This document shows, in pieces, positions 1 to 57,194 of a stretch of DNA of 57,194 bases. Position 1 is the first letter of the stretch; every line of letters starts with the position of its first letter. Where the stretch lies: IMG/VR virus record IMGVR_UViG_3300046453_000072, positions 1 to 57,194 of that record. One strand, 5' to 3'. The DNA comes from a virus. Below the pieces are notes generated by a model. The model was not told the origin of the DNA. It made no database searches and saw nothing but the letters and a program-made list of their open reading frames with translations. The translations under genes were made by a program, and so were the position numbers.

Positions 1-415
1 CCGTGTGGAACGCATCCCTGTTGAGCAGCAGGACGAAATGGAAGTGCGGGCGCCCCTCTCGCCCTACCTCTCTGACCCAGCACCAGCGAACGCTAGTCTG
101 ATGGGCAGAGCCATTCAGACGCCTGGAGCGCTCACGTGCGCCTTGAATCCTGACATTCAAGGAAGCGATAAACCTGGAGATGACGGCATTGCTTGATGCC
201 GGTGGCATATAGTCATCTGGGAAACGTAGATCGAAACGCACCGCGAACACTTGGCGGTGGGCGCTCAGCGCCAACTGAGTTGTCTGAAGAAGACTTTCCA
301 GGTATTCGGTGATGAAGGGCGCGTGGGACGCCATTACGGGCAGACCGTGAAAGGTGTCGTCGTAATGCAGGTGGAGATTGCTGTTGCCGGGGTGACGCTT
401 GGGCTGGTGTGCCAT
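1..415 (-). CDS. inovirus Gp2-like / YagK-YfjJ-type protein, partial (3' end outside window)
   Basis: The reading frame starts with ATG at 415 and runs off the left edge, giving 138 residues of an N-terminal part. Residues such as SNLHLHYDDTFHGLPV near the start and GRPHFHFVLLLNRDAFH near the edge match what I know of the inovirus Gp2 / YagK-YfjJ family, proteins related to rolling-circle replication initiators. The HFHF pattern resembles the metal-binding HUH motif of such initiators; this is inference. The gene lies downstream of an alpA-like gene on the same strand, a usual pairing in Pseudomonas integrative elements and satellites. The catalytic C-terminal part is not visible. The family call is fairly secure, the activity is not. 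Confidence 0.75.
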   Translation of the reverse strand, partial: MAHQPKRHPGNSNLHLHYDDTFHGLPVMASHAPFITEYLESLLQTTQLALSAHRQVFAVRFDLRFPDDYMPPASSNAVISRFIASLNVRIQGARERSRRLNGSAHQTSVRWCWVREVGREGRPHFHFVLLLNRDAFHT

Positions 416-663
416 GGGGATGATCCGCTGAGTGAGTTATAAACTCAGGGGAGTTGGTATTTATTTACGGTTGGACGGACCTCGGCTCAGCGTCTGGCGC
501 TGAGACTGCTACTCGTTGCAGCGGATGTGTTACGGGGGCTATGACGCATCCCCATTGAGGGGATGACGATGTACGTGCTGTGGTTATGAACATGAGCTAT
601 GCAGAGCTCTCTATACAGGACTCTATACTGGGGTTCTATAAATAATACTAATACCGAAACCCA

Positions 664-693
664 CCACCCCACACCCGCAAGGGAGTGGGGTGG
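664..693. other. stable GNRA-capped hairpin between alpA-like and gp2-like genes
   Basis: A perfect 9-bp inverted repeat (CCACCCCAC at 664-672, GTGGGGTGG at 685-693) encloses CCC-GCAA-GGG, so the arms continue after one A/A mismatch into a GCAA tetraloop. No T-run follows on either strand, so it is not a simple terminator. It lies in the 415-bp gap 416-830, where I see no convincing gene. Next to a Rep-like gene it could be a replication or nicking hairpin, or a structured leader of the gp2-like mRNA; both are inference. Confidence 0.5.
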
Positions 694-830
694 CGGTATT
701 GCAGAGAACGCAGGAAGAATGTGGCTTCTGCAACGATTTCGATACTCTGAAACTAAACCATTGATGGGAGCCATACGGTCGGCCCATACGCCGACCACAT
801 GACGGAGCGAAAGCTCAACCCAATGGCTGG

Positions 831-1052
831 TCATGCAGCCTTTAGCTGCAACAGTGCAGTGACAGATTCATGAGCATCACGGGCCTCGATCCGAGCCATG
901 ACCCAGTCCAGGACTTCACTCTCAACCCAGGCCACCGCTCTCTCACCCAATGACACTGACTTTGGAAAAGTCCCTTCTTCGATGTATTTGTAGATGGTGG
1001 ACCGACCCAGGCCGGTGACGTGTTTGACATCCTTCAGGCGGATTAACCTCAT
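831..1052 (-). CDS. alpA: AlpA-family transcriptional regulator
   Basis: This 73-residue protein has the AlpA/MerR-like helix-turn-helix at residues 9-30 (VTGLGRSTIYKYIEEGTFP) followed by the usual AVAWVESEVLDWV segment at 39-51. AlpA proteins switch on integrase or excisionase genes of integrated elements. I start at the ATG at 1052 because AGAGGAAC lies 8 bases before it and the family begins MRLIRLKDV; an upstream in-frame start at 1127 would add 25 residues with no family resemblance. The gene follows the large regulator-like gene on the same strand and precedes the gp2-like gene. Confidence 0.85.
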   Translation of the reverse strand: MRLIRLKDVKHVTGLGRSTIYKYIEEGTFPKSVSLGERAVAWVESEVLDWVMARIEARDAHESVTALLQLKAA

Positions 1053-1107
1053 GAACAGGTTCCTCTGTATTCCGTTCAGAGGATTGGGATGTAGTGTAGA
1101 AAAATAC

Positions 1108-2475
1108 CTACGTGGCCGCCTTCTCACTGCTTGGCCGGGTCAACAAGCCATAGCGGTATCGATCCTCAAGTGGAATGCCGGACTCTCGGAAAAATGGTTC
1201 TGCGACCACCTCGCCTTCAGCAGAGTTCTTAATGACTAAACAGCCTCGCCAGCCATCCGGAAATTTGGGCAGCGCGAGCAGCGCAATAGGTAAATAGCGG
1301 GAGCTCAAAGGCCTGGGGATGATGACAAAATCCATGGTTTCAAACGGAACGTTTTGGGCATGGCGAAGCTGTTCCTTGATCCCGACAGCCAGGTCATAGG
1401 CAGCGTGATAGAGCTGATCCGACAGAATGGCGCGCGGATCAGCACCAGAGTCTGACGGCAGACTTGAAGGCCGAAAACGCAGAGCGATCGACTCTCGTAA
1501 CTCTTGGTCGTCAATCCGCTTGTTTATCACAAGGTCATCCAACGCCGACCAATGCCTGGTAAGCAGCTGAGCGGCGTACTGCTCCAGCATGCCCTGTAAT
1601 AATCGAAAGAACGGGAGGTATTGACCCTCAAGGAATTTGACGAGCCGTAGGTATGGAGCACCATCAAAAAGCCTTGGATTTGCGCGAAGCGAACGAACGT
1701 CACCATAGATGTCAGATGCATGTCTTACCTCCTTGGAGGATACGATCCCGCCTTGGCAGACTAGAGTTGAAATGGAAAAACCTCCCTCCGATAGCTCCGG
1801 ATGACTCAGGTTGAGGAAGTAGACACTTTTCATTTTGGCGAACAGAACCGAACTGGTTGCACCTGGTACGTAGGTGCGTATCAACCCCTGATGAATTAGC
1901 CGTTGCACCCTGTGCTTCAATTCTTCCTTGCCAAGCCCCGTGATCTTGCACAGAGCTGAAGAACCCAGATCGCTGACCACTCCGAAACGGTCGGCACGGC
2001 ATAACAGCACGCTCAGCAACAGGCTATTCACGACAGTCAACTGACCAGGCTGTCGTTTCCTCCGTAGTTCGGCCAACTGAACCTGATCCACCTTTGGCTT
2101 CTCTGGCTTTTCGCCTGCTTGGGTAACTTTCCTATTTTCGTGCATCAGCAAACTGCCGACCGCTGCCTCATGGTGAGCTGGACGGCGCTCCGCTGCTTTC
2201 TTGAGCTTTTTGTGAAAGTCATCCTGGAGCCGGTAACACCTCTTAGGATGCCCCCGCCCCTTGGCAACGGCCGATAAGGTCATCACGCCGCACCCAACCA
2301 AAGCGTCCAGGGACTTCGTCACCTGCCTATCCGAGAGCCCAAACCGCGTTGCAAGTCCCTTCACTCCAAGCCCCTCTGGATCAACGGTACCGAAGCACTG
2401 AACGAAACGAACCAAGAAGTATTTTCCCACAGGATCAAGTCCTTTCTCCTCGCAGGATAAAGCAGCTAGAAACAC
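1108..2475 (-). CDS. unrecognised protein with two predicted winged-helix regions
   Basis: A 455-residue protein of the left element. Residues about 20-110 (GLGVKGLATRFGLSDRQVTK, then GCGVMTLSAVAKGRGHPKR) read like a winged helix-turn-helix, and residues about 145-205 (SSALCKITGLGKEELKHRVQ, then RLIHQGLIRTYVP) look like a second one. The C-terminal half has no motif I recognise. It starts with GTG at 2475, with GGAGG 6 bases upstream. It is divergent from the gene at 2643 and shares with it a promoter region holding an inverted repeat, so an autoregulator or replication-control role is possible. The function is unknown. Confidence 0.75.
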   Translation of the reverse strand: MFLAALSCEEKGLDPVGKYFLVRFVQCFGTVDPEGLGVKGLATRFGLSDRQVTKSLDALVGCGVMTLSAVAKGRGHPKRCYRLQDDFHKKLKKAAERRPAHHEAAVGSLLMHENRKVTQAGEKPEKPKVDQVQLAELRRKRQPGQLTVVNSLLLSVLLCRADRFGVVSDLGSSALCKITGLGKEELKHRVQRLIHQGLIRTYVPGATSSVLFAKMKSVYFLNLSHPELSEGGFSISTLVCQGGIVSSKEVRHASDIYGDVRSLRANPRLFDGAPYLRLVKFLEGQYLPFFRLLQGMLEQYAAQLLTRHWSALDDLVINKRIDDQELRESIALRFRPSSLPSDSGADPRAILSDQLYHAAYDLAVGIKEQLRHAQNVPFETMDFVIIPRPLSSRYLPIALLALPKFPDGWRGCLVIKNSAEGEVVAEPFFRESGIPLEDRYRYGLLTRPSSEKAAT

Positions 2476-2566
2476 GCACAGCCTCCAGAGACCAAGGTAG
2501 TAGATGTCTATTATATCGTATTAATTACAGACTGTTTTTTGGAAGACTATGACGTATTAACGTGAC

Positions 2567-2608
2567 GTACAACGTGATCAAATCACGTGATGTACAAATG
2601 GGTATAAT
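2567..2608. promoter_or_regulatory. operator-like inverted repeat and promoter between divergent genes
   Basis: ACGTGAT (2572-2578) and ATCACGT (2582-2588) form a perfect 7-bp inverted repeat around CAA, with GTAC just outside each arm. A TATAAT box follows at 2603-2608, placed to drive the plus-strand gene that starts at 2643. The -35 region would fall inside the inverted repeat and matches consensus poorly, as is common at repressed promoters. A binding protein such as the 455-residue product of the divergent gene is a reasonable guess. Confidence 0.6.
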
Positions 2609-2642
2609 CCCACGAAATTACGTTGATCATTGAGTGAGAGAT

Positions 2643-3686
2643 ATGAGTCGGAGATTATCAGGACTTACATGGCTTGATAGCCACGATCACGAGCAGTTGA
2701 AATGGGCTCAGAGATATCTGCAAGGGAAAGGCGAACTAGGTCAGCAAACACTCCCCCTCACCATCGTTGAGCTCCTTCGGATCGGCGAGGACCTGGATCG
2801 CTCAAGAGAGGGCGTACTGATTCTGGTGCAAATGAGGGCAGCATGGCGGCAGGTAAAATGCAGCGCCTCAGATAAAGAGAAGAACCGCAAGACCTCCGCG
2901 TTCAAACTCAGAATCGATGTAAAAAAAGAGCTGACGCGGCTAGCCAAGAGCAACCAAATCACCGAAGCCGATATGCTTGGCAGATTAATCTTAGGTGGGT
3001 TAAATACGGATGACGCGCGACACGCGGAGCTCAAAGCACAACTGAGGGAGGCAAGAGAAAATTCAGGAAAACAGAAAGAAACCAGAGCAATCGTCATGGA
3101 CCTATTAGACAACAGCGTGAAAACACTCTGTCAATTCGAGATCGAACTACAGGACGCACGACTCTCGGCTGAGTCCAGTGCCCAGGATCAATCCAAAAAA
3201 GTGAATAAGTTATATAAGCAGAGAATGAACACCATCAAGGACGTAATAACTGTACGAACTAGACTCTCCCCCAAAGAACTCTTTGAGCAGATCCTACAAA
3301 AAAACGATTCTGCATACCGAGCAGCGGAAGACGGTGAAGACAACACACCGACACCTCCAACTCACGCTCAGATGCCAATTGATGAGAACCCAGTTACTGA
3401 CCCACCACCTCAGGGCCTGCAGCCCCCAGAAGCAAAACCAGCGCCCAGCAATGCACTCATGGGCAATAGCGCCAATCCAGTGAGCGCCCATCCTGTTAGT
3501 GATGACCTGGAGGCGCAAGCCAATGAAAGCACCTCAGAGCATGCCAAGACCGACGGACCATCCCCGAACACTCAGGCAGCCACACAAAGCCCAGCCGGCG
3601 GCGGCATAAGCTTCAAAGCCCTAGGAATCACCATCACGAACAAGAAGAGGGCCATCACTTCAGCAGTTAAGACCGAGCTTGATTAA
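2643..3686 (+). CDS. unrecognised protein of the left element, coiled-coil middle and Pro-rich tail
   Basis: A 347-residue protein I cannot assign. Residues about 75-115 are basic (SDKEKNRKTSAFKLRIDVKK), the middle (about 115-225) is charged and likely helical or coiled coil, and the last third is rich in Pro, Gln and Ala before a basic end. I chose the ATG at 2643, preceded by GAGAG; a GTG at 2634 is in frame and adds three residues. The gene is driven from the intergenic inverted-repeat region and ends about 270 bp before attL. A DNA-binding or partition-like role could fit the make-up but is not shown. Confidence 0.7.
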   Translation: MSRRLSGLTWLDSHDHEQLKWAQRYLQGKGELGQQTLPLTIVELLRIGEDLDRSREGVLILVQMRAAWRQVKCSASDKEKNRKTSAFKLRIDVKKELTRLAKSNQITEADMLGRLILGGLNTDDARHAELKAQLREARENSGKQKETRAIVMDLLDNSVKTLCQFEIELQDARLSAESSAQDQSKKVNKLYKQRMNTIKDVITVRTRLSPKELFEQILQKNDSAYRAAEDGEDNTPTPPTHAQMPIDENPVTDPPPQGLQPPEAKPAPSNALMGNSANPVSAHPVSDDLEAQANESTSEHAKTDGPSPNTQAATQSPAGGGISFKALGITITNKKRAITSAVKTELD

Positions 3687-3922
3687 AACCAGACCATGCG
3701 ACACCTTCCCTGGCAGGCACCGTACTCCTTGGGCAGCATGCACTGCTCGAAAAAGTAACGGCCCACCGGCCCACCCGGGTGGGTCCGTTTTGAACCGGCA
3801 GGATGGCTCAGTTTACATTGGCACTCTGTCCGGTAACCGCCAACCCTATATAGCAACGCAAGGCGCCAGCAAGTCTCAATTCACTACCATTTAACTACCA
3901 GAAACCCTAAAACGCAGATACG
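3687..3922. other. intergenic end of the left element with a perfect GC palindrome
   Basis: I see no convincing gene here. The stretch contains the perfect palindrome CCCACCCGGGTGGG at 3770-3783, followed by TCCGTTTT, which may act as a weak terminator for the plus-strand gene ending at 3686. A 71-codon frame (3679-3894) covers the region but has no recognisable content or clear ribosome binding site. Confidence 0.4.
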
Positions 3923-3950
3923 AAAAAGCCCAACCTTTGCAGATTGGGCT
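3923..3950 (-). terminator. displaced tRNA-Pro terminator at attL
   Basis: Read on the minus strand, AGCCCAA and TTGGGCT form a 7-bp stem around a 10-base loop, followed by TTTTT (3923-3927). It directly follows the tRNA 3' fragment, so it is the terminator that ended the tRNA-Pro transcript before the prophage inserted. Confidence 0.7.
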
Positions 3951-3953
3951 AAA

Positions 3954-4013
3954 TCATTGAAAAATATGGTCGGGACGGAGTGATTCGAACACTCGACCCC
4001 TAGCACCCCATGC
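3954..4013. repeat. attL: attL core (60-bp direct repeat containing a tRNA-Pro 3' fragment)
   Basis: These 60 bases are identical to 56933-56992. Bases 3967-4013 are the CCA end, T-arm, variable loop and anticodon arm of the minus-strand tRNA-Pro, without its 5' part. The similarity extends further left with one mismatch (3953 against 56932). This is the left end of the prophage: integration at the tRNA 3' end displaced this copy here. Crossover lies somewhere inside the 60 bp and cannot be placed more exactly. Confidence 0.93.
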
Positions 4014-4104
4014 ACGCAGGACCCATGCAAGACCCTTTGTTTTGGCCGTAATCATTGGCGCTCGCTGCAACCGAATGCCCAGTAGTGCTTATAAGCGCGT
4101 GAGA

Positions 4105-4126
4105 AAGTCACGCAAAAGTCACGCAC
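4105..4126 (+). repeat. integrase arm-type site candidate, attL side
   Basis: This 22-bp sequence is identical to 56877-56898 near attR and is itself two copies of AAAGTCACGC in tandem. In the circular phage the two copies would flank the attP core on both sides (34 bp and 91 bp away). That is the arrangement of arm-type binding sites of lambda-like integrases. The role is inferred from position and repetition. Confidence 0.6.
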
Positions 4127-4225
4127 GCCTTTTTGGCACCCTCCCCGGCGTCCTGCCGACGAACACAAACCCCCTCCATGCACTATTTCCCAATGCTACG
4201 CTGAAATCTCCACGGAGGATTCGCG

Positions 4226-4435
4226 ATGCCAAACTCAGACCTGCTCCCTTCCTTGCTGTTCAAGATCAATGAAAACCAGCTCGCCCTGGAAGCCGCCATC
4301 ATGGAGCTTTCCAATTGGGTCGAACAAAGCGGCGGGGGCGACGTCGCAGATAACGTCCGCGGCGCCCTGGACACAATCGATAAAAATGAAGAATTCATCA
4401 AGCTGACGCTCGCGGTGCTGATGACTCCCGAGTGA
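4226..4435 (+). CDS. small phage protein of unknown function
   Basis: A 69-residue acidic, probably helical protein (starts MPNSDLLPSLLFKINENQLA). CACGGAGGATTCGCG gives a strong ribosome binding site before the ATG. It is the first gene inside attL, on the plus strand, convergent with the 333-residue gene on its right. It has the look of small conserved Pseudomonas prophage proteins, but I cannot assign a role. Confidence 0.7.
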   Translation: MPNSDLLPSLLFKINENQLALEAAIMELSNWVEQSGGGDVADNVRGALDTIDKNEEFIKLTLAVLMTPE

Positions 4436-4462
4436 CTCGGCCGCCCTTTCCCGGCCCGGCTG

Positions 4463-5464
4463 TCATTGAACCAGTGATTCGGTCCGCACAAGTCGGTAGG
4501 CAGCTGTCAGTGACATGTCCTGCGCAAAGTTGATGATTTCCACCGTGCATCCGCCGAAATCATCTGCAGACTTGTCTCGTAGGAACAGTTTTGGGTCGCA
4601 GTGTTCGTGCGGATCTAGATCGGTGTCGATCAATGGGAAACTGACTTTTAACGGGGCCTTGTTCGCGCTGTTCACCGTCGCCTCACCACAGATAATCAGC
4701 TTTCCGAAGCTGGTTGGCTCGGAGCTCATGGCGCCAGTAGGAAGTCGACGCTGTCCATGAAGAATCCTGAAGTCGTTTTCGGTTCCCAACTTGCAGGTTG
4801 CTCGACTACCGCTCGTAAGCACGAACTCGGTATTAGACACAAGGCACAGAATTGCGAGAGATATACGGTCTGTTTGGGCGCTCCAGGCAACTTCGTCAAA
4901 ATCGACCTTTTGGGCACGCATGACATCCTTCAGTTCCCTGTGAAAATCGCGGATGTGAAATGCTGGCCTTGAGTAGATAAATCCGGTGATGTACTGAAGA
5001 GCCGCGATTAGCTCAGCACCGATTTTATTCTTTCGTAGACCGCATGTTCCGCTTTTCTTGTCCATAGAAAAGTTAGCTTCGATTTTTTTGATGAGCGTGG
5101 CGCGACTCATCCTATGCTCGGCCTTCAAGCGGCGTTCGTCCGACAGGTGAGCCTGGGAAAGAAATAACCGGTAGATGTACGCTGGCAACGGTTCGCCAAG
5201 GTCTAGCGGGCGTTTCTCAGAAACGTATTCTTGAATGTACTGGATCGAGTCCACAAACCCTGTGATAGACCGTTGCGCAAGTCCTCGATCGCGCGCGTCT
5301 GAGTGCGCCACGAAATTTGCCAACTCAAAGAAAACTGTATCCTTTCCCGCATAAGGTCGAAGCTTCATAAGCAGACTATCGGCATCATTTGCATCAAAGT
5401 GGCCAGACTGGATGCGTCCAATTATTTGATTCAGCTTCACAAGATCTTTGAGCGGTAGTGGCAT
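4463..5464 (-). CDS. unrecognised 333-residue protein next to attL
   Basis: A soluble-looking protein with no signal peptide or membrane segment. It begins MPLPLKDLVKLNQIIGRIQS; a middle part (about residues 110-180) reads LKAEHRMSRATLIKKIEANF and then AALQYITGFIYSRPAF. I do not recognise a family. The gene stands alone on the minus strand between two plus-strand units, in the attL-proximal accessory region where lysogenic conversion and superinfection-exclusion genes are often found. It has no partner gene nearby. Confidence 0.75.
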   Translation of the reverse strand: MPLPLKDLVKLNQIIGRIQSGHFDANDADSLLMKLRPYAGKDTVFFELANFVAHSDARDRGLAQRSITGFVDSIQYIQEYVSEKRPLDLGEPLPAYIYRLFLSQAHLSDERRLKAEHRMSRATLIKKIEANFSMDKKSGTCGLRKNKIGAELIAALQYITGFIYSRPAFHIRDFHRELKDVMRAQKVDFDEVAWSAQTDRISLAILCLVSNTEFVLTSGSRATCKLGTENDFRILHGQRRLPTGAMSSEPTSFGKLIICGEATVNSANKAPLKVSFPLIDTDLDPHEHCDPKLFLRDKSADDFGGCTVEIINFAQDMSLTAAYRLVRTESLVQ

Positions 5465-5650
5465 CAGGCGTCCTCCGGAAATGGAGGGCAGTTTAAGGAT
5501 AGGCGGCCGCTTTGTGGTGCTAAAGTCCGTGGCTTCTACTTGATCCTGATATTGCTGAACATCCTATCCGGCGGCCAGCCGATCGTTCAAAGTACCTACC
5601 TTCCCTGCTATTCGTCGCATTCGCCTCGCCTGGTGCACTCCGCTCGATTA

Positions 5651-5666
5651 CTGTATATCCAATCAG
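5651..5666 (+). promoter_or_regulatory. LexA (SOS) box candidate
   Basis: CTGTATATCCAATCAG matches the LexA consensus CTGT-N8-ACAG at seven of the eight conserved bases. It is 19 bases before the GTG start at 5685 of a two-gene unit whose second gene encodes an SOS response-associated (SRAP) protein, which supports a real site. Confidence 0.75.
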
Positions 5667-5684
5667 TATCCGTAAGGCACAACC

Positions 5685-6005
5685 GTGGACCGCTACGAAA
5701 TCGAAGACACCAGCGATTGGCTCGGCAGTCCGACCAGGCTGGAAACCGTCAAGCATTACGCCCATATGCTCGAGGAGGACATTGAAGAGCTGAGGCGGCA
5801 GCTTCACGCGGCGAGGGAGAATATTTCCACCCTGGTCGAAATGAACGACCAGCTGTCAGCTGAACTCCAAAAGAAGCGGGCATGGATGGCGAACCTGGAG
5901 GCGGAAACCACCGACCAGCTTGCGCAGATCCGGAGCCTGACAATGGTCCTTGATCAAAAAGAACGGATCATTCGCGAGTTGCAAGCGGGTAATCAGAGAG
6001 GCTGA
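5685..6005 (+). CDS. small coiled-coil protein in SOS-box operon
   Basis: A 106-residue protein that is almost entirely predicted coiled coil from about residue 20 (YAHMLEEDIEELRRQLHAAR through KERIIRELQAGN). The start is a GTG at 5685, with TAAGG 8 bases before it. The stop is two bases before the SRAP gene, so both are probably made from one mRNA under the LexA-like box. No enzyme motif is visible; a structural or partner role is possible. Confidence 0.75.
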   Translation: MDRYEIEDTSDWLGSPTRLETVKHYAHMLEEDIEELRRQLHAARENISTLVEMNDQLSAELQKKRAWMANLEAETTDQLAQIRSLTMVLDQKERIIRELQAGNQRG

Positions 6006-6007
6006 AC

Positions 6008-6703
6008 ATGTGCGGACGACTTTCCCAATACGACGGCATCCACGACTTCGTGGCGGCACTCAGCATGCCTAACCCTCTGGTCAACAGCGCCGGTGACCGG
6101 CCTTTCGAGCGGTACAACGCCGCCCCGACAACCCAGCTCGCCATCTTTCACCAGGAAGGGGAATACCTGCACGCCGATATGGTGCGCTGGGGATGGCGCC
6201 CGCACTGGGCAAAGGATCGCGCAGCACCGATCAATGCCAGGGTAGAGAAGGTCGCCCACGGCCCATTCTTTAGGGCTATCTGGCCGCACCGGGCAATCAT
6301 CGCGATCAACAACTGGTTTGAGTGGGTGGATGAAGGCGGACCGAAAAAGCAGCCGTACCTGATCCGCCGCCGAGACCGGGCGCCTATATTGTGCGCTGCG
6401 ATCGGGCAATATCCGAACGCCGAGCATGAGCCGAGTGAGCATGACGGCTTCGTCATCATCACCGCCGACAGCGCCGGCGGTATGGTGGACATCCACGACC
6501 GCCGACCAGTAACGCTATCGCCTGAGCTGGCTCGCGAATGGCTCGACCCGTCCACGCCAAAGGAGCGCGCTGAACAAATGGTGATGCACCAGGGCGAGCC
6601 GACCGAGGCATTCGAATGGTTCAGGGTGGACCGCGCGGTTGGCAACGTGCGCAATCAGGGCCCCGACCTGATAAAGCCAGCCGAGGAAAGCGGCTTGTTC
6701 TAA
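6008..6703 (+). CDS. yedK: SRAP-domain protein (YedK/HMCES type)
   Basis: A 231-residue member of the SRAP family, which crosslinks through Cys2 to abasic sites in single-stranded DNA and shields them. The key residues are present: Cys2 in MCGR, the YNAAPTT motif at 36-42, VRWGWRPHW at 59-67, Asn76 in INARVEK, Glu105 in NNWFEW and His163 in DIHDRRPV. The length is typical. It sits directly after the coiled-coil gene behind a LexA-like box, so it should be induced with DNA damage, when the prophage also induces. The convergent gene on the right overlaps its stop by 4 bases. Confidence 0.93.
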   Translation: MCGRLSQYDGIHDFVAALSMPNPLVNSAGDRPFERYNAAPTTQLAIFHQEGEYLHADMVRWGWRPHWAKDRAAPINARVEKVAHGPFFRAIWPHRAIIAINNWFEWVDEGGPKKQPYLIRRRDRAPILCAAIGQYPNAEHEPSEHDGFVIITADSAGGMVDIHDRRPVTLSPELAREWLDPSTPKERAEQMVMHQGEPTEAFEWFRVDRAVGNVRNQGPDLIKPAEESGLF

Positions 6704-6930
6704 GTTTCGGTCAGCGATCTCAGTCGCTCTTCCGTCGCGGTATCGAAGATTACGTAGAGCCGATCAATGGTAGCCTCACTTAAAGCGCGGGCCGATTCCA
6801 AGCCGAGAACAAAGCCCTCTGCGCGTGCACCGGCTTTCACCGCAACAATCATCGAATCCGCCTGAGCGATCTGAGCAAGAAGCTTGTCGGCTTCGCGCTC
6901 AATCTTTGGGCTCAGCTCTACGCCTTCCAT
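6700..6930 (-). CDS. small phage protein of unknown function
   Basis: A 76-residue, probably all-helical protein (MEGVELSPKIEREADKLLAQ ... LYVIFDTATEERLRSLTET). It has the character of small conserved Pseudomonas prophage proteins without known role. The 3' end overlaps the SRAP gene stop by 4 bases in convergent orientation. The start ATG at 6930 has only a modest ribosome binding site (AGGTGG). Confidence 0.65.
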   Translation of the reverse strand: MEGVELSPKIEREADKLLAQIAQADSMIVAVKAGARAEGFVLGLESARALSEATIDRLYVIFDTATEERLRSLTET

Positions 6931-6991
6931 TCCACCACCTTTATTTGACTTGATATTTCATGGGTTTACGTGCGTAAGTCCTTTTCTTCCA

Positions 6992-7021
6992 TTGTACAAA
7001 GCAGACTGTGGTCGATACAAT
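6992..7021 (+). promoter_or_regulatory. promoter candidate for the GSC-motif gene
   Basis: TTGTAC (6992-6997) and TACAAT (7016-7021) are separated by 18 bp, in an AT-richer gap directly before the gene at 7060. The -10 box matches consensus at five of six positions, the -35 at three. An independent promoter fits a moron gene. Confidence 0.4.
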
Positions 7022-7059
7022 TTCAGGTCTTCTGGAAGTAAAAGCATGGAGCAGCATTT

Positions 7060-7854
7060 ATGAAGGTGGTTACATTCGGGTCTTGTCTGTCTAGGTACTC
7101 TGTTAATGCTTTACAAGCAAGATCAGATGTGAAGCTGTTAGGTGCTGTCTACCATAACCGAGTCGACCGATTCGTCGACCACTATGTGGACAAGGTGTCG
7201 GCTGAGCCCTCTAGCGAATTCATTGCAAAAATGGCGCTCAGCGAAGGTGGCGCGGCCCGCTGCAACCTGATGCTGGATAACCAGCTCACCAGTCGCAAGC
7301 TGGGCCATCACGCGATTCATAACCAACTTGGCTTCATGAAGGCGCTCGACGGCGAGCTTGACCTGATCGTCATGGATAACTTCGTCGATCTGATGGCAAA
7401 GCTAGCCGCGCCAAAAGGTGAAACCCCCAGCCTTTTCCTGACATTCGCCGACTGTACCAACATCAGCGAACTGTTCGACCTCGAAAAGGAATACCTGGAC
7501 CTGGGCCTGGCTATTGAGAAGTGGCACCGACTGATCGCTTGGGTTCGTGAAAAGCAGCCCAATACGCCGATTGTGTTTTTCAACTTCCCGCTGCATCACC
7601 ACACCAACCAGGTGATGCAAGATCGCAGCCGTGAGTTTGCTGAGAAGTTCCAGAATAGCGAATGCTTCATTGTTCCCGACTGCCCAGTTCACCCATCGCA
7701 GATCGACACACCTTCGCACTTCAGAACCATGCAGTATTCCATGTATGCCGGCATCCTCGAAATGGTTGCCAAAAACCGTGCATACATCGAGTCAAAAACT
7801 GTAAATGACGCCGACTCCGTGCTTCGCGCTGTAGTGAAAAAAGAGGTCGCGTAA
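7060..7854 (+). CDS. GSC-motif, SGNH-hydrolase-like protein
   Basis: A 264-residue protein beginning MKVVTFGSCLSRYSVNAL. The FGSC(L/F)SR start is shared with GSCFA/SGNH-type hydrolase-like families, and a second hydrophobic strand (DLIVMDNFVDLMA, about residues 100-112) fits that fold. The later HHHTN and HPS segments could supply a catalytic His, but I cannot place it. Such enzymes often add or remove acyl groups on surface polysaccharides. The gene has its own upstream gap and faces away from the late operon, so lysogenic conversion is a plausible but unproven role. Confidence 0.6.
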   Translation: MKVVTFGSCLSRYSVNALQARSDVKLLGAVYHNRVDRFVDHYVDKVSAEPSSEFIAKMALSEGGAARCNLMLDNQLTSRKLGHHAIHNQLGFMKALDGELDLIVMDNFVDLMAKLAAPKGETPSLFLTFADCTNISELFDLEKEYLDLGLAIEKWHRLIAWVREKQPNTPIVFFNFPLHHHTNQVMQDRSREFAEKFQNSECFIVPDCPVHPSQIDTPSHFRTMQYSMYAGILEMVAKNRAYIESKTVNDADSVLRAVVKKEVA

Positions 7855-7892
7855 TCGTGGTGGCGGCAATGCCATGATCGAGTAACGATAAA

Positions 7893-7911
7893 GCCCGCCA
7901 CCTGCGCGGGC
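7893..7911 (-). terminator. late-operon terminator after endolysin
   Basis: GCCCGC (7893-7898) and GCGGGC (7906-7911) pair around a 7-base loop. On the minus strand it is followed by TTTATC. It lies about 50 bp after the endolysin stop and would end the long minus-strand late transcript. Confidence 0.6.
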
Positions 7912-7962
7912 CTCCCTCTCAGCCGTTCTGGCTACCGAATCCCCTCGTTTGTATAGCTACGA

Positions 7963-8514
7963 TCAGGGCAGCACGTTCAGGGCTGCCTTGTAGAATGTCT
8001 TGCGCTCGGCCAGGCCATTGGCTCCGCCGTTTATACGCCGGGTGATGGCCAGGATATCGCCAACATCCGCTAGGGCGTTCAGGTTACGCGAATCCCAGAA
8101 CCAGGCCGCAGACTTGCACGCCCACTCAGCCTGCTCGAGCAGTTCAGGCATGCGCAGCAGGCGATCATCACCGAACAAAGCTTTGCTGCAGGCCAGGTAA
8201 TTGTCGTGACCGGTGACCTGGATCAGGCCCCGGCCGCGGTACTTCTGCCCGTCGCCGTCAGCCTGGGGCGTGTTGCCCAAGCGCGCTGCCAGCGGCCCGG
8301 TGTCGTACTTGCTCAGGTACTGGTCGCCGCCCAGTTCGCGCACGTAGCGGAACTGGCCGGACTCATGGCCGACCTGGGCAATGAAGGCTGCCATGCGAAG
8401 CCGCGTGTTGATCTGGTATTTGTCCATGGCCAGCGTGAGCGCTGAGGCAAACACGCCAGCCTGCTTGCCAGCGTTCGGAAGGATCTGCAGCAGTTGCTGC
8501 GAGGTGATCGGCAT
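7963..8514 (-). CDS. endolysin, glycoside hydrolase family 19
   Basis: A 183-residue GH19 (chitinase-like) lysozyme that cleaves the peptidoglycan glycan chain at lysis. The expected motifs are present: GHESGQF with the acid Glu51, a second acid at Glu60, KYRGRGLIQVTGHDNY at 92-106, and AWFWDSRNLN followed by RRINGG. There is no signal peptide, so release depends on a holin. The holin-like genes lie at the other end of the late operon (31.9-32.4 kb). GGAG 8 bases before the ATG supports the start. Confidence 0.93.
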   Translation of the reverse strand: MPITSQQLLQILPNAGKQAGVFASALTLAMDKYQINTRLRMAAFIAQVGHESGQFRYVRELGGDQYLSKYDTGPLAARLGNTPQADGDGQKYRGRGLIQVTGHDNYLACSKALFGDDRLLRMPELLEQAEWACKSAAWFWDSRNLNALADVGDILAITRRINGGANGLAERKTFYKAALNVLP

Positions 8515-8527
8515 AGTTTTCTCCAGG

Positions 8528-8556
8528 CAAAAAAAAGCCCGCGCAACTGGCGGGCT
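8528..8556 (-). terminator. hairpin with T-run between tail spike and endolysin
   Basis: On the minus strand AGCCCGC (8556-8550) and GCGGGCT (8542-8536) form a 7-bp stem followed by eight T residues. It lies after the tail spike gene and before the endolysin gene, so it should reduce read-through into the endolysin unless transcription is antiterminated. Confidence 0.75.
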
Positions 8557-8572
8557 ATCGTGTCAAGGGCGT

Positions 8573-11047
8573 TTATGCTCGTTCCAGTGCGGCAATTTTA
8601 AGCGCCAGGAGTTCCTCGTAACGCACGCTCAGCTCTTCCCCGGCCGCCCTGACAAGCAGCTTCTCCCCGGTGGGGATGTATTCGCCGGTAGGGGTTCCGT
8701 CAGAATCAAGTGCCGGCACTACGACGTCGTCGTACATATCGCCCCAGGAGTCTTTACCAACAATCCCAATTTCGAATGCATCGACGCCCTGATCAGCGAA
8801 CGCCCGAACAATCTGCTGAGCGATAACCCCGATATGCCAGCGAGCGTTAGCGTCGCCCTTCAGTGCCATTGCCGCCTTCATCTTGTAGCGGATGACGTTG
8901 ACGTTGCGGACGGCCGCCAGCCACGAATCAGGGATGTCGCTGATCATGTCCTTGAGGTTTTCGTCTGAGGACACGTTGGGTGCGTTGACCAGGTAGGCGT
9001 TGCTATAGCGAAGCGAGGCAGTTCCCAGGTCGGATGCGCCAGACGCGCCGGGGGTAAGTGTGCCACTGGTAAGGATCTGCATTACTGGCGAGCCACTGGT
9101 CCCGCCAGGGCGGAACTGCAATTGCCCAGTCGAGCTAAATTGTGTTCGTAAAGCCCATACGCTGGCCCCGCCGTTGCTCGTCAGCAAGTAGGCCGCATCC
9201 GATCCTGCCGGAGCGTTAACACCATACGACCCAAGGGTGCCAAGCTGCGCCTTGATAACGCCGCCATATTTAAACTGCAGCGGCGCCAGCGGGTCGCTGA
9301 TGTCGATGTTCATCTTCCAATCGGCGCTACCGTTGTTTGCGTCCTTGGTAAGCTGGATGGCGGCGTCGCCGACGTTTCCGTCAGAACCAAGCACTGATCC
9401 GGTGTAGCCACCATCCGGGTTTTTCCCGAAAACGCCCATCCGACCATTCAGGGGGTCGCCTGAAACCATGACCGGCACCGGGATAAGGCCGACGAACTGG
9501 TCGTTAAACACCAGCGACGTGTAGTTCATGCGGAAGCCATAGAAGCCTACACCGCGCTTGACGTTGGCCGATCCGATAAATGTCGGAACGTCGGAGTTGG
9601 TGATGCCGTAGGGCGATACTTCGCAAACACCACCATGGATCTGCAGGTTGGACGCATGATCAATGCGCAGCGGGTGATTTGCCCGAGTTCGGATCTCGCA
9701 GCCGTAGGCGTAGTGCCCGTTGATCTCTGCAGAACTGGCATTCACATCGCCGTCGATGTACCAGCAATCCCAAGCATCCGCCGGCGCGTAGTAGGCAATC
9801 AACTCCGCCGTAGTCATGCTGCCGCGACTGTGGTGGTCAAGGGTATACAAGCCTGTGCCGAACAGGCGCGTGCCGCTCAATCCGTAAGTCGCCGGGCCGT
9901 TATTGCTGCCAAGCTCGGCCAGACCATGCTTGCCCATCAGCGAGCCGCCGCGGAAAGTGTTGTAGTCGGGGTCATCATTGCCGAACACCGAAGAAATCGC
10001 GCAGCCGGCTTTCGGCATATAGCCGAACTGCACAACGTCAGTGCACTCAGTGCGCGACACATCGTCCAGAAGGATGCCAACCTCATAGTCGGCCTTGTTT
10101 TCGAAGCCAGGCTTTGTTGCGACGGAGACGTCTACTCCGGTGAAGCAATCCATATCCTGGATGACAGCGAAGCCGGTCCATTTCGTTCCGACCGAGCCAT
10201 TGCCGCCCTGATACAAGCGCATCATAGGGCGCATAGTGGCGAATTCGTCGATGCGCTGGGGCGCCGCAAATGTCTTGGTGCCGGTTCCAGAAAATATCAT
10301 CGAGGATCCGGGCATCAGGTGCTTGAAGCCAGGCCGAAGCCATTGCTTATCGTCGATGGTGCCAAAGCCAAGGGTCGGAGCGCCCACACCGGTAACGAGG
10401 AAGCCGGTAGGAAGCTCGATAGCGTCCGAAAAACGATAGATTCCCTGGTTGAGCCGCATGCCTTTTGCGCCGCTCGCCAGAAGCTTTGCGAGTGCGGCCT
10501 TATTGTCGGTGGCGTAATCCCCTTTCCCGCCAAAGTCCTCCAGGGTTGGCAGGAATCGGGAAACCCACGCCGCTACGTCCGTGGCAACGGCATCTGGCAG
10601 TGGGGATATCAGCCCAACCAGAGCGGCTCCGGCCGGTTGAGCAAGCATGAAGCGCAGCGAGGCATCGCCGATGTAGACAAGCTTCGTCAGGTCCGTAGGC
10701 CAAGACCCGGTGGTGACGAATGGGACGACTCCAGGTTTTGCCCGGTAGTATTCGCCATCCTTTTCGAGCAGCTGCGTAACCCGACTGATCGTCACGCCGC
10801 CAGCGTAAGGAATGGCCGGCAGCTCATAGCCCATGTTGTCCATCTGGGATTGGAAGTCGAGGTCGCGCTGAATCTGTGCCGACGTAAACGCCGATTCCAT
10901 ACCTGACTGCGACAGACGACTCACGCCCCGGCGGTCCGGATACGCCAGTAGCGGCCCGACACTTAGAAGGTCGAAGTTCTGCGTGTTGTCGATCAGGTCT
11001 TTCGGGCTGGTCGATCCGACCGCGTTGCCGGTTGCATATATGGTCAT
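8573..11047 (-). CDS. tail spike/fibre with C-terminal S74 intramolecular chaperone
   Basis: An 824-residue receptor-binding protein. The N-terminal part (about 1-170) is a virion-attachment region, the middle is a beta-helix-like region of the pectate-lyase-like type (LASGAKGMRLNQGIYRFSDA around residue 190). The last ~132 residues are a peptidase S74 chaperone: SSDENLKDMI holds the self-cleavage serine and WHIGVIAQQ is the usual second motif. The chaperone trimerises the spike and is cut off. Being the most distal tail gene next to lysis fits host recognition. The enzyme target of the middle domain, if any, is not clear. Confidence 0.85.
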   Translation of the reverse strand: MTIYATGNAVGSTSPKDLIDNTQNFDLLSVGPLLAYPDRRGVSRLSQSGMESAFTSAQIQRDLDFQSQMDNMGYELPAIPYAGGVTISRVTQLLEKDGEYYRAKPGVVPFVTTGSWPTDLTKLVYIGDASLRFMLAQPAGAALVGLISPLPDAVATDVAAWVSRFLPTLEDFGGKGDYATDNKAALAKLLASGAKGMRLNQGIYRFSDAIELPTGFLVTGVGAPTLGFGTIDDKQWLRPGFKHLMPGSSMIFSGTGTKTFAAPQRIDEFATMRPMMRLYQGGNGSVGTKWTGFAVIQDMDCFTGVDVSVATKPGFENKADYEVGILLDDVSRTECTDVVQFGYMPKAGCAISSVFGNDDPDYNTFRGGSLMGKHGLAELGSNNGPATYGLSGTRLFGTGLYTLDHHSRGSMTTAELIAYYAPADAWDCWYIDGDVNASSAEINGHYAYGCEIRTRANHPLRIDHASNLQIHGGVCEVSPYGITNSDVPTFIGSANVKRGVGFYGFRMNYTSLVFNDQFVGLIPVPVMVSGDPLNGRMGVFGKNPDGGYTGSVLGSDGNVGDAAIQLTKDANNGSADWKMNIDISDPLAPLQFKYGGVIKAQLGTLGSYGVNAPAGSDAAYLLTSNGGASVWALRTQFSSTGQLQFRPGGTSGSPVMQILTSGTLTPGASGASDLGTASLRYSNAYLVNAPNVSSDENLKDMISDIPDSWLAAVRNVNVIRYKMKAAMALKGDANARWHIGVIAQQIVRAFADQGVDAFEIGIVGKDSWGDMYDDVVVPALDSDGTPTGEYIPTGEKLLVRAAGEELSVRYEELLALKIAALERA

Positions 11048-11065
11048 TCATTGACTCCGGGCATA

Positions 11066-11086
11066 AAAAAACCCGCACATGGCGGG
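11066..11086 (-). terminator. intra-operon hairpin before tail spike
   Basis: CCCGC (11072-11076) and GCGGG (11082-11086) pair; on the minus strand a run of seven T residues (11071-11065) follows. It is one of a set of similar hairpins inside the late operon. Confidence 0.65.
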
Positions 11087-11112
11087 CTGAAGAGTGTTTC
11101 CGGCTGTCGCGG

Positions 11113-11568
11113 TCAGGCCTCCGGCCATTCCTTGTTCATGGCGCGGTCGAAAATGCTTGAGTAGAGGACGTATTCGGGGGCGTAGATGATCCAGTCCTTA
11201 TCAACCAGGGGGCGACGGGCCAGACGGAGCTTGGCCGAGTAGCGCCAGTGACTCAGGTTGACCAGGGTCGGGCCTGAGTAGATGTCATCGAAATTTGCCT
11301 CGTAGACATCGAGGCCGAGCGGGGTTTTCAGTGGCATCCCGAAAGGCTGGCTGCCGGAAATCAAGGTGTTCTCGAACCAATCCTCGAAGATCGAGCCCTC
11401 GCTTCTGGTTAGCTCCCATGTCACGCTGACTTCTGTCGGTGTGCCACTGAAGTGCAGGCGCTCTATCGTTCGGCCGCTTTGCAGCGGAGTGCTGACCAAT
11501 GGGTCGAAAGGAGCAAAGCCGTAGCCGTCGCGCAGAGGCAGGGGAAGCCCATCAGGGTATGCAATCAT
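11113..11568 (-). CDS. minor tail-region protein, paralogue A
   Basis: A 151-residue protein between the tail tip protein and the tail spike. It begins MIAYPDGLPLPLRDGYGF and contains VTWELTRSEGSIFEDWFENT, LISGSQPFGMPLKTPLG and HWRYSAKLRLARRPL. The next gene (11595-11972) has the same segments in the same order, so the two are tandem paralogues; this copy has an extra C-terminal ~30 residues. The function is unknown; a place at the tail tip or as a spike adaptor is inferred from position. Confidence 0.75.
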   Translation of the reverse strand: MIAYPDGLPLPLRDGYGFAPFDPLVSTPLQSGRTIERLHFSGTPTEVSVTWELTRSEGSIFEDWFENTLISGSQPFGMPLKTPLGLDVYEANFDDIYSGPTLVNLSHWRYSAKLRLARRPLVDKDWIIYAPEYVLYSSIFDRAMNKEWPEA

Positions 11569-11594
11569 TGGGTGTCATCCATCGAGCGAGCCAC

Positions 11595-11972
11595 TTAGGC
11601 GGGCCCTGGCAGAGGGCGACGAAGCAGGCTCAGTGGCGCCTGGAACCTCCAGCGACTGATCCCAATCAGTACCGGCCCCTGATAGATGCCCATGAACTTT
11701 GCCTGGTAGTCCTGAATGCCGAGCGGCGTGATTAGCGGGCAATTGAAAGGCAGGCTTCCCGAGATCAGGACGTATTCGAACCAGCCTTCAAATAGCTGGG
11801 CCTGGCTGTCATCCATTTCCCATGTCACCTGGGGATTTGTTTGCGTATTGCGAAACCCTCGGCGCTGGCTGGTGCGCCCGCTTTTAAGTCCTGATTTGCG
11901 CATCGGGCTGACCGTGTTGAGGTCGTACCCGCTGTATTGCGGATTAGGCAGACCTTCAGGGTAGGCAATCAT
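11595..11972 (-). CDS. minor tail-region protein, paralogue B
   Basis: A 125-residue paralogue of the neighbouring 151-residue protein: MIAYPEGLPNPQYSGYDL, VTWEMDDSQAQLFEGWFEYV, LISGSLPFNCPLITPLG and RWRFQAPLSLLRRPL line up with it. The ribosome binding site region AAGGACAGGAC precedes the ATG. It follows the tail tip gene by about 10 bases in the same operon. Confidence 0.75.
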   Translation of the reverse strand: MIAYPEGLPNPQYSGYDLNTVSPMRKSGLKSGRTSQRRGFRNTQTNPQVTWEMDDSQAQLFEGWFEYVLISGSLPFNCPLITPLGIQDYQAKFMGIYQGPVLIGISRWRFQAPLSLLRRPLPGPA

Positions 11973-11981
11973 GTCCTGTCC

Positions 11982-14900
11982 TTATGCGGGCGCCGGGGCG
12001 CTGTCGTAGGTGTAAACACGGGCGTCATAGGGCATTCCCTTGAGCGCTACGTTTCCGTTTGATGGGTTCGAACTGGTGACCAGGACCGGGTAGGCCCACT
12101 TGCTCGACGGGCCGACCAGGAGCTGAGGCAGTTGCAGGGTCATGCTGGTGTCGGGCACGAAGTCCAGATCGGTGATCCGCATGTGGTACTCGTCTATCGC
12201 AGTCGCTTGGAAGGGACCTGAAAGAGAGCCATCCGCACGACTGATCCCGACTTTGTAGGTCTCGGGCGCCGACCAGTCGATAGGCTCGGTGGATTCCAGC
12301 AGGAAGCCACCGGTGACCGCCGCGACACTTCGAAGTTGCGCGCTTTGGCACAGGCCCGGCGTATCGCTGGCCACCGCGCAGAAGCTCAGGTAGCCCGAGT
12401 TCATGCCGGCCAGCTCGGTTTCCCAGCTGTAGGTGTCTTGGCGGAACAGTTGGTGACCGCGGCGGCGCATGCCGAACTGGTAAGCGCGGTTTCGGTCGCC
12501 AACACCTGGCAGCTTGACCTTCTCGACCTTCAGTCCCGCATCACCAGGCCAGCGGCATGGCACGGTTTCCCAGGCCCATGTCAGGTTCGAGTAATACTCA
12601 ACGTCGACACCGTCGAAGTCGTTGATTGATGGCAGCGGCCCGTCGATCTTGAGACCCTTGGTCATGTTCTGCGGCGAGTAGGTCTGCGTTTTCGGCCCGT
12701 AGGTGATATCGAACGCGGCCCGGGGCTCGTCGCGCACCAGGCTGACCAAGCCGTTCTTGATGGTCAGCTCGGCAAAGCCACACGCCAGCGCATTGTTCAG
12801 CCGGTCCTTTGCCGTGCTGGTGTCGTCGATCACCTCGTCGTAATACTGGCCGGCGGCCTCGAACACCGTGTGCAAGCGATCCCACTCGGGCAGGTCGATA
12901 TCGGCGTCGGTGTATCCGAGCGACTTCAGGACATGCAGGCACCAGGGCACGATGCCGCGCGTGGGTTGCGGCGCGGTCCAGGCGCCGCCGGTGTAGATCG
13001 GCAGAATCCGGGTGCCGATCAGGTTGACCTGGCTTTCTGATTGGGCCGACAGGCGATCACCGCCGCGGATCTGCAGCGCTATCACAGTCATGCCCGGGTA
13101 AGTGGTCGGTCGGACCTGGCGCAGGCTGCGGAGACTGTACCAGCTGATATCGTCCTGCTTTTCCGAGTCGATGCGGCCTGGCTGGCTGACGAAGCGCTTC
13201 TTGATTCGCGCCTCTGGTCGCATCGGGTAAGGCAGGGTCGCGCGATACGTGAAGCCCTGCGCATCACGCGTGCCGCCGTAGTGCTCTTTCTCGATCACCG
13301 TCACGGGCCCGGCCGTATCCGCATCGCGAAACTCGAAGGTATGGAACGACCTGACCGGGTAGATCTGCCCTTCTCGCCCGATGCCGCACAGGCCATTGGG
13401 GTGAAACACAGTCCACTCCAGCTCGGTGACCAGCTCGCCTTTCGGTGCGCAGCTGAACCAGCCACGATATCCACCCTGCAGGTTCGACGGGTCAAGGGTG
13501 ATTAGGCCGTTGACCGTTTCGGTCAGGTCAAAGCCTGGCCAGCCAGTATCGACCGATCCGGACGAGGTCAGGCGCTCGACAACCATTAGCGTTGAGCTGA
13601 AGGCCGTGATCCGATAGCGAAGGCCGGCCGGGCCGATGGTGGCCAGGGCCGAGCCGAGTGCGAGGCCGACTACCGGCTGCCCACCGACGTAGTCCAGGGT
13701 CATTTCTGCCAGCTGTTCAGGCGTGCCCGAAGTAGCTGCAGTGCCGGTGGTATTGATCGGACTGGAGCCGAGCACGTCAGCGCCGCCGGACGAGACCAGG
13801 GCCAGACCGTTGTTGGTGCCAGTTTGCGTCAGCAGAACCTTGCCTGCCGAGGCGCTGGCCACGAACGGCGCGCCACCCTTGGCGGTATTGATGGCAGAGA
13901 CCAGGCCCGCCAGGTCCGTCGTTGCCGTATTCAGCGCGACAGAATAAGGGGTCGCGCCGAGCGAAACGGTGAAGGTCAGCGGCGTCACGTTGTAGTCGTA
14001 GCGGGCTGGAATGCTCGAGCCGAGAATCGTCGACGGCGTGCCCGAAGTTGGCGGCACGGCCGGCGCATACGGGGTGTAGGAGTGGACGACGTAATAACCG
14101 GCGTTCGCACCCTGGACCTCGATCGACATCCCTACCGATGGATTCAGCATTTCCAGCGGGCCGCGCACAATGTCTCGCCCGGCGCCGCCGTCGATAACGG
14201 TGTACACGTAAGGCGAGAGGACGCGAATGATCAGGCCACTTGCCCAGTCAGTCGGGAAGGCGCCGGCGCCGGACGGGATGCCGATACTGGTCCCGCTGAA
14301 CTGGTAGGCCGAGGCCGTCGCGGTCTGCGTCAGCGCGGTGGCTACGGTCATTTCCAAGCCGGCCGAACCGTTGGAGCTGGCCCCGACCTCATCGACGCCG
14401 TACCAAAGCATCGAGGCGGTATTGCCTGAAACATCCGCGCCAGGCGGGTAGACATTGCAGATGACGTCAGCACCCATCGAGATAATCGGGGTTTCGCCGA
14501 TCTTGATGTCGCTGGTATTGACCTGCACGCTGCCGCCCGAGACGTATAGCAGCATTTCAGTCCACTGCTCGCGCGGCGCCGCAAACCAAGGGCGCGGCTC
14601 AGCCAGATAAGCCGGGAACAGTTTCTGCCGGCCGGCCAAGTTACGCACCGGGTCACCGATCTTGACCTTGTTGCCCTTGGCGCTGGCCTCGTCGATCGGG
14701 TCGCCCTGGGCGGTACCGGCCATCGAGGGCATGCCGGGCATCTTGGGCATGAGCATTTTGCCGATAGCCTTCACACCCTTGAACAGCAAGGCGGTGATGG
14801 TAAACGGGTCGGAGCCCTTCGGCTCGTACCAAATCTGGACGTGATGAGAAGGCTTGAACTTGACCTTGTGCCACAGTCGAGCATCGATCATTTCGCCGTT

Positions 14901-15056
14901 GAGCGAGATACTGATCGGCTGGATCGGGCCGCGGGTGTACGTCACACCCGCTTCGAGCCGGTCGATTATCCACTCTTCCAGCGTCATGCGACGATCAGTC
15001 GAGAACGTGGCCAGCGGCCGAGAGCCGGCTATTTTGTTGGGGAAAAATTCAATCAC
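11982..15056 (-). CDS. tail tip / host specificity protein (TipJ, lambda J-like)
   Basis: A 1024-residue central tail tip protein. The N-terminus (MIEFFPNKIAGSRPLATFST) and the later stretch VTELEWTVFHPNGLCGIGRE, then RSFHTFEFRDADTAGPV and TYRATLPYPMRPEARIKKRF, match TipJ-type host specificity factors of Pseudomonas siphoviruses. Residues about 330-450 carry a repetitive, Ala/Thr/Gly-rich Ig-like insert. It starts with GTG at 15056, overlapping the NlpC/P60 gene end by 8 bases. The order NlpC - TipJ - distal proteins parallels lambda K-I-J. Confidence 0.85.
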   Translation of the reverse strand: MIEFFPNKIAGSRPLATFSTDRRMTLEEWIIDRLEAGVTYTRGPIQPISISLNGEMIDARLWHKVKFKPSHHVQIWYEPKGSDPFTITALLFKGVKAIGKMLMPKMPGMPSMAGTAQGDPIDEASAKGNKVKIGDPVRNLAGRQKLFPAYLAEPRPWFAAPREQWTEMLLYVSGGSVQVNTSDIKIGETPIISMGADVICNVYPPGADVSGNTASMLWYGVDEVGASSNGSAGLEMTVATALTQTATASAYQFSGTSIGIPSGAGAFPTDWASGLIIRVLSPYVYTVIDGGAGRDIVRGPLEMLNPSVGMSIEVQGANAGYYVVHSYTPYAPAVPPTSGTPSTILGSSIPARYDYNVTPLTFTVSLGATPYSVALNTATTDLAGLVSAINTAKGGAPFVASASAGKVLLTQTGTNNGLALVSSGGADVLGSSPINTTGTAATSGTPEQLAEMTLDYVGGQPVVGLALGSALATIGPAGLRYRITAFSSTLMVVERLTSSGSVDTGWPGFDLTETVNGLITLDPSNLQGGYRGWFSCAPKGELVTELEWTVFHPNGLCGIGREGQIYPVRSFHTFEFRDADTAGPVTVIEKEHYGGTRDAQGFTYRATLPYPMRPEARIKKRFVSQPGRIDSEKQDDISWYSLRSLRQVRPTTYPGMTVIALQIRGGDRLSAQSESQVNLIGTRILPIYTGGAWTAPQPTRGIVPWCLHVLKSLGYTDADIDLPEWDRLHTVFEAAGQYYDEVIDDTSTAKDRLNNALACGFAELTIKNGLVSLVRDEPRAAFDITYGPKTQTYSPQNMTKGLKIDGPLPSINDFDGVDVEYYSNLTWAWETVPCRWPGDAGLKVEKVKLPGVGDRNRAYQFGMRRRGHQLFRQDTYSWETELAGMNSGYLSFCAVASDTPGLCQSAQLRSVAAVTGGFLLESTEPIDWSAPETYKVGISRADGSLSGPFQATAIDEYHMRITDLDFVPDTSMTLQLPQLLVGPSSKWAYPVLVTSSNPSNGNVALKGMPYDARVYTYDSAPAPA

Positions 15057-15435
15057 GGTAGTACACCACTCGTTGATAGCACGACTCGAAGTCGCGCACG
15101 GGGCGAATGCGGGGGCCGCCTGGGTTGGTGTCGAGCACCTTCAGTTGGCCGTCCAGATGCACGACCACGCCGACGTGCTCCAGGTAATCACCCTTGAAGG
15201 CGGCCGCGATGGCGCCTGGCTCAGGCTGGCACTCGTCCATGCCGGTCTTTAGGTCGTGATACGCGAGGGTGTTCGCGCGCAGCTTGGCCCGCCCCACACC
15301 TCCCAGCGATGGCAGCAGAGGCAGGTCGAACACTTCATGCCGCACAGCAATGACCAGACCGTAACAGTCGAAGGCCAGCGGCCCGCGTGCGCCGTCCTTG
15401 TAGGGGGCTGACAGATACTTGCCGATATCACTCAT
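15049..15435 (-). CDS. tail tip NlpC/P60-type peptidase
   Basis: A 128-residue NlpC/P60-like protein, as expected next to the tail tip gene (compare lambda gpK). The catalytic Cys24 is in FDCYGLV and His87 in EHVGVVVHLDG; a third polar residue is likely just after. It may trim peptidoglycan during DNA entry or mature the tail tip. I start at the ATG at 15435, which overlaps the previous stop as ATGA, rather than at an in-frame upstream codon that would add 27 residues inside the previous gene. Confidence 0.85.
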   Translation of the reverse strand: MSDIGKYLSAPYKDGARGPLAFDCYGLVIAVRHEVFDLPLLPSLGGVGRAKLRANTLAYHDLKTGMDECQPEPGAIAAAFKGDYLEHVGVVVHLDGQLKVLDTNPGGPRIRPVRDFESCYQRVVYYRD

Positions 15436-15914
15436 ATGTAGAGCAGCCCAGGCGCGACGCTCGGGGTCAGTTGCTCCCGCGGGAACGCTGTGCCGAGCAG
15501 ATCGAACAGGCCGCACGTCAGCGTGGCCACGGTCGTTTCGTACTGGCGATTGAGCAACGACATGCGGTAACGCTCGGCCGGGTAGGTCAGATCGCCTTCG
15601 AGGTAGCGCCGGCAGGTCAGCGTCACCCGGGCATTGGCGGCCTTGGCCTGCTCGATCTTGATTTGAACCGCCCCGGACACGTTGTCGAGAGCGAGAATGA
15701 TGTTCTGAAAACCGGAGTTGTCTTGGTTGGGCAGGCCCTGCTCCAGGGCCATGGCGGTGAAGGCGAGCACCCGAGCATCTTCAGTGCCGCAGACGCGATC
15801 CTCGTAGCCATCGCAGAGCAGGATCGGCGTTGGCCAGATCGAGCACGTCGCCTCGATGGTGTTGATCGGTAGCGGCCCGCCCGAGGCGTAGCAGACGTTG
15901 ATCGGGTTACTCAT
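15432..15914 (-). CDS. DUF1833-family tail protein
   Basis: A 160-residue protein of the DUF1833 family, which takes the place of lambda minor tail protein L upstream of the NlpC gene. Typical parts are FQNIILALDNVSGAVQIKIE, LTCRRYLEGDLTYPAERYRM and TVATLTCGLFDLLGTAFP near the end. It probably joins the tape measure end to the tail tip. It lies between the tape measure and the NlpC gene and overlaps the latter by 4 bases. Confidence 0.85.
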   Translation of the reverse strand: MSNPINVCYASGGPLPINTIEATCSIWPTPILLCDGYEDRVCGTEDARVLAFTAMALEQGLPNQDNSGFQNIILALDNVSGAVQIKIEQAKAANARVTLTCRRYLEGDLTYPAERYRMSLLNRQYETTVATLTCGLFDLLGTAFPREQLTPSVAPGLLYI

Positions 15915-15947
15915 CCTTGCTCCTATGATCCCCTGGTAGGGAGTCTG

Positions 15948-18900
15948 CTATGCGCCTTGGGACTTCAAGCCGTACTTGGATTGGTTGGCGTCGTGAATCT
16001 CGCCTTCGGAGTTGATGTTGGAGACATAGATGTCAACGACATCCTGCTTTGTGAGCTGGGTTCGACTGACCTGGCCCGCCCGGCTGGCATCCTCATGCAG
16101 ATTTACGACCAGGGGCCTATCCTGCGCCGGAACGCCATTACTGGCCGTCGTCGAGCCGCCGCCACTTGAAACCGGCAACCCAGCCGAGACATTGCCCTTG
16201 CGCATCGCCTCGACCGTGGCCACCCCGCCAGCTTTGCGGATATCCGCCTGGCTCCAGACGACCTCGCCCTTGTGCACGGTACCCGCTGGCTCATTGACGC
16301 CGCCGGCGCCGGTATAGCCGCCATTGGAGAACCCTTTGATCAAGGCGAAGGCTGCGAGCAGTGCACCGCCACCGACGACCGCTGCAGCGCCGAACGATCC
16401 AATCGATGCCACCAATGCCGCCGGCAGCCACGATGCGAGCGTGGTGCCAGCCGCCGCTACCTGGGCGGTCGTGGTGGTAGCTGTAGCCGTCAGAGACGAC
16501 GCGGTGGCTATGCCATCCGCGGTGACCTTGGCCGTTGCGACCGTTGCTGCGCCAGCAGCTTCAGCGGCGGTTTCTGTGCTGATCATCGCCAGCTTGGTCG
16601 CGTGCAGCGCCGTTTCGGTCTGCCCGAACGCAAGCTGAATGCCCTGGTTGATCAGCCACTGCGCCGCCATCTGGCCAAGACCATCAAGCACGCCGCGGAC
16701 CAGCCCCTCGAACGTGTTACTCAGCACGTCGCCGAGGGACTTGCCGTCCAAGGCCATGGCCGAGAACGAGTTGCCGAAGCCCGTAGTGATCGTGTCGAGC
16801 GATCCGGTGACGATGTCCTGGGTCTGTTGCGCCGTGTTCTGCGATATCTCGGCGTAGCTGTTCCAGCCCGCGGTCACACCATTGAGCCAGCTCGACTGAT
16901 AGGTGTCGATCTGGTTGTAATAGTTCTGCTGCATGGCGAGGCGCTTGTTCAGGCCGTCCTGAATTACCGCGCTTTCCTTGTCGTACAGGTCCTGGGTGAT
17001 TCTCCCGGTGTTCCGCTGCTCCAGCAGGTCGGCCGACTGCCTGGCGTAATCTCGCTGGATGGCCAGGTCCTGCTTGAGACGGTCCCGCGCCTCGCTGCCA
17101 AGCCCCATGCCGGCAACCTGCGAATCAAGCCCGTCCTGGGAGGTACCGAGCCGGCTGTTTTGGTTGGCCTGGAAGGCGGCCAGTTTCTCGGCCTCTTCCT
17201 TGGATGCCTTGCGTAGCTCGACCTCCTTCTCGAGCGCCGAGTTCTTCTTGAGCTGGGCGGTGATCAGGTCCTGGCTGGCCAGTAGTGCCTTTTGATCGGC
17301 GGTGAGCGTGCCTTTCGACTTTATCTCGGCCAGCTGCTGTTCCCAGCGGATCAGGGCCTGAGCCTGGGTGCCGAGTTTTTCGTTCTTGGTGCCCTGCTCG
17401 CTGATCGCTGCGTTCTGCTGGACGAGCACGGCGTAAGCCTGGCGCGACGAGTCGAGCATTTTCATGCCAGCGTCTTCGCTGTAGGCCTTGGCTTTTGGCC
17501 CTTTGGCCTCCTTGTATTTCTCGTTTTCCCGGATGGCCTTTAGGGATGCCGCTTCCTGCTCCGCGGTGATGGTGTAGCCCGCCGCCCGCGCCGCAGCAAT
17601 GCGCTTTTCCTCGTCAGCAAGCTCCTTGTTCATCTTCTGGCGCTTGGTGAAATTCGCCTCGATGCTCTTCTGGAATTCCTCATACGCCTTCTGCCCGTCT
17701 CGCTGGATGCGAGCATTGTCGCCTTCGGCCTTGCCTTGATCAGCAAGCAGCAGCTTCTGCTTCTCCAGCAGATTCAGCCGATCCTGTAGGAACCTGGTCG
17801 ACTCACTGCCTTCGCCGAGCGTATCGGGGAACATTCTGGCCGCGAAGCTGGACTTGCGGTCCTCCAGCAACTGCTTGGTGTTGGATATCTGCTCATCGAG
17901 AGACTGCTGACGGCCGACGCCGAGCATGGCGTCCCATCCACTTTTCGCTGCGCCAGTGATGGCATTCCAGGCGGTCTCGATGGTGCCGAGACTTTCCTTG
18001 ATGGTCTTGGCGCGAGCCTCCAGCGCTTTGGCATAGGCTTCTTGGGCGATCGCCGCCGCCGCGTCCTTCTCGCCCATTTCTTGGGCTGCGCGCACCTGCT
18101 CGTAAACCGAAGCAGTGAGGAAATTGTATTTTTCGTTGAGAGTCGCCAGCGCCTTGACCGGATCGTCAGCCAGCGAGGCGAATTCTGCCACGGTAGCCGA
18201 TACGGCCTTGCCGGTAGCGCTTTCGAAGCTGATGGCCGCCGTGGCAATCTGCTCGAAGCTGGAACTGGCGATCTTGCCGTTCGATGCCAGCAAAGCCAGC
18301 GTCTCGGCAGCCTTGCCAGTGGTCCCAACGGTAGCGCTGATGGTGGTTGCCATGCCCGCCAATTCGAGCGCCGTAGTGCCCGCGCCATTGCCGGTGGTGA
18401 CAAGAGACAGGCGGAAAGCATCCGCCTCCTGCGAGCCCTGGTAGTAGGCCAGGCCCAGCGTACCGACTGCCGCGGCTGCGACGGTGAATGGGTTGACCAG
18501 GCCCAGCACGTAGCTGCCAAGCGCCTTGGCCGCCGGACCAGCGCCGCCGAACATGTCTTTTAGCTGGCCGCCTTGCTGCAGGAACACGGTCAGCGGGTTC
18601 TGGCCACCTTGGAGCGATACCGCGATGTCAGTGAATTGCGCCGGCACGCCCCGCAGGGCCGCCGCCGTCTGCTTGGCGGAGATACCGGTGCGGGTCAGCG
18701 AGTCATCGAAGCTGGTCAGGCCCTTGCGGGTTGCGTTGATCTTCGCCTGGTATTCGTCATATGTGGCGGTGTCGAGCTTTCCGGCCTTGCGATGCCTGGC
18801 CAGCTCCTGCTCTTGCTTGTCCAGATCGCCAAGTCGACGAGTGACGGGGTCAATCTGGCCGAGCAGTTGCTCAAGCTCGATTCGCTCGTCGTCGACGGAC

Positions 18901-19343
18901 TTAGTTGCCTTTTTCGTTGCTGCAGCAAGCTTTTCCTGGGCCTGTGCAGCCGTCTCACTCTGCGCACGATACGTCGACAGCGACGATGCGGCCGCAGTGA
19001 ACGAACTAGACGCGCCAGAGATAGACCGCCCGACCGATTCCATGGCCTTGGCGGTTGCGTCCTGCTTGGCGTTGAGCGCCTGAAGCTCTTTGACGATCAA
19101 CTGAGTATCGCGACTGATGCCGCCCACAGCTTCGGACCAGGCCTTGCCGGTGCGCCCTGCAGCAGCCTCGGCACCCTTCCCGGAGTCCGTCAGCTTGTCG
19201 AGTCCAGCGCCGGCCTTGTCCATTGCTGGCTTGATACGCAGGCCGGCGTCCTCAAGGGCGCCGAGAGCATCTCGAACATCTTCCGCCTTTTTCTCGGCAT
19301 CTCGGCTATCCAACTCAATGACGAGGCGGGATGTTTGGGCCAT
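15948..19343 (-). CDS. tail tape measure protein
   Basis: A protein of about 1131 residues, the longest in the window, which sets tail length and is ejected with the DNA. Long coiled-coil stretches (about 460-830), a hydrophobic region (about 270-310, GSYVLGLVNPFTVAAAAVGT) and an Ala/Thr-rich segment with further hydrophobic stretches near 960-1050 fit the family, as does the lambda-type C-terminal part (SFSAMALDGKSLGDVLSNTF). The ATG at 19343 has GGAG 8 bases upstream; a TTG at 19361 in the same frame is less likely. By the usual rule of about 0.15 nm per residue the tail would be near 170 nm; this is an estimate only. Confidence 0.92.
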   Translation of the reverse strand: MAQTSRLVIELDSRDAEKKAEDVRDALGALEDAGLRIKPAMDKAGAGLDKLTDSGKGAEAAAGRTGKAWSEAVGGISRDTQLIVKELQALNAKQDATAKAMESVGRSISGASSSFTAAASSLSTYRAQSETAAQAQEKLAAATKKATKSVDDERIELEQLLGQIDPVTRRLGDLDKQEQELARHRKAGKLDTATYDEYQAKINATRKGLTSFDDSLTRTGISAKQTAAALRGVPAQFTDIAVSLQGGQNPLTVFLQQGGQLKDMFGGAGPAAKALGSYVLGLVNPFTVAAAAVGTLGLAYYQGSQEADAFRLSLVTTGNGAGTTALELAGMATTISATVGTTGKAAETLALLASNGKIASSSFEQIATAAISFESATGKAVSATVAEFASLADDPVKALATLNEKYNFLTASVYEQVRAAQEMGEKDAAAAIAQEAYAKALEARAKTIKESLGTIETAWNAITGAAKSGWDAMLGVGRQQSLDEQISNTKQLLEDRKSSFAARMFPDTLGEGSESTRFLQDRLNLLEKQKLLLADQGKAEGDNARIQRDGQKAYEEFQKSIEANFTKRQKMNKELADEEKRIAAARAAGYTITAEQEAASLKAIRENEKYKEAKGPKAKAYSEDAGMKMLDSSRQAYAVLVQQNAAISEQGTKNEKLGTQAQALIRWEQQLAEIKSKGTLTADQKALLASQDLITAQLKKNSALEKEVELRKASKEEAEKLAAFQANQNSRLGTSQDGLDSQVAGMGLGSEARDRLKQDLAIQRDYARQSADLLEQRNTGRITQDLYDKESAVIQDGLNKRLAMQQNYYNQIDTYQSSWLNGVTAGWNSYAEISQNTAQQTQDIVTGSLDTITTGFGNSFSAMALDGKSLGDVLSNTFEGLVRGVLDGLGQMAAQWLINQGIQLAFGQTETALHATKLAMISTETAAEAAGAATVATAKVTADGIATASSLTATATTTTAQVAAAGTTLASWLPAALVASIGSFGAAAVVGGGALLAAFALIKGFSNGGYTGAGGVNEPAGTVHKGEVVWSQADIRKAGGVATVEAMRKGNVSAGLPVSSGGGSTTASNGVPAQDRPLVVNLHEDASRAGQVSRTQLTKQDVVDIYVSNINSEGEIHDANQSKYGLKSQGA

Positions 19344-19361
19344 TTGATTTTCTCCGGTCAA

Positions 19362-19385
19362 TAAAAAACCGGGCTAAATGCCCGG
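19362..19385 (-). terminator. intra-operon hairpin before tape measure gene
   Basis: CCGGGC (19369-19374) and GCCCGG (19380-19385) form a 6-bp stem around TAAAT; on the minus strand TTTTTT follows. It ends just before the tape measure ribosome binding site and just after the secreted-protein gene, as expected for a moron with its own terminator. Confidence 0.75.
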
Positions 19386-19425
19386 CTCTTTGGTGGATCT
19401 GCTGCGACCAGAGGGTGCGCCCTGG

Positions 19426-19776
19426 TTAGCTCGCTTCTGAGTGCGCGATCACGTAATCCATGGAGCGCTCAATTCTCTTGTTCTGCTCCATGTAGGCCTG
19501 CACGTCCTGCTTGGTGATGTGGTTCAGCAAGCTGTCCGTCTTCGGATCAATTGTCGCAAGAAACGTCTTGATCTTGCCCCGGTACACATCGTTTGCCTTG
19601 GTGAAGGCCCGGCATGGCGCCAGGTCGTCCTTCTGGACCGATGCCTCGCAGGCCTCGCCACGCTGCGCGGTGACCTTCCCGGCCGCCATCAGTGCGTCAT
19701 ACGCATCGACAACCGGGTCCGCGCTGGCATTCGCACAAACCAGCATCAGGCCGACAGCGACCGCAATCATTTTCAT
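19426..19776 (-). CDS. small secreted (periplasmic) protein inside the tail operon
   Basis: A 116-residue protein with a clear signal peptide: MKMIAVAVGLMLVCANASA, with likely cleavage before DPVVDAY. The mature part is helical and has two cysteines (GEACEA and APCRAF). GGAGG lies 8 bases before the ATG at 19776; an earlier in-frame start would put charged residues before the signal. An exported protein between the tail chaperone and tape measure genes is not a virion part by pattern. With the terminator hairpin after it, it looks like a moron, for example a periplasmic exclusion or lysis factor. The function is unknown. Confidence 0.75.
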   Translation of the reverse strand: MKMIAVAVGLMLVCANASADPVVDAYDALMAAGKVTAQRGEACEASVQKDDLAPCRAFTKANDVYRGKIKTFLATIDPKTDSLLNHITKQDVQAYMEQNKRIERSMDYVIAHSEAS

Positions 19777-19829
19777 TGGTAAAACCTCCATGGTGATGCA
19801 ATCAATTTAGCATCACTCAGGGGGTCTCG

Positions 19830-20557
19830 TCAGTCTTCCTGCTTTTCCAGGCAGAGCGCGTCGAGCGTGAAAACCACCTCGTCAATCTCTGCCCTTGGCA
19901 TGGCTGGCGGGTGCGCCTCCAGCCAATCCGATATTTCCCTGGCCGACAGCGGCAGCGGGAAAGCCCCGGCCATCGTTGCGATGAACCGACGCCCGCGGGT
20001 GATGTTGCGGAACGTGTTCAGCAGGTAGTCGGTCATCGGGTCGGTTTCCGGCTCATCCGGTACCGGTAGCCTCAGCCGCTGGTAGATCAGCCGGCGCTTT
20101 TCCGTGTCGCCGCCCCACTCTTTTTCCCACTCGAAGCGGGCGACGACTTTCCCACGGTCTCAGCCAGAGCCTGCTGTGCCTCCAGTGCCGACGCCGACGC
20201 CTCGCGCAGAACGAACATGAAGAAACCGAAGTTTGCATCGAGCATCTGCTCGCCCACTTCGGGGCTGTACGGCAGCGGGTTGCCGTCAGCGTCCTGCACG
20301 CCGGCCCAGTCCTTGATCACGAACTGGCTCAGCAGTTTGTACTGGGTCTGTGTCTCGGTCTTTTCGCCGTCGATCACACCCACAACACCGACACCGAACT
20401 GGGCATCAGCATTGCGCAGCTTGCGACGTTCGCGCTCAAGGGCGACCGCGTATTCGGGGTTATCAATTCGTGCCAGCAACACTTTGGTATCGTCGTCATA
20501 GGCGAGCCACTTGGTGTCCGCGGTGTTCTGGTCTTTCTTGGTCAGTCGCAAAGCCAT
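19830..20557 (-). CDS. tail assembly chaperone, frameshifted long form (GT-like)
   Basis: Joined product 20557-20147 plus 20147-19830, about 242 residues. The ribosome reads 137 codons of the short chaperone, slips back one base on GGGAAAG and continues as VVARFEWEKEWGGDTEKRRL to a C-terminus ending LCLEKQED. The second frame is open across the junction and well beyond the short form's stop at 20087, and its internal ATG at 20036 lacks a good ribosome binding site. In lambda-like phages the long form recruits tail tube subunits to the tape measure. The arrangement and the slip site are as in lambda G/GT. Confidence 0.85.
20087..20557 (-). CDS. tail assembly chaperone, short form (G-like)
   Basis: A 156-residue protein upstream of the tape measure, starting MALRLTKKDQNTADTKWLAY with GAGG before the ATG. 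Residues about 1-120 are conserved-looking chaperone, and the tail (SSPASSGKKSGAATRKSAG) after the slip site is low-complexity and basic, as expected for the part that is dispensable. It follows the tail tube gene and precedes the secreted-protein and tape measure genes. Confidence 0.88.
   Translation of the reverse strand: MALRLTKKDQNTADTKWLAYDDDTKVLLARIDNPEYAVALERERRKLRNADAQFGVGVVGVIDGEKTETQTQYKLLSQFVIKDWAGVQDADGNPLPYSPEVGEQMLDANFGFFMFVLREASASALEAQQALAETVGKSSPASSGKKSGAATRKSAG
20147..20153 (-). promoter_or_regulatory. programmed -1 frameshift slippery site GGGAAAG
   Basis: The heptamer reads G GGA AAG in the frame of the short chaperone, an X XXY YYZ slip site, and is the same heptamer that lambda uses for G/GT. 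A slip by -1 joins codon 137 to the overlapping downstream frame. Confidence 0.87.
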
Positions 20558-20634
20558 TGTAAATCCTCACGCCACGCCGAAAAGGACCGCCCCGGCTGGC
20601 GTTGGTGCCGGGGCAGTCAAGGGGTGTATCGGTG

Positions 20635-21795
20635 TTACGAAACGGTGATGGTCGACGTGCTGAGCTTCGTGCCGTCGTACTTGCTGGTCGCGGTGATGGT
20701 CGCCGAGCCGGATGCCACGCCGGTGACCAGGCCGGTCGAGCTGACCGTCGCCTTGCTTGGGGCGCTACTGGTCCAGTTGACGCCTTGCGGTGCGCCGGCC
20801 GGGGCAACGGTCGCGGTCAGCTGCTGAGTGCCGGCGACAGCAATGGTAGCGGTACCAGGTGCCACGGTGACGCTGGTCGGGGCCACGTATGGCGCGCGGG
20901 TGATGGTCGGCGACTGCTTGGCGACGGTGTAATTCAGCGTTACCTCGATCAGGTCGCGCTTGCCGCCGCTCGGCAGCTCGCCGTCGACTTCCACCGCCGG
21001 GAAATTGAAGGTGTACTTGTTGCCCACGCTGTCAGTGATCGGGAACTCGACCGACACCGGCTTGCGGGTGAAGGTGTTCTTCCAGATGCCCCAGGCCACC
21101 GCCGACCAAGCCAGTGTGATGGTTCCGGTGATAGCCGCCTCGGTGGCGATCTGCGCCCCTGGACCCATCTTGTCAGTACCGATGCAGCGCTGCGCCTGCA
21201 GGCCGTTATCCAGGCTGACAGTCATGGCCGAGACGCAGGCCTGGCCTTCCAGCGACACGCCGTCGACCAGGAGTGTGCCGACGTTGCCGTTGCTCATGAA
21301 CGGAGTGGTCGTCGGGGCCGCCGGCGCGAGCACGATCGGCGCGTCGCTGTCGGTGTAGTCCAGGCAGGCAGTGCCGAAGGTGACAGTGACCTTGCCGTCG
21401 CTCGGGATGTCCAGGGCGAACGTCGGGATGTGCACACCCTTGAACAGGGAGTAAACGCCAACGTCCATGTAGTTCTTGGCGATGCTGAAGGTGTGGCGCA
21501 CATCGCCCACGGTCAGCACGTTGCTGGTCCAGTTGCCGTAGAAAGCGGCCTCAAGCAGCTTGTCGAAGCTGCCATATGACAGTTCTGCGGTCAGGTCGCC
21601 GCCGATGTCGGTACTGGTCACGACCGAGCCCTGGCTGATGCGCGAGTCGGTGATCTCGTCGCTGGTCGCCGTGTTGACGGTCGGGGTCATGGCATTGCCG
21701 GTCAGCCGTAGCGTGTCCCAGGTGCCGGAGCCGGGAGTAACGCCGGGCGTCACCTCGGGGATGATGTAACTTGTGACTTTGGCGCCGCTCGACAT
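20635..21795 (-). CDS. major tail tube protein with C-terminal Ig-like (Big_2) domain
   Basis: A 386-residue tail tube protein. The N-terminal ~300 residues hold the tube fold (SSGAKVTSYIIPEVTPGVTP near the start, TSTDIGGDLTAELSYGSFDK at about 60-80). The last ~80 residues are a Big_2 Ig-like domain (TIAVAGTQQLTATVAPAGAP and VTGVASGSATITATSKYDGT), usually displayed on the tail outside and thought to aid adsorption. I start at the ATG at 21795, with GGAG upstream. It lies between the tail terminator and chaperone genes. Confidence 0.88.
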   Translation of the reverse strand: MSSGAKVTSYIIPEVTPGVTPGSGTWDTLRLTGNAMTPTVNTATSDEITDSRISQGSVVTSTDIGGDLTAELSYGSFDKLLEAAFYGNWTSNVLTVGDVRHTFSIAKNYMDVGVYSLFKGVHIPTFALDIPSDGKVTVTFGTACLDYTDSDAPIVLAPAAPTTTPFMSNGNVGTLLVDGVSLEGQACVSAMTVSLDNGLQAQRCIGTDKMGPGAQIATEAAITGTITLAWSAVAWGIWKNTFTRKPVSVEFPITDSVGNKYTFNFPAVEVDGELPSGGKRDLIEVTLNYTVAKQSPTITRAPYVAPTSVTVAPGTATIAVAGTQQLTATVAPAGAPQGVNWTSSAPSKATVSSTGLVTGVASGSATITATSKYDGTKLSTSTITVS

Positions 21796-21820
21796 AGTGA
21801 GTCTCCAGATTGCGGACATG

Positions 21821-21843
21821 AAAAAGCCCGCGCGCGGCGGGCT
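21821..21843 (-). terminator. intra-operon hairpin before tail tube gene
   Basis: AGCCCGC (21825-21831) and GCGGGCT (21837-21843) form a 7-bp stem; on the minus strand TTTTT (21825-21821) follows. It separates the head/connector genes from the tail genes. Confidence 0.7.
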
Positions 21844-21865
21844 GTAGTTGGTGCGTTGCGCTGGA

Positions 21866-22258
21866 TCAGCCGGCGCGGAAGCGGATGTTCACGTTGATTT
21901 GGTAGAAACCCTCGAACTCGCCGGCCGGGATCTGGCTCGCCTCCAGGCATTCGAGGTCGCCCGATTGCCAGTAGGCAAAGTGCGCTTCGAGCTGATCCGA
22001 CAGGACGTTGAGCGCCTTCATGCCGGTGCCGATCCGGGCGAAGCATTGGATGCTGATCTGCCCGGGCTTGCGGGTGTACGGCTTGTCAGCCATGCCAGCC
22101 ATGAAGGCCGTTGCGTGCTGGATGTTCAGGCGGCACCAGAGGCCGTCAGCCGGCGGCGTGAAGGTCTGCGTGTTCGGGTAGTCGATGCTCGACTGCGGCA
22201 GGCCGGCAAAGGCGACCATGCGCGCCGTGATCAGCTTGCGGATGTCTTCATAGGTCAT
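21866..22258 (-). CDS. tail terminator / DUF4128-like protein
   Basis: A 130-residue protein (MTYEDIRKLITARMVAFAGL ... EGFYQINVNIRFRAG) in the position of the tail terminator (lambda gpU), between the HK97 gp10-like gene and the tail tube gene. The style of PPADGLWCRLNIQHATAFMA fits the DUF4128 family. It overlaps the previous gene by ATGA. Confidence 0.75.
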   Translation of the reverse strand: MTYEDIRKLITARMVAFAGLPQSSIDYPNTQTFTPPADGLWCRLNIQHATAFMAGMADKPYTRKPGQISIQCFARIGTGMKALNVLSDQLEAHFAYWQSGDLECLEASQIPAGEFEGFYQINVNIRFRAG

Positions 22259-22830
22259 CGGTAGGCCTCTGATACACCGATCCAGGCCAGGTCATAAACG
22301 CCGCCCGGGGCCTGGGTCGAATGGCCGAGCTCGAGCATTTCGCCGTAGGGGCTGTTCGTCTGGATGTAGATCACGGGGTAATTCCCTGCCGCCTTTATCA
22401 TCATCGCGCCTTTGTTGATGGTTTCGCTGCCGGACGGATCTACGTTTTCAATGACCGTAAAGTCAGGCGAGCCCACCGATACGATGTGGCTGCCGCGGAA
22501 TGTCCCGCCGATGTAGCCCTTGCCGGCGGCCTTGGCATCGACAAAGAAGTTCTCTTTCCGCTCACGCTGGGTCAGCTTCTTGAATTGCTTCTTGCCGGTT
22601 TTAGTCGCGTTGCGGGCGTCGACGTTGGCGTCGTAGGCATCGGCCAGGGCCGTGTTCTGTGCTCGAAGCTCGGTGTTCGCCTCCCACAAGTCCGGGTTAC
22701 CCACGGGCGATCGGTTGACGACTTCGGTCAGCATGGCCATGGCGATCACGCGCACATGCTGCGTCACATCCTCATCGATCTGGTCGGCGAAGTCGCGCAG
22801 GCTATGGCTCCATCCGGCTTTGGCGTTCAT
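22255..22830 (-). CDS. HK97 gp10-like head-tail connector / tail completion protein
   Basis: A 191-residue protein. Its start (SLRDFADQIDEDVTQHVRVI), the SPVGNPDLWEANTE stretch near 60 and the closing SPYGEMLELGHSTQAPGGVY are typical of the HK97 gp10 / minor tail Z group. It would help join the tail to the connector. It is coupled to its neighbours by short overlaps. Confidence 0.85.
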   Translation of the reverse strand: MNAKAGWSHSLRDFADQIDEDVTQHVRVIAMAMLTEVVNRSPVGNPDLWEANTELRAQNTALADAYDANVDARNATKTGKKQFKKLTQRERKENFFVDAKAAGKGYIGGTFRGSHIVSVGSPDFTVIENVDPSGSETINKGAMMIKAAGNYPVIYIQTNSPYGEMLELGHSTQAPGGVYDLAWIGVSEAYR

Positions 22831-23187
22831 TTACGTTCTCCTCAGCTGGATCTCGTAGTGAGCGCCGGCCGGGTCGACCTGGACGTTGATCACGCCGAAA
22901 CCGTTGATCTTGTGGCCTACGGCAGGCGTTCCGGTCGTTTCGTTGGTGAGCGCGATCAGCAACTGGTCGGTCGCCAGGATATTGATTCCGTCCACGGCCT
23001 GAGCCTTGAAGGCATCCATCACGCCGCGCCCGGTGTAGGCGATGACAACAGGGTCGGTCGACTCTTCATTGACCGGATCCCAGGTGCCTGGCAGCGTAAT
23101 GCCGCCACTGAATGGCACAACCGCGTCGGCTAGGTCAGTGTCGAATGCCTCGGCCAGATCGGCCTGGATCTCTTCGCGCATTCCCAT
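22831..23187 (-). CDS. head closure / head-tail joining protein
   Basis: A 118-residue protein between the DnaT-like adaptor and the gp10-like gene, the place of the head closure protein (lambda FII, SPP1 gp16). Residues 85-118 (HKINGFGVINVQVDPAGAHY, then EIQLRRT) form likely beta strands as in that group. AGGTGA precedes the ATG at 23187. The assignment rests on order more than on motifs. Confidence 0.7.
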   Translation of the reverse strand: MGMREEIQADLAEAFDTDLADAVVPFSGGITLPGTWDPVNEESTDPVVIAYTGRGVMDAFKAQAVDGINILATDQLLIALTNETTGTPAVGHKINGFGVINVQVDPAGAHYEIQLRRT

Positions 23188-23190
23188 GGG

Positions 23191-23580
23191 TCACCTGTAC
23201 ACGTCGAAGCCGAAGGACGACCGAAGCCAGGGGTTCAGCAGCGCCAGGGCGAACTGGATGCCCTCGGCCTGGGCCTTGGTGGAACTGGAGTCGATCGCGC
23301 CGAACGTCTTCGAGGTCGTTACCGATCCCGCCTTGACGGTCTTGGCCTCCAGCGACCCAGACGACTGCTGCTGATACAGAACGCCATCGGCGGCGCACTT
23401 GGCCAGCTCGGCGCCTGCCTGCTTGACCTCATCAGGGATCGCGTCCATGTCGACGCCGGACAGATTGAGCGAGGTCATATAGGCATTGGCCTGCATGACG
23501 GCGCGGTCTTTCTTATCTGGAGTCGTCCAGTCGGTGCCGAGGATGGTGTTCACGTCGGCCACGGTGATGTAGGTAGCCAT
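23191..23580 (-). CDS. head-tail adaptor, DnaT-like/gp6-like
   Basis: A 129-residue protein starting MATYITVADVNTILGTDWTT. This type is often labelled 'DnaT-like ssDNA binding protein' in Pseudomonas phages, but its position after the capsid genes and its helical form fit the gp6-type head-tail adaptor. Residues 100-129 (STKAQAEGIQFALALLNPWL) agree with that family. A role in replication is unlikely here. Confidence 0.75.
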   Translation of the reverse strand: MATYITVADVNTILGTDWTTPDKKDRAVMQANAYMTSLNLSGVDMDAIPDEVKQAGAELAKCAADGVLYQQQSSGSLEAKTVKAGSVTTSKTFGAIDSSSTKAQAEGIQFALALLNPWLRSSFGFDVYR

Positions 23581-23619
23581 CCGGCCTCCAGTTGAATGAG
23601 TGGGGCCGTAGCCCCGGTG

Positions 23620-24120
23620 TTACGCCTTGGCTTCAGGCTTGGACTTGTCCTTGGCTGGCTGCTCGGCGGCCTTCTTCAGCGCCTCGACCTCTACCTGCAG
23701 GGCGTTGCGCTCCTGGGTGATCTGATCGCGACTTTCTGCCAGCTCGGTAACGCCGGCGTGGATCTTGGTCAGTACGTCGAACAGGCGGATCGGCAGTTCG
23801 CCAGCACCTGGATGCTCAAGCGGGCTCCCGCCTTCGAGGGATTCGATCACGCCGCGCAGGCCGTCACGCTCTGCATTCAGGTTGCCGATGACCTCTTGCA
23901 GCTCGGCCTCGACCTGAGACAGCGAAACCCCGACCACCAGATCAGCCGGTGCCGGCAGTTCCTTGATCGTCAGCTGAGGCACTTCCTCTGCTGCACCGTC
24001 CCGGCTTTCAGTAACGCTTGCGTCGACGATGCGCAGGCCGGCCGCCTTGGCCAGCGCCTTCACGTCTTCCTGGTACTGGTGGAACGGGCCGGGCAGATAC
24101 CAGATGTTCTTGTTGCTCAT
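23620..24120 (-). CDS. structural-operon protein of unknown role, coiled-coil C-terminus
   Basis: A 166-residue protein between capsid and head-tail adaptor genes. It starts MSNKNIWYLPGPFHQYQEDV; residues about 70-155 are helical with heptad character (LSQVEAELQEVIGNLNAERD, then SRDQITQERNALQVEVEALK) and the end is Lys/Glu/Ala-rich. The ATG at 24120 has GAGG upstream and is preferred over an in-frame start at 24186 that lies inside the capsid gene. A head decoration or head-neck role is inferred from position only. Confidence 0.7.
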   Translation of the reverse strand: MSNKNIWYLPGPFHQYQEDVKALAKAAGLRIVDASVTESRDGAAEEVPQLTIKELPAPADLVVGVSLSQVEAELQEVIGNLNAERDGLRGVIESLEGGSPLEHPGAGELPIRLFDVLTKIHAGVTELAESRDQITQERNALQVEVEALKKAAEQPAKDKSKPEAKA

Positions 24121-24169
24121 GATCATGTCCTCGCCAAACCGGGCACTGGGCCCGGCTCGGCTGTCAGGG

Positions 24170-25138
24170 TTACTTGGAGGCATCACCGATCAGAGCAACA
24201 CCGGCGGTGTGCTTGATGCTGGTGGCGGTCTTGTCCCAGTTGGTCCCGGTCGCCAGTTCGGCGTCGGTTGGCGACTTGCCGCCGGTGGTGGTGTCCCAGG
24301 TGTAGCCTTTTAGGCCCAGACCGAAGGTGTAGTCGGTCTGGAGCGTGGTTTCGATACGCTCCTTACCGTTGGTGGTCTGGACGTTGCTGATGATGTCGCG
24401 ACCGTCGTGGACCAGGGCAGCGCCCTGCACCAGGGACAGGATGATTTCCTTGTTTGGGGTGCCGGCCTGCATCAGCGCCGGGGCATCCGTCACAACGGAG
24501 ATCTTGCCGAGGATGTCCACCACGCGGACGTTGCCCGCCTGGAACAGCTGTTGCTGGTTCGCCAGGTTCTGGCCGACCAACTTGTGGTAGCTGGTGCCCT
24601 GCATCACTTGGGTTACCAGATTCTGGCTTGCGTCGCCGAACTTCGCGTGAGCGTTGTTCAGGCCAGCGTAGGTAATCCCGGCGGTAGCCGACACATCGTT
24701 GACCGCGGCAGCCTGGGCGGTGATTGCAGCAACCAGCGCAGCGATGGCAGTGTTCAGCTGATCCTTCAGCAGGATTTCAGCGAACGCGCGGCTGGCTACT
24801 TCGATGCCTTGCGCGGTTGGGCGCTCCAGCCAGGTCATTTGCGACGGCTCGTAGCGGATCGGACCGAAGCCGCCGGCGACTTTCACCGATGTGTTTTTCA
24901 GTTCGGTCAGGTCGGTGGCGGCCACAGTAGCGTTTGCGCTGTAGCGATCCACGCGGCGCTGGGCAGCCGCCAGGGTCTGGAAGAACGATTCCTGGAGGAA
25001 GTCGCCGGTAAAGCCGTCCGGAGACAGCACGATTGCGCCGCGGCTGGCAGCGTTGAAAGCGGCCAGATACTGGTCCAGCGTTTCAAGAGTCGCCGGCATG
25101 ATGTATTCGTTGAAAACCTGCATTTGCGACAGGGACAT
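24170..25138 (-). CDS. major capsid protein
   Basis: A 322-residue capsid protein. It starts MSLSQMQVFNEYIMPATLET and includes FNAASRGAIVLSPDGFTGDF, SYHKLVGQNLANQQQLFQAG and VVDILGKISVVTDAPALMQA, all familiar from coat proteins of Pseudomonas siphoviruses with a DUF4055 portal. AAGGAAATAACCC gives a strong ribosome binding site, as expected for the most abundant protein. It follows the scaffold gene by 11 bases. Confidence 0.88.
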   Translation of the reverse strand: MSLSQMQVFNEYIMPATLETLDQYLAAFNAASRGAIVLSPDGFTGDFLQESFFQTLAAAQRRVDRYSANATVAATDLTELKNTSVKVAGGFGPIRYEPSQMTWLERPTAQGIEVASRAFAEILLKDQLNTAIAALVAAITAQAAAVNDVSATAGITYAGLNNAHAKFGDASQNLVTQVMQGTSYHKLVGQNLANQQQLFQAGNVRVVDILGKISVVTDAPALMQAGTPNKEIILSLVQGAALVHDGRDIISNVQTTNGKERIETTLQTDYTFGLGLKGYTWDTTTGGKSPTDAELATGTNWDKTATSIKHTAGVALIGDASK

Positions 25139-25149
25139 GGGTTATTTCC

Positions 25150-25860
25150 TTACGATTGTGGGAGATCGGGGAACCGGCTCGCGATTGCAGCCTGTCGTTC
25201 CTCTTTGGTGCCGCCGATTTTTCCTTTTGCGGCCCCGCCGCCTTTACCTGCACCGCCGGCCCCGCCGCCAGATGCTTTGCTGCCAGCGATCAGCGGACCA
25301 AAGGCCGGATCGTTGGTGAATTCTGCTTTCAGCTCGTCCAGCGTTGCCGCCGAGAGCTTGCCGGAGGCGTCCAGCACGACAACGGTGGGTTTGCCGTCGC
25401 GTTGCTCGACGCTCAGTCGGCGTTCGATGTGGGGGAGCAATGCCTTGGCGCTGCCAGGGACGGCCAGAGTGGTCGCGATGTCAGTAGCGGTACGGCCGAC
25501 AGTCAGATCCCGGATCTGTCCGCCCAGGCTGCCACGCTCCTGCTCCAGCAAGCCGTTCAGCTCAGCTTCACGGCGGGCGTACTTCTCGGACCAGGAGCGC
25601 TCGAGCTCTTCAACGTTGCCGGACTTGCGAGCCAACTCTTCACGCTCCAAGCGCGCTGCCTCTTCAGCTTCGCGAGCCTTCTTCTCGGCGGCCTTCTTCT
25701 CGCCGAGCAGTTCGTCGACCTTGGCCTTCAGGCCGGTCACGTCTTCCTGCTGCGGCAAGCCTTCGATGTTCAGGACGTACTTGCCGCCCTTCTCGACGTA
25801 CATGGCTTGAGTGGCTTCATCGACGCCTTCGAGGGTGTCCAATTGGAATTTCAAGGTCAT
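25150..25860 (-). CDS. capsid scaffolding protein
   Basis: A 236-residue protein directly before the capsid gene. Residues about 35-125 are highly charged coiled coil (GLKAKVDELLGEKKAAEKKA, then AREAEEAARLEREELARKSG), and the C-terminal part has a Gly/Ala/Lys-rich linker near 205-220 before a last short helix. This is the standard scaffold layout. No protease motif is visible. I start at the ATG at 25860 (GGGAGACAGCA before it); an in-frame start at 25917 would lie across a hairpin. Confidence 0.82.
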   Translation of the reverse strand: MTLKFQLDTLEGVDEATQAMYVEKGGKYVLNIEGLPQQEDVTGLKAKVDELLGEKKAAEKKAREAEEAARLEREELARKSGNVEELERSWSEKYARREAELNGLLEQERGSLGGQIRDLTVGRTATDIATTLAVPGSAKALLPHIERRLSVEQRDGKPTVVVLDASGKLSAATLDELKAEFTNDPAFGPLIAGSKASGGGAGGAGKGGGAAKGKIGGTKEERQAAIASRFPDLPQS

Positions 25861-25904
25861 TGCTGTCTCCCAGAGACTTGGTGCAGGCCCTGCCCGCAGA
25901 TGTG

Positions 25905-25926
25905 AAAAACCCCGCACTTGGCGGGG
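25905..25926 (-). terminator. hairpin between anti-CBASS gene and scaffold gene
   Basis: CCCCGC (25910-25915) and GCGGGG (25921-25926) form a 6-bp stem around ACTTG; on the minus strand TTTTT (25909-25905) follows. It would limit read-through from the acb2-like gene into scaffold and capsid genes. Confidence 0.7.
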
Positions 25927-25977
25927 CTCGGCGATTTATCGCGACACGTTTTGCGTGTCGGTGTTTTGTGTCGAGGG

Positions 25978-26208
25978 TCAGGCGAACGGGTTGTGGGATC
26001 GGGCAACGCCCTTGGTCAGCCACATGCAGGCCTGTTGCAAATTGGTCACGGCCAGCGCCATGGCTCGCTGATCCGCGTCGGGCAAGGCCTTCAGCTGCTT
26101 GACCAGGTCGGCTGCATCAGCCTCCAGCGCCTTGATGGAGTTGATTCCGTCAATCTCGGACTGACTGAGGTCGCGGTAACCGGTGATCTTCTTGTGTTGG
26201 TTGTCCAT
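25978..26208 (-). CDS. acb2: Acb2/Tad1-type anti-CBASS cyclic-nucleotide sponge
   Basis: A 76-residue protein of the Acb2/Tad1 hairpin-domain family. The start MDNQHKKITGYRDLSQSEID matches Acb2 closely, and it has Tyr11 and Lys26, the positions known to be needed for binding the cyclic nucleotide signal in Pseudomonas phage Acb2. Such proteins bind 2'3'- or 3'3'-cGAMP and other signals as a hexamer and keep CBASS effectors from firing. Its place in the head operon near the scaffold gene is also like the known Acb2 genes. The protein is shorter than the ~90-95 residues of characterised versions. The ATG at 26208 is chosen because the family begins there. Confidence 0.88.
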   Translation of the reverse strand: MDNQHKKITGYRDLSQSEIDGINSIKALEADAADLVKQLKALPDADQRAMALAVTNLQQACMWLTKGVARSHNPFA

Positions 26209-26224
26209 GTTTTGCCTCGTAGGG

Positions 26225-27268
26225 TTATAGGCCTGCACGCTCGAATGCCGCCGGCTCAAGGTCTTTCAGCTGCTGCAACGTGAGGGTCTTGCCGTTGTCG
26301 TCCACGAACTTATCCAGGGTTAACTCGCCCTTCGTGAAAAGCTCGTAACGATTCGGCCCCAGCACATCGCGCTGAAACGATGCTGGCTGTCGGGATAGCC
26401 ATTCCTGATAGGTGGTCTTGCTCGATACCAGCTCGACCCCATCCGGGCCAACAGCGGGGCGCGTGGAGCCTTTGATCTCTCGGGCGTATTCCGCCTTGAG
26501 CACTGGCGCGGTGGCTGTCCTGCAATTCCAGTGGAAAGGAGGCTTTGGCGCGTCGAACGGGAACACTTTCTGATCCACCTGGCGGCAGAACGGTGAGGTT
26601 TTCCCGTCCAGAGTGGCAATCGCTCGCCATCCTTCAAGGATGTCGTCGTTGGCCTTCAGCACTTCCATGCGCGCCGTCGACGCGACGTGGTTGGTCATGG
26701 TTCGAACCAGTGCCGACGCCTGATCCTGCTGCATCTGGTGCACGCTCGCGAGGCGCCCGCCTATCTGCTGACTGGTCTCGCCCAGTGCGGAGCCGATCTG
26801 GATCTCGCCGATAATCTCGGCCGCCTTCTTGGTCCCGAACTGGTCGAGCGCGCCGCTGATGCTGATCCGTTGCAACCCCTTGCGCGCTTCCAGCTCCAGG
26901 GGATCGGCCAGCGCAGCCGCGGCGACCACATCAGGCGCAGGGACACTGAACTGAACAACCGCCTTGACCGCCTTACCGAGCATGGTCACGTTGAATTCAG
27001 ACTCGTAGGCGCTGAAGTCGGTCAGATCCATAATGACCTGGCCCTTCATGTCGCCGTAGATGGCCGCCAGATCGCCGGACAGCGCGTTAATCTGCGAGGC
27101 ATACCGCTTGGTGCCGTAGGCGCTCAATCCAGCCGCTACACGCTCCTTGGCGGTGTTGATGGCCTTGCTGATGAACTTGACCGCCCGCTTCAGGTTGCCG
27201 CCGGCATAGCGCTGGACGTAGATCTGGTGACGGGTTGCTGCATCGACCAGAAAGCCCTGGGCACTCAT
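26225..27268 (-). CDS. minor head protein, MuF/SPP1 gp7-like
   Basis: A 347-residue head morphogenesis protein. Residues about 180-260 hold the MuF domain: QASALVRTMTNHVASTARME, then IATLDGKTSPFCRQVDQKVF and PPFHWNCRTATAPVL, including the Cys/His cluster common to the family. The N-terminal half is helical. It is internal to the capsid and linked to portal and ejected proteins. ATGA overlap with the portal gene is as usual. Confidence 0.9.
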   Translation of the reverse strand: MSAQGFLVDAATRHQIYVQRYAGGNLKRAVKFISKAINTAKERVAAGLSAYGTKRYASQINALSGDLAAIYGDMKGQVIMDLTDFSAYESEFNVTMLGKAVKAVVQFSVPAPDVVAAAALADPLELEARKGLQRISISGALDQFGTKKAAEIIGEIQIGSALGETSQQIGGRLASVHQMQQDQASALVRTMTNHVASTARMEVLKANDDILEGWRAIATLDGKTSPFCRQVDQKVFPFDAPKPPFHWNCRTATAPVLKAEYAREIKGSTRPAVGPDGVELVSSKTTYQEWLSRQPASFQRDVLGPNRYELFTKGELTLDKFVDDNGKTLTLQQLKDLEPAAFERAGL

Positions 27269-28680
27269 ACGACATTACCGACCACCGGAGCAGCCGCCTC
27301 GATGTCGTCGTCGATGTCTTCGTCGGAGCGATCAGCCTCGATCGTGCCAGACTGGCGCAGGTTTGTGCGAAGGTCTTTCTTGGCGATGACGCCCTGCTGC
27401 CACAGCTGGACTTGCGCCGTGATGTCCTGAGCGGTCATCACCTCGTCGAAGAAGGCCTGATTGAGCCAGAACACGGTGTCCTTCTCGTTCGGCTCGCCGA
27501 TCATGAAGCGCTCAGCGTCCAGGATGGCCCGGCGCAGCGCCTCGGAGACGTTGCCGGCCACGGTGCCCAGGATCGAATTGTCCGAGCTGTACCGGATGCG
27601 CGCCGCCTCGGCCGTCTCGTTGCCGCCGCCCTGCTGGACGATGCGAGCGCCGATCATGACCATCTGCTCTTGCTTGTCCCGCATCAGCGAAAGTGAAAGC
27701 TGCGTCTCCTTGGCCTGCACCAGCGTGGCACTGCCGGACTTGCCGAGGTTGTAACCGCGGCGACTCCCGATGCGCATTCCATTCGGGTTGAGCTTCACGA
27801 ACTCATCCGAGGAAATGTCAGTGGTCAGGAACAGCGTCGGCTGACTGCTGATGAATCCAGCCTCTTCCACCGTGGCCGAGTTGCCATAGTGCAGGATGTT
27901 CACGTCGGCCAGGTCTTCGAGCGGCGACTTGTCGATGTCGGCGTCGTTGTTCTCGGAGCCGAAGAAGCTGAACGGGATGTGGTCGAATGGCTTCCCATCC
28001 TTGTCAGTCGGCATGTTGTCGGCTGGCGTCGGGTCGCCTTCCTTGTACAAGCGCTGAATGTATTGCCCGTCGATCAGCAGCAGAACGCGATTCTGCTTTT
28101 CTACCTCGCGGGATAGCTGAGCAGCGTCGAACTTCGACACGCACTCCTGCAGGTTGACGTAGACCAGGCGCTTCACTCCGTCGATGACCTGCTCGTCCCA
28201 GTCGATGATCGACTCGGCGTCGTAGAAATGGATCAGGGCCTTCTGCTTGGCCGCATCCGCCATGGATGAAACGCCGCTGGCCGCCTCGACCTTCGGGTAA
28301 TCGACCAGGAAACCGCCGCGCCCGGTGTCCAGGCACTCGCCGACCGCCTTCTTCGACAGCTGTTCGAGGCTGGTACCGTCGCCACTGGCGTTCTCATTCA
28401 GATACTCGACTTCCGTCGGCAGGGTCAGTTCGGCCGTCTTGCGGAACACGGCGCCCAGCAGGCCGGCCCGGGTGCGCCCGGTGACGTTGAGGAACATCGC
28501 CCGTTTCTTGAGCTGCTTGTACCGAGCCTGGTTCTCCGGGGAAGTGTCCGTCGGATCTGGCATCGGCAGGTATTCGTCGTGCTTGCGCACCTCGCGCGCG
28601 CCCTTGACGCATCGCTTCACCAGAAGCCAGCCAGGCAAGGCGTCGGAATATTCCTTCCGGGTGTCGCTGTAATTCGCCAT
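27265..28680 (-). CDS. portal protein (DUF4055)
   Basis: A 471-residue protein of the DUF4055 portal family. The start (YSDTRKEYSDALPGWLLVKR), RYKQLKKRAMFLNVTGRTRA at 70-90, then GLLGAVFRKTAELTLP and DTGRGGFLVDYP at ~137 are characteristic. The portal forms the ring through which terminase packs DNA. GAGG precedes the ATG at 28680, and the gene follows terminase by 9 bases. Confidence 0.92.
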   Translation of the reverse strand: MANYSDTRKEYSDALPGWLLVKRCVKGAREVRKHDEYLPMPDPTDTSPENQARYKQLKKRAMFLNVTGRTRAGLLGAVFRKTAELTLPTEVEYLNENASGDGTSLEQLSKKAVGECLDTGRGGFLVDYPKVEAASGVSSMADAAKQKALIHFYDAESIIDWDEQVIDGVKRLVYVNLQECVSKFDAAQLSREVEKQNRVLLLIDGQYIQRLYKEGDPTPADNMPTDKDGKPFDHIPFSFFGSENNDADIDKSPLEDLADVNILHYGNSATVEEAGFISSQPTLFLTTDISSDEFVKLNPNGMRIGSRRGYNLGKSGSATLVQAKETQLSLSLMRDKQEQMVMIGARIVQQGGGNETAEAARIRYSSDNSILGTVAGNVSEALRRAILDAERFMIGEPNEKDTVFWLNQAFFDEVMTAQDITAQVQLWQQGVIAKKDLRTNLRQSGTIEADRSDEDIDDDIEAAAPVVGNVV

Positions 28681-28688
28681 GGATGGCC

Positions 28689-29990
28689 TCAGAAGGTGAA
28701 TGTGACGGGGATATGGGTGATCGGCCTGCTGATCGGGTAGTCGTGATGGATGAAGTAGCCGCCGGCGTCGTTCGCGTGGTCGACGCCGGACTTCTTGTCA
28801 GGCTCGCCGTTGGCCGCCCAAACCTGCTGTTCGATGCCGTCCGCATATGTCGGGCAGCGCAGGGGGTTGATCAGATAACGGCGCTCGCCGTTGGCGTTGC
28901 AAAACATCGCGTTCATGGCGTTGATGCGATCTTTCACCGGCGGGTTGGCGTCCGGCGCGATCACGCTGAATCCAGCCTGCCGAAGGATGGCGATATCGGT
29001 CTCGCTGGCATTCACTGACTTGCGGGATCCGCCCGAGGCGTCCGGATAGATCCGGATTTCGCAGGTTTTCTCGTAGTCGTTGCCGTTGTGCCGCCAGTAG
29101 CGCTCCTTGATGCGCCGGATCATGTCCGGAGTGTCAAAGCCGTCGATCAGCTCATCCACTGCCCGGGGCCTGTCATCAGCGCGCTTGACGTGCGTGATCG
29201 CCGCCATCTTGCCGACGTTGAAGTCCATTCCGATATACAGCGGCTCGCCCGGCTCTACGGTGTCGAAACAGGCGTTCAGCTTTCTGTCGTAGGCGTGATA
29301 GATCGACCCGGCATTCAGGTTGACGAACTGGCCGTTCAGATAAGCCAGGATCAGCTGCGGCGGGTACGACTCCATCAGTGATGGGATGTAGTCGGCAGGC
29401 AGGTTCAGTTCGTTGTCGAACGTGCTGGCCTGAACCAGCCCATACATGCCCTTCAGTGCCGGCTTCTCGCGTAGCTGCTTCACGAACTGTTGATACACGA
29501 ACTTGAACCCCTCGGGGGTCGTTGTTACGTCCACGCCGTTCTTCAGGCCCTGCTCGTTGTAACGCATCCGGGCAATGATCTTGCGCCAGGCGTGCTCGGC
29601 CTTGAGTTTCGGCAGAACATCGAGCTCATCGACCAGGGCATGCCCAATCTTGAAGCCGACAATGGTCTGCGGCTTCTCCATGGATCGGCAAATAGTCGTG
29701 CTGCGGTACTGGCCGCCGCTGTAGAACTCGACCTCCTTGTCGCTCTCCTTCGTCTTGACCTTCAGGCCCCAGTCGAAGGCGACTTCCTCGATCGTCGGAA
29801 AGAAGATGTCGCGGATCTGCGGATAAGTCGGGGCGAAGTAGCCGGAGTTGATCCGGGGCCACTCCCATACGTGTTTGCACAGTGCCGCACAGCCTACCCA
29901 CGTCTTGCCCGAGCCGAAGCCAGCCACAAATCCGCGAAACTTGGTATCCATGCGCAGGAAGCTGGCCTGGGGAACGTTAAGGCTCGGCAT
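28689..29990 (-). CDS. terL: terminase large subunit
   Basis: A 433-residue packaging ATPase/nuclease. Walker A is GFGSGKTWVG at about 24-33, Walker B ALVDELD at 118-124, and PLYIGMDFNVGKMAAITHVK near 250 starts the RNase-H-like nuclease with its first Asp. A later DASGGSR near 320 adds acid residues. The ATG at 29990 has GAGG 7 bases upstream and gives the usual N-terminus MPSLNVPQASFLR. It overlaps the small-subunit gene by 14 bases. Confidence 0.93.
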   Translation of the reverse strand: MPSLNVPQASFLRMDTKFRGFVAGFGSGKTWVGCAALCKHVWEWPRINSGYFAPTYPQIRDIFFPTIEEVAFDWGLKVKTKESDKEVEFYSGGQYRSTTICRSMEKPQTIVGFKIGHALVDELDVLPKLKAEHAWRKIIARMRYNEQGLKNGVDVTTTPEGFKFVYQQFVKQLREKPALKGMYGLVQASTFDNELNLPADYIPSLMESYPPQLILAYLNGQFVNLNAGSIYHAYDRKLNACFDTVEPGEPLYIGMDFNVGKMAAITHVKRADDRPRAVDELIDGFDTPDMIRRIKERYWRHNGNDYEKTCEIRIYPDASGGSRKSVNASETDIAILRQAGFSVIAPDANPPVKDRINAMNAMFCNANGERRYLINPLRCPTYADGIEQQVWAANGEPDKKSGVDHANDAGGYFIHHDYPISRPITHIPVTFTF

Positions 29991-30438
29991 CAGGCTTCCT
30001 CGCATCCACAACGTCGACCTGCACCCGAGTAGGCGCAAGATTGTCGTGAGGGTTTTCGCTCTTGGTCTGGCGATTCACGTAGACATCGCCGACCTCTTTG
30101 GCTGCCTGCTCGAGTAACTGGGCAGTCAGCGCCATGTTCTTCATGCTCTCGGCTTTCTCAGCCATGCGGCCAAGTGTCCGGAGTCGATACGCTCGGTTGG
30201 CGATCGGGATCTCGGCAGTTTCTTCACGGAAGCGCTTGCGGGTGTCGTGGAACAGGGTCGCCCACTTCGCAGCAAGCCCCTTCCCGGCTTTCTTGGTCGG
30301 GTCGTGCGTCTCCACCTGCTGGCGGCTCACAACCAGCCCATATTCAGTCTTGACGGACTCCACGACCTGGGACGGTGTGTCGAAGCACGCCAGGGCCTGA
30401 ACTATGAAGCTCTTCACCTCACTTTTCAGGACTGCCAT
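29977..30438 (-). CDS. terS: terminase small subunit (DUF2280)
   Basis: A 153-residue DUF2280-family protein. The N-terminal helix-turn-helix (CFDTPSQVVESVKTEYGLVV, then SRQQVETHDP) would bind the pac or cos site, and the helical segment RAYRLRTLGRMAEKAESMKN at about 80-100 would form the ring. It stands directly before the large subunit as is normal. Confidence 0.88.
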   Translation of the reverse strand: MAVLKSEVKSFIVQALACFDTPSQVVESVKTEYGLVVSRQQVETHDPTKKAGKGLAAKWATLFHDTRKRFREETAEIPIANRAYRLRTLGRMAEKAESMKNMALTAQLLEQAAKEVGDVYVNRQTKSENPHDNLAPTRVQVDVVDARKPDAEP

Positions 30439-30469
30439 AAATTCTCATCCGTCTAATGCCTGTCAATAT

Positions 30470-31093
30470 TCAGGCCGACTTGAGCAGACAGGTTCCGCAG
30501 GCCCTCGATATGTTCAATTTCCCCACTTCAGCAGGCTTGTTCGCAGCGTCTACCAACTCCTGCACTTCAGGGCTCGCACCGTAGCGGCGAACCACACCGA
30601 CGAACTCTTCGACGTCATGGCCGCGCATCTCCAGCTTGGGCAATCCTTCCTGCGTGAACTTGGGGGCACCGTACTGATCCTTCGCCTGGGCAATGTGGTA
30701 CAGCTCATGTTCGACCAAGGCGCAGAAGTCAGCGTCGGAGCACTGGGCGCAGTAATCTGCAGCCAGGGTGATGATGTATGTCGGCACATCGCCGAACCAA
30801 TCCATCATTTGCTGTTCCATCCGGGCCTTCTGCCAGCCACCCGCACGGAAAGCCACTTGCTCGGCCTGGCCAACCACCGTGCGTCCCTTTTTGCTGAATG
30901 CAGCGGATGCCCACATCACACGGATGTCAGCGTCGATCAGATGAGCGTGGTCTTCGTTGTGGATGCTGCCGGTATCGGCCAGGATCTCGGCGCTGAGCCA
31001 CTCCCACACCTCAGGCGCCGGAATAAGCCGTATGCCGAAGTCGGAAAGCTCAGACAGTTCCACGATCGCGGCAGGAGGCATCGGTCTATTCAC
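30470..31093 (-). CDS. putative phage metallopeptidase
   Basis: A 207-residue protein with the zinc-protease motif HELYH at 129-133 (ALVEHELYHIAQAKDQYGAP). Other typical stretches are HAHLIDADIRVMWASAAF and DVPTYIITLAADYC. It belongs to the putative metallopeptidase group often found just before terminase in Pseudomonas phages. The substrate is unknown. The start is a GTG at 31093 after AGGTGATTC. It is the first gene of the terminase cluster, behind two plus-strand genes. Confidence 0.85.
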   Translation of the reverse strand: MNRPMPPAAIVELSELSDFGIRLIPAPEVWEWLSAEILADTGSIHNEDHAHLIDADIRVMWASAAFSKKGRTVVGQAEQVAFRAGGWQKARMEQQMMDWFGDVPTYIITLAADYCAQCSDADFCALVEHELYHIAQAKDQYGAPKFTQEGLPKLEMRGHDVEEFVGVVRRYGASPEVQELVDAANKPAEVGKLNISRACGTCLLKSA

Positions 31094-31159
31094 GAATCAC
31101 CTGACACTTGAATTGGCTGCGGGTTGTCGGTATTGGTGGACAATATTTAGGAGAGCCTC

Positions 31160-31351
31160 ATGTCCGACCGATACGAAGTAAAGAGCGCCATACCGATGGA
31201 AACCGGATCTGTTCGCGATGGTGTTCGCCAATCGACCGCAGTTGCGCGCGGCTTTCAGATATTCGATAACTTCGAAAACAAACGGCTGCCTGATAGCTAT
31301 ATGAGCCGATCGGAAGCTCAGGAGGAATGCGACAGAAGAAACGGCAAATAG
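31160..31351 (+). CDS. small plus-strand protein in the late region
   Basis: A 63-residue protein (MSDRYEVKSAIPMETGSVRD ... RSEAQEECDRRNGK) with TTAGGAGAGCCTC before the ATG. It runs against the late operon between the holin and metallopeptidase genes and is followed 69 bases later by another plus-strand gene. The RxxAxxxCxxRN end resembles small phage DNA-associated or DUF-type proteins; I cannot name it. Confidence 0.65.
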   Translation: MSDRYEVKSAIPMETGSVRDGVRQSTAVARGFQIFDNFENKRLPDSYMSRSEAQEECDRRNGK

Positions 31352-31420
31352 TCTTCTCTTCCGTGCCGCACTCACCTGCGGCACATCTCCCCACTTACCC
31401 ACACTGAAAGGATCTTTCGT

Positions 31421-31813
31421 ATGGAGTTTGATCAACAAGAGGCTCAGGCGATCATTGATGAGCTCAAAAGGTGGTATGACGAAGCTTGGAGCCTGATTAA
31501 CGATGCTAGTGACAAGGCAAGGCTCTCTTCAAATAGCATTGATCTTCTGAAGGCCCGATTAAGCACCCTCAAGGAAGACATCAAGGGCGCTGCCAAGTAC
31601 GAGACTCTGTCGCGCCGTAAAACACCAAAGACCGGTCTCGAGCAAAGTTTCTTTGGCCCAGCGGTCAGGAGCACATCCGCGAATTTCAGAATGCGCACCG
31701 ATACAAGCCCGCACAGCCAAGCGTGGGCAAGGGGGTTGCATGAAGTGGAGTCTGAACTTTCCTATGTTCTGCACAACCTACAGGCATTCGCCAAAAAGAA
31801 CTCTGAAGCTTAA
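31421..31813 (+). CDS. unrecognised plus-strand protein in the late region
   Basis: A 130-residue, mostly helical protein. It starts MEFDQQEAQAIIDELKRWYD; AAAGGA lies 11 bases before the ATG. Its end (ESELSYVLHNLQAFAKKNSE) is also helical. Together with the 63-residue gene upstream it forms a two-gene plus-strand unit inside minus-strand late genes, a moron-like placement. No family recognised. Confidence 0.68.
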   Translation: MEFDQQEAQAIIDELKRWYDEAWSLINDASDKARLSSNSIDLLKARLSTLKEDIKGAAKYETLSRRKTPKTGLEQSFFGPAVRSTSANFRMRTDTSPHSQAWARGLHEVESELSYVLHNLQAFAKKNSEA

Positions 31814-31854
31814 CTTCGCGGCACAACCTGCTAGCTCGTAAAACGTTTCGCGAC

Positions 31855-32049
31855 CTATTTGCTCAACTTCGGCTGAAGCACCACGCGGGCGATCATCACC
31901 AGCAGACCCAGCACGCCATAGGCCACCGGCGGCAGCACGGCCTGCAGTTGCGGCATCATCTGCTCGGCGATACCCAAGGCAGCGATGGCGCCACCCGCCT
32001 GTACGCTGGTCATGCTCAGCGCTTGTTTCCAGTTGTCGATCAGTTGCAT
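31855..32049 (-). CDS. small membrane protein, holin-like
   Basis: A 64-residue protein with two hydrophobic segments (GGAIAALGIAEQMMPQLQAV and PPVAYGVLGLLVMIARVVL) and a short basic end. It resembles the small membrane proteins (DUF7940-like) that accompany holins in Pseudomonas phages. It starts 4 bases after the lambda-type holin stop, so the two could be a holin pair or holin/antiholin. Confidence 0.75.
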   Translation of the reverse strand: MQLIDNWKQALSMTSVQAGGAIAALGIAEQMMPQLQAVLPPVAYGVLGLLVMIARVVLQPKLSK

Positions 32050-32052
32050 GGG

Positions 32053-32382
32053 TCACTCCTGCCGCTTGGGCAATTTGAAATCGGTGAATCGGTCTGCCAG
32101 GGCGGCAACCTTCTTCACGCCGAGGGTGCCTATGCAGGCGCCGACGGCAGCTGCGAGGCTCGAGGGGAGGTTGAAGTATTCGAGCAGCGGGAATGCCCCG
32201 GCTGTGATCGCACCACACAGGCATGACTCAAGCACGGCCTGTCGCCTCCCCCCGCCGCCGTAGATGACGCGCAAGAAGGCGATCCAGCACGACAGCGCCG
32301 CGGCATAGAGCATCGGTGCGTTCTGGCTAAGCCAGGCCATGACAATGAGCCAGGTGTCTGGTTTGTCGGGCATATGTGTCAT
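32053..32382 (-). CDS. phage holin, lambda-family type
   Basis: A 109-residue holin-type protein that would form membrane holes to release the endolysin. It has three hydrophobic segments (about 10-40, 50-70 and 73-92): MLYAAALSCWIAFLRVIYGG, AVLESCLCGAITAGAFPLLE and LAAAVGACIGTLGVKKVAAL. The short basic C-terminus KLPKRQE is as in the family. GGAGG lies 8 bases before the ATG at 32382. It is the first late gene after the pR'-like promoter. Confidence 0.85.
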   Translation of the reverse strand: MTHMPDKPDTWLIVMAWLSQNAPMLYAAALSCWIAFLRVIYGGGGRRQAVLESCLCGAITAGAFPLLEYFNLPSSLAAAVGACIGTLGVKKVAALADRFTDFKLPKRQE

Positions 32383-32484
32383 CTCAGGTCCTCCCTATCA
32401 GGGAGTTAGGATTTGAAAGCCCGCCCAGTGGCGGGTATATGGCCTTGTGCTATCATCGCGACTCCAATGGAAGTGGATGAAATC

Positions 32485-32721
32485 ATGAGCAGGACAAGGA
32501 CTGTGCAAACCGATCTGTTTGAGACCAAAAGCAAAACAGGAAGGGTCTACGAGATAACCGAACAATCCACTCTGATCATGACCACAGTTCTGGATAACTC
32601 GGATACAGGCTGGATGGTGGAAACGAAACACTACAAGGTCAGAAGTGGCGGTTTCGCGAACAAGCTCAGCGAAAACGAATTCCATATCTTTGCATCTGGC
32701 GAGAACGCTACTCGTATTTGA
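32485..32721 (+). CDS. small plus-strand protein, unknown
   Basis: A 78-residue protein starting MSRTRTVQTDLFETKSKTGR. Its beta-rich pattern (GWMVETKHYKVRSG and NEFHIFASGENATRI) is well formed, but I do not know the family. An ATG at 32467 in frame would add six residues. It lies antisense to the leader of the late transcript, upstream of a hairpin at 32892-32919 that has T-rich sequence on both strands. Confidence 0.6.
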   Translation: MSRTRTVQTDLFETKSKTGRVYEITEQSTLIMTTVLDNSDTGWMVETKHYKVRSGGFANKLSENEFHIFASGENATRI

Positions 32722-32891
32722 CTACGAACCTATCGGCCTCTTCAGAAAACACGAATACCCCAATCGGGATATTCAACCCATCCATCTCGGAGCAGTGGAT
32801 GTGGCGTCCCCCCTGCGAATGCAGAGGCCTGAATGAGGCCCTCTTCCGGCGAAACGAGTGAACGCCCCCAGGGCTTGGGTAAATCGCGGGC

Positions 32892-32919
32892 AATAAAAAA
32901 CCCGACGCTGTGGCCGGGT
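32892..32919. terminator. tR'-like terminator between Q-position gene and holin
   Basis: AACCCG (32899-32904) and CGGGTT (32914-32919) pair; on the minus strand TTTTTTATTG follows and on the plus strand TTTCTTTG, so it may work both ways. On the minus strand it lies about 40-65 bases after a promoter candidate (32964-32993). It thus resembles lambda tR', which blocks the late transcript until Q acts. Confidence 0.72.
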
Positions 32920-32963
32920 TTCTTTGTGTCAATCCCTAACGCGCAAGATCGACAGGATGGGTA

Positions 32964-32993
32964 AATATTCTCTCATTCTCTCACTCATTGCAA
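32964..32993 (-). promoter_or_regulatory. late promoter candidate (pR'-like)
   Basis: On the minus strand TTGCAA (32993-32988) and AATATT (32969-32964) are 18 bp apart, with a repeated GAGAGAATGA-type sequence in the spacer. It lies just past the stop of the Q-position gene and before the terminator at 32892-32919, the same order as in lambda. The -10 match is modest. Confidence 0.45.
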
Positions 32994-33003
32994 TGGCTAT
33001 GTG

Positions 33004-33549
33004 CTACGCCGCGCAACTTTCAATCAAACCCTCCGCATCCATGATCTCTTGGACCACTGTCAGCGCCTCGTTCACCTGATCATCCAGGCTCTTGCGAATC
33101 GATGAGCGCCACCGGTACCGGGTCGACTCAGGCTTGCCGTCGTTGTCCCAGTTCGTGATGTCGTACCACGCTGCCGGAAGCACTGCCGCAGATCGCTTGC
33201 CGTCGGTGCCCGCCACCTGTGGAATCGCCCAGGTCAGTATCGCGCATTCACGAAACCGCTTCGGTGCCGGCGACTTGATCGAATTCAGCAGCTCCAGGAT
33301 GGCGCCGTGTTTGCGTTCGTCGTGCGTGGAGTACTTCGCAACCAATGCGCGCCACTGCGCAGCCGACAGCGACTTGTGCATACGGCCGAAAACCCAACAG
33401 TCGGTGAGAAAAGCGGCCTCCTTGCCAACGATCTCCCCCTTCTGTTTGGCGCACTGCACCTTCGGCTCAAAGTCGCACCCACCAGCAGAGTTGATGGTTT
33501 CGGCGGCCAACGCCCGAACAACTGCGGATACCACGTTGCGATAAGTCAT
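33004..33549 (-). CDS. late-gene regulator candidate in the Q position
   Basis: A 181-residue protein starting MTYRNVVSAVVRALAAETIN. I do not recognise a defined domain; it has a Cys pair (GGCDFEPKVQC, about 27-37) that could bind metal, and a conserved-looking segment ECAILTWAIPQVAGTDGKR. It is the last gene of the early minus-strand operon, after NinG and before a promoter-terminator pair and the holins, the place of antiterminator Q. The ATG overlaps the NinG stop as ATGA. Function is inferred from position. Confidence 0.6.
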   Translation of the reverse strand: MTYRNVVSAVVRALAAETINSAGGCDFEPKVQCAKQKGEIVGKEAAFLTDCWVFGRMHKSLSAAQWRALVAKYSTHDERKHGAILELLNSIKSPAPKRFRECAILTWAIPQVAGTDGKRSAAVLPAAWYDITNWDNDGKPESTRYRWRSSIRKSLDDQVNEALTVVQEIMDAEGLIESCAA

Positions 33550-34148
33550 GCTGCTGCTCCCTTCAATTCTCTGGTCAGTGCCCGGTAGTCGGCCTTGATG
33601 GTCTTGATCTCGTCGACGGTGTACTTGCGGGCCGAATGAGGCCCTTCTAACCAATCCACTTTGTCGACGCCGATGCGCTTCACCAGCCGAATGCGGTACT
33701 CGACCGCGTTGCCGGACAGGTTCCGATTGCACTTCACGCACTGCCGGTGAATATTCAGCGGTTCGAAGCGCAGTTCAGGACAGGCCCCAACGGAGCGGTA
33801 ATGCCCGGCGTCCCAGCGGCTGCCCGTGATCAGGTCGTGATCGCTTGGCGTGGAGTCGCAGCTGATGCACGGCAGGTGCGCGTCGCGCAGGCGGACATAC
33901 TCGTTCACCGCCGCCTGGGCCTCGCGCAAGTGATCCGCCCGGCTCTTCAGCTTCTCCTTGCGTACCTTGATTTCGCGGCGCCCAATCGCGGCGAGCTCTT
34001 TGCGTTTCTTCTCCTGCCTATGTCGGGCGATCACGACGGCGCAGTCCGGAGAGCACCAACTCTGAAAGCTTTCCTTGGGGACGAATGAGGCCCTGCACGA
34101 CGTGACGCTGCACTTCTTCGGTCGAGGCTGTTTTGCTGGAAGACTCAT
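33546..34148 (-). CDS. ninG: NinG (Rap) recombination protein
   Basis: A 200-residue NinG protein, which in lambda helps resolve recombination intermediates during replication. The N-terminal zinc ligands (CSVTSC, WCSPDC) and the HNH-like region with CISC, DAGHYRSVGACPELRFEPLN, then HRQCVKCNRNLSG are all present. It sits between the NinB-like and Q-position genes as in lambda's nin region. Confidence 0.93.
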   Translation of the reverse strand: MSLPAKQPRPKKCSVTSCRASFVPKESFQSWCSPDCAVVIARHRQEKKRKELAAIGRREIKVRKEKLKSRADHLREAQAAVNEYVRLRDAHLPCISCDSTPSDHDLITGSRWDAGHYRSVGACPELRFEPLNIHRQCVKCNRNLSGNAVEYRIRLVKRIGVDKVDWLEGPHSARKYTVDEIKTIKADYRALTRELKGAAA

Positions 34149-34615
34149 GCAGCCACCTCGCCCAGCAGATCCGTGAACACCACACCGCGCCCAGTGAAGT
34201 CAGCGACAATGAGATCCGTGTAGGCGATGCCTTGGGCGCGACTGAACAACCGGGTCACCGGGAATCCGTCCGGGCCGAACAGTGGGCAGCTGCCCATCAA
34301 ATCGAGCTTCTGCTCGTAGCTCAGGTGCCGCATGGTCCGATACCAGGAGTTGCGGAAGTCATGTTCTTCATTCAGCAGGATCTGGACCCCAAAGTGCAGC
34401 TTGCAGTACCGGCGGGCGTCCTCCACGTCACCGATCTGCGTCATCGCGGCGATACGCTGGTACAGCGAGAACCAAAGGGCGTTTTGATCCAGGGTGCGGT
34501 CCTTCCCCGGGCGCAGCGACACGACGACGAACTTCTTCTCGCGGAACATCGTGCTGAGGCAAGTGATGGCCTCGGTGAGTTTGGCTTGGCAGTTGACGCT
34601 AATTTTATCGGTCAT
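34145..34615 (-). CDS. ninB: NinB-like recombination protein
   Basis: A 156-residue protein. The segment VSLRPGKDRTLDQNALWFSL carries the LDQN motif of NinB (lambda Orf), a protein that loads recombination functions on SSB-coated DNA. The rest is only loosely like NinB, so this may be a distinct member of the group. I use the ATG at 34615 (GAGG upstream); it overlaps the preceding gene by 11 bases. Confidence 0.65.
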   Translation of the reverse strand: MTDKISVNCQAKLTEAITCLSTMFREKKFVVVSLRPGKDRTLDQNALWFSLYQRIAAMTQIGDVEDARRYCKLHFGVQILLNEEHDFRNSWYRTMRHLSYEQKLDLMGSCPLFGPDGFPVTRLFSRAQGIAYTDLIVADFTGRGVVFTDLLGEVAA

Positions 34616-34793
34616 GGTCGGCAGCCTCGGCTTCATCGGCTAACTTTCCGAGGCGCTGCTTTGCCAAGTGCACCAGGTCGGAATAGTCGCTCTCGTTCAT
34701 CACTGGCACGCAGACAAACAGAATCCCGGCCTTGGTTAGGGAATGAGCTGCCTCAATGGCTTTGCGCAGCTCAACTGGTCTTGCGCGGTTCAT
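34605..34793 (-). CDS. DUF1382-like small protein
   Basis: A 62-residue protein, MNRARPVELRKAIEAAHSLT and on through KAGILFVCVPVMNESDYSDL. The start and the AGI-F-PVPV pattern fit DUF1382, a family of small phage proteins with no known role. It lies between a small membrane protein and the NinB-like gene and overlaps both. Confidence 0.7.
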   Translation of the reverse strand: MNRARPVELRKAIEAAHSLTKAGILFVCVPVMNESDYSDLVHLAKQRLGKLADEAEAADHDR

Positions 34794-35017
34794 GGCTTCA
34801 CCCCGGTCGACTTACTTACCTTCCCTTCAGCCTCAAGCTGACGCATCGTCTTACGCAGCGTATTCAAGTCCCAGTAAAACCGTAGGTACTTCCCGATCAA
34901 ATTGACTTTCGCGGACAGAACCAGGCCGACCGCCAGAAGCATCGCCGCTACCGACAGGAATCCCCCAACGAGCATCACGCCGTAGCCAAGCCACAAAGCG
35001 ATTGAGTTAAGGGTCAT
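34790..35017 (-). CDS. small membrane protein
   Basis: A 75-residue protein with a long hydrophobic stretch at about 8-37 (ALWLGYGVMLVGGFLSVAAM, then LLAVGLVLSA), followed by a basic cytoplasmic-type tail. The ATG at 35017 overlaps the previous stop as ATGA. No family recognised; part of the tightly coupled ninB/P gene run. Confidence 0.65.
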   Translation of the reverse strand: MTLNSIALWLGYGVMLVGGFLSVAAMLLAVGLVLSAKVNLIGKYLRFYWDLNTLRKTMRQLEAEGKVSKSTGVKP

Positions 35018-35109
35018 GACGTCACCGCCATTGTGAATAGGACGCAGAACACGCCAATGGAGAAACCAGCCATGGTGCAGGCCAACGTGATTTTGGATTG
35101 AGCAACCAT
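35014..35109 (-). CDS. 31-residue single-membrane-segment peptide
   Basis: MVAQSKITLACTMAGFSIGV followed by FCVLFTMAVTS, one hydrophobic helix. The ATG (35109) overlaps the P gene's stop as TGATG and its own stop overlaps the next ATG as ATGA, so it sits in a translational-coupling chain. That argues for a real gene despite its size. Confidence 0.5.
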   Translation of the reverse strand: MVAQSKITLACTMAGFSIGVFCVLFTMAVTS

Positions 35110-35903
35110 CAGGAAGCCTCCTTGCCGAGCTGCGGCTCGCGCTTGATGTGCAGTCGTGCCAGCAACTGCGCACGCGCGGCGCCGCCGGATGATGGAATGC
35201 CCTGAACGTCCAGCAGCCGAACCTGGCGCTGATTGGCGAATTCCTCGGCCAGTTCCAGCTCGGTCTTCTGGCCGTCGTGGCCGATGCCAATGGCGATGTC
35301 CTCGAGCGGCAGACCCGCTACCAGGCGGCGAATGGTGATCTCGTAGGCCCGGTCGAATACCTCGCTGGCCTTCTCCGGGATCAAGTCGCCGAGGTTGTGC
35401 ATCTCGCATTGCAGCGCGGCGTGGCGAACGGCCGGATGGGACCAGGTGCGATCGCCAAACCTGCTTGGGTGGGAATTTTCCAGCGCCTCGCGAAATGCTT
35501 TGTCGTGAGGCGGGATGCCCAGCATTTCCGGGGTCGGCTGGCAAAGCTTGATGAACCTGCCCACGCTCGGCATGAAGTCCGTGCCCAGCGAACGGCAGCG
35601 CTCAACGCCGAATCGGATCTGCTCCAGCTGAGTGATTCCCTCGACGATGAAAGCCTTGATCCAGCTGCGCTTGGCAGAATCCAGCGCGTCATCGGTCGGC
35701 CAGGCCTGCTTCCAAGCCGGGAAGATGGCCTGCAGTTCCTTGAACAAGGCGTTTACGACATCGATCGTTCCAGGCGGCAGGGTCTTGGGCATGACCGGCA
35801 TCGCCGGAGGCTGGTAACTGCCAACAGCCGCGCGCAGGTCAGTGGTCGCACCGGTGACCTTCATGAGTTGAGCCGCGCTCCTCGGCGGCTTTGGCTTGTT
35901 CAC
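35109..35903 (-). CDS. replication protein P-like (helicase loader)
   Basis: A 264-residue lambda P-type protein, expected to bring the host DnaB helicase to the O-bound origin. Family parts include DVVNALFKELQAIFPAWKQA at 48-67, SAKRSWIKAFIVEGITQLEQ at ~76-95 and RFGVERCRSLGTDFMPSVGR, then FIKLCQP. There is no ATPase motif, as for P rather than DnaC. It follows the O-like gene with a 4-base overlap. Confidence 0.85.
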   Translation of the reverse strand: MNKPKPPRSAAQLMKVTGATTDLRAAVGSYQPPAMPVMPKTLPPGTIDVVNALFKELQAIFPAWKQAWPTDDALDSAKRSWIKAFIVEGITQLEQIRFGVERCRSLGTDFMPSVGRFIKLCQPTPEMLGIPPHDKAFREALENSHPSRFGDRTWSHPAVRHAALQCEMHNLGDLIPEKASEVFDRAYEITIRRLVAGLPLEDIAIGIGHDGQKTELELAEEFANQRQVRLLDVQGIPSSGGAARAQLLARLHIKREPQLGKEAS

Positions 35904-36691
35904 AGACCACCGTCCAGGTTCTCAGCCCAGGCTCGGTTATCGAAGTCGGGGCCATTGGCCTGACGACGAGGCGGGAACTGGTGAACATTGTTCGCAGCGG
36001 GCGCCGGCTCGGGCACTTCGTCCTCCCAGCGCTTGCCGTTGAGCCAGGTCGACGGGTGCGGGATGAACTGGCCGTTGTCCTTGGTCCATTCGGTGTTGAC
36101 GCTCTGCGCGCCCAGGGCCTGAACCATCACCTCGAACAGCTCGGCGGTCAGGGTGAGTTTGTCCCACGCCTTGCGTGCAGCCTCCTTGCCGACCTTGCGG
36201 GGATACAGCGACCAGAACCGGGTGAACAGCTCAGCCGAATCGACTGAATCATTGCCAGAAGGCTTTTGATCTTTATCTTCTCTTCTCTTCTCTTCTCTGG
36301 TCCGCAATTTGTCCGCATCACTAGCGGACACATTGCGGACGTTTTTCGTCTTTCTGTCGTTCCGTTTGCGCTCGTTATCGTTGGCGCGGCGCTTTGCACT
36401 TGCCCCGTTATGTTCGTCAAAGCGAGGCATTACAAGGCCCTCATCCTCCATGCAGGCCCACTCAACGTCGATCATGGCCTGCGTGAAACCCGGCCACCCG
36501 ACAACAGCATCCATCGCATCCGTGGTGTAGCCAACGAGCACACCGTCATCGCAATGAGTGTCAAAAGTGCTCCAGGCGACATGCAGTCCACCAATGATCC
36601 GAAGTCTGTCCGCTTTCAATGCGGACACCATGCGGAAAACTTTCGGATGGGTTTGTAGTTCGATGCGCATTTTGATCCAGTCCCCGGCCAT
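35900..36691 (-). CDS. replication protein O-like (origin binding)
   Basis: A 263-residue protein starting MAGDWIKMRIELQTHPKVFR. The N-terminal winged-helix part (1-95) resembles phage replication initiators; residues about 95-150 are a highly charged linker (KRRANDNERKRNDRKTKNVR), and the C-terminal region has FTRFWSLYPRKVGKEAARKA and PHPSTWLNGKRWEDE, common in O/DnaT-like phage proteins. The ATG at 36691 overlaps the previous TAA. In lambda the origin lies inside O; the linker-coding part here has long purine runs (around 36266-36300), which would suit an origin, but I see no clear iterons. Confidence 0.8.
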   Translation of the reverse strand: MAGDWIKMRIELQTHPKVFRMVSALKADRLRIIGGLHVAWSTFDTHCDDGVLVGYTTDAMDAVVGWPGFTQAMIDVEWACMEDEGLVMPRFDEHNGASAKRRANDNERKRNDRKTKNVRNVSASDADKLRTREEKRREDKDQKPSGNDSVDSAELFTRFWSLYPRKVGKEAARKAWDKLTLTAELFEVMVQALGAQSVNTEWTKDNGQFIPHPSTWLNGKRWEDEVPEPAPAANNVHQFPPRRQANGPDFDNRAWAENLDGGL

Positions 36692-37452
36692 TACACGGCC
36701 TCCCGAAGTTGGTATTGAGCCCATAAGCCAGCAACCCAAGTGACGCCCTTGGGGGTGAATTTGGACTGGTTGAAGGCATGCCCGCCGTCAGTGGTGCCGG
36801 CCCGCACTTCGAAGCGCCCGGCGTCGATGTGAGGCTGGTAGGCCTGCCATTCGCCGCCCATGCGGTACATGATTTTTTTGTCGATGAGGAATTCACGAAA
36901 CCGCGACTCGTTGGCCTTTAGCAGTTTGGCGGTCTGGCGGAAGCCTTTGAGCCCCGTCGAATCGACGTACTTCTCGACGAAAGCAATTTTTGGTGCGGCC
37001 TCAATAAGGGCCTGACTGGCAGCCTGCTGCAGCTCGAACTGTTCAGCCCAGGCACGCGCGGCGGCGGCTGGATTGGAGAAATCAGGGAGCGTGGCAATGA
37101 CGCGCGGACCCTCTGACGCATTGAGCCGCGCGACCACAGTACGGCGGACCGCTTTCGACTCGCGCATAGAAATCAACATGCACTGGTCTTTGGTGAGGCG
37201 GAGGCCTTCCGACGCCGGCCCACGGGGATTCTTTACTACGAAACTTTCGTAGTATTCCCCTTCAAGCTCATCCTTGCAGCGGGCGGTGAAGTCAGCCCGA
37301 CGCACTTCGCTTTCACCGAACTCGGCGCGAGCAGAGTTCACCAGGTCGAGCAGATCGAAACTGCTCATGGTGTTGCGCGACACATTTTCTGAGCTGCGAA
37401 AACGTGTCGAGACATGGTTCTGAGGATTGCTGGTTTCTATTGAATGGTGCAT
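36691..37452 (-). CDS. phage antirepressor with KilAC domain
   Basis: A 253-residue protein. Residues about 30-115 look like a Rha/Ant-type N-domain (LLDLVNSARAEFGESEVRRA ... LTKDQCMLISMRESKAVRRT, then VVARLN) and residues about 150-253 are a KilAC DNA-binding domain (AAPKIAFVEKYVDSTGLKGF, RQTAKLLKANESRFREFLID). Antirepressors of this kind inactivate or bypass CI. GGAG lies 8 bases before the ATG at 37452. A perfect 21-base inverted repeat lies within the gene (37234-37254). Confidence 0.85.
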   Translation of the reverse strand: MHHSIETSNPQNHVSTRFRSSENVSRNTMSSFDLLDLVNSARAEFGESEVRRADFTARCKDELEGEYYESFVVKNPRGPASEGLRLTKDQCMLISMRESKAVRRTVVARLNASEGPRVIATLPDFSNPAAAARAWAEQFELQQAASQALIEAAPKIAFVEKYVDSTGLKGFRQTAKLLKANESRFREFLIDKKIMYRMGGEWQAYQPHIDAGRFEVRAGTTDGGHAFNQSKFTPKGVTWVAGLWAQYQLREAV

Positions 37453-37477
37453 GATTCGCTCCACAAGCGTTGAAGAG

Positions 37478-37505
37478 AGCCGGGTCACTACCCCGGCTTT
37501 TTTTT
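37478..37505 (+). terminator. plus-strand terminator upstream of antirepressor gene
   Basis: AGCCGGG (37478-37484) and CCCGGCT (37492-37498) form a 7-bp stem followed by eight T residues on the plus strand. All neighbouring genes are on the minus strand, so it would end an antisense transcript crossing the antirepressor region. Confidence 0.65.
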
Positions 37506-37571
37506 GCCTACTGAAAACTTCAGTCCCCTTAGAGGGACCTTTTCTTTGGTCCCTAATAAGGGACTGAGCGC

Positions 37572-37787
37572 TTACCTTCGCGGCCCGAACTGGACGACGT
37601 TGTCACCCGCTGTCGATTTCCCTCTCCGCGAGAGAAACCGGCCGGCTTTGCGCAAGATCTGCGATGCCAGTTCATCGGTGCTTATCCCCATCTCCGAGGC
37701 CCAAAGCTCTAGGTCCTCGAAGTCGTTCTTCCTGAAATGCGCGACTTCAACCTCACGGATTGGCGTTGCATCGTTTGCTGCTGGCAT
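37572..37787 (-). CDS. small early protein, unknown (possibly RHH-related)
   Basis: A 71-residue protein, MPAANDATPIREVEVAHFRK and on. The strand-like REVEVAHF followed by two helices (FEDLELWASEMGISTDELAS) suggests a ribbon-helix-helix type fold, like its neighbours. I use the ATG at 37787 because GGGAGGACCG gives a strong ribosome binding site. It is the fourth gene of a cluster of similar small proteins after cro. Confidence 0.6.
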   Translation of the reverse strand: MPAANDATPIREVEVAHFRKNDFEDLELWASEMGISTDELASQILRKAGRFLSRRGKSTAGDNVVQFGPRR

Positions 37788-37806
37788 CGGTCCTCCCATG
37801 ACCTAT

Positions 37807-38013
37807 TCAGGCCCTGAGCTTTTTTTCGCTAATAAACGGCAGGTAGCCGTGCTCTTTCTTGAATGCCAAGGCGGCGAGAATGATTTCGCGAGCCAGCACG
37901 CTGTGTTGCGCCTTGAGCTCATGGGCGTATCCCTTGAGCTCATGGAAGTCTTCGTCATCCAGACGAACCTTGACCTGGTGGTCGTGGCGGTGGGCTTTGT
38001 CGTCATAGGCCAT
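37807..38013 (-). CDS. Arc-like ribbon-helix-helix protein
   Basis: A 68-residue protein in which HQVKVRLDDEDFHELKGYAH is a typical ribbon strand plus helix A and the next segment (ELKAQHSVLAREIILAALAF) gives helix B. The HDHQVKVRLDDEDF pattern matches the HDREIKVRVDEDTF of the gene at 38283-38471, so the two are paralogues. Phage Arc proteins repress antirepressor genes; the antirepressor gene lies downstream in this operon. Confidence 0.7.
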   Translation of the reverse strand: MAYDDKAHRHDHQVKVRLDDEDFHELKGYAHELKAQHSVLAREIILAALAFKKEHGYLPFISEKKLRA

Positions 38014-38084
38014 CAGGTGTTCCCCTGCTTGCTTCTGTGATCGTGTGGTCTGGATGAGCTTTGTAGTTACGCTTCAGGGCCTGC

Positions 38085-38264
38085 TCAGTCCCTTCTTCGG
38101 AAAGGCTTTACTGCTCCCCGCGGATTTCGGGGTTTTGTCCGTTGAGCCAGCTCTCGACGCATCAACTCGGCGGCCAGTTCTTCGGGGGTTACCCCCCTCT
38201 TCTCTGCCTCACGCTCAAGCTGCTCCATCTCTCGCTGGCCCAACTGGACCTGTTCGATAGGCAT
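38085..38264 (-). CDS. small Arc-like protein
   Basis: A 59-residue protein, MPIEQVQLGQREMEQLEREA, then EKRGVTPEELAAELMRRELA, and a basic Pro-rich tail ending FRRRD. The two helices joined by RGVTPEELA have the look of short phage ribbon-helix-helix proteins. A perfect ribosome binding site (AAAGGAGG) lies before the ATG. It stands between the two paralogous Arc-like genes. Confidence 0.7.
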   Translation of the reverse strand: MPIEQVQLGQREMEQLEREAEKRGVTPEELAAELMRRELAQRTKPRNPRGAVKPFRRRD

Positions 38265-38282
38265 GGGGCCTCCTTTAGGCCT

Positions 38283-38471
38283 TCAAGCCACTTGGTGTTC
38301 GTCGGTATTCTCCGAAGCCAATGCAGCGAGCTGCGCTTCCAGAAGCTCGCGGCACAAAACCGCTCGCTGAGTTCGGTGAAATTTGGCCAAGGCCTGGATT
38401 AACTCGAACGTGTCCTCATCAACCCGGACCTTGATCTCTCGGTCATGTAGGTGCTTGGGATTGGCGTACAT
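38283..38471 (-). CDS. Arc-like ribbon-helix-helix protein, paralogue
   Basis: A 62-residue protein with HDREIKVRVDEDTFELIQAL as ribbon and helix A and AKFHRTQRAVLCRELLEAQL as helix B. It is similar in pattern to the 68-residue protein at 37807-38013. It is the first gene after cro in the pR operon, so it would be made early after induction. Confidence 0.7.
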   Translation of the reverse strand: MYANPKHLHDREIKVRVDEDTFELIQALAKFHRTQRAVLCRELLEAQLAALASENTDEHQVA

Positions 38472-38502
38472 GCGGGTCTTGCTCCTTGCGATAGAAATTG
38501 GG

Positions 38503-38709
38503 TTAGGCGGCTGATTTCTTTAGAGCTGTCTGCGCCGGGAAGGACTTGAGCTCATGCGCTTCAAAAGTCCCGTCCCGATTGCAGGTGACGGAAATATTTC
38601 TCTCCGCTGCGATGGCTTTACTGATTGCGGCAGGGCTGACCCCAAGAGCCTTGGCCGCAAAGGCCTGCCCTTTCGTAGCAACCAGCTCTGTAAGTGGGAT
38701 CTGCTTCAT
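38503..38709 (-). CDS. cro: Cro-like repressor
   Basis: A 68-residue protein of the lambda Cro type: MKQIPLTELVATKGQAFAAK, then ALGVSPAAISKAIAAERNIS with the helix-turn-helix, then the ISVTCNRDGTFEAHELKSFP beta hairpin and C-terminal arm. The match to lambda Cro's order of elements is close. It is divergent from cI and reads from a promoter overlapping the operators at 38742-38808. Confidence 0.9.
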   Translation of the reverse strand: MKQIPLTELVATKGQAFAAKALGVSPAAISKAIAAERNISVTCNRDGTFEAHELKSFPAQTALKKSAA

Positions 38710-38741
38710 TCTGGAAATCTCGAATGGTGTTTTCGAGATCA

Positions 38742-38808
38742 ATATTAACCGCCGGTTAGTTTTCTAGCAATACCGCCGGTTGCCGCAAATAAATTAACCA
38801 ACGGTTAA
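38742..38808. promoter_or_regulatory. OR-like operator region with pR (minus) and cI promoter (plus)
   Basis: Three related 15-bp operators are centred at 38752 (TTAACCGCCGGTTAG), 38776 (AATACCGCCGGTTGC) and 38801 (TTAACCAACGGTTAA), spaced 24 and 25 bp as in lambda OR. On the minus strand TTGCTA (38770-38765) and TAATAT (38747-38742) with a 17-bp spacer form pR for cro, overlapping the first operator. The cI promoter on the plus strand is less clear; TTAAAT at 38805-38810 could be its -10. Confidence 0.88.
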
Positions 38809-38817
38809 ATTTCACGG

Positions 38818-39681
38818 ATGAGCAAAAAGAAAGAACTTTCCCCAGAGCTAAAAGCTGAATGCGACGCCGCGAAGGCGCTTTTCGTAGCGAAAAAGAACGC
38901 CCTCGGACTCACTCAGGCAAGTCTCGCAGAAGCCGCTGATATCTCTGCTGCCGCTGTCGCGATGTACCTGAACGGCACAAATCCGTTGAACGCAAAATTT
39001 GCGGTTGTATTGTCACGTCTGCTTAAAGTACCTGTAGAAAAATTCAGTAGGCGGCTCGCGAACGAGATAAGCGGGCTAACAAGCGCAACGGAGCGCGCGG
39101 AGGCCCCCGTGCAGAGCGCATCCGCCGCCGATATGGTTCGCCAAATGCTTGCGAAGCAGGGAAAAGGTCTGTCAGAAGAAGCGCGCAGCCGTCTTCTTGC
39201 TGCCGCCGAAGAGCCAACCAACGTAATTAACATCGACTCCCGTCCAGGCCAGGTCGGGGATGAGGTGTGGATTGCTCACTACGACGTCCGCGCCGCTATG
39301 GGCGGCGGGCAGGTTCCGCACGACTACCCCGAGATGCTTCAGGACGTGAGGGTGAGCCCCAAGCATCTGCGAGAAATGGGCGTCGAATTCGTCGAGCACT
39401 TCCATCTCAAAATGGTCACGGGCTGGGGGCAATCAATGGCGCCCACTATCAAGCACCGCGACCCTCTTCTGGTGGACGTCAGCATTCGAGAGTTCGTTGG
39501 GGATGGGATCTATCTGTTTTCTTGGGGCGGCCATCTGTACATCAAGCGCCTGCAGCGAATGGGTAACGATCGATTCAAGATGATTTCCGATAACACCAAT
39601 CACCCTCCTGAGCCGATCAGGGCGGATGACACTTATATCCAGGCACGAGTGCTGCTGGTGTGGAACGCTCACCTGGTGTAG
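38818..39681 (+). CDS. cI: CI-type repressor (HTH + S24 peptidase)
   Basis: A 287-residue repressor. The N-terminal HTH is at about 27-72 (ALGLTQASLAEAADISAAAV) and the C-terminal S24 domain has the nucleophile Ser206 in GQSMAPTIKHRDPLLVD and Lys243 in YIKRLQR. Instead of a plain Ala-Gly cleavage site it has AAMGGGQ at 159-165, a variation seen in related repressors. There is no good ribosome binding site close to the ATG, and transcripts could be nearly leaderless as for lambda cI. It would bind the OR and OL operators. Confidence 0.93.
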   Translation: MSKKKELSPELKAECDAAKALFVAKKNALGLTQASLAEAADISAAAVAMYLNGTNPLNAKFAVVLSRLLKVPVEKFSRRLANEISGLTSATERAEAPVQSASAADMVRQMLAKQGKGLSEEARSRLLAAAEEPTNVINIDSRPGQVGDEVWIAHYDVRAAMGGGQVPHDYPEMLQDVRVSPKHLREMGVEFVEHFHLKMVTGWGQSMAPTIKHRDPLLVDVSIREFVGDGIYLFSWGGHLYIKRLQRMGNDRFKMISDNTNHPPEPIRADDTYIQARVLLVWNAHLV

Positions 39682-39776
39682 CCCTATGTGTCTACCTACT
39701 CAACGTGTAAGGCTAATCCGCAAGTTACGATGTGGGTTCGCTCCTGTGGATACCTTAACAAGCAAAGGACTGGAAA

Positions 39777-40157
39777 ATGTCAGACGAAACTCTCGAGGCA
39801 ATCGATCCTAGTCAAAAATTGATGGATGCCTATTCCATATCAGCAAACGATTTTTTGAAATTCCTGGAAGCAAAAGGGCTGGACGATATGTCTTGTGAGC
39901 TGTGCAAAAGCAGCACATGGGCCATAACCTCATCTGGGGGCGACAAGCCTGACCTACTGGGGATGCCGGTAATAGGTGTAGATCCTCATGGATTCATTGG
40001 AAAAACAACTCGGCCATTTTATTTCTGTTTTTGCACTGGTTGCGGAAATACTAAAAGCTTCTACGCAGAGTTTGTCCTCGGGCTCCTAAAGCCAGATAGT
40101 GCTCATGCTTCGCAGTTTAACGACCGATATGATTCATCTGGTACCCCTCTAAAATGA
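39777..40157 (+). CDS. zinc-ribbon-like protein downstream of cI
   Basis: A 126-residue protein with two Cys pairs, CELC (about 40-43) and CTGC (about 87-90) within FYFCFCTGCGNTKSFYA, forming a likely zinc ribbon. It follows cI on the same strand by 95 bp, with AAGGACTGGAAA before the ATG, so it should be expressed in the lysogen. Its stop overlaps the start of the membrane-anchored coiled-coil gene. The function is unknown; coupling to a membrane protein suggests they act together. Confidence 0.72.
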   Translation: MSDETLEAIDPSQKLMDAYSISANDFLKFLEAKGLDDMSCELCKSSTWAITSSGGDKPDLLGMPVIGVDPHGFIGKTTRPFYFCFCTGCGNTKSFYAEFVLGLLKPDSAHASQFNDRYDSSGTPLK

Positions 40158-40720
40158 GCTCGATTATAAAAATTGAGCTCGAAGGCTGTGTACCTCTCAA
40201 AACCTCCGATGTTATTTCAGGGAGCAATTTTCACCCTGAACCCAAAATCATTCGACCATCTCCAGACTTTCGGCGAGGAGCGATTCACATTGTTGTCGCC
40301 GGGACGCCACCTGAGCCTATGGCTGGTGACATGAGGGAGAAATCTGGATACGCTGACAGAATGAATGACATAACGCGCGAAGAGTTCAATGCTAAGCTCG
40401 AGACCATCGAGGTCAAGATGGATGCTCGGGTTGAATCGATCTCCTCAAAAATCGATGGATTCCTAGCTGCTCAGGCTGAAAGGGATCGTCGACTTGATGA
40501 GTCGATCTCGGGCATGCGGCGGGACATCGATCGGCTTGGAAATCTCAAACTGAACATTTGGGGAGCTATGCTCACCGCCGTTGGTCTTGGGGTGGCTATT
40601 GCAGCGCTGAGTGTTACTTTTTACCAGACTGGCAAAGGTGATAAATCTAGCATTCCCGACACACACTCAACTATTACAGCCCCGCCAGCCGCTGCAGCAC
40701 AAGCACCCATTAATAAGTAA
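40154..40720 (+). CDS. membrane-anchored coiled-coil protein, lysogeny-linked
   Basis: A 188-residue protein. Residues about 65-125 form a coiled coil (REEFNAKLETIEVKMDARVE, then RRLDESISGMRRDIDRLGNL), followed by one membrane helix at about 134-156 (IWGAMLTAVGLGVAIAALSV) and a Pro/Ala-rich short tail. This layout recurs in small proteins linked to phage exclusion and effector modules. It is coupled to the zinc-ribbon gene by ATGA and ends at a strong terminator. Function inferred only loosely. Confidence 0.72.
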   Translation: MSSIIKIELEGCVPLKTSDVISGSNFHPEPKIIRPSPDFRRGAIHIVVAGTPPEPMAGDMREKSGYADRMNDITREEFNAKLETIEVKMDARVESISSKIDGFLAAQAERDRRLDESISGMRRDIDRLGNLKLNIWGAMLTAVGLGVAIAALSVTFYQTGKGDKSSIPDTHSTITAPPAAAAQAPINK

Positions 40721-40722
40721 GC

Positions 40723-40748
40723 AAGCCCGCCTCGGCGGGCTTTTTTTT
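40723..40748 (+). terminator. terminator of the cI operon
   Basis: AGCCCGC (40724-40730) and GCGGGCT (40735-40741) form a stable stem with a 4-base loop, followed by eight T residues. It ends the plus-strand cI transcript and faces the DUF1654 gene's 3' end. Confidence 0.88.
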
Positions 40749-40753
40749 AGGCG

Positions 40754-41071
40754 TCAGAAAGGCGCTGGCTCTTCCTTCGCAAACGCATCATCCACTTCAC
40801 GCACGCGATCTTCCTCTACCTGAGGCTCCCACTTTAGCGTTACCGACTCATCGTCGTTGAACGTCATGTCTATGCCGTCGGTCTCCGATAGCAATCCCAT
40901 CACCTCCTCCCACTCCCGATCCCCATCTGTATCCAGGCGATGGATCGTCACCCATCGCTGAGTCTGGGCAACAGGGTGATTAATCATCGACGAGACGCGC
41001 AGCCCCAGTCTCTCTATACCACTTATTTCCTGCCGCTCTACTGGTTTCGCCTGCTTCTTTGATTTCGCCAT
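40754..41071 (-). CDS. DUF1654-family protein
   Basis: A 105-residue DUF1654 protein: GIERLGLRVSSMINHPVAQT, then QRWVTIHRLDTDGDREWEEV and DGIDMTFNDDESVTLKW. The family is widespread in Pseudomonas and its prophages, with no defined role. GGAGG precedes the ATG at 41071. A LexA-like box lies just upstream (41087-41102), so it may be part of the SOS response. It stands alone on the minus strand between cI operon and OL. Confidence 0.88.
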   Translation of the reverse strand: MAKSKKQAKPVERQEISGIERLGLRVSSMINHPVAQTQRWVTIHRLDTDGDREWEEVMGLLSETDGIDMTFNDDESVTLKWEPQVEEDRVREVDDAFAKEEPAPF

Positions 41072-41086
41072 TCTCGCCTCCAATCA

Positions 41087-41102
41087 CTGTATATGCATCC
41101 AG
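41087..41102 (-). promoter_or_regulatory. LexA (SOS) box candidate before the DUF1654 gene
   Basis: On the minus strand CTGGATGCATATACAG matches CTGT-N8-ACAG at seven of eight conserved bases. It lies 15 bases before the DUF1654 start codon. Confidence 0.65.
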
Positions 41103-41139
41103 CACTCTCGCAGCATACGACATACGAATGGAAAATAAA

Positions 41140-41181
41140 TTAACCGGCGGTATTGACCGAACATAAACCGGCGGTTAATTT
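41140..41181 (+). promoter_or_regulatory. OL-like operators and pL-type promoter
   Basis: Two operators like those beside cI are centred at 41147 (TTAACCGGCGGTATT) and 41171 (TAAACCGGCGGTTAA), 24 bp apart. TTGACC (41153-41158) and TAATTT (41176-41181), 17 bp apart, form a rightward promoter whose elements overlap the operators. It would drive the recombination operon that starts at 41482 and be silenced by CI or Cro. Confidence 0.85.
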
Positions 41182-41198
41182 AAACCCATCGCAACCGA

Positions 41199-41371
41199 GT
41201 CCCCCGAAAGGGACCGCCACTGCGAAGGGCCTCAAAGGGCCTGACCGCTCTTTAACAATCAGCGCAATACGAACAAAGACGGCACTGCCTCTACGGCGAC
41301 CGGAGATCAGATAGCCCCGAAAGGCTACCAACGCGAGGACCACCTCGACGGCTGACTAGAGCGAAAGGCTC
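41199..41371 (+). promoter_or_regulatory. pL leader with boxA and three small hairpins (nut-like)
   Basis: The ~300-base leader before the first pL gene contains CGCTCTTTAACA at 41246-41257, a full boxA match of the NusB/NusE type. Three short hairpins surround it: GTCCC-CCGAAA-GGGAC (41199-41214), TAGCC-CCGAAA-GGCTA (41312-41327) and GAGC-GAAAG-GCTC (41359-41371). Two have identical hexaloops. This looks like an antitermination (nut or put) site. No N-like gene is recognised nearby. Confidence 0.65.
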
Positions 41372-41481
41372 GAACCGCGTGAATGACCCGCTATGCGGTG
41401 CCAGCGAAAAACAAGATTTCACTGACTGGCCTTGGCGACAGGGCCAGACGGGAAATCAACCGATCAAGCACGGAGCATCAA

Positions 41482-42246
41482 ATGAGCGAACAAACACTTC
41501 AATCGCTGCTCGCCGAGCGCGTCACTGCTTTTGCAAACAGCGACAAGCCAGTCGAAATCATCGACGAGCACGTCAAGAAGATGTTCACGAACGTGGTCGA
41601 CAACTGCTTCGGCCGTTATGGCGACATGGGCAAGCAGGTCGAAGAGGCAATCAAGGCCGCGCTGCCAGCCAATCTCACCGAAATCTTTGAGCTGACCCGC
41701 TACAACACCATGATCGCCGCTGCTCTGAAGGAAAAGTGGGAAAACAGCGGCGTCGAGGCCGACATGGTGCGCTTGGCGCAGAAGCAGATCGATGAGGTGC
41801 TGAACAAGGACGCCATGCCTGAAGTGATCAGCTTGCAGGCTCTACTGGAGGCTTTTGTAGAGGACCACAAAGAGTCCGCTGCAGAAGAACACTGGGAGGC
41901 CCCAGACATTCGCTTTCAACCATCCGACTACGGCGGCCTGCACATCTACTTCGACAAGAAGCCCAAGGATCACGGGATTACGAGCTACTCCAGAAGTTCT
42001 GAGCGCAGCGAATACCTCCTCGACAACGCGATCCACATCAGCTTCGACCGTCACGGGAAAGACCAAGACAAAAAGGGTCGCGAGGTCGGATCGGTGTACG
42101 CCGCGAAAATCGACAACGAGAAGATCAGCCAAACCCTGAAGTTCCGTTCCGAGTTCGAAAAGATGGTTGCCGCACTTTACTTTGGCTCTTCAAAAATCCT
42201 CGTCGATTGCGACGAAGACGAGTTCAGCTACGGCATTTACGACTGA
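41482..42246 (+). CDS. first pL-operon protein, unknown
   Basis: A 254-residue acidic protein starting MSEQTLQSLLAERVTAFANS. The N-terminal ~130 residues are helical (VEIIDEHVKKMFTNVVDNCF), the rest more beta-like with DIRFQPSDYGGLHIYFDKKP and ISQTLKFRSEFEKMVAALYF. I do not recognise the family. CGGAG is 8 bases before the ATG at 41482; an earlier in-frame ATG at 41383 falls in the leader. As the first early gene it could be a host-takeover protein. Confidence 0.72.
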   Translation: MSEQTLQSLLAERVTAFANSDKPVEIIDEHVKKMFTNVVDNCFGRYGDMGKQVEEAIKAALPANLTEIFELTRYNTMIAAALKEKWENSGVEADMVRLAQKQIDEVLNKDAMPEVISLQALLEAFVEDHKESAAEEHWEAPDIRFQPSDYGGLHIYFDKKPKDHGITSYSRSSERSEYLLDNAIHISFDRHGKDQDKKGREVGSVYAAKIDNEKISQTLKFRSEFEKMVAALYFGSSKILVDCDEDEFSYGIYD

Positions 42247-42255
42247 GCATCACCT

Positions 42256-42297
42256 CTGCCCATTCAGCGAGTGGGCAGACGGATGTAGGCCTACATC
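42256..42297. other. hairpin and 16-bp perfect palindrome
   Basis: CTGCCCA and TGGGCAG (about 42256-42278) form a 7-bp stem with a 9-base loop, and GATGTAGGCCTACATC (42282-42297) is a perfect palindrome. Both lie between the first and second pL genes. They could be a processing or regulatory site; no T-run follows. Confidence 0.5.
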
Positions 42298-42350
42298 ACG
42301 CGAAGGCTCAACAGAGCACAGGTGCCATCAAATGAAATAAGGATTCGACA

Positions 42351-43025
42351 ATGACTGTAGACATCAGCAATTTCATCATTGCAACTCCTCTTCCAATTTC
42401 CGACACGAACCCTATTTCCCTCGACCTGATCGGTTGGCGAGCGCTGATCGAATGCCCCAGCGTCATCTCAATGCTTCCCGACGGATCGCTGCAGATGACA
42501 GCACCCACCCTTGGCGCCTCCAGTAAAAGCGTCCATCGAACTCGTTGTGAATGGAAAGAGCCTGGCTATTGGCCGTTTGCCAGTGCCGCAGACCATTGGT
42601 GCCGTCAAGAAATGCGACTGACGAAGGTCAATTCGTTGCAGAAGGTCGTGATCGGCCAAATTCATGTGCAAGGTTCTGAACGCCCACCGGTAAAGGTGTT
42701 TTGGAACAAAGGCAAAATCACCATGGGATTCCGGTCGAGCTACCTGCAAGACGATCCCGTTAATTCGACGGTGCTGGAGTACGTGCCGCTTGGCGCACTC
42801 TTCAAGATCAACATTCACGCCAACTCCACAGGTGCCGTTTCTGTATCGGCGAGTTGTAACGGCGTCAAATCTACTTCCGCGATCATGCGCCTCGACAGCA
42901 CCTGGGACACAAAAACTCTCGCCTTCCACGGCGGCGTGTACAACCAGATCGATTACTCCGACACAACCGATCCCGAGGACGCTTCGATCTGCGTAATCAG
43001 CGATCTGTCCATCACTCACGGGTAA
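42351..43025 (+). CDS. PL7 alginate-lyase-like protein
   Basis: A 224-residue protein with the pattern of polysaccharide lyase family 7: RTRCEW at 63-68 in place of RTELRE, QIH at 103-105, and FHGGVYNQ at 192-199 in place of FKAGVYNQ. The probable catalytic His105 and Tyr197 and the first Arg are kept; the second half of the RTELRE motif is changed. PL7 enzymes cut alginate, a Pseudomonas capsule polymer. There is no signal peptide and it lies in the early operon, not among tail genes. It may act after lysis or bind rather than cleave. Confidence 0.82.
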   Translation: MTVDISNFIIATPLPISDTNPISLDLIGWRALIECPSVISMLPDGSLQMTAPTLGASSKSVHRTRCEWKEPGYWPFASAADHWCRQEMRLTKVNSLQKVVIGQIHVQGSERPPVKVFWNKGKITMGFRSSYLQDDPVNSTVLEYVPLGALFKINIHANSTGAVSVSASCNGVKSTSAIMRLDSTWDTKTLAFHGGVYNQIDYSDTTDPEDASICVISDLSITHG

Positions 43026-43582
43026 GACCAACCAGCGCCACGTCAGCCTGACGATAACTGCCCGAGCACCTGGTACTCCCCAGCACCAGGCCGCATCGGA
43101 GTGTGATCTGAGGCTAAGTCTCGGGCGGCGGATGCGCCAACAGGCAGTCTTTAGGGCTGCCCCATCCGCTTAATGCCGGTTGAGCCCCGGCCAGATCACA
43201 CCCCGATGCGGACGATTCTGCACCGCGCAACGCGGCCCCCTGCATTACCCATTCAATAGGTGGCCACTGCCTGCCCAGTGAGCGAGCAATAGGAGTCACT
43301 GCCATGAAACGCTAACCCGCCGTTGCTGAGCAACAGTATCCGCAGGCACTACAGCCCTGCGCGCTTGGACCGACGAGAGAATATCGGTTCCGGAGTGCGC
43401 GCCTTGTCAGCGCCCCGCAGCGGGCATAGCCCACAGGATCTGCTGGTGACATCAGCGCCGGACAAGTAACCGGCAACCCTTCCGACCGACACCATCCGCA
43501 TGCACTCCCCTCCACGCCCACCGGCAATCAGCGGAATGGATGAGTGCAGCCGAGTTTTGTTGGATCAACCAGAGGATCAGTC
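43026..43582 (+). ncRNA. hairpin-rich non-coding region, structured RNA candidate
   Basis: No convincing gene lies in this 557-base gap, but inverted repeats are dense. CGTCAG-C-CTGACG is at 43041-43053; CCTGGT/ACCAGG is at 43069-43090. Then 43091-43110 pairs with 43192-43211 over 20 bp with one mismatch. Inside that, GCGGATG/CATCCGC (43128-43134/43163-43169) with GGCAG/CTGCC (43143-43147/43157-43161) and GCCGG/CCGGC (43175-43179/43187-43191) form two inner arms. CCGCG-CAA-CGCGG follows at 43223-43235. A three-way-junction RNA of about 121 bases is the simplest reading. Confidence 0.6.
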
Positions 43583-43882
43583 ATGGAATACATGGCAGCC
43601 CAGATGGATCGCCAGATCGAAGGGGCCCAGCTTGCATACGACGCGGCACTGGAGGCGGGTCGAGCCGCGGCCTTCCCTTCGGCGCCGGATCACCAGTCGG
43701 GACGCGAATACGGCGTCACCGTCCGCGATTACTTTGCCGCAAAAGCTATGCAGGCATTGATCTCCACCGCCGGAGCGCCATGCCTCTTCGGTCTTGACGA
43801 CGCCGAGCATCACACGGCCAAAGCCGCTTACAAGATGGCGGACGCCATGCTCGCTTCTCGCGCCTTCCTGCATACCGTTTAG
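43583..43882 (+). CDS. small pL-operon protein, unknown
   Basis: A 99-residue protein starting MEYMAAQMDRQIEGAQLAYD, with likely helices throughout (AEHHTAKAAYKMADAMLASR). GAGG lies 8 bases before the ATG at 43583. It is the first coding gene after the structured gap and has the character of small Pseudomonas phage early proteins with no known role. Confidence 0.7.
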   Translation: MEYMAAQMDRQIEGAQLAYDAALEAGRAAAFPSAPDHQSGREYGVTVRDYFAAKAMQALISTAGAPCLFGLDDAEHHTAKAAYKMADAMLASRAFLHTV

Positions 43883-43976
43883 CCGCAAAACGGAGCGTGC
43901 CAAATGGTAGGCGGTCCATATGTTTAAAACGGATGGGCGGCCCTCGCCTACTCCACCTCGCCCTCTGGAGGCGATC

Positions 43977-44396
43977 ATGAACACCACGCATAGTTATCTG
44001 CCTCGACACCACCGCAAGCCGCCTCCAGTGAGCCACAGCCCGCACGAAGATGCTCGGGCCGAGTGGTTGCACAACGCCGCTGAAGAACTTCTACGCGGCT
44101 GCAGCGTGTCATTTCAGCGCCGCATGCGCCCTCAGCAAGGCGTAACCGCCGAGGAATTCGCCCTGGCAGTGGATGAGTACGTGAACAACCGCCTGGCCGA
44201 CAGCGAGGTGCACACCTCGGCGCTGGGATGGCTGCTGATCACGGCGACGACCGGAAACGCTGATAAGACGGCTGTAGCTGAGTTGCTTGGCAATAGCGAT
44301 CACCCGCTGGGCATGCTTGGTGAGATTGCCGAATCCCTACTGGAGCCGCTCGCTGATGATGCGCTGATCGCCCAGGCCGAGGACGCCGATCTGTGA
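43977..44396 (+). CDS. early protein, unknown
   Basis: A 139-residue helical protein starting MNTTHSYLPRHHRKPPPVSH. Basic N-terminus, acidic C-terminus (SLLEPLADDALIAQAEDADL). GGAGG before the ATG at 43977 decides this start over an in-frame ATG at 43920. Its stop overlaps the next gene's GTG start. No family recognised. Confidence 0.7.
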   Translation: MNTTHSYLPRHHRKPPPVSHSPHEDARAEWLHNAAEELLRGCSVSFQRRMRPQQGVTAEEFALAVDEYVNNRLADSEVHTSALGWLLITATTGNADKTAVAELLGNSDHPLGMLGEIAESLLEPLADDALIAQAEDADL

Positions 44397-44584
44397 GCCC
44401 GCACATCACCATCGACCAAGCGCTTGAAGCCCTGGAGCACCCCGGCAGGCGAGACATCGACGACAGCCTCGCCGACGGACTGCTTGTGAGGCTCTTCACC
44501 GCCGGCGAGATCACCGCCGAAGAATTCCACCACTACAGCGCTCGTCTGCTGAAGATCAGCCGCAAGCGCAAGGAGTTGTCATGA
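44393..44584 (+). CDS. small early protein, unknown
   Basis: A 63-residue protein beginning at a GTG that overlaps the previous stop (GTGA). SPHITIDQALEALEHPGRRD and RLFTAGEITAEEFHHYSARL suggest a small helical protein. It overlaps the next gene's start as ATGA-type coupling. No family recognised. Confidence 0.65.
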   Translation: MSPHITIDQALEALEHPGRRDIDDSLADGLLVRLFTAGEITAEEFHHYSARLLKISRKRKELS

Positions 44585-44775
44585 GCACAGCACCGGTAAA
44601 AACGCTGATCGATGAGCAGCTCGAAGCTATCGAGCGGCGCATCGCCATTCTCAGTTTCGGCCTGCCCTTCAATGAGGCGATCGGTCGCAAGCGCGAAGAA
44701 CTGGTCGCCAACCTACCGCATCGCCTGGCTGCGACTATGAAGGGCGGACGGATCGCGGTGAGGGTTCGGCCATGA
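44581..44775 (+). CDS. small early protein, unknown
   Basis: A 64-residue protein, MSTAPVKTLIDEQLEAIERR, with a helical first half and basic end. Coupled on both sides by 4-base overlaps (44581-44584 and 44772-44775). No family recognised. Confidence 0.65.
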   Translation: MSTAPVKTLIDEQLEAIERRIAILSFGLPFNEAIGRKREELVANLPHRLAATMKGGRIAVRVRP

Positions 44776-44888
44776 CTTCCTACCAGCGCGCCAAGCGCAT
44801 CCACACCTGGCGCGGCTCAGCCGTTGCCCTGCTTCTCTTCACCGCCTGGATGCTGGCAAGCGCCTACTCCGGCCAGATCACTCAATAA
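44772..44888 (+). CDS. 38-residue membrane peptide
   Basis: MTSYQRAKRIHTWRGSAVAL, then LLFTAWMLASAYSGQITQ: a basic N-terminus and one membrane helix. The ATG overlaps the previous stop as ATGA, which supports translation. The next gene follows by 43 bases. Confidence 0.55.
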   Translation: MTSYQRAKRIHTWRGSAVALLLFTAWMLASAYSGQITQ

Positions 44889-44931
44889 CCACCACCTGCA
44901 AACGCTGCGAGCATCGCGGCAAGGATTCCCC

Positions 44932-46086
44932 ATGTCCGCAAAAACCGAACTGGCCGTAGTGCCGCCGCAAGAAACCGCCCTCGCCGTCTACAGCACTGAA
45001 AAGGGTCTTGAGCCTTGGCTGCAGGTGATTCGCTCCAAGATCGATGGCTTCACGCCGGACATCAGCACCCGCAAGGGTCGCGATGCGATCGCCTCAATGG
45101 CGTATGCAGTCGCCCGCTCCAAGACGGCCTTGGACGACGTCGGCAAGAAGCTGGTCGCCGACCTGAAGGAAGTCCCGAAGAAGATCGACGCCGAGCGCAA
45201 GCGCGTTCGCGACACCTTGGACTCATGGCAGGAAGAAGTCCGCCGCCCGCTGAATGAGTGGCAAGCCGCTGAGGACGCCCGGGTCGACAAGCACAATGAC
45301 GCGATCGAGCGCATCCGGCTGATGGCCGTGGATCTGGACGGCATCACCGCCGAAGACCTGACCGACCGAGTCGCACAGCTCGAAGCGATTGCTCTGGGCG
45401 ATGCTTGGGAAGAATTCGAGCCGGAAGCAGCCCGTGCCAAGGACAAAGCCCTGAGCGTGCTTCGCTCTGCCCTCGCCGCCCGCCAGAAGTACGAAGCTGA
45501 GCAAGCAGAACTGGCCAGGCTGCGCGCTGAAGCAGAGGCGCGGGCCAAGGCTGACCATGAAGCCGCAATCGCCCGGGAAGCGGCAGAGAAAGCCCAGCGT
45601 GAAGCCGAAGAAAAAGCCCAGGCTGAGCGTGATGCAGCCGCCAAACGTGAACAGGCGCTGATTGATCAGGCTGCACAGGCTCAGCGCGACGCCGAGCGCA
45701 AAGTCCGCGAGGCCGAGGCTGCCGCTGCTAACCAAGCCCTGCAGCTGAAACTGGCCGCTGAACAGGCCGAGCGCCAGAAGCTGCAAGCCGAGGCGGATCG
45801 TGTCGAGTCCATTCGCCGCGCTGAGCAGGACCGCATTGCCGCCGAGCAGCGTCAAGCCGCAGCGGTTGAGCAAGCTCGACTGGACGAGATCGCCCGCCAG
45901 AACGCCGCGGCCGACGAAATCCTACGCCAAGAAAAGCTGCGCGAGGCAGATCGGGCCCACAAAGGCGCCATCTACAAAGCAGCGAAAGAGGCATTCATCG
46001 CCAACGGCATGAACGAAGAATGCGCCCGCCTGGCTGTCAAGCTGATCGCCAGCGGCTTCATCCCCGCCATTTCCATCAAGTATTGA
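44932..46086 (+). CDS. long coiled-coil early protein
   Basis: A 384-residue protein. Residues about 1-170 look globular (YSTEKGLEPWLQVIRSKIDG, then FTPDISTRKGRDAIASMAYA); residues about 170-350 are a continuous Ala/Glu/Arg/Gln coiled coil resembling TolA-like repeats (EAEARAKADHEAAIAREAAE); the last ~30 residues form a small end domain (AAKEAFIANGMNEECARLAV). It precedes the ERF gene, a usual place for this type in Pseudomonas phages, and may help recombination. AAGGATTCCCC precedes the ATG. Confidence 0.78.
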   Translation: MSAKTELAVVPPQETALAVYSTEKGLEPWLQVIRSKIDGFTPDISTRKGRDAIASMAYAVARSKTALDDVGKKLVADLKEVPKKIDAERKRVRDTLDSWQEEVRRPLNEWQAAEDARVDKHNDAIERIRLMAVDLDGITAEDLTDRVAQLEAIALGDAWEEFEPEAARAKDKALSVLRSALAARQKYEAEQAELARLRAEAEARAKADHEAAIAREAAEKAQREAEEKAQAERDAAAKREQALIDQAAQAQRDAERKVREAEAAAANQALQLKLAAEQAERQKLQAEADRVESIRRAEQDRIAAEQRQAAAVEQARLDEIARQNAAADEILRQEKLREADRAHKGAIYKAAKEAFIANGMNEECARLAVKLIASGFIPAISIKY

Positions 46087-46093
46087 GGTCGCC

Positions 46094-46876
46094 ATGAGTA
46101 ATCTCGCAGTGAAAGACCAGGTCGAGCGCGTGCCGGCCATTCAAACCGAATCGGCGACCATCATGTCGATCATCCAGCAGGTGGCCATGAGCCCCGACGC
46201 TGACATCGACAAGATGGAGCGCCTGATGCTGATGCACGAACGCTTCCAGGCTCAGCAGGCGAAGCAGCAATACGACGATGCCCTGGCTCACATGCAGGAA
46301 GAAATGCCGGTGATCGGCGAACGCGGGGGCATCAAGGACAAGAACGGCCGCGTCCAGAGCACCTATGCGCTCTGGGAAGACGTCAACGAAATGATCAAGC
46401 CGGTGATGGCCAAGTATGGATTCGCCATCACCTTCCGCACCCCTCGCAATGAACGAGGCATCGAGGTCGAAGGTGTGCTGAGTCATCGCGCCGGCCACCG
46501 GGAAGTAACTTCGATTGTTCTGCCTGTCGATGCGTCCGGCAGCAAAAACGGCGTGCAGGCGGTCGCCTCCAGCGTCAGCTACGGCAAACGCTACACCGCA
46601 GGCCTGCTGCTGAACTTCACCACCACCGGCGAAGACGACGACGGCAACGGGCCGGCCGCGCAGGTGACGCCGCGCGTGACTTCAGCGCAGGCCGCGCAGC
46701 TCGCCATCCTGCTGGAGAAATGCAGCGATAAGGCGAAAGAGGCTTTCAAGAAGATGCACGGCACCCCGGCATCAGTTGAGAAATCACTGTTCGACCAGGT
46801 GCTGGCCATGCTCACCAAGTCAGCCACCCAAAACAGCAAAACCACCGAAGGGAAAGACGATGAAAATCATCAGTAA
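46094..46876 (+). CDS. erf: ERF-family single-strand annealing protein
   Basis: A 260-residue ERF-type recombinase that anneals single strands during phage recombination. Conserved parts are YALWEDVNEMIKPVMAKYGF at ~92-111, SHRAGHREVTSIVLPVDASG and VQAVASSVSYGKRYTAGLLL, then NFTTTGEDDDG near 160-190. The remainder is a loose C-terminal tail. It lies directly before the exonuclease gene (17-base overlap) and SSB, a complete annealing-recombination set. Confidence 0.92.
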   Translation: MSNLAVKDQVERVPAIQTESATIMSIIQQVAMSPDADIDKMERLMLMHERFQAQQAKQQYDDALAHMQEEMPVIGERGGIKDKNGRVQSTYALWEDVNEMIKPVMAKYGFAITFRTPRNERGIEVEGVLSHRAGHREVTSIVLPVDASGSKNGVQAVASSVSYGKRYTAGLLLNFTTTGEDDDGNGPAAQVTPRVTSAQAAQLAILLEKCSDKAKEAFKKMHGTPASVEKSLFDQVLAMLTKSATQNSKTTEGKDDENHQ

Positions 46877-47477
46877 CGTTGAGCAAGGGACTCAAGAGTG
46901 GCTGGATCTGCGCCTGGGCATCGTGACCTGCTCGGAACTGGACACCCTGCTGGTCAACGGCAAGGGTGAGGCAGGCTTCGGCGCCGGCGCCTTCACCTAC
47001 ATGAACACGCTGATCGGCGAGCGCATCACCGGTGAAGCTGCTGATCCGTTCCAGGGTAACCGCCACACCGAGCGCGGCCATGAATACGAGGGCATCGCCC
47101 GCGGCCTGTACCAGTCGCAACTGGACGTGACCACCGAGCAGGTCGGCATCATCCTGAATCATGGGATTGGCTACTCGCCAGACTCGCTGATCAGCGAGGA
47201 CGGCCTGTGCGAGATCAAGACCAAGCTGCCGAAGTTTCAGGTGGAGGTGATCCTGTCCGGCGAGATCCCCAAGGAGCATGTCGCGCAGTGCCAGGGCGGC
47301 TTGTGGGTGTCGGATCGCGAGTGGATCGACTTCGTCAGCTACTGGCCGGGCATGAAGCTGTTTGTGAAGCGTGCCTACCGCGACGAAGTGATGATTCGCA
47401 AGTTGAACGAGCGCGTCAAAACCTTCTACGAAATCCTCGACGAGCGCATGAACCGCGTGCTCGGCATCGCCGCTTAA
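46860..47477 (+). CDS. YqaJ/lambda-exonuclease-type recombinase nuclease
   Basis: A 205-residue nuclease that makes 3' single-strand tails for the ERF protein. Motifs include GTQEWLDLRLGIVTCSELDT at ~12-31, NRHTERGHEYEGIARGLYQS with the first acid, and the GYSPDSLISEDGLCEIKTKL core with Asp, Glu and Lys. I use the ATG at 46860 (GAAGGGAAAGACG before it); an upstream in-frame start would lie deep inside the ERF gene. Confidence 0.92.
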   Translation: MKIISNVEQGTQEWLDLRLGIVTCSELDTLLVNGKGEAGFGAGAFTYMNTLIGERITGEAADPFQGNRHTERGHEYEGIARGLYQSQLDVTTEQVGIILNHGIGYSPDSLISEDGLCEIKTKLPKFQVEVILSGEIPKEHVAQCQGGLWVSDREWIDFVSYWPGMKLFVKRAYRDEVMIRKLNERVKTFYEILDERMNRVLGIAA

Positions 47478-47486
47478 GGAAACCCC

Positions 47487-47960
47487 ATGCCAACACTTAC
47501 CGACGTCGGCCGCATTGGCCGTGACGCTGAACTTCGCTTCACTCCAAGCGGTGACCCCGTGATCAATCTGGCACTGGCCTGCGACTACGGCCGCAAGGGC
47601 CAGGACGGCAAGCGCCCGACCCAATGGGTAGACGCCACCCTCTGGGGTAAGCAGGCCGAAGCCATGGCGCCCTACCTGCTCAAGGGCCAGCAGATCTACT
47701 TCACCGTGGACGACGCCCACATCGAAACGTACGCCAAGACTGGCGGCGGTGAGGGCTTCAAGCTGACGGGCAAGATCATCTTGATCAAGTTCGTCGGATC
47801 ACCGCCCCAGGCGGCCAATCAACCGCAGCAGCAGTCCAGGCCTCAGCAGTCCCGGCAGCAGGCGGTAGCCCGACCAGCCCAGAACCAGCAGGCGGCCCCG
47901 CCCGACAGCTTCGACGACGACATCCCCTTCGCCCCCCTCCACCCTTTAAACGGTGTCTGA
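47487..47960 (+). CDS. ssb: single-stranded DNA-binding protein
   Basis: A 157-residue SSB with an OB fold at about 1-108 (VGRIGRDAELRFTPSGDPVI, LTGKIILIKFVG), a Gln/Pro-rich linker and the acidic tip DDDIPF. The tip is not the exact C-terminus: nine more residues follow (APLHPLNGV), which may weaken partner binding. It follows the exonuclease by 9 bases. Confidence 0.92.
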   Translation: MPTLTDVGRIGRDAELRFTPSGDPVINLALACDYGRKGQDGKRPTQWVDATLWGKQAEAMAPYLLKGQQIYFTVDDAHIETYAKTGGGEGFKLTGKIILIKFVGSPPQAANQPQQQSRPQQSRQQAVARPAQNQQAAPPDSFDDDIPFAPLHPLNGV

Positions 47961-47961
47961 C

Positions 47962-48318
47962 ATGGACCAAGCAATCGATGAAGCCGCAAAGCGGCAAAGT
48001 GGACTGGAGGCGGCGAAAGCTGCCTTCTTTGCATCCGGGGGTCAGGCACAGCTGATTCCAACAGGCCTCGGCAAGGACAGCCCTGGTGTCGATCAAATCC
48101 CGAAGACGGCGTACGGCTATCGGAACATCGAGGCGCCGAAGACCAAGCGCGGAAGACTCATCAGCGCCGACGAAAAAGCCGCCCTGGCCGCTCAATTGGT
48201 GGAGTGCAAAGCGGCCGGCATGACGCGGTACAAGGCCAGCAAGCACCTCGGCATTAGCGAAACGCTATGCCGCCGGCTGATCGCCGATTACTCACTCGAC
48301 TTCCCGGCATCAGCCTGA
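47962..48318 (+). CDS. small protein with C-terminal HTH-like segment
   Basis: A 118-residue protein starting MDQAIDEAAKRQSGLEAAKA. The C-terminal part (AAGMTRYKASKHLGISETLC, then RRLIADYSLDFPA) reads as a helix-turn-helix for DNA binding. A GTG at 47953 in frame overlaps the SSB stop and is an alternative start. Possible regulator or replication accessory; unassigned. Confidence 0.7.
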   Translation: MDQAIDEAAKRQSGLEAAKAAFFASGGQAQLIPTGLGKDSPGVDQIPKTAYGYRNIEAPKTKRGRLISADEKAALAAQLVECKAAGMTRYKASKHLGISETLCRRLIADYSLDFPASA

Positions 48319-48399
48319 TGCGCAGGATGGCTCGCGTGCAACAACGAAAACGACAAGCCTGGCTGGCATTGCCGGCCAGCGGCATTGAAGAGGTATCCC

Positions 48400-48726
48400 A
48401 TGGCTGTCGCGCAGAAAGATCGATCGGCAAAGGCTGCGGCGAGGCGAAAGACTCGCGGCGAGGAAGAAATCCGGCTGCATTGCATGGCCGGCACCCGGCA
48501 GGCCCTGGCTGAGCTGATGGCTTGGAGCGGTATCGAGGAACAGGGCGAGGCCATCACGCTTATGATTCATCATCTTCATGCATTAGGGCCTCAAAAGTCC
48601 TCCCCGCTGCTTGCCCCTCCGCGACACGTTATCGAGCTCTCCCAAAACGTGTCGCTGGCTCTTCATCGAAAGAGCCTGCTGATGATTCAGAAAGACCCAG
48701 GTGATGAAGTGATTTTTCCAAATTGA
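48400..48726 (+). CDS. small phage protein, unknown (conserved type)
   Basis: A 108-residue protein with a basic start (MAVAQKDRSAKAAARRKTRG) and the conserved-looking segment AGTRQALAELMAWSGIEEQG, then EAITLMIHHLHALGP. This is a familiar type in Pseudomonas prophages, possibly a ribbon-helix-helix variant, with no known role. GAGG is 9 bases before the ATG at 48400. Confidence 0.7.
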   Translation: MAVAQKDRSAKAAARRKTRGEEEIRLHCMAGTRQALAELMAWSGIEEQGEAITLMIHHLHALGPQKSSPLLAPPRHVIELSQNVSLALHRKSLLMIQKDPGDEVIFPN

Positions 48727-48734
48727 AATTCTAA

Positions 48735-49445
48735 CTATGTAAAACCTAGCGTCCTAAGATAATCTGGAGGTAGCATTTCATACGAACTCATAATGTTAAA
48801 TCCAGTTCCTTCTTCGCTGACATACATCAAGGTGACGAAATCCTTAACTCCAGACTTTCCACTGAGAGTTTCGTATTCAAAGCAAAATCTGTAAAAAACA
48901 AAGTCACCTTTCATACCACTCACTCTCAACTCTTTGGTATGAGTATTAGGAAGCGATCCGAGGAGTTGAGTACCGTCATGCATACCAGGCCCATACATCC
49001 TAAAATCAAGCCGCTTACAATACCCACCAACATTGATGACCTCAAAATTAAATGTAACCCCCGCGGCGGTCGTTGCTTCACCTACATATCGCAGTTCAAA
49101 TAACGGCTCAAGCGTTCTTTCATGAATCTCGTTGGCAACTCTCTGATTCTCCACCAAAGATTTGAGTTCTGTTGCCTGCAATATCAGAGAGGAATTACTA
49201 TTTGCTAGTTCCCTGCCCTGCTGCTGATACCCAAGGACCAACCACAAAAACGCTAATGGGGCAAACATGCCTGCCGCAAAATCCCCGAGTTCATTAAGCG
49301 GCAATGTAAACAATTCCGTAACTCTAGCCAAAACTATCGCTAAAAATACCGACAAATAAAGACTAGTTATTAGCCTTGCCCACTTCTCAAATTTTTGCTG
49401 TTTTGCCCAACGCCATCTTACCTTAATCCATTTTGGCGCCTTCAT
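48735..49445 (-). CDS. membrane protein moron, AT-rich, opposite strand
   Basis: A 236-residue protein with two membrane helices at about 25-43 and 57-73 ([18 protein letters not shown] and [20 protein letters not shown]), a short coiled coil ([20 protein letters not shown]) and a soluble beta-rich C-terminal domain of about 120 residues ([14 protein letters not shown]-type). It is read against the early operon, and its base content is clearly richer in A+T than its neighbours, so it was probably acquired separately. It resembles membrane-anchored sensors of defence or exclusion systems only in layout. Confidence 0.75.
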
Positions 49446-49540
49446 TGCCAGCTACTTCCTATCAAAATCCTAATCCTATCTCAAATTGCCACCATGCCGC
49501 ATCCGGCCACGGAGGGCGGCGCCTACCCGAGGTAACCGCA

Positions 49541-50548
49541 ATGCCTGTTCTCCACAGCATCATCCACAAGATCGACAAGAAGCCCGACGGCAGCCCGGCG
49601 ATCCTGCACTACAGCGGCGCCGAATTGGCCGAGAGCCAGGCCCGCGACGAGCTGATCAGCCAGTTCAACGAAAGCTACAACGCCAAGGCTGGCAAGGCCT
49701 GGGGATTCTTTCACGCTGAGTCTGGCGCCTTTCCCTTCAGTGGATGGCTCGGCAAGTACCTAGCTGGCGACGAAGGCTTCGTGTCCTTCAGCGACAACGC
49801 TGTCGAGCATCTGACGAAGCTGATGGAAGAGTCGAACCTCTCGGTCGGTGGCAACGCCCTGTTCTGCCACTACCAGCAGGGCCTTACCGATTACCTGATC
49901 ATTGCCCTGGTGCAGGAAACCGAAGCGGTCGTCATGACTGACGCATTGACGTTACTCCCCGTTCGGCGCCTGGATCTGGATCACCTGCATCTGGCGGCCC
50001 GCATCAACCTCAGCGAGTGGAAGAGCAACCCAGCATCCCGCCAGTACATCTCGTTCATCAAGGGCAAGAATGGGCGCAAGTCGAGCGACTACTTCCGCGA
50101 CTTCATTGGCTGTCAGGAAGGCGTCGACGGCCCGGGCGAGACCCGCACCCTGCTGAAGGCGTTCAGCGACTTCGTAGAAAGTGAGGACCTGGGCGAAGAG
50201 TCGGCACGAGAGAAGACGAACACGCTGGTCAATTACTCCATGGCCCAGGCCAAACTGGGGGAGCCGATCACGCTCGAGGAGCTCTCTGGGCTGATCGACG
50301 AAGATCAGCCGAAGACCTTCTATGACTTCATCAAGGCGAAAGATTACGGGCTTTCCGAGATCCTGCCGCCGGACAAGAAAACTCTAAACAAATTCCGGCG
50401 CTTCACCGGCCGCATCGACGGCCTGTCGATCAGCTTCGAGCAGCACCTGCTCGGCTCGAAAGTTGAGTTTGACGAAGCTGGCGGCACCCTGACGCTGCGC
50501 AGTCTGCCGACCCAGCTCACTGATCAACTCAAGCGCGCAGTCGCCTGA
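49541..50548 (+). CDS. nucleoid-associated protein NdpA/YejK-like
   Basis: A 335-residue member of the NdpA (37-kDa nucleoid-associated) family: [20 protein letters not shown] at the start, [20 protein letters not shown] at ~108-127, [20 protein letters not shown], then [20 protein letters not shown]. The host has its own copy in most Pseudomonas; a phage copy may alter host or phage DNA packing or stop host silencing. GAGGTAACCGCA precedes the ATG at 49541. Confidence 0.88.
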
Positions 50549-50559
50549 TCCACCCTCAC

Positions 50560-50838
50560 CTATAGCGCTGAGACAGCGCCAATGAGATTGGCAGCGACTT
50601 GTAGGGCGACAGTTACCGCAGCAGCAAAGGCTGCTCGACTGTTCCACTTTGATTGCAGGCGTAGCGTTCCATAGAGCTCGCCTCCGTCAACGATAGTGGC
50701 CTTCCAGAAATCTCCATCTGGCGAATTTTCAAAGCCCGGAGGCGGCGGAGCCTTTACCACAGCAGCCGTTACCCAGAAGGCAGCCGATAAGACCCCGAAC
50801 AAAAGTGAAGTGGCATTCACAATCAGCACGCAGTTCAC
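50560..50838 (-). CDS. small membrane protein on the opposite strand
   Basis: A 92-residue protein starting at a GTG (50838) directly after AAGGAGGTGATC, an almost perfect ribosome binding site, which decides the start over an ATG at 50892. Two membrane helices are at about 8-27 and 70-90 (LLFGVLSAAFWVTAAVVKA and AAVTVALQVAANLIGAVSAL) with a loop facing one side. Unknown family; it is inserted antisense between the ndpA-like gene and the methyltransferase. Confidence 0.65.
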   Translation of the reverse strand: MNCVLIVNATSLLFGVLSAAFWVTAAVVKAPPPPGFENSPDGDFWKATIVDGGELYGTLRLQSKWNSRAAFAAAVTVALQVAANLIGAVSAL

Positions 50839-50940
50839 GATCACCTCCTTGATCCGGCCCCATTCCAGGCCGAACACAAATACCCACTTCACGAAACGTC
50901 AGCTTAGCCACTGACCGCCGAAGCAGGAAAGCCATTTGCA

Positions 50941-51237
50941 TTAGCGATTAGCGGTTTGCAGCCGCCATCTTGCAGCCTGTAGAACCTGGTCCGGAAAGAG
51001 GCGTGAAAACTCTGGCCTAAGCATGATGGACTCTACTGTCAAATACTCCCTGTTTTCCCTGAGGAGCCGTCGAAACCCATCCTGAAAATCGGGTGATTGG
51101 ACGAGTTTTATTGATACCTCAACGGGATGTTGTGCTCGATTCATTGCCTCCCACTTGGTGGGGTGATAGCCGAAATCGTGACACTCACGAATCGCTTCGA
51201 AAATCGCCTGAGAAAATGCCGCTCTTAACTGCTCCAT
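50941..51237 (-). CDS. small soluble protein on the opposite strand
   Basis: A 98-residue protein starting MEQLRAAFSQAIFEAIRECH and including GYHPTKWEAMNRAQHPVEVS, then FRRLLRENREYLTVESIMLR. Helical, soluble, no family recognised. It lies before the 92-residue membrane protein on the same strand, so the two may form a unit. Confidence 0.68.
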   Translation of the reverse strand: MEQLRAAFSQAIFEAIRECHDFGYHPTKWEAMNRAQHPVEVSIKLVQSPDFQDGFRRLLRENREYLTVESIMLRPEFSRLFPDQVLQAARWRLQTANR

Positions 51238-51336
51238 TGACTAACTCCGCTCCAAAACCAAGATGGCACATCGCCTCTTTTTGACACTCTTCAATACTCC
51301 ATTTCAACAAATCACGCCAGCCGGCGAGGATCCCCT

Positions 51337-53142
51337 ATGTCCGCAGAACAGAAATTGCCCCAGTTCATCCACCGTCAGCCAAGCATGGGCCTGCCATTCG
51401 AAAAGGAACTGGTGGTTGACCTGTTCGCCGGCGGCGGCGGTGCCAGCACCGGGATAGCCCGGGCGTACCGGGAGCCGGATGTCGCGGTGAACCACAACCC
51501 TATTGCCCTGGCCGTTCACCGCGCCAATCACCCGCAGACGGCGCACTATGTTGCGGACGTGTTCGAGGTGGATCCGGTCCATGCCACCGGCGGCCAGCCG
51601 GTCGGCATTCTCTGGGCTTCGCCGGATTGCCGGCATCACAGCAAGGCCAAGGGCGGCGCACCGCGTGACCGAGGAGTGCGCGGGCTCGCTTGGGTGGTTG
51701 TTCGCTGGGCGCACGCCACCCGGCCGCGCCTGATGTTCCTGGAGAACGTCGAAGAGTTCTGTGACTGGGGCCCGATCGACGAAAACGGCCAGCCGATCAA
51801 GGCCGAGCGGGGACGGACCTTCAAGGCATTCATCGCCGCGCTCAGCACCGGTCTCGCCGCCGACCACCCGGACATGCCAGAGGTCCTGCAATCGATCGGC
51901 GAATATGTTCCTGCGGAAAGCCTGGTGCGCGGCTTGGGCTACAACGTCGAATGGCGCGAGCGCATCGCTGCCAACGCCGGCACCCCGACCATCCGCAAGC
52001 GTCTGTACCTGGTGGCCCGAAGCGACGGCAAGCCGATAGTGTGGCCAGCGCCAAAGCGTCACAAAGTCCCGACGGCGAAGCAGCAAGCTTGGCGAACTGC
52101 CGCGGAATGCATCGACTGGAGCAACTTGGGCCGCACGATCTTCCGGGACAAGCCGATGGCCATGAACACCATGCGCCGCGTGGCCAAGGGTTGCTGGCGA
52201 CACGTGCTGACCAGTGCGAAGCCATTCATTGTCCCAATGCGTGGCACATCCGAAGCGCACACCAGCACCCACGGCGTCGACGAAGCGCTGTCGACCATCA
52301 GCGCCGGCGGCACGCATCACGCATTGGTGCAGCCGGTAGCGGCGCCGTTTCTCACCGAGTGCGCCAACGGCTCATCTCAACGCAACTTCGACGCGCAAGA
52401 GCCACTGCGCACGCAGGTTGCCCAAGTAAAAGGCGGCCACTTCGCGATGGTTGCCGCGCACATGACAGCCTTCGGGCAGAACGCCGTCGGTAGCTCGCCG
52501 GACGAGCCTACACAGACCGTGCTGGCCGGCGCCGCGCGACACGGCGTCGTCGCTGCGTTCTTCGAACAGGCGAATGGTGGGTATTACAAAGGCGATGGCC
52601 GCTCGGCCTTCGACCCTATCTCGACCATCTGCCAATCCGGCGCCAACCAGCGTTTGGTCAACGCGTACTTGGTGAAGTATTACGGCAACGAGAAGGACGG
52701 CATATCGCTCACCGAGCCGATGCACACCCTGCCGACGAAAGATCGAGTCGCGCTGGTCGAAGTTGTGCAGGTGCTGGACAGCCTGACGCCTGAACAGTTG
52801 GAAGGTGCGCGCCGCTGCGCTGCCTTCATGCACGAGCATCTGCCGGAGCACTTCAAAGATCCGGCGGACCTGGTCATGGTCGGCGGTTATGTGCTGGTCG
52901 ACATCACCCTGCGTATGCTACAGCCGCCTGAGCTCAAGGCAGCCCAGGGCTTCGACAAGGCCTACATCATCGATCGCGGCCTGTTCGTCGACCCGGTGAC
53001 CGGCGCCGAAGAATGGCGCAACATCAACAAGACGGACCAGGTCCGGCTGATCGGCAATAGTGTCTGCCCGGATGAGGCCGAAGCACTGGTCAGCGCCAAC
53101 GCCGCCGACATCATCGAGCTATACCAGCGGCTCGCTGCCTGA
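51337..53142 (+). CDS. C5 cytosine DNA methyltransferase (orphan)
   Basis: A 601-residue DNA (cytosine-5) methyltransferase. Motif I is VVDLFAGGGGASTGI at 26-40, motif IV is SPDCRHHSK with the catalytic Cys98 (the usual PC becomes DC), motif VI is ENVEEF at 136-141 and motif VIII is TIRKRLYLVA near 218-227. A long region at about 300-460 with repeated T(H)HALVQP / DEPTQTVLAGAARHG units, typical of phage enzymes of this type, precedes the last motifs. There is no restriction partner, so it probably protects phage DNA. AGGATCCCCT precedes the ATG. Confidence 0.92.
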   Translation: MSAEQKLPQFIHRQPSMGLPFEKELVVDLFAGGGGASTGIARAYREPDVAVNHNPIALAVHRANHPQTAHYVADVFEVDPVHATGGQPVGILWASPDCRHHSKAKGGAPRDRGVRGLAWVVVRWAHATRPRLMFLENVEEFCDWGPIDENGQPIKAERGRTFKAFIAALSTGLAADHPDMPEVLQSIGEYVPAESLVRGLGYNVEWRERIAANAGTPTIRKRLYLVARSDGKPIVWPAPKRHKVPTAKQQAWRTAAECIDWSNLGRTIFRDKPMAMNTMRRVAKGCWRHVLTSAKPFIVPMRGTSEAHTSTHGVDEALSTISAGGTHHALVQPVAAPFLTECANGSSQRNFDAQEPLRTQVAQVKGGHFAMVAAHMTAFGQNAVGSSPDEPTQTVLAGAARHGVVAAFFEQANGGYYKGDGRSAFDPISTICQSGANQRLVNAYLVKYYGNEKDGISLTEPMHTLPTKDRVALVEVVQVLDSLTPEQLEGARRCAAFMHEHLPEHFKDPADLVMVGGYVLVDITLRMLQPPELKAAQGFDKAYIIDRGLFVDPVTGAEEWRNINKTDQVRLIGNSVCPDEAEALVSANAADIIELYQRLAA

Positions 53143-53178
53143 CGGAGCCTTATGTTCACGGCAGGACTTGAACGACGT

Positions 53179-53829
53179 CTACTGCCAATTTTCTGCGAGA
53201 TTTTTAACCATGTTAAAAGAATTAAAAGCAGGCCTAACCTTGAAGCATTCGACCTCATTCCTGAGATCACCAAGAGCTGAGTGCAATTCTTTTTTAGTAA
53301 TTTTCGCAGCGCAACCAACATAAACCTCAACCAACTTCAATTCCTCACTAAAGGTCTCAAAATAGAGTCCACTTTCTGGGTCTGGCTTCCCTAGAAATCC
53401 AAACAATCGCACTTCCTGCTCATAAGACCAATGATCATACTTTGTAAGAAAACACTCCACGGTCCTCGGATCAGTAACATCTAGAGCCAAAGGCTTATCA
53501 AAATTAAAATCGATGCGATCAGAAACGTAGCGAACTGGCGCGAGAAAACTCTCAGGTATCTCAAAGCCCAAGCAAATCCCCTTATGCCGATTCGCATAAT
53601 GGGCCCACTGGACAGGGCTGCCCATTGACTTACTGAAGCAGATCATTCCTGTGTCTGCAGCAGTTGAGCTTTTGAACTTACCCATTCGGCGCCTTAGCTC
53701 CTCATCACTTAACGCATGGCAAAACAGTTCGAATGGATCATTTACGGAATCGAACTGAGAGACTTTTAAACGTCTTTTCGCCAAGTTGATCAAGCCATAT
53801 TGATCATCTACAAAATGATAAGCCAGCAT
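53179..53829 (-). CDS. DUF2971-like protein, AT-rich moron
   Basis: A 216-residue protein with the DUF2971 pattern: YHFVDDQYGLINLAKRRLKV, SQFDSVNDPFELFCHALSDE, GMICFSKSMGSPVQWAHYAN, then RHKGICLGFEIP and SYEQEVRLFGF. The family is common in defence islands and mobile elements, but its activity is not defined. It is on the strand opposite to the early operon and is AT-rich compared with both neighbours, which points to separate acquisition. I see no partner gene. Confidence 0.78.
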   Translation of the reverse strand: MLAYHFVDDQYGLINLAKRRLKVSQFDSVNDPFELFCHALSDEELRRRMGKFKSSTAADTGMICFSKSMGSPVQWAHYANRHKGICLGFEIPESFLAPVRYVSDRIDFNFDKPLALDVTDPRTVECFLTKYDHWSYEQEVRLFGFLGKPDPESGLYFETFSEELKLVEVYVGCAAKITKKELHSALGDLRNEVECFKVRPAFNSFNMVKNLAENWQ

Positions 53830-53944
53830 TCACCGCTCCCAGCATGTGCAAAGCACAGAAGAATACCAATTTTAGCTACTTGAATGAATAAGCTTGTTGA
53901 ATCCCCCCTTCAAAGTCAGCCGCCATAGCGGCAAGGACGAAGTC

Positions 53945-54259
53945 ATGCCTGAAGAAAAGTTGATTGGCCCCGTCGAAGTCGTGCGAGGCGATGACGGCTA
54001 TTGGTATCACCCGGACATCCCTGAATTCGATGAAGACGCCGAGGCGTGGAAAGCGTGGCTTGAATCTCAGGGTTTGAAGGTGATCGGCTGGCACATGGAT
54101 TCCGACTTGGACGCTCACCCCTACTGGGAAGACGGCGAGGCCCACTGCATCGGCTGGGAGCCTGAGACGCCGCCCGATGATGGCTGGTTCATGCTCGGCA
54201 TTTTCGATACTGATAACGGCCCGTATGTGCAGTGGGCACGCCGCGAGGTGGCGCCATGA
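53945..54259 (+). CDS. small acidic early protein, unknown
   Basis: A 104-residue acidic protein starting MPEEKLIGPVEVVRGDDGYW with many Trp and Asp/Glu residues (PEFDEDAEAWKAWLESQGLK). AAGGACGAAGTC gives the ribosome binding site. The acidic, Trp-rich make-up could suit a nucleic-acid mimic, but that is speculation. It is coupled to the next gene by ATGA. Confidence 0.68.
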   Translation: MPEEKLIGPVEVVRGDDGYWYHPDIPEFDEDAEAWKAWLESQGLKVIGWHMDSDLDAHPYWEDGEAHCIGWEPETPPDDGWFMLGIFDTDNGPYVQWARREVAP

Positions 54260-54822
54260 TCATCGACGACGTGATGACCGACAAAATAACCCTGCACGGC
54301 CTCGGCTTTGTCCAGGTTCAACTCCAGGGCAATCAACGCCTGCACGTCTGGCACCCTGAGCTGCCGCGCCGTGCCTGCTTCGAGCACTCCGCAATCCACG
54401 ACCATCGCTTCAACTTCACTTCCCGGGTGATTGTCGGCACGCAGATCAACCATGAGTTCGACATGGTGTGCCACGACGCAGGCGAGTTCGTGCTGTACCT
54501 GCATGAAGGTGCACGAACTGCCGGCGGCGGACGGCCATGGACACCAGACGGGCGCGCCGACCTGGTCCCGGCCGGCACCTTCGAGGTCACCGCCGGCAAC
54601 GACTACAACACCCGAGCCTATGAATACCACCGCACCGAGCCCGGCGGCGATGGACGAGTGGCGACGATTATGGCCAAGCGTGGCGAGTATCCGACCGGCG
54701 CGCACTCAACCTGCCGATTCGGCATTGAGCCCGACACGGATTTCGATCGTTTTCAGTGGTCACCGGCCAAGCTCTGGGAGGTCGTCAGCGAAGTGCTGCT
54801 CGGCCAGAAGGTGATGCCATGA
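54256..54822 (+). CDS. unrecognised protein with cupin-like His pattern
   Basis: A 188-residue protein starting MIIDDVMTDKITLHGLGFVQ. The stretch HSAIHDHRFNFTSRVIVG (about 45-62) and a later Glu/His-bearing AYEYHRTEPG are like metal-binding cupins. It could be a small oxygenase or binding protein. The ATG overlaps the previous stop, and its own stop overlaps the following start, so it is one of three coupled genes. Confidence 0.68.
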   Translation: MIIDDVMTDKITLHGLGFVQVQLQGNQRLHVWHPELPRRACFEHSAIHDHRFNFTSRVIVGTQINHEFDMVCHDAGEFVLYLHEGARTAGGGRPWTPDGRADLVPAGTFEVTAGNDYNTRAYEYHRTEPGGDGRVATIMAKRGEYPTGAHSTCRFGIEPDTDFDRFQWSPAKLWEVVSEVLLGQKVMP

Positions 54823-55175
54823 AGCTGACGGAGAAGCAGCGCGCCATCCTCGAGGAGCTGCGCAAGATTGGCCGGGATAACGCATACCGCTATCGCGGCG
54901 TAACGCCGTACCTCCACCAGGGTGACTGCGAGAAGCTGGCCAAGGGTGATCAAGCGTGTGTGTTCGGCATGGGCGGTCTGACCTATCAGGTTGGTCATCG
55001 CCTCGGGATCAACGCCCAGTCCGTGCTGAGTGTCTTCAAGGCACTTCAACGCAAGGGACTGGTGGTTCGTGAGGAGTCTTATCCAGAGTACCAGCGCCCC
55101 CGTTACTGGTGGCCGGTCGGTTTGGCTGCGGAGCTGGCCGGCGAGCTCTTGCCTGCCAGCGAGGTGACGCCATGA
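54819..55175 (+). CDS. small winged-helix-like protein
   Basis: A 118-residue protein with a likely winged helix-turn-helix: MKLTEKQRAILEELRKIGRD, LTYQVGHRLGINAQSVLSVF, then KALQRKGLVVREESYPE. It may be a regulator of the int end of the operon. The ATG at 54819 overlaps the previous stop as ATGA. Confidence 0.7.
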   Translation: MKLTEKQRAILEELRKIGRDNAYRYRGVTPYLHQGDCEKLAKGDQACVFGMGGLTYQVGHRLGINAQSVLSVFKALQRKGLVVREESYPEYQRPRYWWPVGLAAELAGELLPASEVTP

Positions 55176-55228
55176 TCGCCCTCGCCTGGTTCGCCTACGT
55201 GTACTGCTACAAGGGGCCGTGGCAGTAG
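55172..55228 (+). CDS. 18-residue hydrophobic peptide, possible
   Basis: MIALAWFAYVYCYKGPWQ, starting in an ATGA overlap with the previous gene. The tight coupling is the only support; it may be chance. Confidence 0.3.
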   Translation: MIALAWFAYVYCYKGPWQ

Positions 55229-55398
55229 GGTTCACCCCGCCAGCTACCTTCAGGGGGAGAAAGCGTGCGCGCAACTGGCGAGGCGAACCAATAAACCTTA
55301 GTTCAGCCATTCAGCCTGCCTAACACCCCTCATCTGATTTCCACAACCCACCTATCCCATCAACCACCTTCTGCCGCCACGCGCGGCATGGAGCATCT

Positions 55399-55818
55399 AT
55401 GTCTGCAGAACTGGCGCAGGCGCCTTCCCGGCCCCGACGCGAAAGCATCCTCCCTCGTTTCATCCGTGCCGGCGCCGCGCCTATTTACCTGGGCATGTGC
55501 CGCGCCGAATTCGACAAAACCGTACGCCCATATGTCAGCGAGTTTCCCATAGGCGAGCGCGGTGTTGGCTTCGACCGCCAGGAGCTGGATGACTGGGCAA
55601 CGGCGTATGTCGAGGCCAAAGCAATTGATAAAAAACGCGCCCCGGAGCAACAATTGCCCCGCAGCGAGCGCCTGAAAGGAGATAAATCATGGCGCGAAAA
55701 TCGATCACAGGCCTCTCCGAGAGGAAAGGCATCTGGCATATCGACAAGAAAATCAACGGAGAACGACTTTACGAAAGCACTGGAACTGGTGACCGGGAAG
55801 AAGCGGAACGCTACCTGA
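55399..55818 (+). CDS. excisionase-position DNA-binding protein
   Basis: A 139-residue protein just before the integrase. Residues about 18-70 (LPRFIRAGAAPIYLGMCRAE, FDKTVRPYVSEFPIGERGVG, then FDRQELDDWATAYVE) fit an AlpA/excisionase-like winged helix fold; the last ~50 residues are basic and low complexity. Its 3' end overlaps the integrase start by 130 bases in another frame, so the two must be translated from one mRNA. An excisionase role is inferred from position and fold pattern. Confidence 0.7.
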   Translation: MSAELAQAPSRPRRESILPRFIRAGAAPIYLGMCRAEFDKTVRPYVSEFPIGERGVGFDRQELDDWATAYVEAKAIDKKRAPEQQLPRSERLKGDKSWRENRSQASPRGKASGISTRKSTENDFTKALELVTGKKRNAT

Positions 55819-56867
55819 TCTTCAGGCTGGAGCAGATCCGCCAGCAGAAGGTGTATGGCGTAAAGAAGGTCAGGATTTGGCGGGAGGCGGCGACTCGCTT
55901 CCTGCTGGAGTTCAAGGACCAGCCTTCAATCAAGTTATCGGCACACCACCTTTCTCAGCTGGACCCGTTCATTGGCGATATACCGCTCACCCACATTGAT
56001 GACGAAGCCCTGGTGCCCTTCATCAAGGACAGGTTGGCGACCAAGAAGCTCGAGGACGGCAAGGTAAAGAAGGGTGTAAGCAACAGAACGGTGAATATCT
56101 CGATCGAGCGTGTGGTTCGGGTTTTATCGTTGTGTGCCAGGAAGTGGCGAGACGATGAGCGCAGGCCGTGGCTGGATAGCGTGCCGATGCTCACGAAATT
56201 GGAAGAGAAGAAATCGAGCCGCAAGCCCTACCCGATGTCCTGGCAAGAGCAGTCGATTCTATTTGCGGAATTGCCGGCTCACCTGCAAACGATGGCGCTG
56301 TTCAAGGTGAACACCGGCACCCGGGAGCAGGAGGTCTGCAAGCTGCGATGGGATTGGGAAATCTCGGTACCGGAACTCGGCACGAGTGTATTTCTGATCC
56401 CTGCTGATTTTGGCGGCAGACACGAACGGTCCGGGGTGAAAAACGGTGATGAGCGACTGGTTGTGCTCAACAGCGTGGCGAAGTCGATCATCGAGCAACA
56501 GCGCGGCCTGAGTAAGGAATGGGTTTTTCCCTACAACGGTACCGCGATGCACCGGATGAACGACTCGGCTTGGAAGAAGGCGCGGGTGAGAGCGGCGAAA
56601 CTCTGGCAGGAGGAAAACCTTCGCCCCGCTCACCCAGGTTATGCATCCATAAGGATCCACGACCTCAAACACACATTTGGCCGTCGGCTACGCGCAGCAG
56701 GCGTCACCGAGGAAGACCGCAAGGCCCTTTTGGGCCACAAGAACGGCAGCATCACCAGTCATTACTCGGGCGCTGAGCTAGGGCATCTGATTGAAGCTGC
56801 GAACATGGTATCAGCAACCGATTCGCGTGGACCGGTCCTGACAATCTTGAAGAGGAAACAGGCGTGA
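55689..56867 (+). CDS. int: tyrosine-family site-specific integrase
   Basis: A 392-residue tyrosine recombinase. Catalytic residues that can be placed are Arg212 (NTGTREQEV), Lys251 (VKNGDERLVVL), His324 with HDLKHTFGRRL, His350 (LLGHKNGSI) and Tyr359 (SHYS). Where most relatives have HxxR this one has HxxK (Lys327), a variant of the second arginine. The N-terminal ~60 residues are an arm-binding domain. GGAGATAAATC precedes the ATG. It ends 65 bp from attR, with an arm repeat between, and would act on the tRNA-Pro site. Confidence 0.94.
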   Translation: MARKSITGLSERKGIWHIDKKINGERLYESTGTGDREEAERYLIFRLEQIRQQKVYGVKKVRIWREAATRFLLEFKDQPSIKLSAHHLSQLDPFIGDIPLTHIDDEALVPFIKDRLATKKLEDGKVKKGVSNRTVNISIERVVRVLSLCARKWRDDERRPWLDSVPMLTKLEEKKSSRKPYPMSWQEQSILFAELPAHLQTMALFKVNTGTREQEVCKLRWDWEISVPELGTSVFLIPADFGGRHERSGVKNGDERLVVLNSVAKSIIEQQRGLSKEWVFPYNGTAMHRMNDSAWKKARVRAAKLWQEENLRPAHPGYASIRIHDLKHTFGRRLRAAGVTEEDRKALLGHKNGSITSHYSGAELGHLIEAANMVSATDSRGPVLTILKRKQA

Positions 56868-56876
56868 AAAATCGAG

Positions 56877-56898
56877 AAGTCACGCAAAAGTCACGCAC
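56877..56898 (+). repeat. integrase arm-type site candidate, attR side
   Basis: Identical over 22 bp to 4105-4126 and composed of two AAAGTCACGC-type units. It lies between the integrase stop and attR, as expected for an arm site of attP. Confidence 0.6.
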
Positions 56899-56901
56899 AT
56901 G

Positions 56902-56929
56902 AAAAAGCCCAACTCGCGAAAGTTGGGCT
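56902..56929 (-). terminator. phage-borne terminator for tRNA-Pro
   Basis: AGCCCAACT (56906-56914) and AGTTGGGCT (56921-56929) form a perfect 9-bp stem; on the minus strand TTTTT follows. It lies directly after the tRNA-Pro 3' end on the phage side of the core and replaces the displaced terminator at attL, with the same stem but another loop. Confidence 0.75.
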
Positions 56930-56932
56930 AAG

Positions 56933-56992
56933 TCATTGAAAAATATGGTCGGGACGGAGTGATTCGAACACTCGACCCCTAGCACCCCATGC
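56933..56992. repeat. attR: attR core (60-bp direct repeat)
   Basis: Identical to 3954-4013. It covers the 3' two-thirds of the intact tRNA-Pro plus 13 bases beyond the CCA. It marks the right end of the prophage. Confidence 0.93.
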
Positions 56993-57022
56993 TAGTGCGC
57001 TACCGGACTGCGCTACGCCCCG
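56946..57022 (-). tRNA. proL: tRNA-Pro, anticodon GGG
   Basis: Read on the minus strand from 57022 it is 77 bases: acceptor CGGGGCG pairs with CGTCCCG (one G-T pair), D-arm with GCGCAG, anticodon arm CTAGC-ATGGGGT-GCTAG, T-arm with GTTCGAATC, discriminator A and encoded CCA. The anticodon at loop positions 34-36 is GGG. The integrated phage restores its 3' part, so it is intact. Confidence 0.94.
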
Positions 57023-57111
57023 ACTAGGCGTGTTACTTGTTCCTCATCTCGAGGAACGCTCAAGAATATATCGCAAGCTTTTGAAAACTGGAAGTATTTA
57101 AAAGCAGAAAT

Positions 57112-57194
57112 TTATTTCTTGAGGACAACCAGGACGTCTTCGAGCTCGGCAATCATCTGCCGGATCATCTGTTTGTACTGGGTGGTGTCATCTT
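57112..57194 (-). CDS. MerR-family regulator, C-terminal end only
   Basis: Minus-strand frame ending with TAA at 57114-57112; the visible end reads DDTTQYKQMIRQMIAELEDV, then LVVLKK. This matches the C-terminus of the MerR-type regulator that in Pseudomonas lies between ihfA and tRNA-Pro. The rest is beyond the right edge. It anchors the window to the host chromosome. Confidence 0.78.
   Translation of the reverse strand, partial: DDTTQYKQMIRQMIAELEDVLVVLKK

Follow-up and report, generated by a model that had tools for sequence, protein, structure and literature searches.

A gene-free stretch of 557 nt in the early-left operon of a Pseudomonas phage almost certainly encodes a conserved RNA element, in which a constant platform and a long stem enclose an insert that phages exchange as a block. 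The conservation of this element, its covariation, the exchange of its inserts, the enrichment of minimal ORFs downstream of it and a further conserved module, module C, are established. By analogy with known systems, we favour on balance an explanation in which RNase III would cut the stem of this early-operon platform and release the insert as an exchangeable cargo RNA.

A structured non-coding region in the early-left operon

The stretch analysed, here called the window, is the full 57,194 nt of IMG/VR record IMGVR_UViG_3300046453_000072, from a Pseudomonas phage. A cI-like repressor gene, two further genes, the gap, and then small genes together with genes for Erf, a YqaJ-type exonuclease and SSB follow one another on the same strand (Table 1). 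We identified no lambda N-like gene in the window, and Pfam gave no family for the 99-aa protein encoded directly 3' of the gap. The only tRNA that ARAGORN called in the window is a tRNA-Pro (GGG), at 56946-57022 on the minus strand near the record end.

Table 1 Features of the RNA region and its operon (window coordinates)
Feature	Position	Strand	Remarks
cI-like repressor (HTH + Peptidase S24)	38818..39681	+	Sets the operon context
Upstream accessory gene, alginate-lyase-like	42351..43025	+	Pfam Alginate_lyase2, PF08787, E 8.5e-39
Non-coding RNA region, 557 nt	43026..43582	+	Early-left (PL-type) operon; folding, homologous modules
Conserved 5' platform (model R2)	43025..43101	+	Begins at the upstream gene's stop codon
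Platform hairpin I, CGTCAGCCTGACG	43041..43053	+	Covarying pair
Platform hairpin II, CCTGGTACTCCCCAGCACCAGG	43069..43090	+	Sequence and length differ between phages
5' arm of 20-bp stem	43091..43110	+	Outer GCATCGG constant in the family, inner part insert-dependent
Insert, cluster C0, 81 nt	43111..43191	+	38 distinct homologues, consensus fold
3' arm of 20-bp stem	43192..43211	+	Inverted repeat, covariation
3' domain: ACGA spacer, small hairpin ACCGCGCAACGCGG, CCTGCAT	43212..43245	+	blastn matches
Module B, ATAGGTGGCCACTGCCTGCCCAGTGAGCGAGCAATAGGAG	43256..43295	+	3' end is Shine-Dalgarno AGGAG, at 43291
Mini-ORF ATG AAA CGC TAA	43304..43315	+	2 sense codons after ATG, with SD
Module C: stem GCACTC/GAGTGC around GCCCACCGGCAATCAGCGG	43497..43552	+	Directly 5' of the next gene
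First gene 3' of the RNA region, 99 aa	43583..43882	+	PHROG 2201 (unknown function), E 9e-16

No convincing ORF or gene was found in the gap, as an earlier note on this DNA had stated, and at least four conserved, protein-free RNA modules lie inside it. The gap folds better than its shuffles (z -2.9, 0 of 100 equally good), and its core at 43050-43245 reaches -91.4 kcal/mol (z -4.5, 0 of 200 equally good). These shuffles, together with homologues whose stem scores also lie above those of shuffled sequences, rule out a chance fold and bear out the claim that structure here exceeds expectation. At the gathering score, Rfam 15 assigned no family to the gap or to 18 homologous loci, and a relaxed E-value brought no credible family either: we took as chance both a mraW match in the gap (18.4 bits, where the gathering score is 50; E 0.4) and a sub-threshold MIR1883 match. 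The Rfam covariance model of DicF had no match in the window.

A new phage RNA in the early operon, as the note had proposed, is what homologues point to as well. Hundreds of loci carry the element; it lies downstream of a cI-like gene, on the same strand as the genes of a PL-type operon, shows covariation and has no Rfam family. What that fixed-structure interpretation lacked was the exchange of the insert.

Constant platform and covarying stem

Compared by blastn with phage records, pieces of the gap occurred in about 25-30 records, nearly all of them from Pseudomonas phages, and in several of these the similarity starts where an unrelated upstream gene ends, at its stop codon. A degenerate pattern derived from the 5' domain (CGNCANCCTGNCGNNAACTGCCCGA) matched at least 120 viral contig stretches, and 97 stretches in species-representative genomes, all titled Pseudomonas except two titled Pantoea. 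The accessory genes upstream are interchangeable, and their stop codon is often the start of the platform. Its covariance model, R2, recovered the window copy as the single strong match in the window (90.3 bits, E 1.3e-20) and returned nothing at E<0.6 in HK022, phi80, Qin or the lambda PL-N region. At the two facing positions of hairpin I, we counted T-A 90 times, A-T 80 times, G-C 8 times and other combinations 6 times among 184 distinct elements. Because both positions had been left free in the search pattern, selection did not bias this covariation.

Directly 3' of the platform hairpins, the two 20-nt arms of the stem stand 81 nt apart and are 95% complementary, with a single A-C mismatch, exactly where the earlier note had drawn a 20-bp stem with one mismatch. 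The window stem scored 46 in the stem search, close to the median of homologous loci (47, n=185), whereas dinucleotide shuffles had a median of 24 and a maximum of 39. The stem base, GCATCGG/CCGATGC, is nearly constant; the inner half varies with the insert yet remains paired. Distal stem cells were paired in 91.4% of cases, compared with 58.7% (maximum 62.3%) when partners were swapped between elements, figures for stems that were picked by a search for pairing, a bias that the shuffle control reduces and does not remove. Among 141 non-redundant elements there are 71 different distal arms, and most positions show all four Watson-Crick pairs.

Across the family the 20-bp stem is a genuine and strongly covarying structure, and the covariation check suggested for it came out positive. 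Within C0, the insert family of the window, the stem is almost invariant and the few double changes fall only in small hairpins; C0 is therefore uninformative on this point, and the covariation of the stem rests on the whole family. Of 78 insert clusters, 92% have a stem of 18-25 bp, a suitable length for an RNase III substrate.

Exchange of the enclosed insert

Parsing 209 elements with a long stem yielded 87 insert clusters (blastn) in the same slot. Inserts are mostly 30-115 nt long (median 81, quartiles about 50 and 98, maximum 179 among well-formed elements), and a few measure only 4-12 nt. Of 29 locus pairs in which both flanks are similar, 17 differ in their inserts. Over the 287 nt upstream, which belong to the 3' end of the alginate-lyase gene, the window shares 94% identity with two loci, L105 and L074, that carry inserts C4 and C3; this 3' end is ~84-94% identical between the window and L105, L142, L174, L074, L087 and L092, all with other inserts. 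Nearly every related phage has its own folded RNA in this slot; the enclosed part is exchanged as a block across phages while the platform stays.

Conserved families also exist among the inserts. One of them, C0, comprises 38 distinct sequences with a mean column identity of 92%, and in the window it forms hairpins at about 43110-43122, at 43143-43161 inside 43128-43169, and at 43175-43191. Hairpins inside the stem had been predicted, and they are there, as several small ones and not as the two nested arms first described; the proposed three-way junction is a fair approximation of the window copy and misses both the replaceable insert cassette and three further modules. We consider it probable that the insert is an exchanged functional RNA. 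Many insert clusters are without a visible common fold, so one common cargo function does not follow.

A coupling of the insert to the gene before it, as in a toxin-antitoxin or type III pair, was ruled out: upstream protein families and insert clusters were not associated (32 shared pairs against 34 by permutation), in a protein clustering that is loose because shared leader sequence chained families together. We likewise rejected a retron or group II intron, no reverse transcriptase being seen in the loci examined.

Exchange between constant flanks could, in principle, be a property of the DNA, with the inverted repeat serving as a recombination site or as a cruciform that shuffles cassettes and the RNA structure arising as a by-product. 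We give this very little credence. Hairpin I, module C and the P2 stem of the kissing-loop RNAs described below covary too, the elements keep a single strand orientation relative to transcription, no recombinase gene was noticed beside those examined, and homologous recombination in the flanks suffices.

Some inserts resemble parts of tRNAs. A canonical T-arm occurs in six insert clusters, compared with 0.28 expected by shuffling, mostly directly beside the 3' arm of the stem, and the C9 insert carries CCTGA-CTCGTAA-TCAGG, which resembles a tRNA anticodon arm. Such inserts, and with them the cloverleaf-like kissing-loop family that sits with tRNA genes, could be tRNA mimics that an arms race has diversified and that act as decoys for defence systems which cleave tRNAs or for host enzymes which bind them. 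As an explanation of the whole this is improbable, as most of the 87 clusters are without a T-arm, ARAGORN at default settings called a tRNA in one insert only, and Rfam had no tRNA match for the inserts of the window, L150 and L060. Immunity or defence-related cargo, tRNA-like decoys included, is a guess with partial support as the reason for insert exchange.

The window insert as a plain tRNA was ruled out, neither ARAGORN nor Rfam placing a tRNA in the gap. A tmRNA-like reading of C15, prompted by GGTTCGACGG near the 5' arm, was without Rfam support.

A kissing-loop RNA family

Searches for two hairpin forms, GCGC-AGGCTGAT-GCGC and GCCGG-AGATCAGC-CCGGC, found eleven insert clusters with hairpins of this type. 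One of them is C0 of the window, whose loops are not complementary; in most of the others the two loops are, and their complementarity is kept across sequence changes (GCTGAT:ATCAGC, GCGAT:ATCGC and GCCGA:TCGGC). Scanned alone, the second hairpin occurred in at least 120 viral contigs, most of them without the Pseudomonas platform. Although these contigs had been selected by that hairpin alone, covariation is seen in the first hairpin and in the closing stem. Invariant loops, covarying stems (P2 among them) and a cloverleaf-like fold mark the family, whose covariance model we call R1. Its core motif was found in 177 phage records, mainly from Klebsiella, Escherichia and Pseudomonas and also from Salmonella, Aeromonas and Erwinia, a count obtained with a 31-nt query at a permissive E-value, so that some records are chance matches.

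Copies of the family lie near tRNA genes more often than expected: 14 of 137 have one within 300 nt, always on the same strand, compared with 3.2 expected. In Edwardsiella phage GF-2, the motif stands directly before the putative N gene, in the N leader. Rfam matches in 14 kissing-loop loci never overlap the motif, and we regard the family as a strong candidate for a new Rfam entry.

The window insert matches this family weakly, though at exactly the expected place: the R1 model scored 16.8 bits at 43101-43200 (E 0.032 over 103 kb), and 14.9 bits at the next best site in the window. In place of the R1 loops GGCTGA and GATCAGC, the window insert has CTAAG and TTGAGCC; of these loops only GGCT/AGCC could pair, and without covariation.

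Kissing-loop modules turned up in several other settings. One is in the HK620 late leader between qut and tQ (L472 1500-2100), and another in phiEt88 beside tRNA-Phe, in or near the late-operon leader (L474 about 2000-2120). In Klebsiella phage UPM 2146 (Taipeivirus; L435 1900-5220), ~3.3 kb without annotated genes beside a tRNA cluster look like a row of RNA cassettes, each closed by a stem and one belonging to the kissing-loop type.

Conserved elements downstream of the stem

The sequence that follows the stem is conserved in pieces. In 82 of 178 loci, CCTGCA[TG] is found no more than 75 nt from the stem, and module B, which is 92-96% identical in Aurca01, Medea1 and MT836137, is represented by its motif GGTGGCCACTG in 23 of the 178. 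Downstream of the stem, a strong Shine-Dalgarno sequence followed by ATG, zero to two codons and a stop was present in 68 of 175 loci, compared with 7 in shuffles and 4 in a reverse-strand control, whereas ORFs of 3-6 codons were rarer than in shuffles (1 against 9.6). ATG-TAA, ATG-AAA-TAG and ATG-TGA are the commonest forms. Such minimal ORFs are known from the bar minigenes of phage lambda, in which a strong SD precedes a two-codon ORF in the PL operon. The window's ATG AAA CGC TAA with its AGGAG, likewise in a PL operon, has this same arrangement of SD and two codons, and the family differs from lambda bar in having zero to two codons of varied identity downstream of an RNA platform.

Module C has the conserved core GCGCCCAYCGGCANCCAGCGG, from which the window copy departs by one change. 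Close matches to this core occur in at least 120 viral contigs, and 58 of 144 copies lie within 1.5 kb downstream of a platform. By inspection, its outer (closing) stem changes while staying paired, and in many loci inspected the module stands directly before the next gene, the first early gene. Start-stop mini-ORFs and module C are separate conserved elements, each directly testable.

This arrangement brings to mind transcription control in cis, either by RNA-driven antitermination like that of HK022 put or by an attenuator made of the mini-ORF and a downstream terminator. The element precedes early genes. Under strict scanning criteria, 49 of 178 loci have an intrinsic terminator downstream, often with the mini-ORF upstream of it, and, reading the sequence, CCCGA upstream and CCTGCAT downstream could each pair alternatively with the stem base, so that competing pairings may form on both sides. 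Such control nonetheless has little probability in our view. The gap of the window contains no terminator-like site, the competing pairs show no covariation because their positions are invariant, and cis control gives the swapped inserts no role. Structured RNA near the start of early operons is a likeness to the put RNAs of HK022; against it stands the lack of any platform-model match in HK022 or other lambdoid regions. We know of no swapped cargo in HK022 put.

Likeness to known leaders and a proposed mechanism

The closest precedent is the lambda N leader, in which a stem of 16-17 bp surrounds ~90 nt. As in lambda, phi80 and GF-2, the window stem lies near the start of a PL-type operon, and it falls within the lambda-type pattern of a PL-type leader whose ~16-20 bp stem encloses ~80-130 nt. 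What the N-leader stem encloses, moreover, differs between phages (lambda, phi80, GF-2 and L278), as in the Pseudomonas family. Unlike the N leader, the window element is followed by a PHROG 2201 gene without a Pfam family and not by an identified N-like gene, has a Pseudomonas-specific 5' platform before the stem with one or two accessory genes upstream, and carries the mini-ORF and module C after it. N mRNA is listed among the messages positively regulated by RNase III (PMC9032294, citing Kameyama et al. 1991).

A second precedent is the PL-like dicBF operon of the Qin prophage in E. coli K-12, which has a 567-nt gap between ydfC and dicB. RNase III makes the 5' end of the 190-nt DicF RNA and RNase E the 53-nt form (PMC10448788). 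If the two forms share their 3' end, as our arithmetic assumes, the RNase III cut would fall near L440 position 2746, within the 3' arm (about 2735-2760) of a predicted 22-bp stem. Qin shares with the window a non-coding gap of ~570 nt after small genes and, on this placement, would have a stem of ~22 bp at the RNase III site, from which processing releases an sRNA. DicF itself, an sRNA that acts antisense, has an Rfam family to itself; it shows no sequence match to the window element, and the platform is absent from Qin. Upstream of dicB (L440 2954-3082), we also noted a stem of ~20 bp (AATTTTGTGATG.../...CATCACAAAATT) enclosing sequence with a weak match to the kissing-loop model, 17.1 bits.

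Phage tRNA genes and clusters offer a looser parallel. Some inserts carry T-arms or D-arms and the kissing-loop family adjoins phage tRNA genes, but the 'acceptor' stem is extended to 20 bp and the window insert is not called as a functional tRNA.

From the lambda N leader and Qin dicBF, a stem cut by RNase III that frees a folded insert is, by analogy, the most likely way of working, and RNase III probably does process the stem. The same precedents favour an RNase III substrate over the RNase-resistant element that the earlier note had offered among its possibilities. The RNA platform would be transcribed from PL as part of the early-left operon, and its constant 5' domain and stem base would display a helix of ~20 bp. 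Cutting of this helix by RNase III would set the insert free as a cargo RNA, small and stably folded, and would split the message of the accessory gene upstream from that of the early genes downstream, with the mini-ORF and module C presumably belonging to the start of the downstream transcript. The freed insert may then accumulate and act in trans. It would be the functional, exchangeable part, swapped by recombination in the constant flanks as accessory genes are.

A rival account keeps the cut and drops the cargo. The stem would be an RNase III site or insulator that sets the stability and translation of the downstream early genes, and the insert a functionless structured spacer subject to neutral drift and exchange. 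The lambda N leader is a precedent for such leader control (PMC9032294), the stem is conserved though the inserts differ completely, and a few inserts are as short as 4-12 nt. We judge it unlikely, though to be taken seriously: neutral spacers would not be retained as conserved families such as C0, and in the kissing-loop family the loops are invariant and the stems covary in many phage genera and at other operon positions, beside tRNA genes.

More widely, tailed phages may possess a general RNA-cargo system, a possibility that we raise tentatively. Dedicated slots, each consisting of a constant platform and a ~20-bp stem, would lie in early-left leaders, in late leaders and in tRNA clusters. 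Unrelated folded RNAs (tRNA-like, kissing-loop and others) would be exchanged in them and, once released by host RNase III, would act on the host or its defences. The data suggest that phages carry and exchange small RNA tools as they do accessory genes. The mode of working would be a known one, that of RNase III-processed PL leaders and DicF. A literature search of open-licence papers found no description of the RNA family. As far as we could test, three things are undescribed: a constant platform that carries exchangeable cargo, kissing-loop RNAs shared by different phages at different operon positions, and the start-stop ORFs. Such a system could explain the layout of the lambda N leader and of the dicF region, and would yield candidate phage RNAs for screening against defence systems and host targets.

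Protein searches in known slots are the way in which the accessory genes of temperate phages, for defence, exclusion or toxins, are found. The neighbouring slot holds RNA that is equally variable and that is unannotated in the annotated records we looked at. For an early operon, the alginate lyase directly before the RNA region of the window is an odd accessory gene. In upstream ORFs of homologous loci, GKTTEGKTM ends a translated leader common to different accessory proteins, which hints that conservation may extend to the region before the accessory gene slot.
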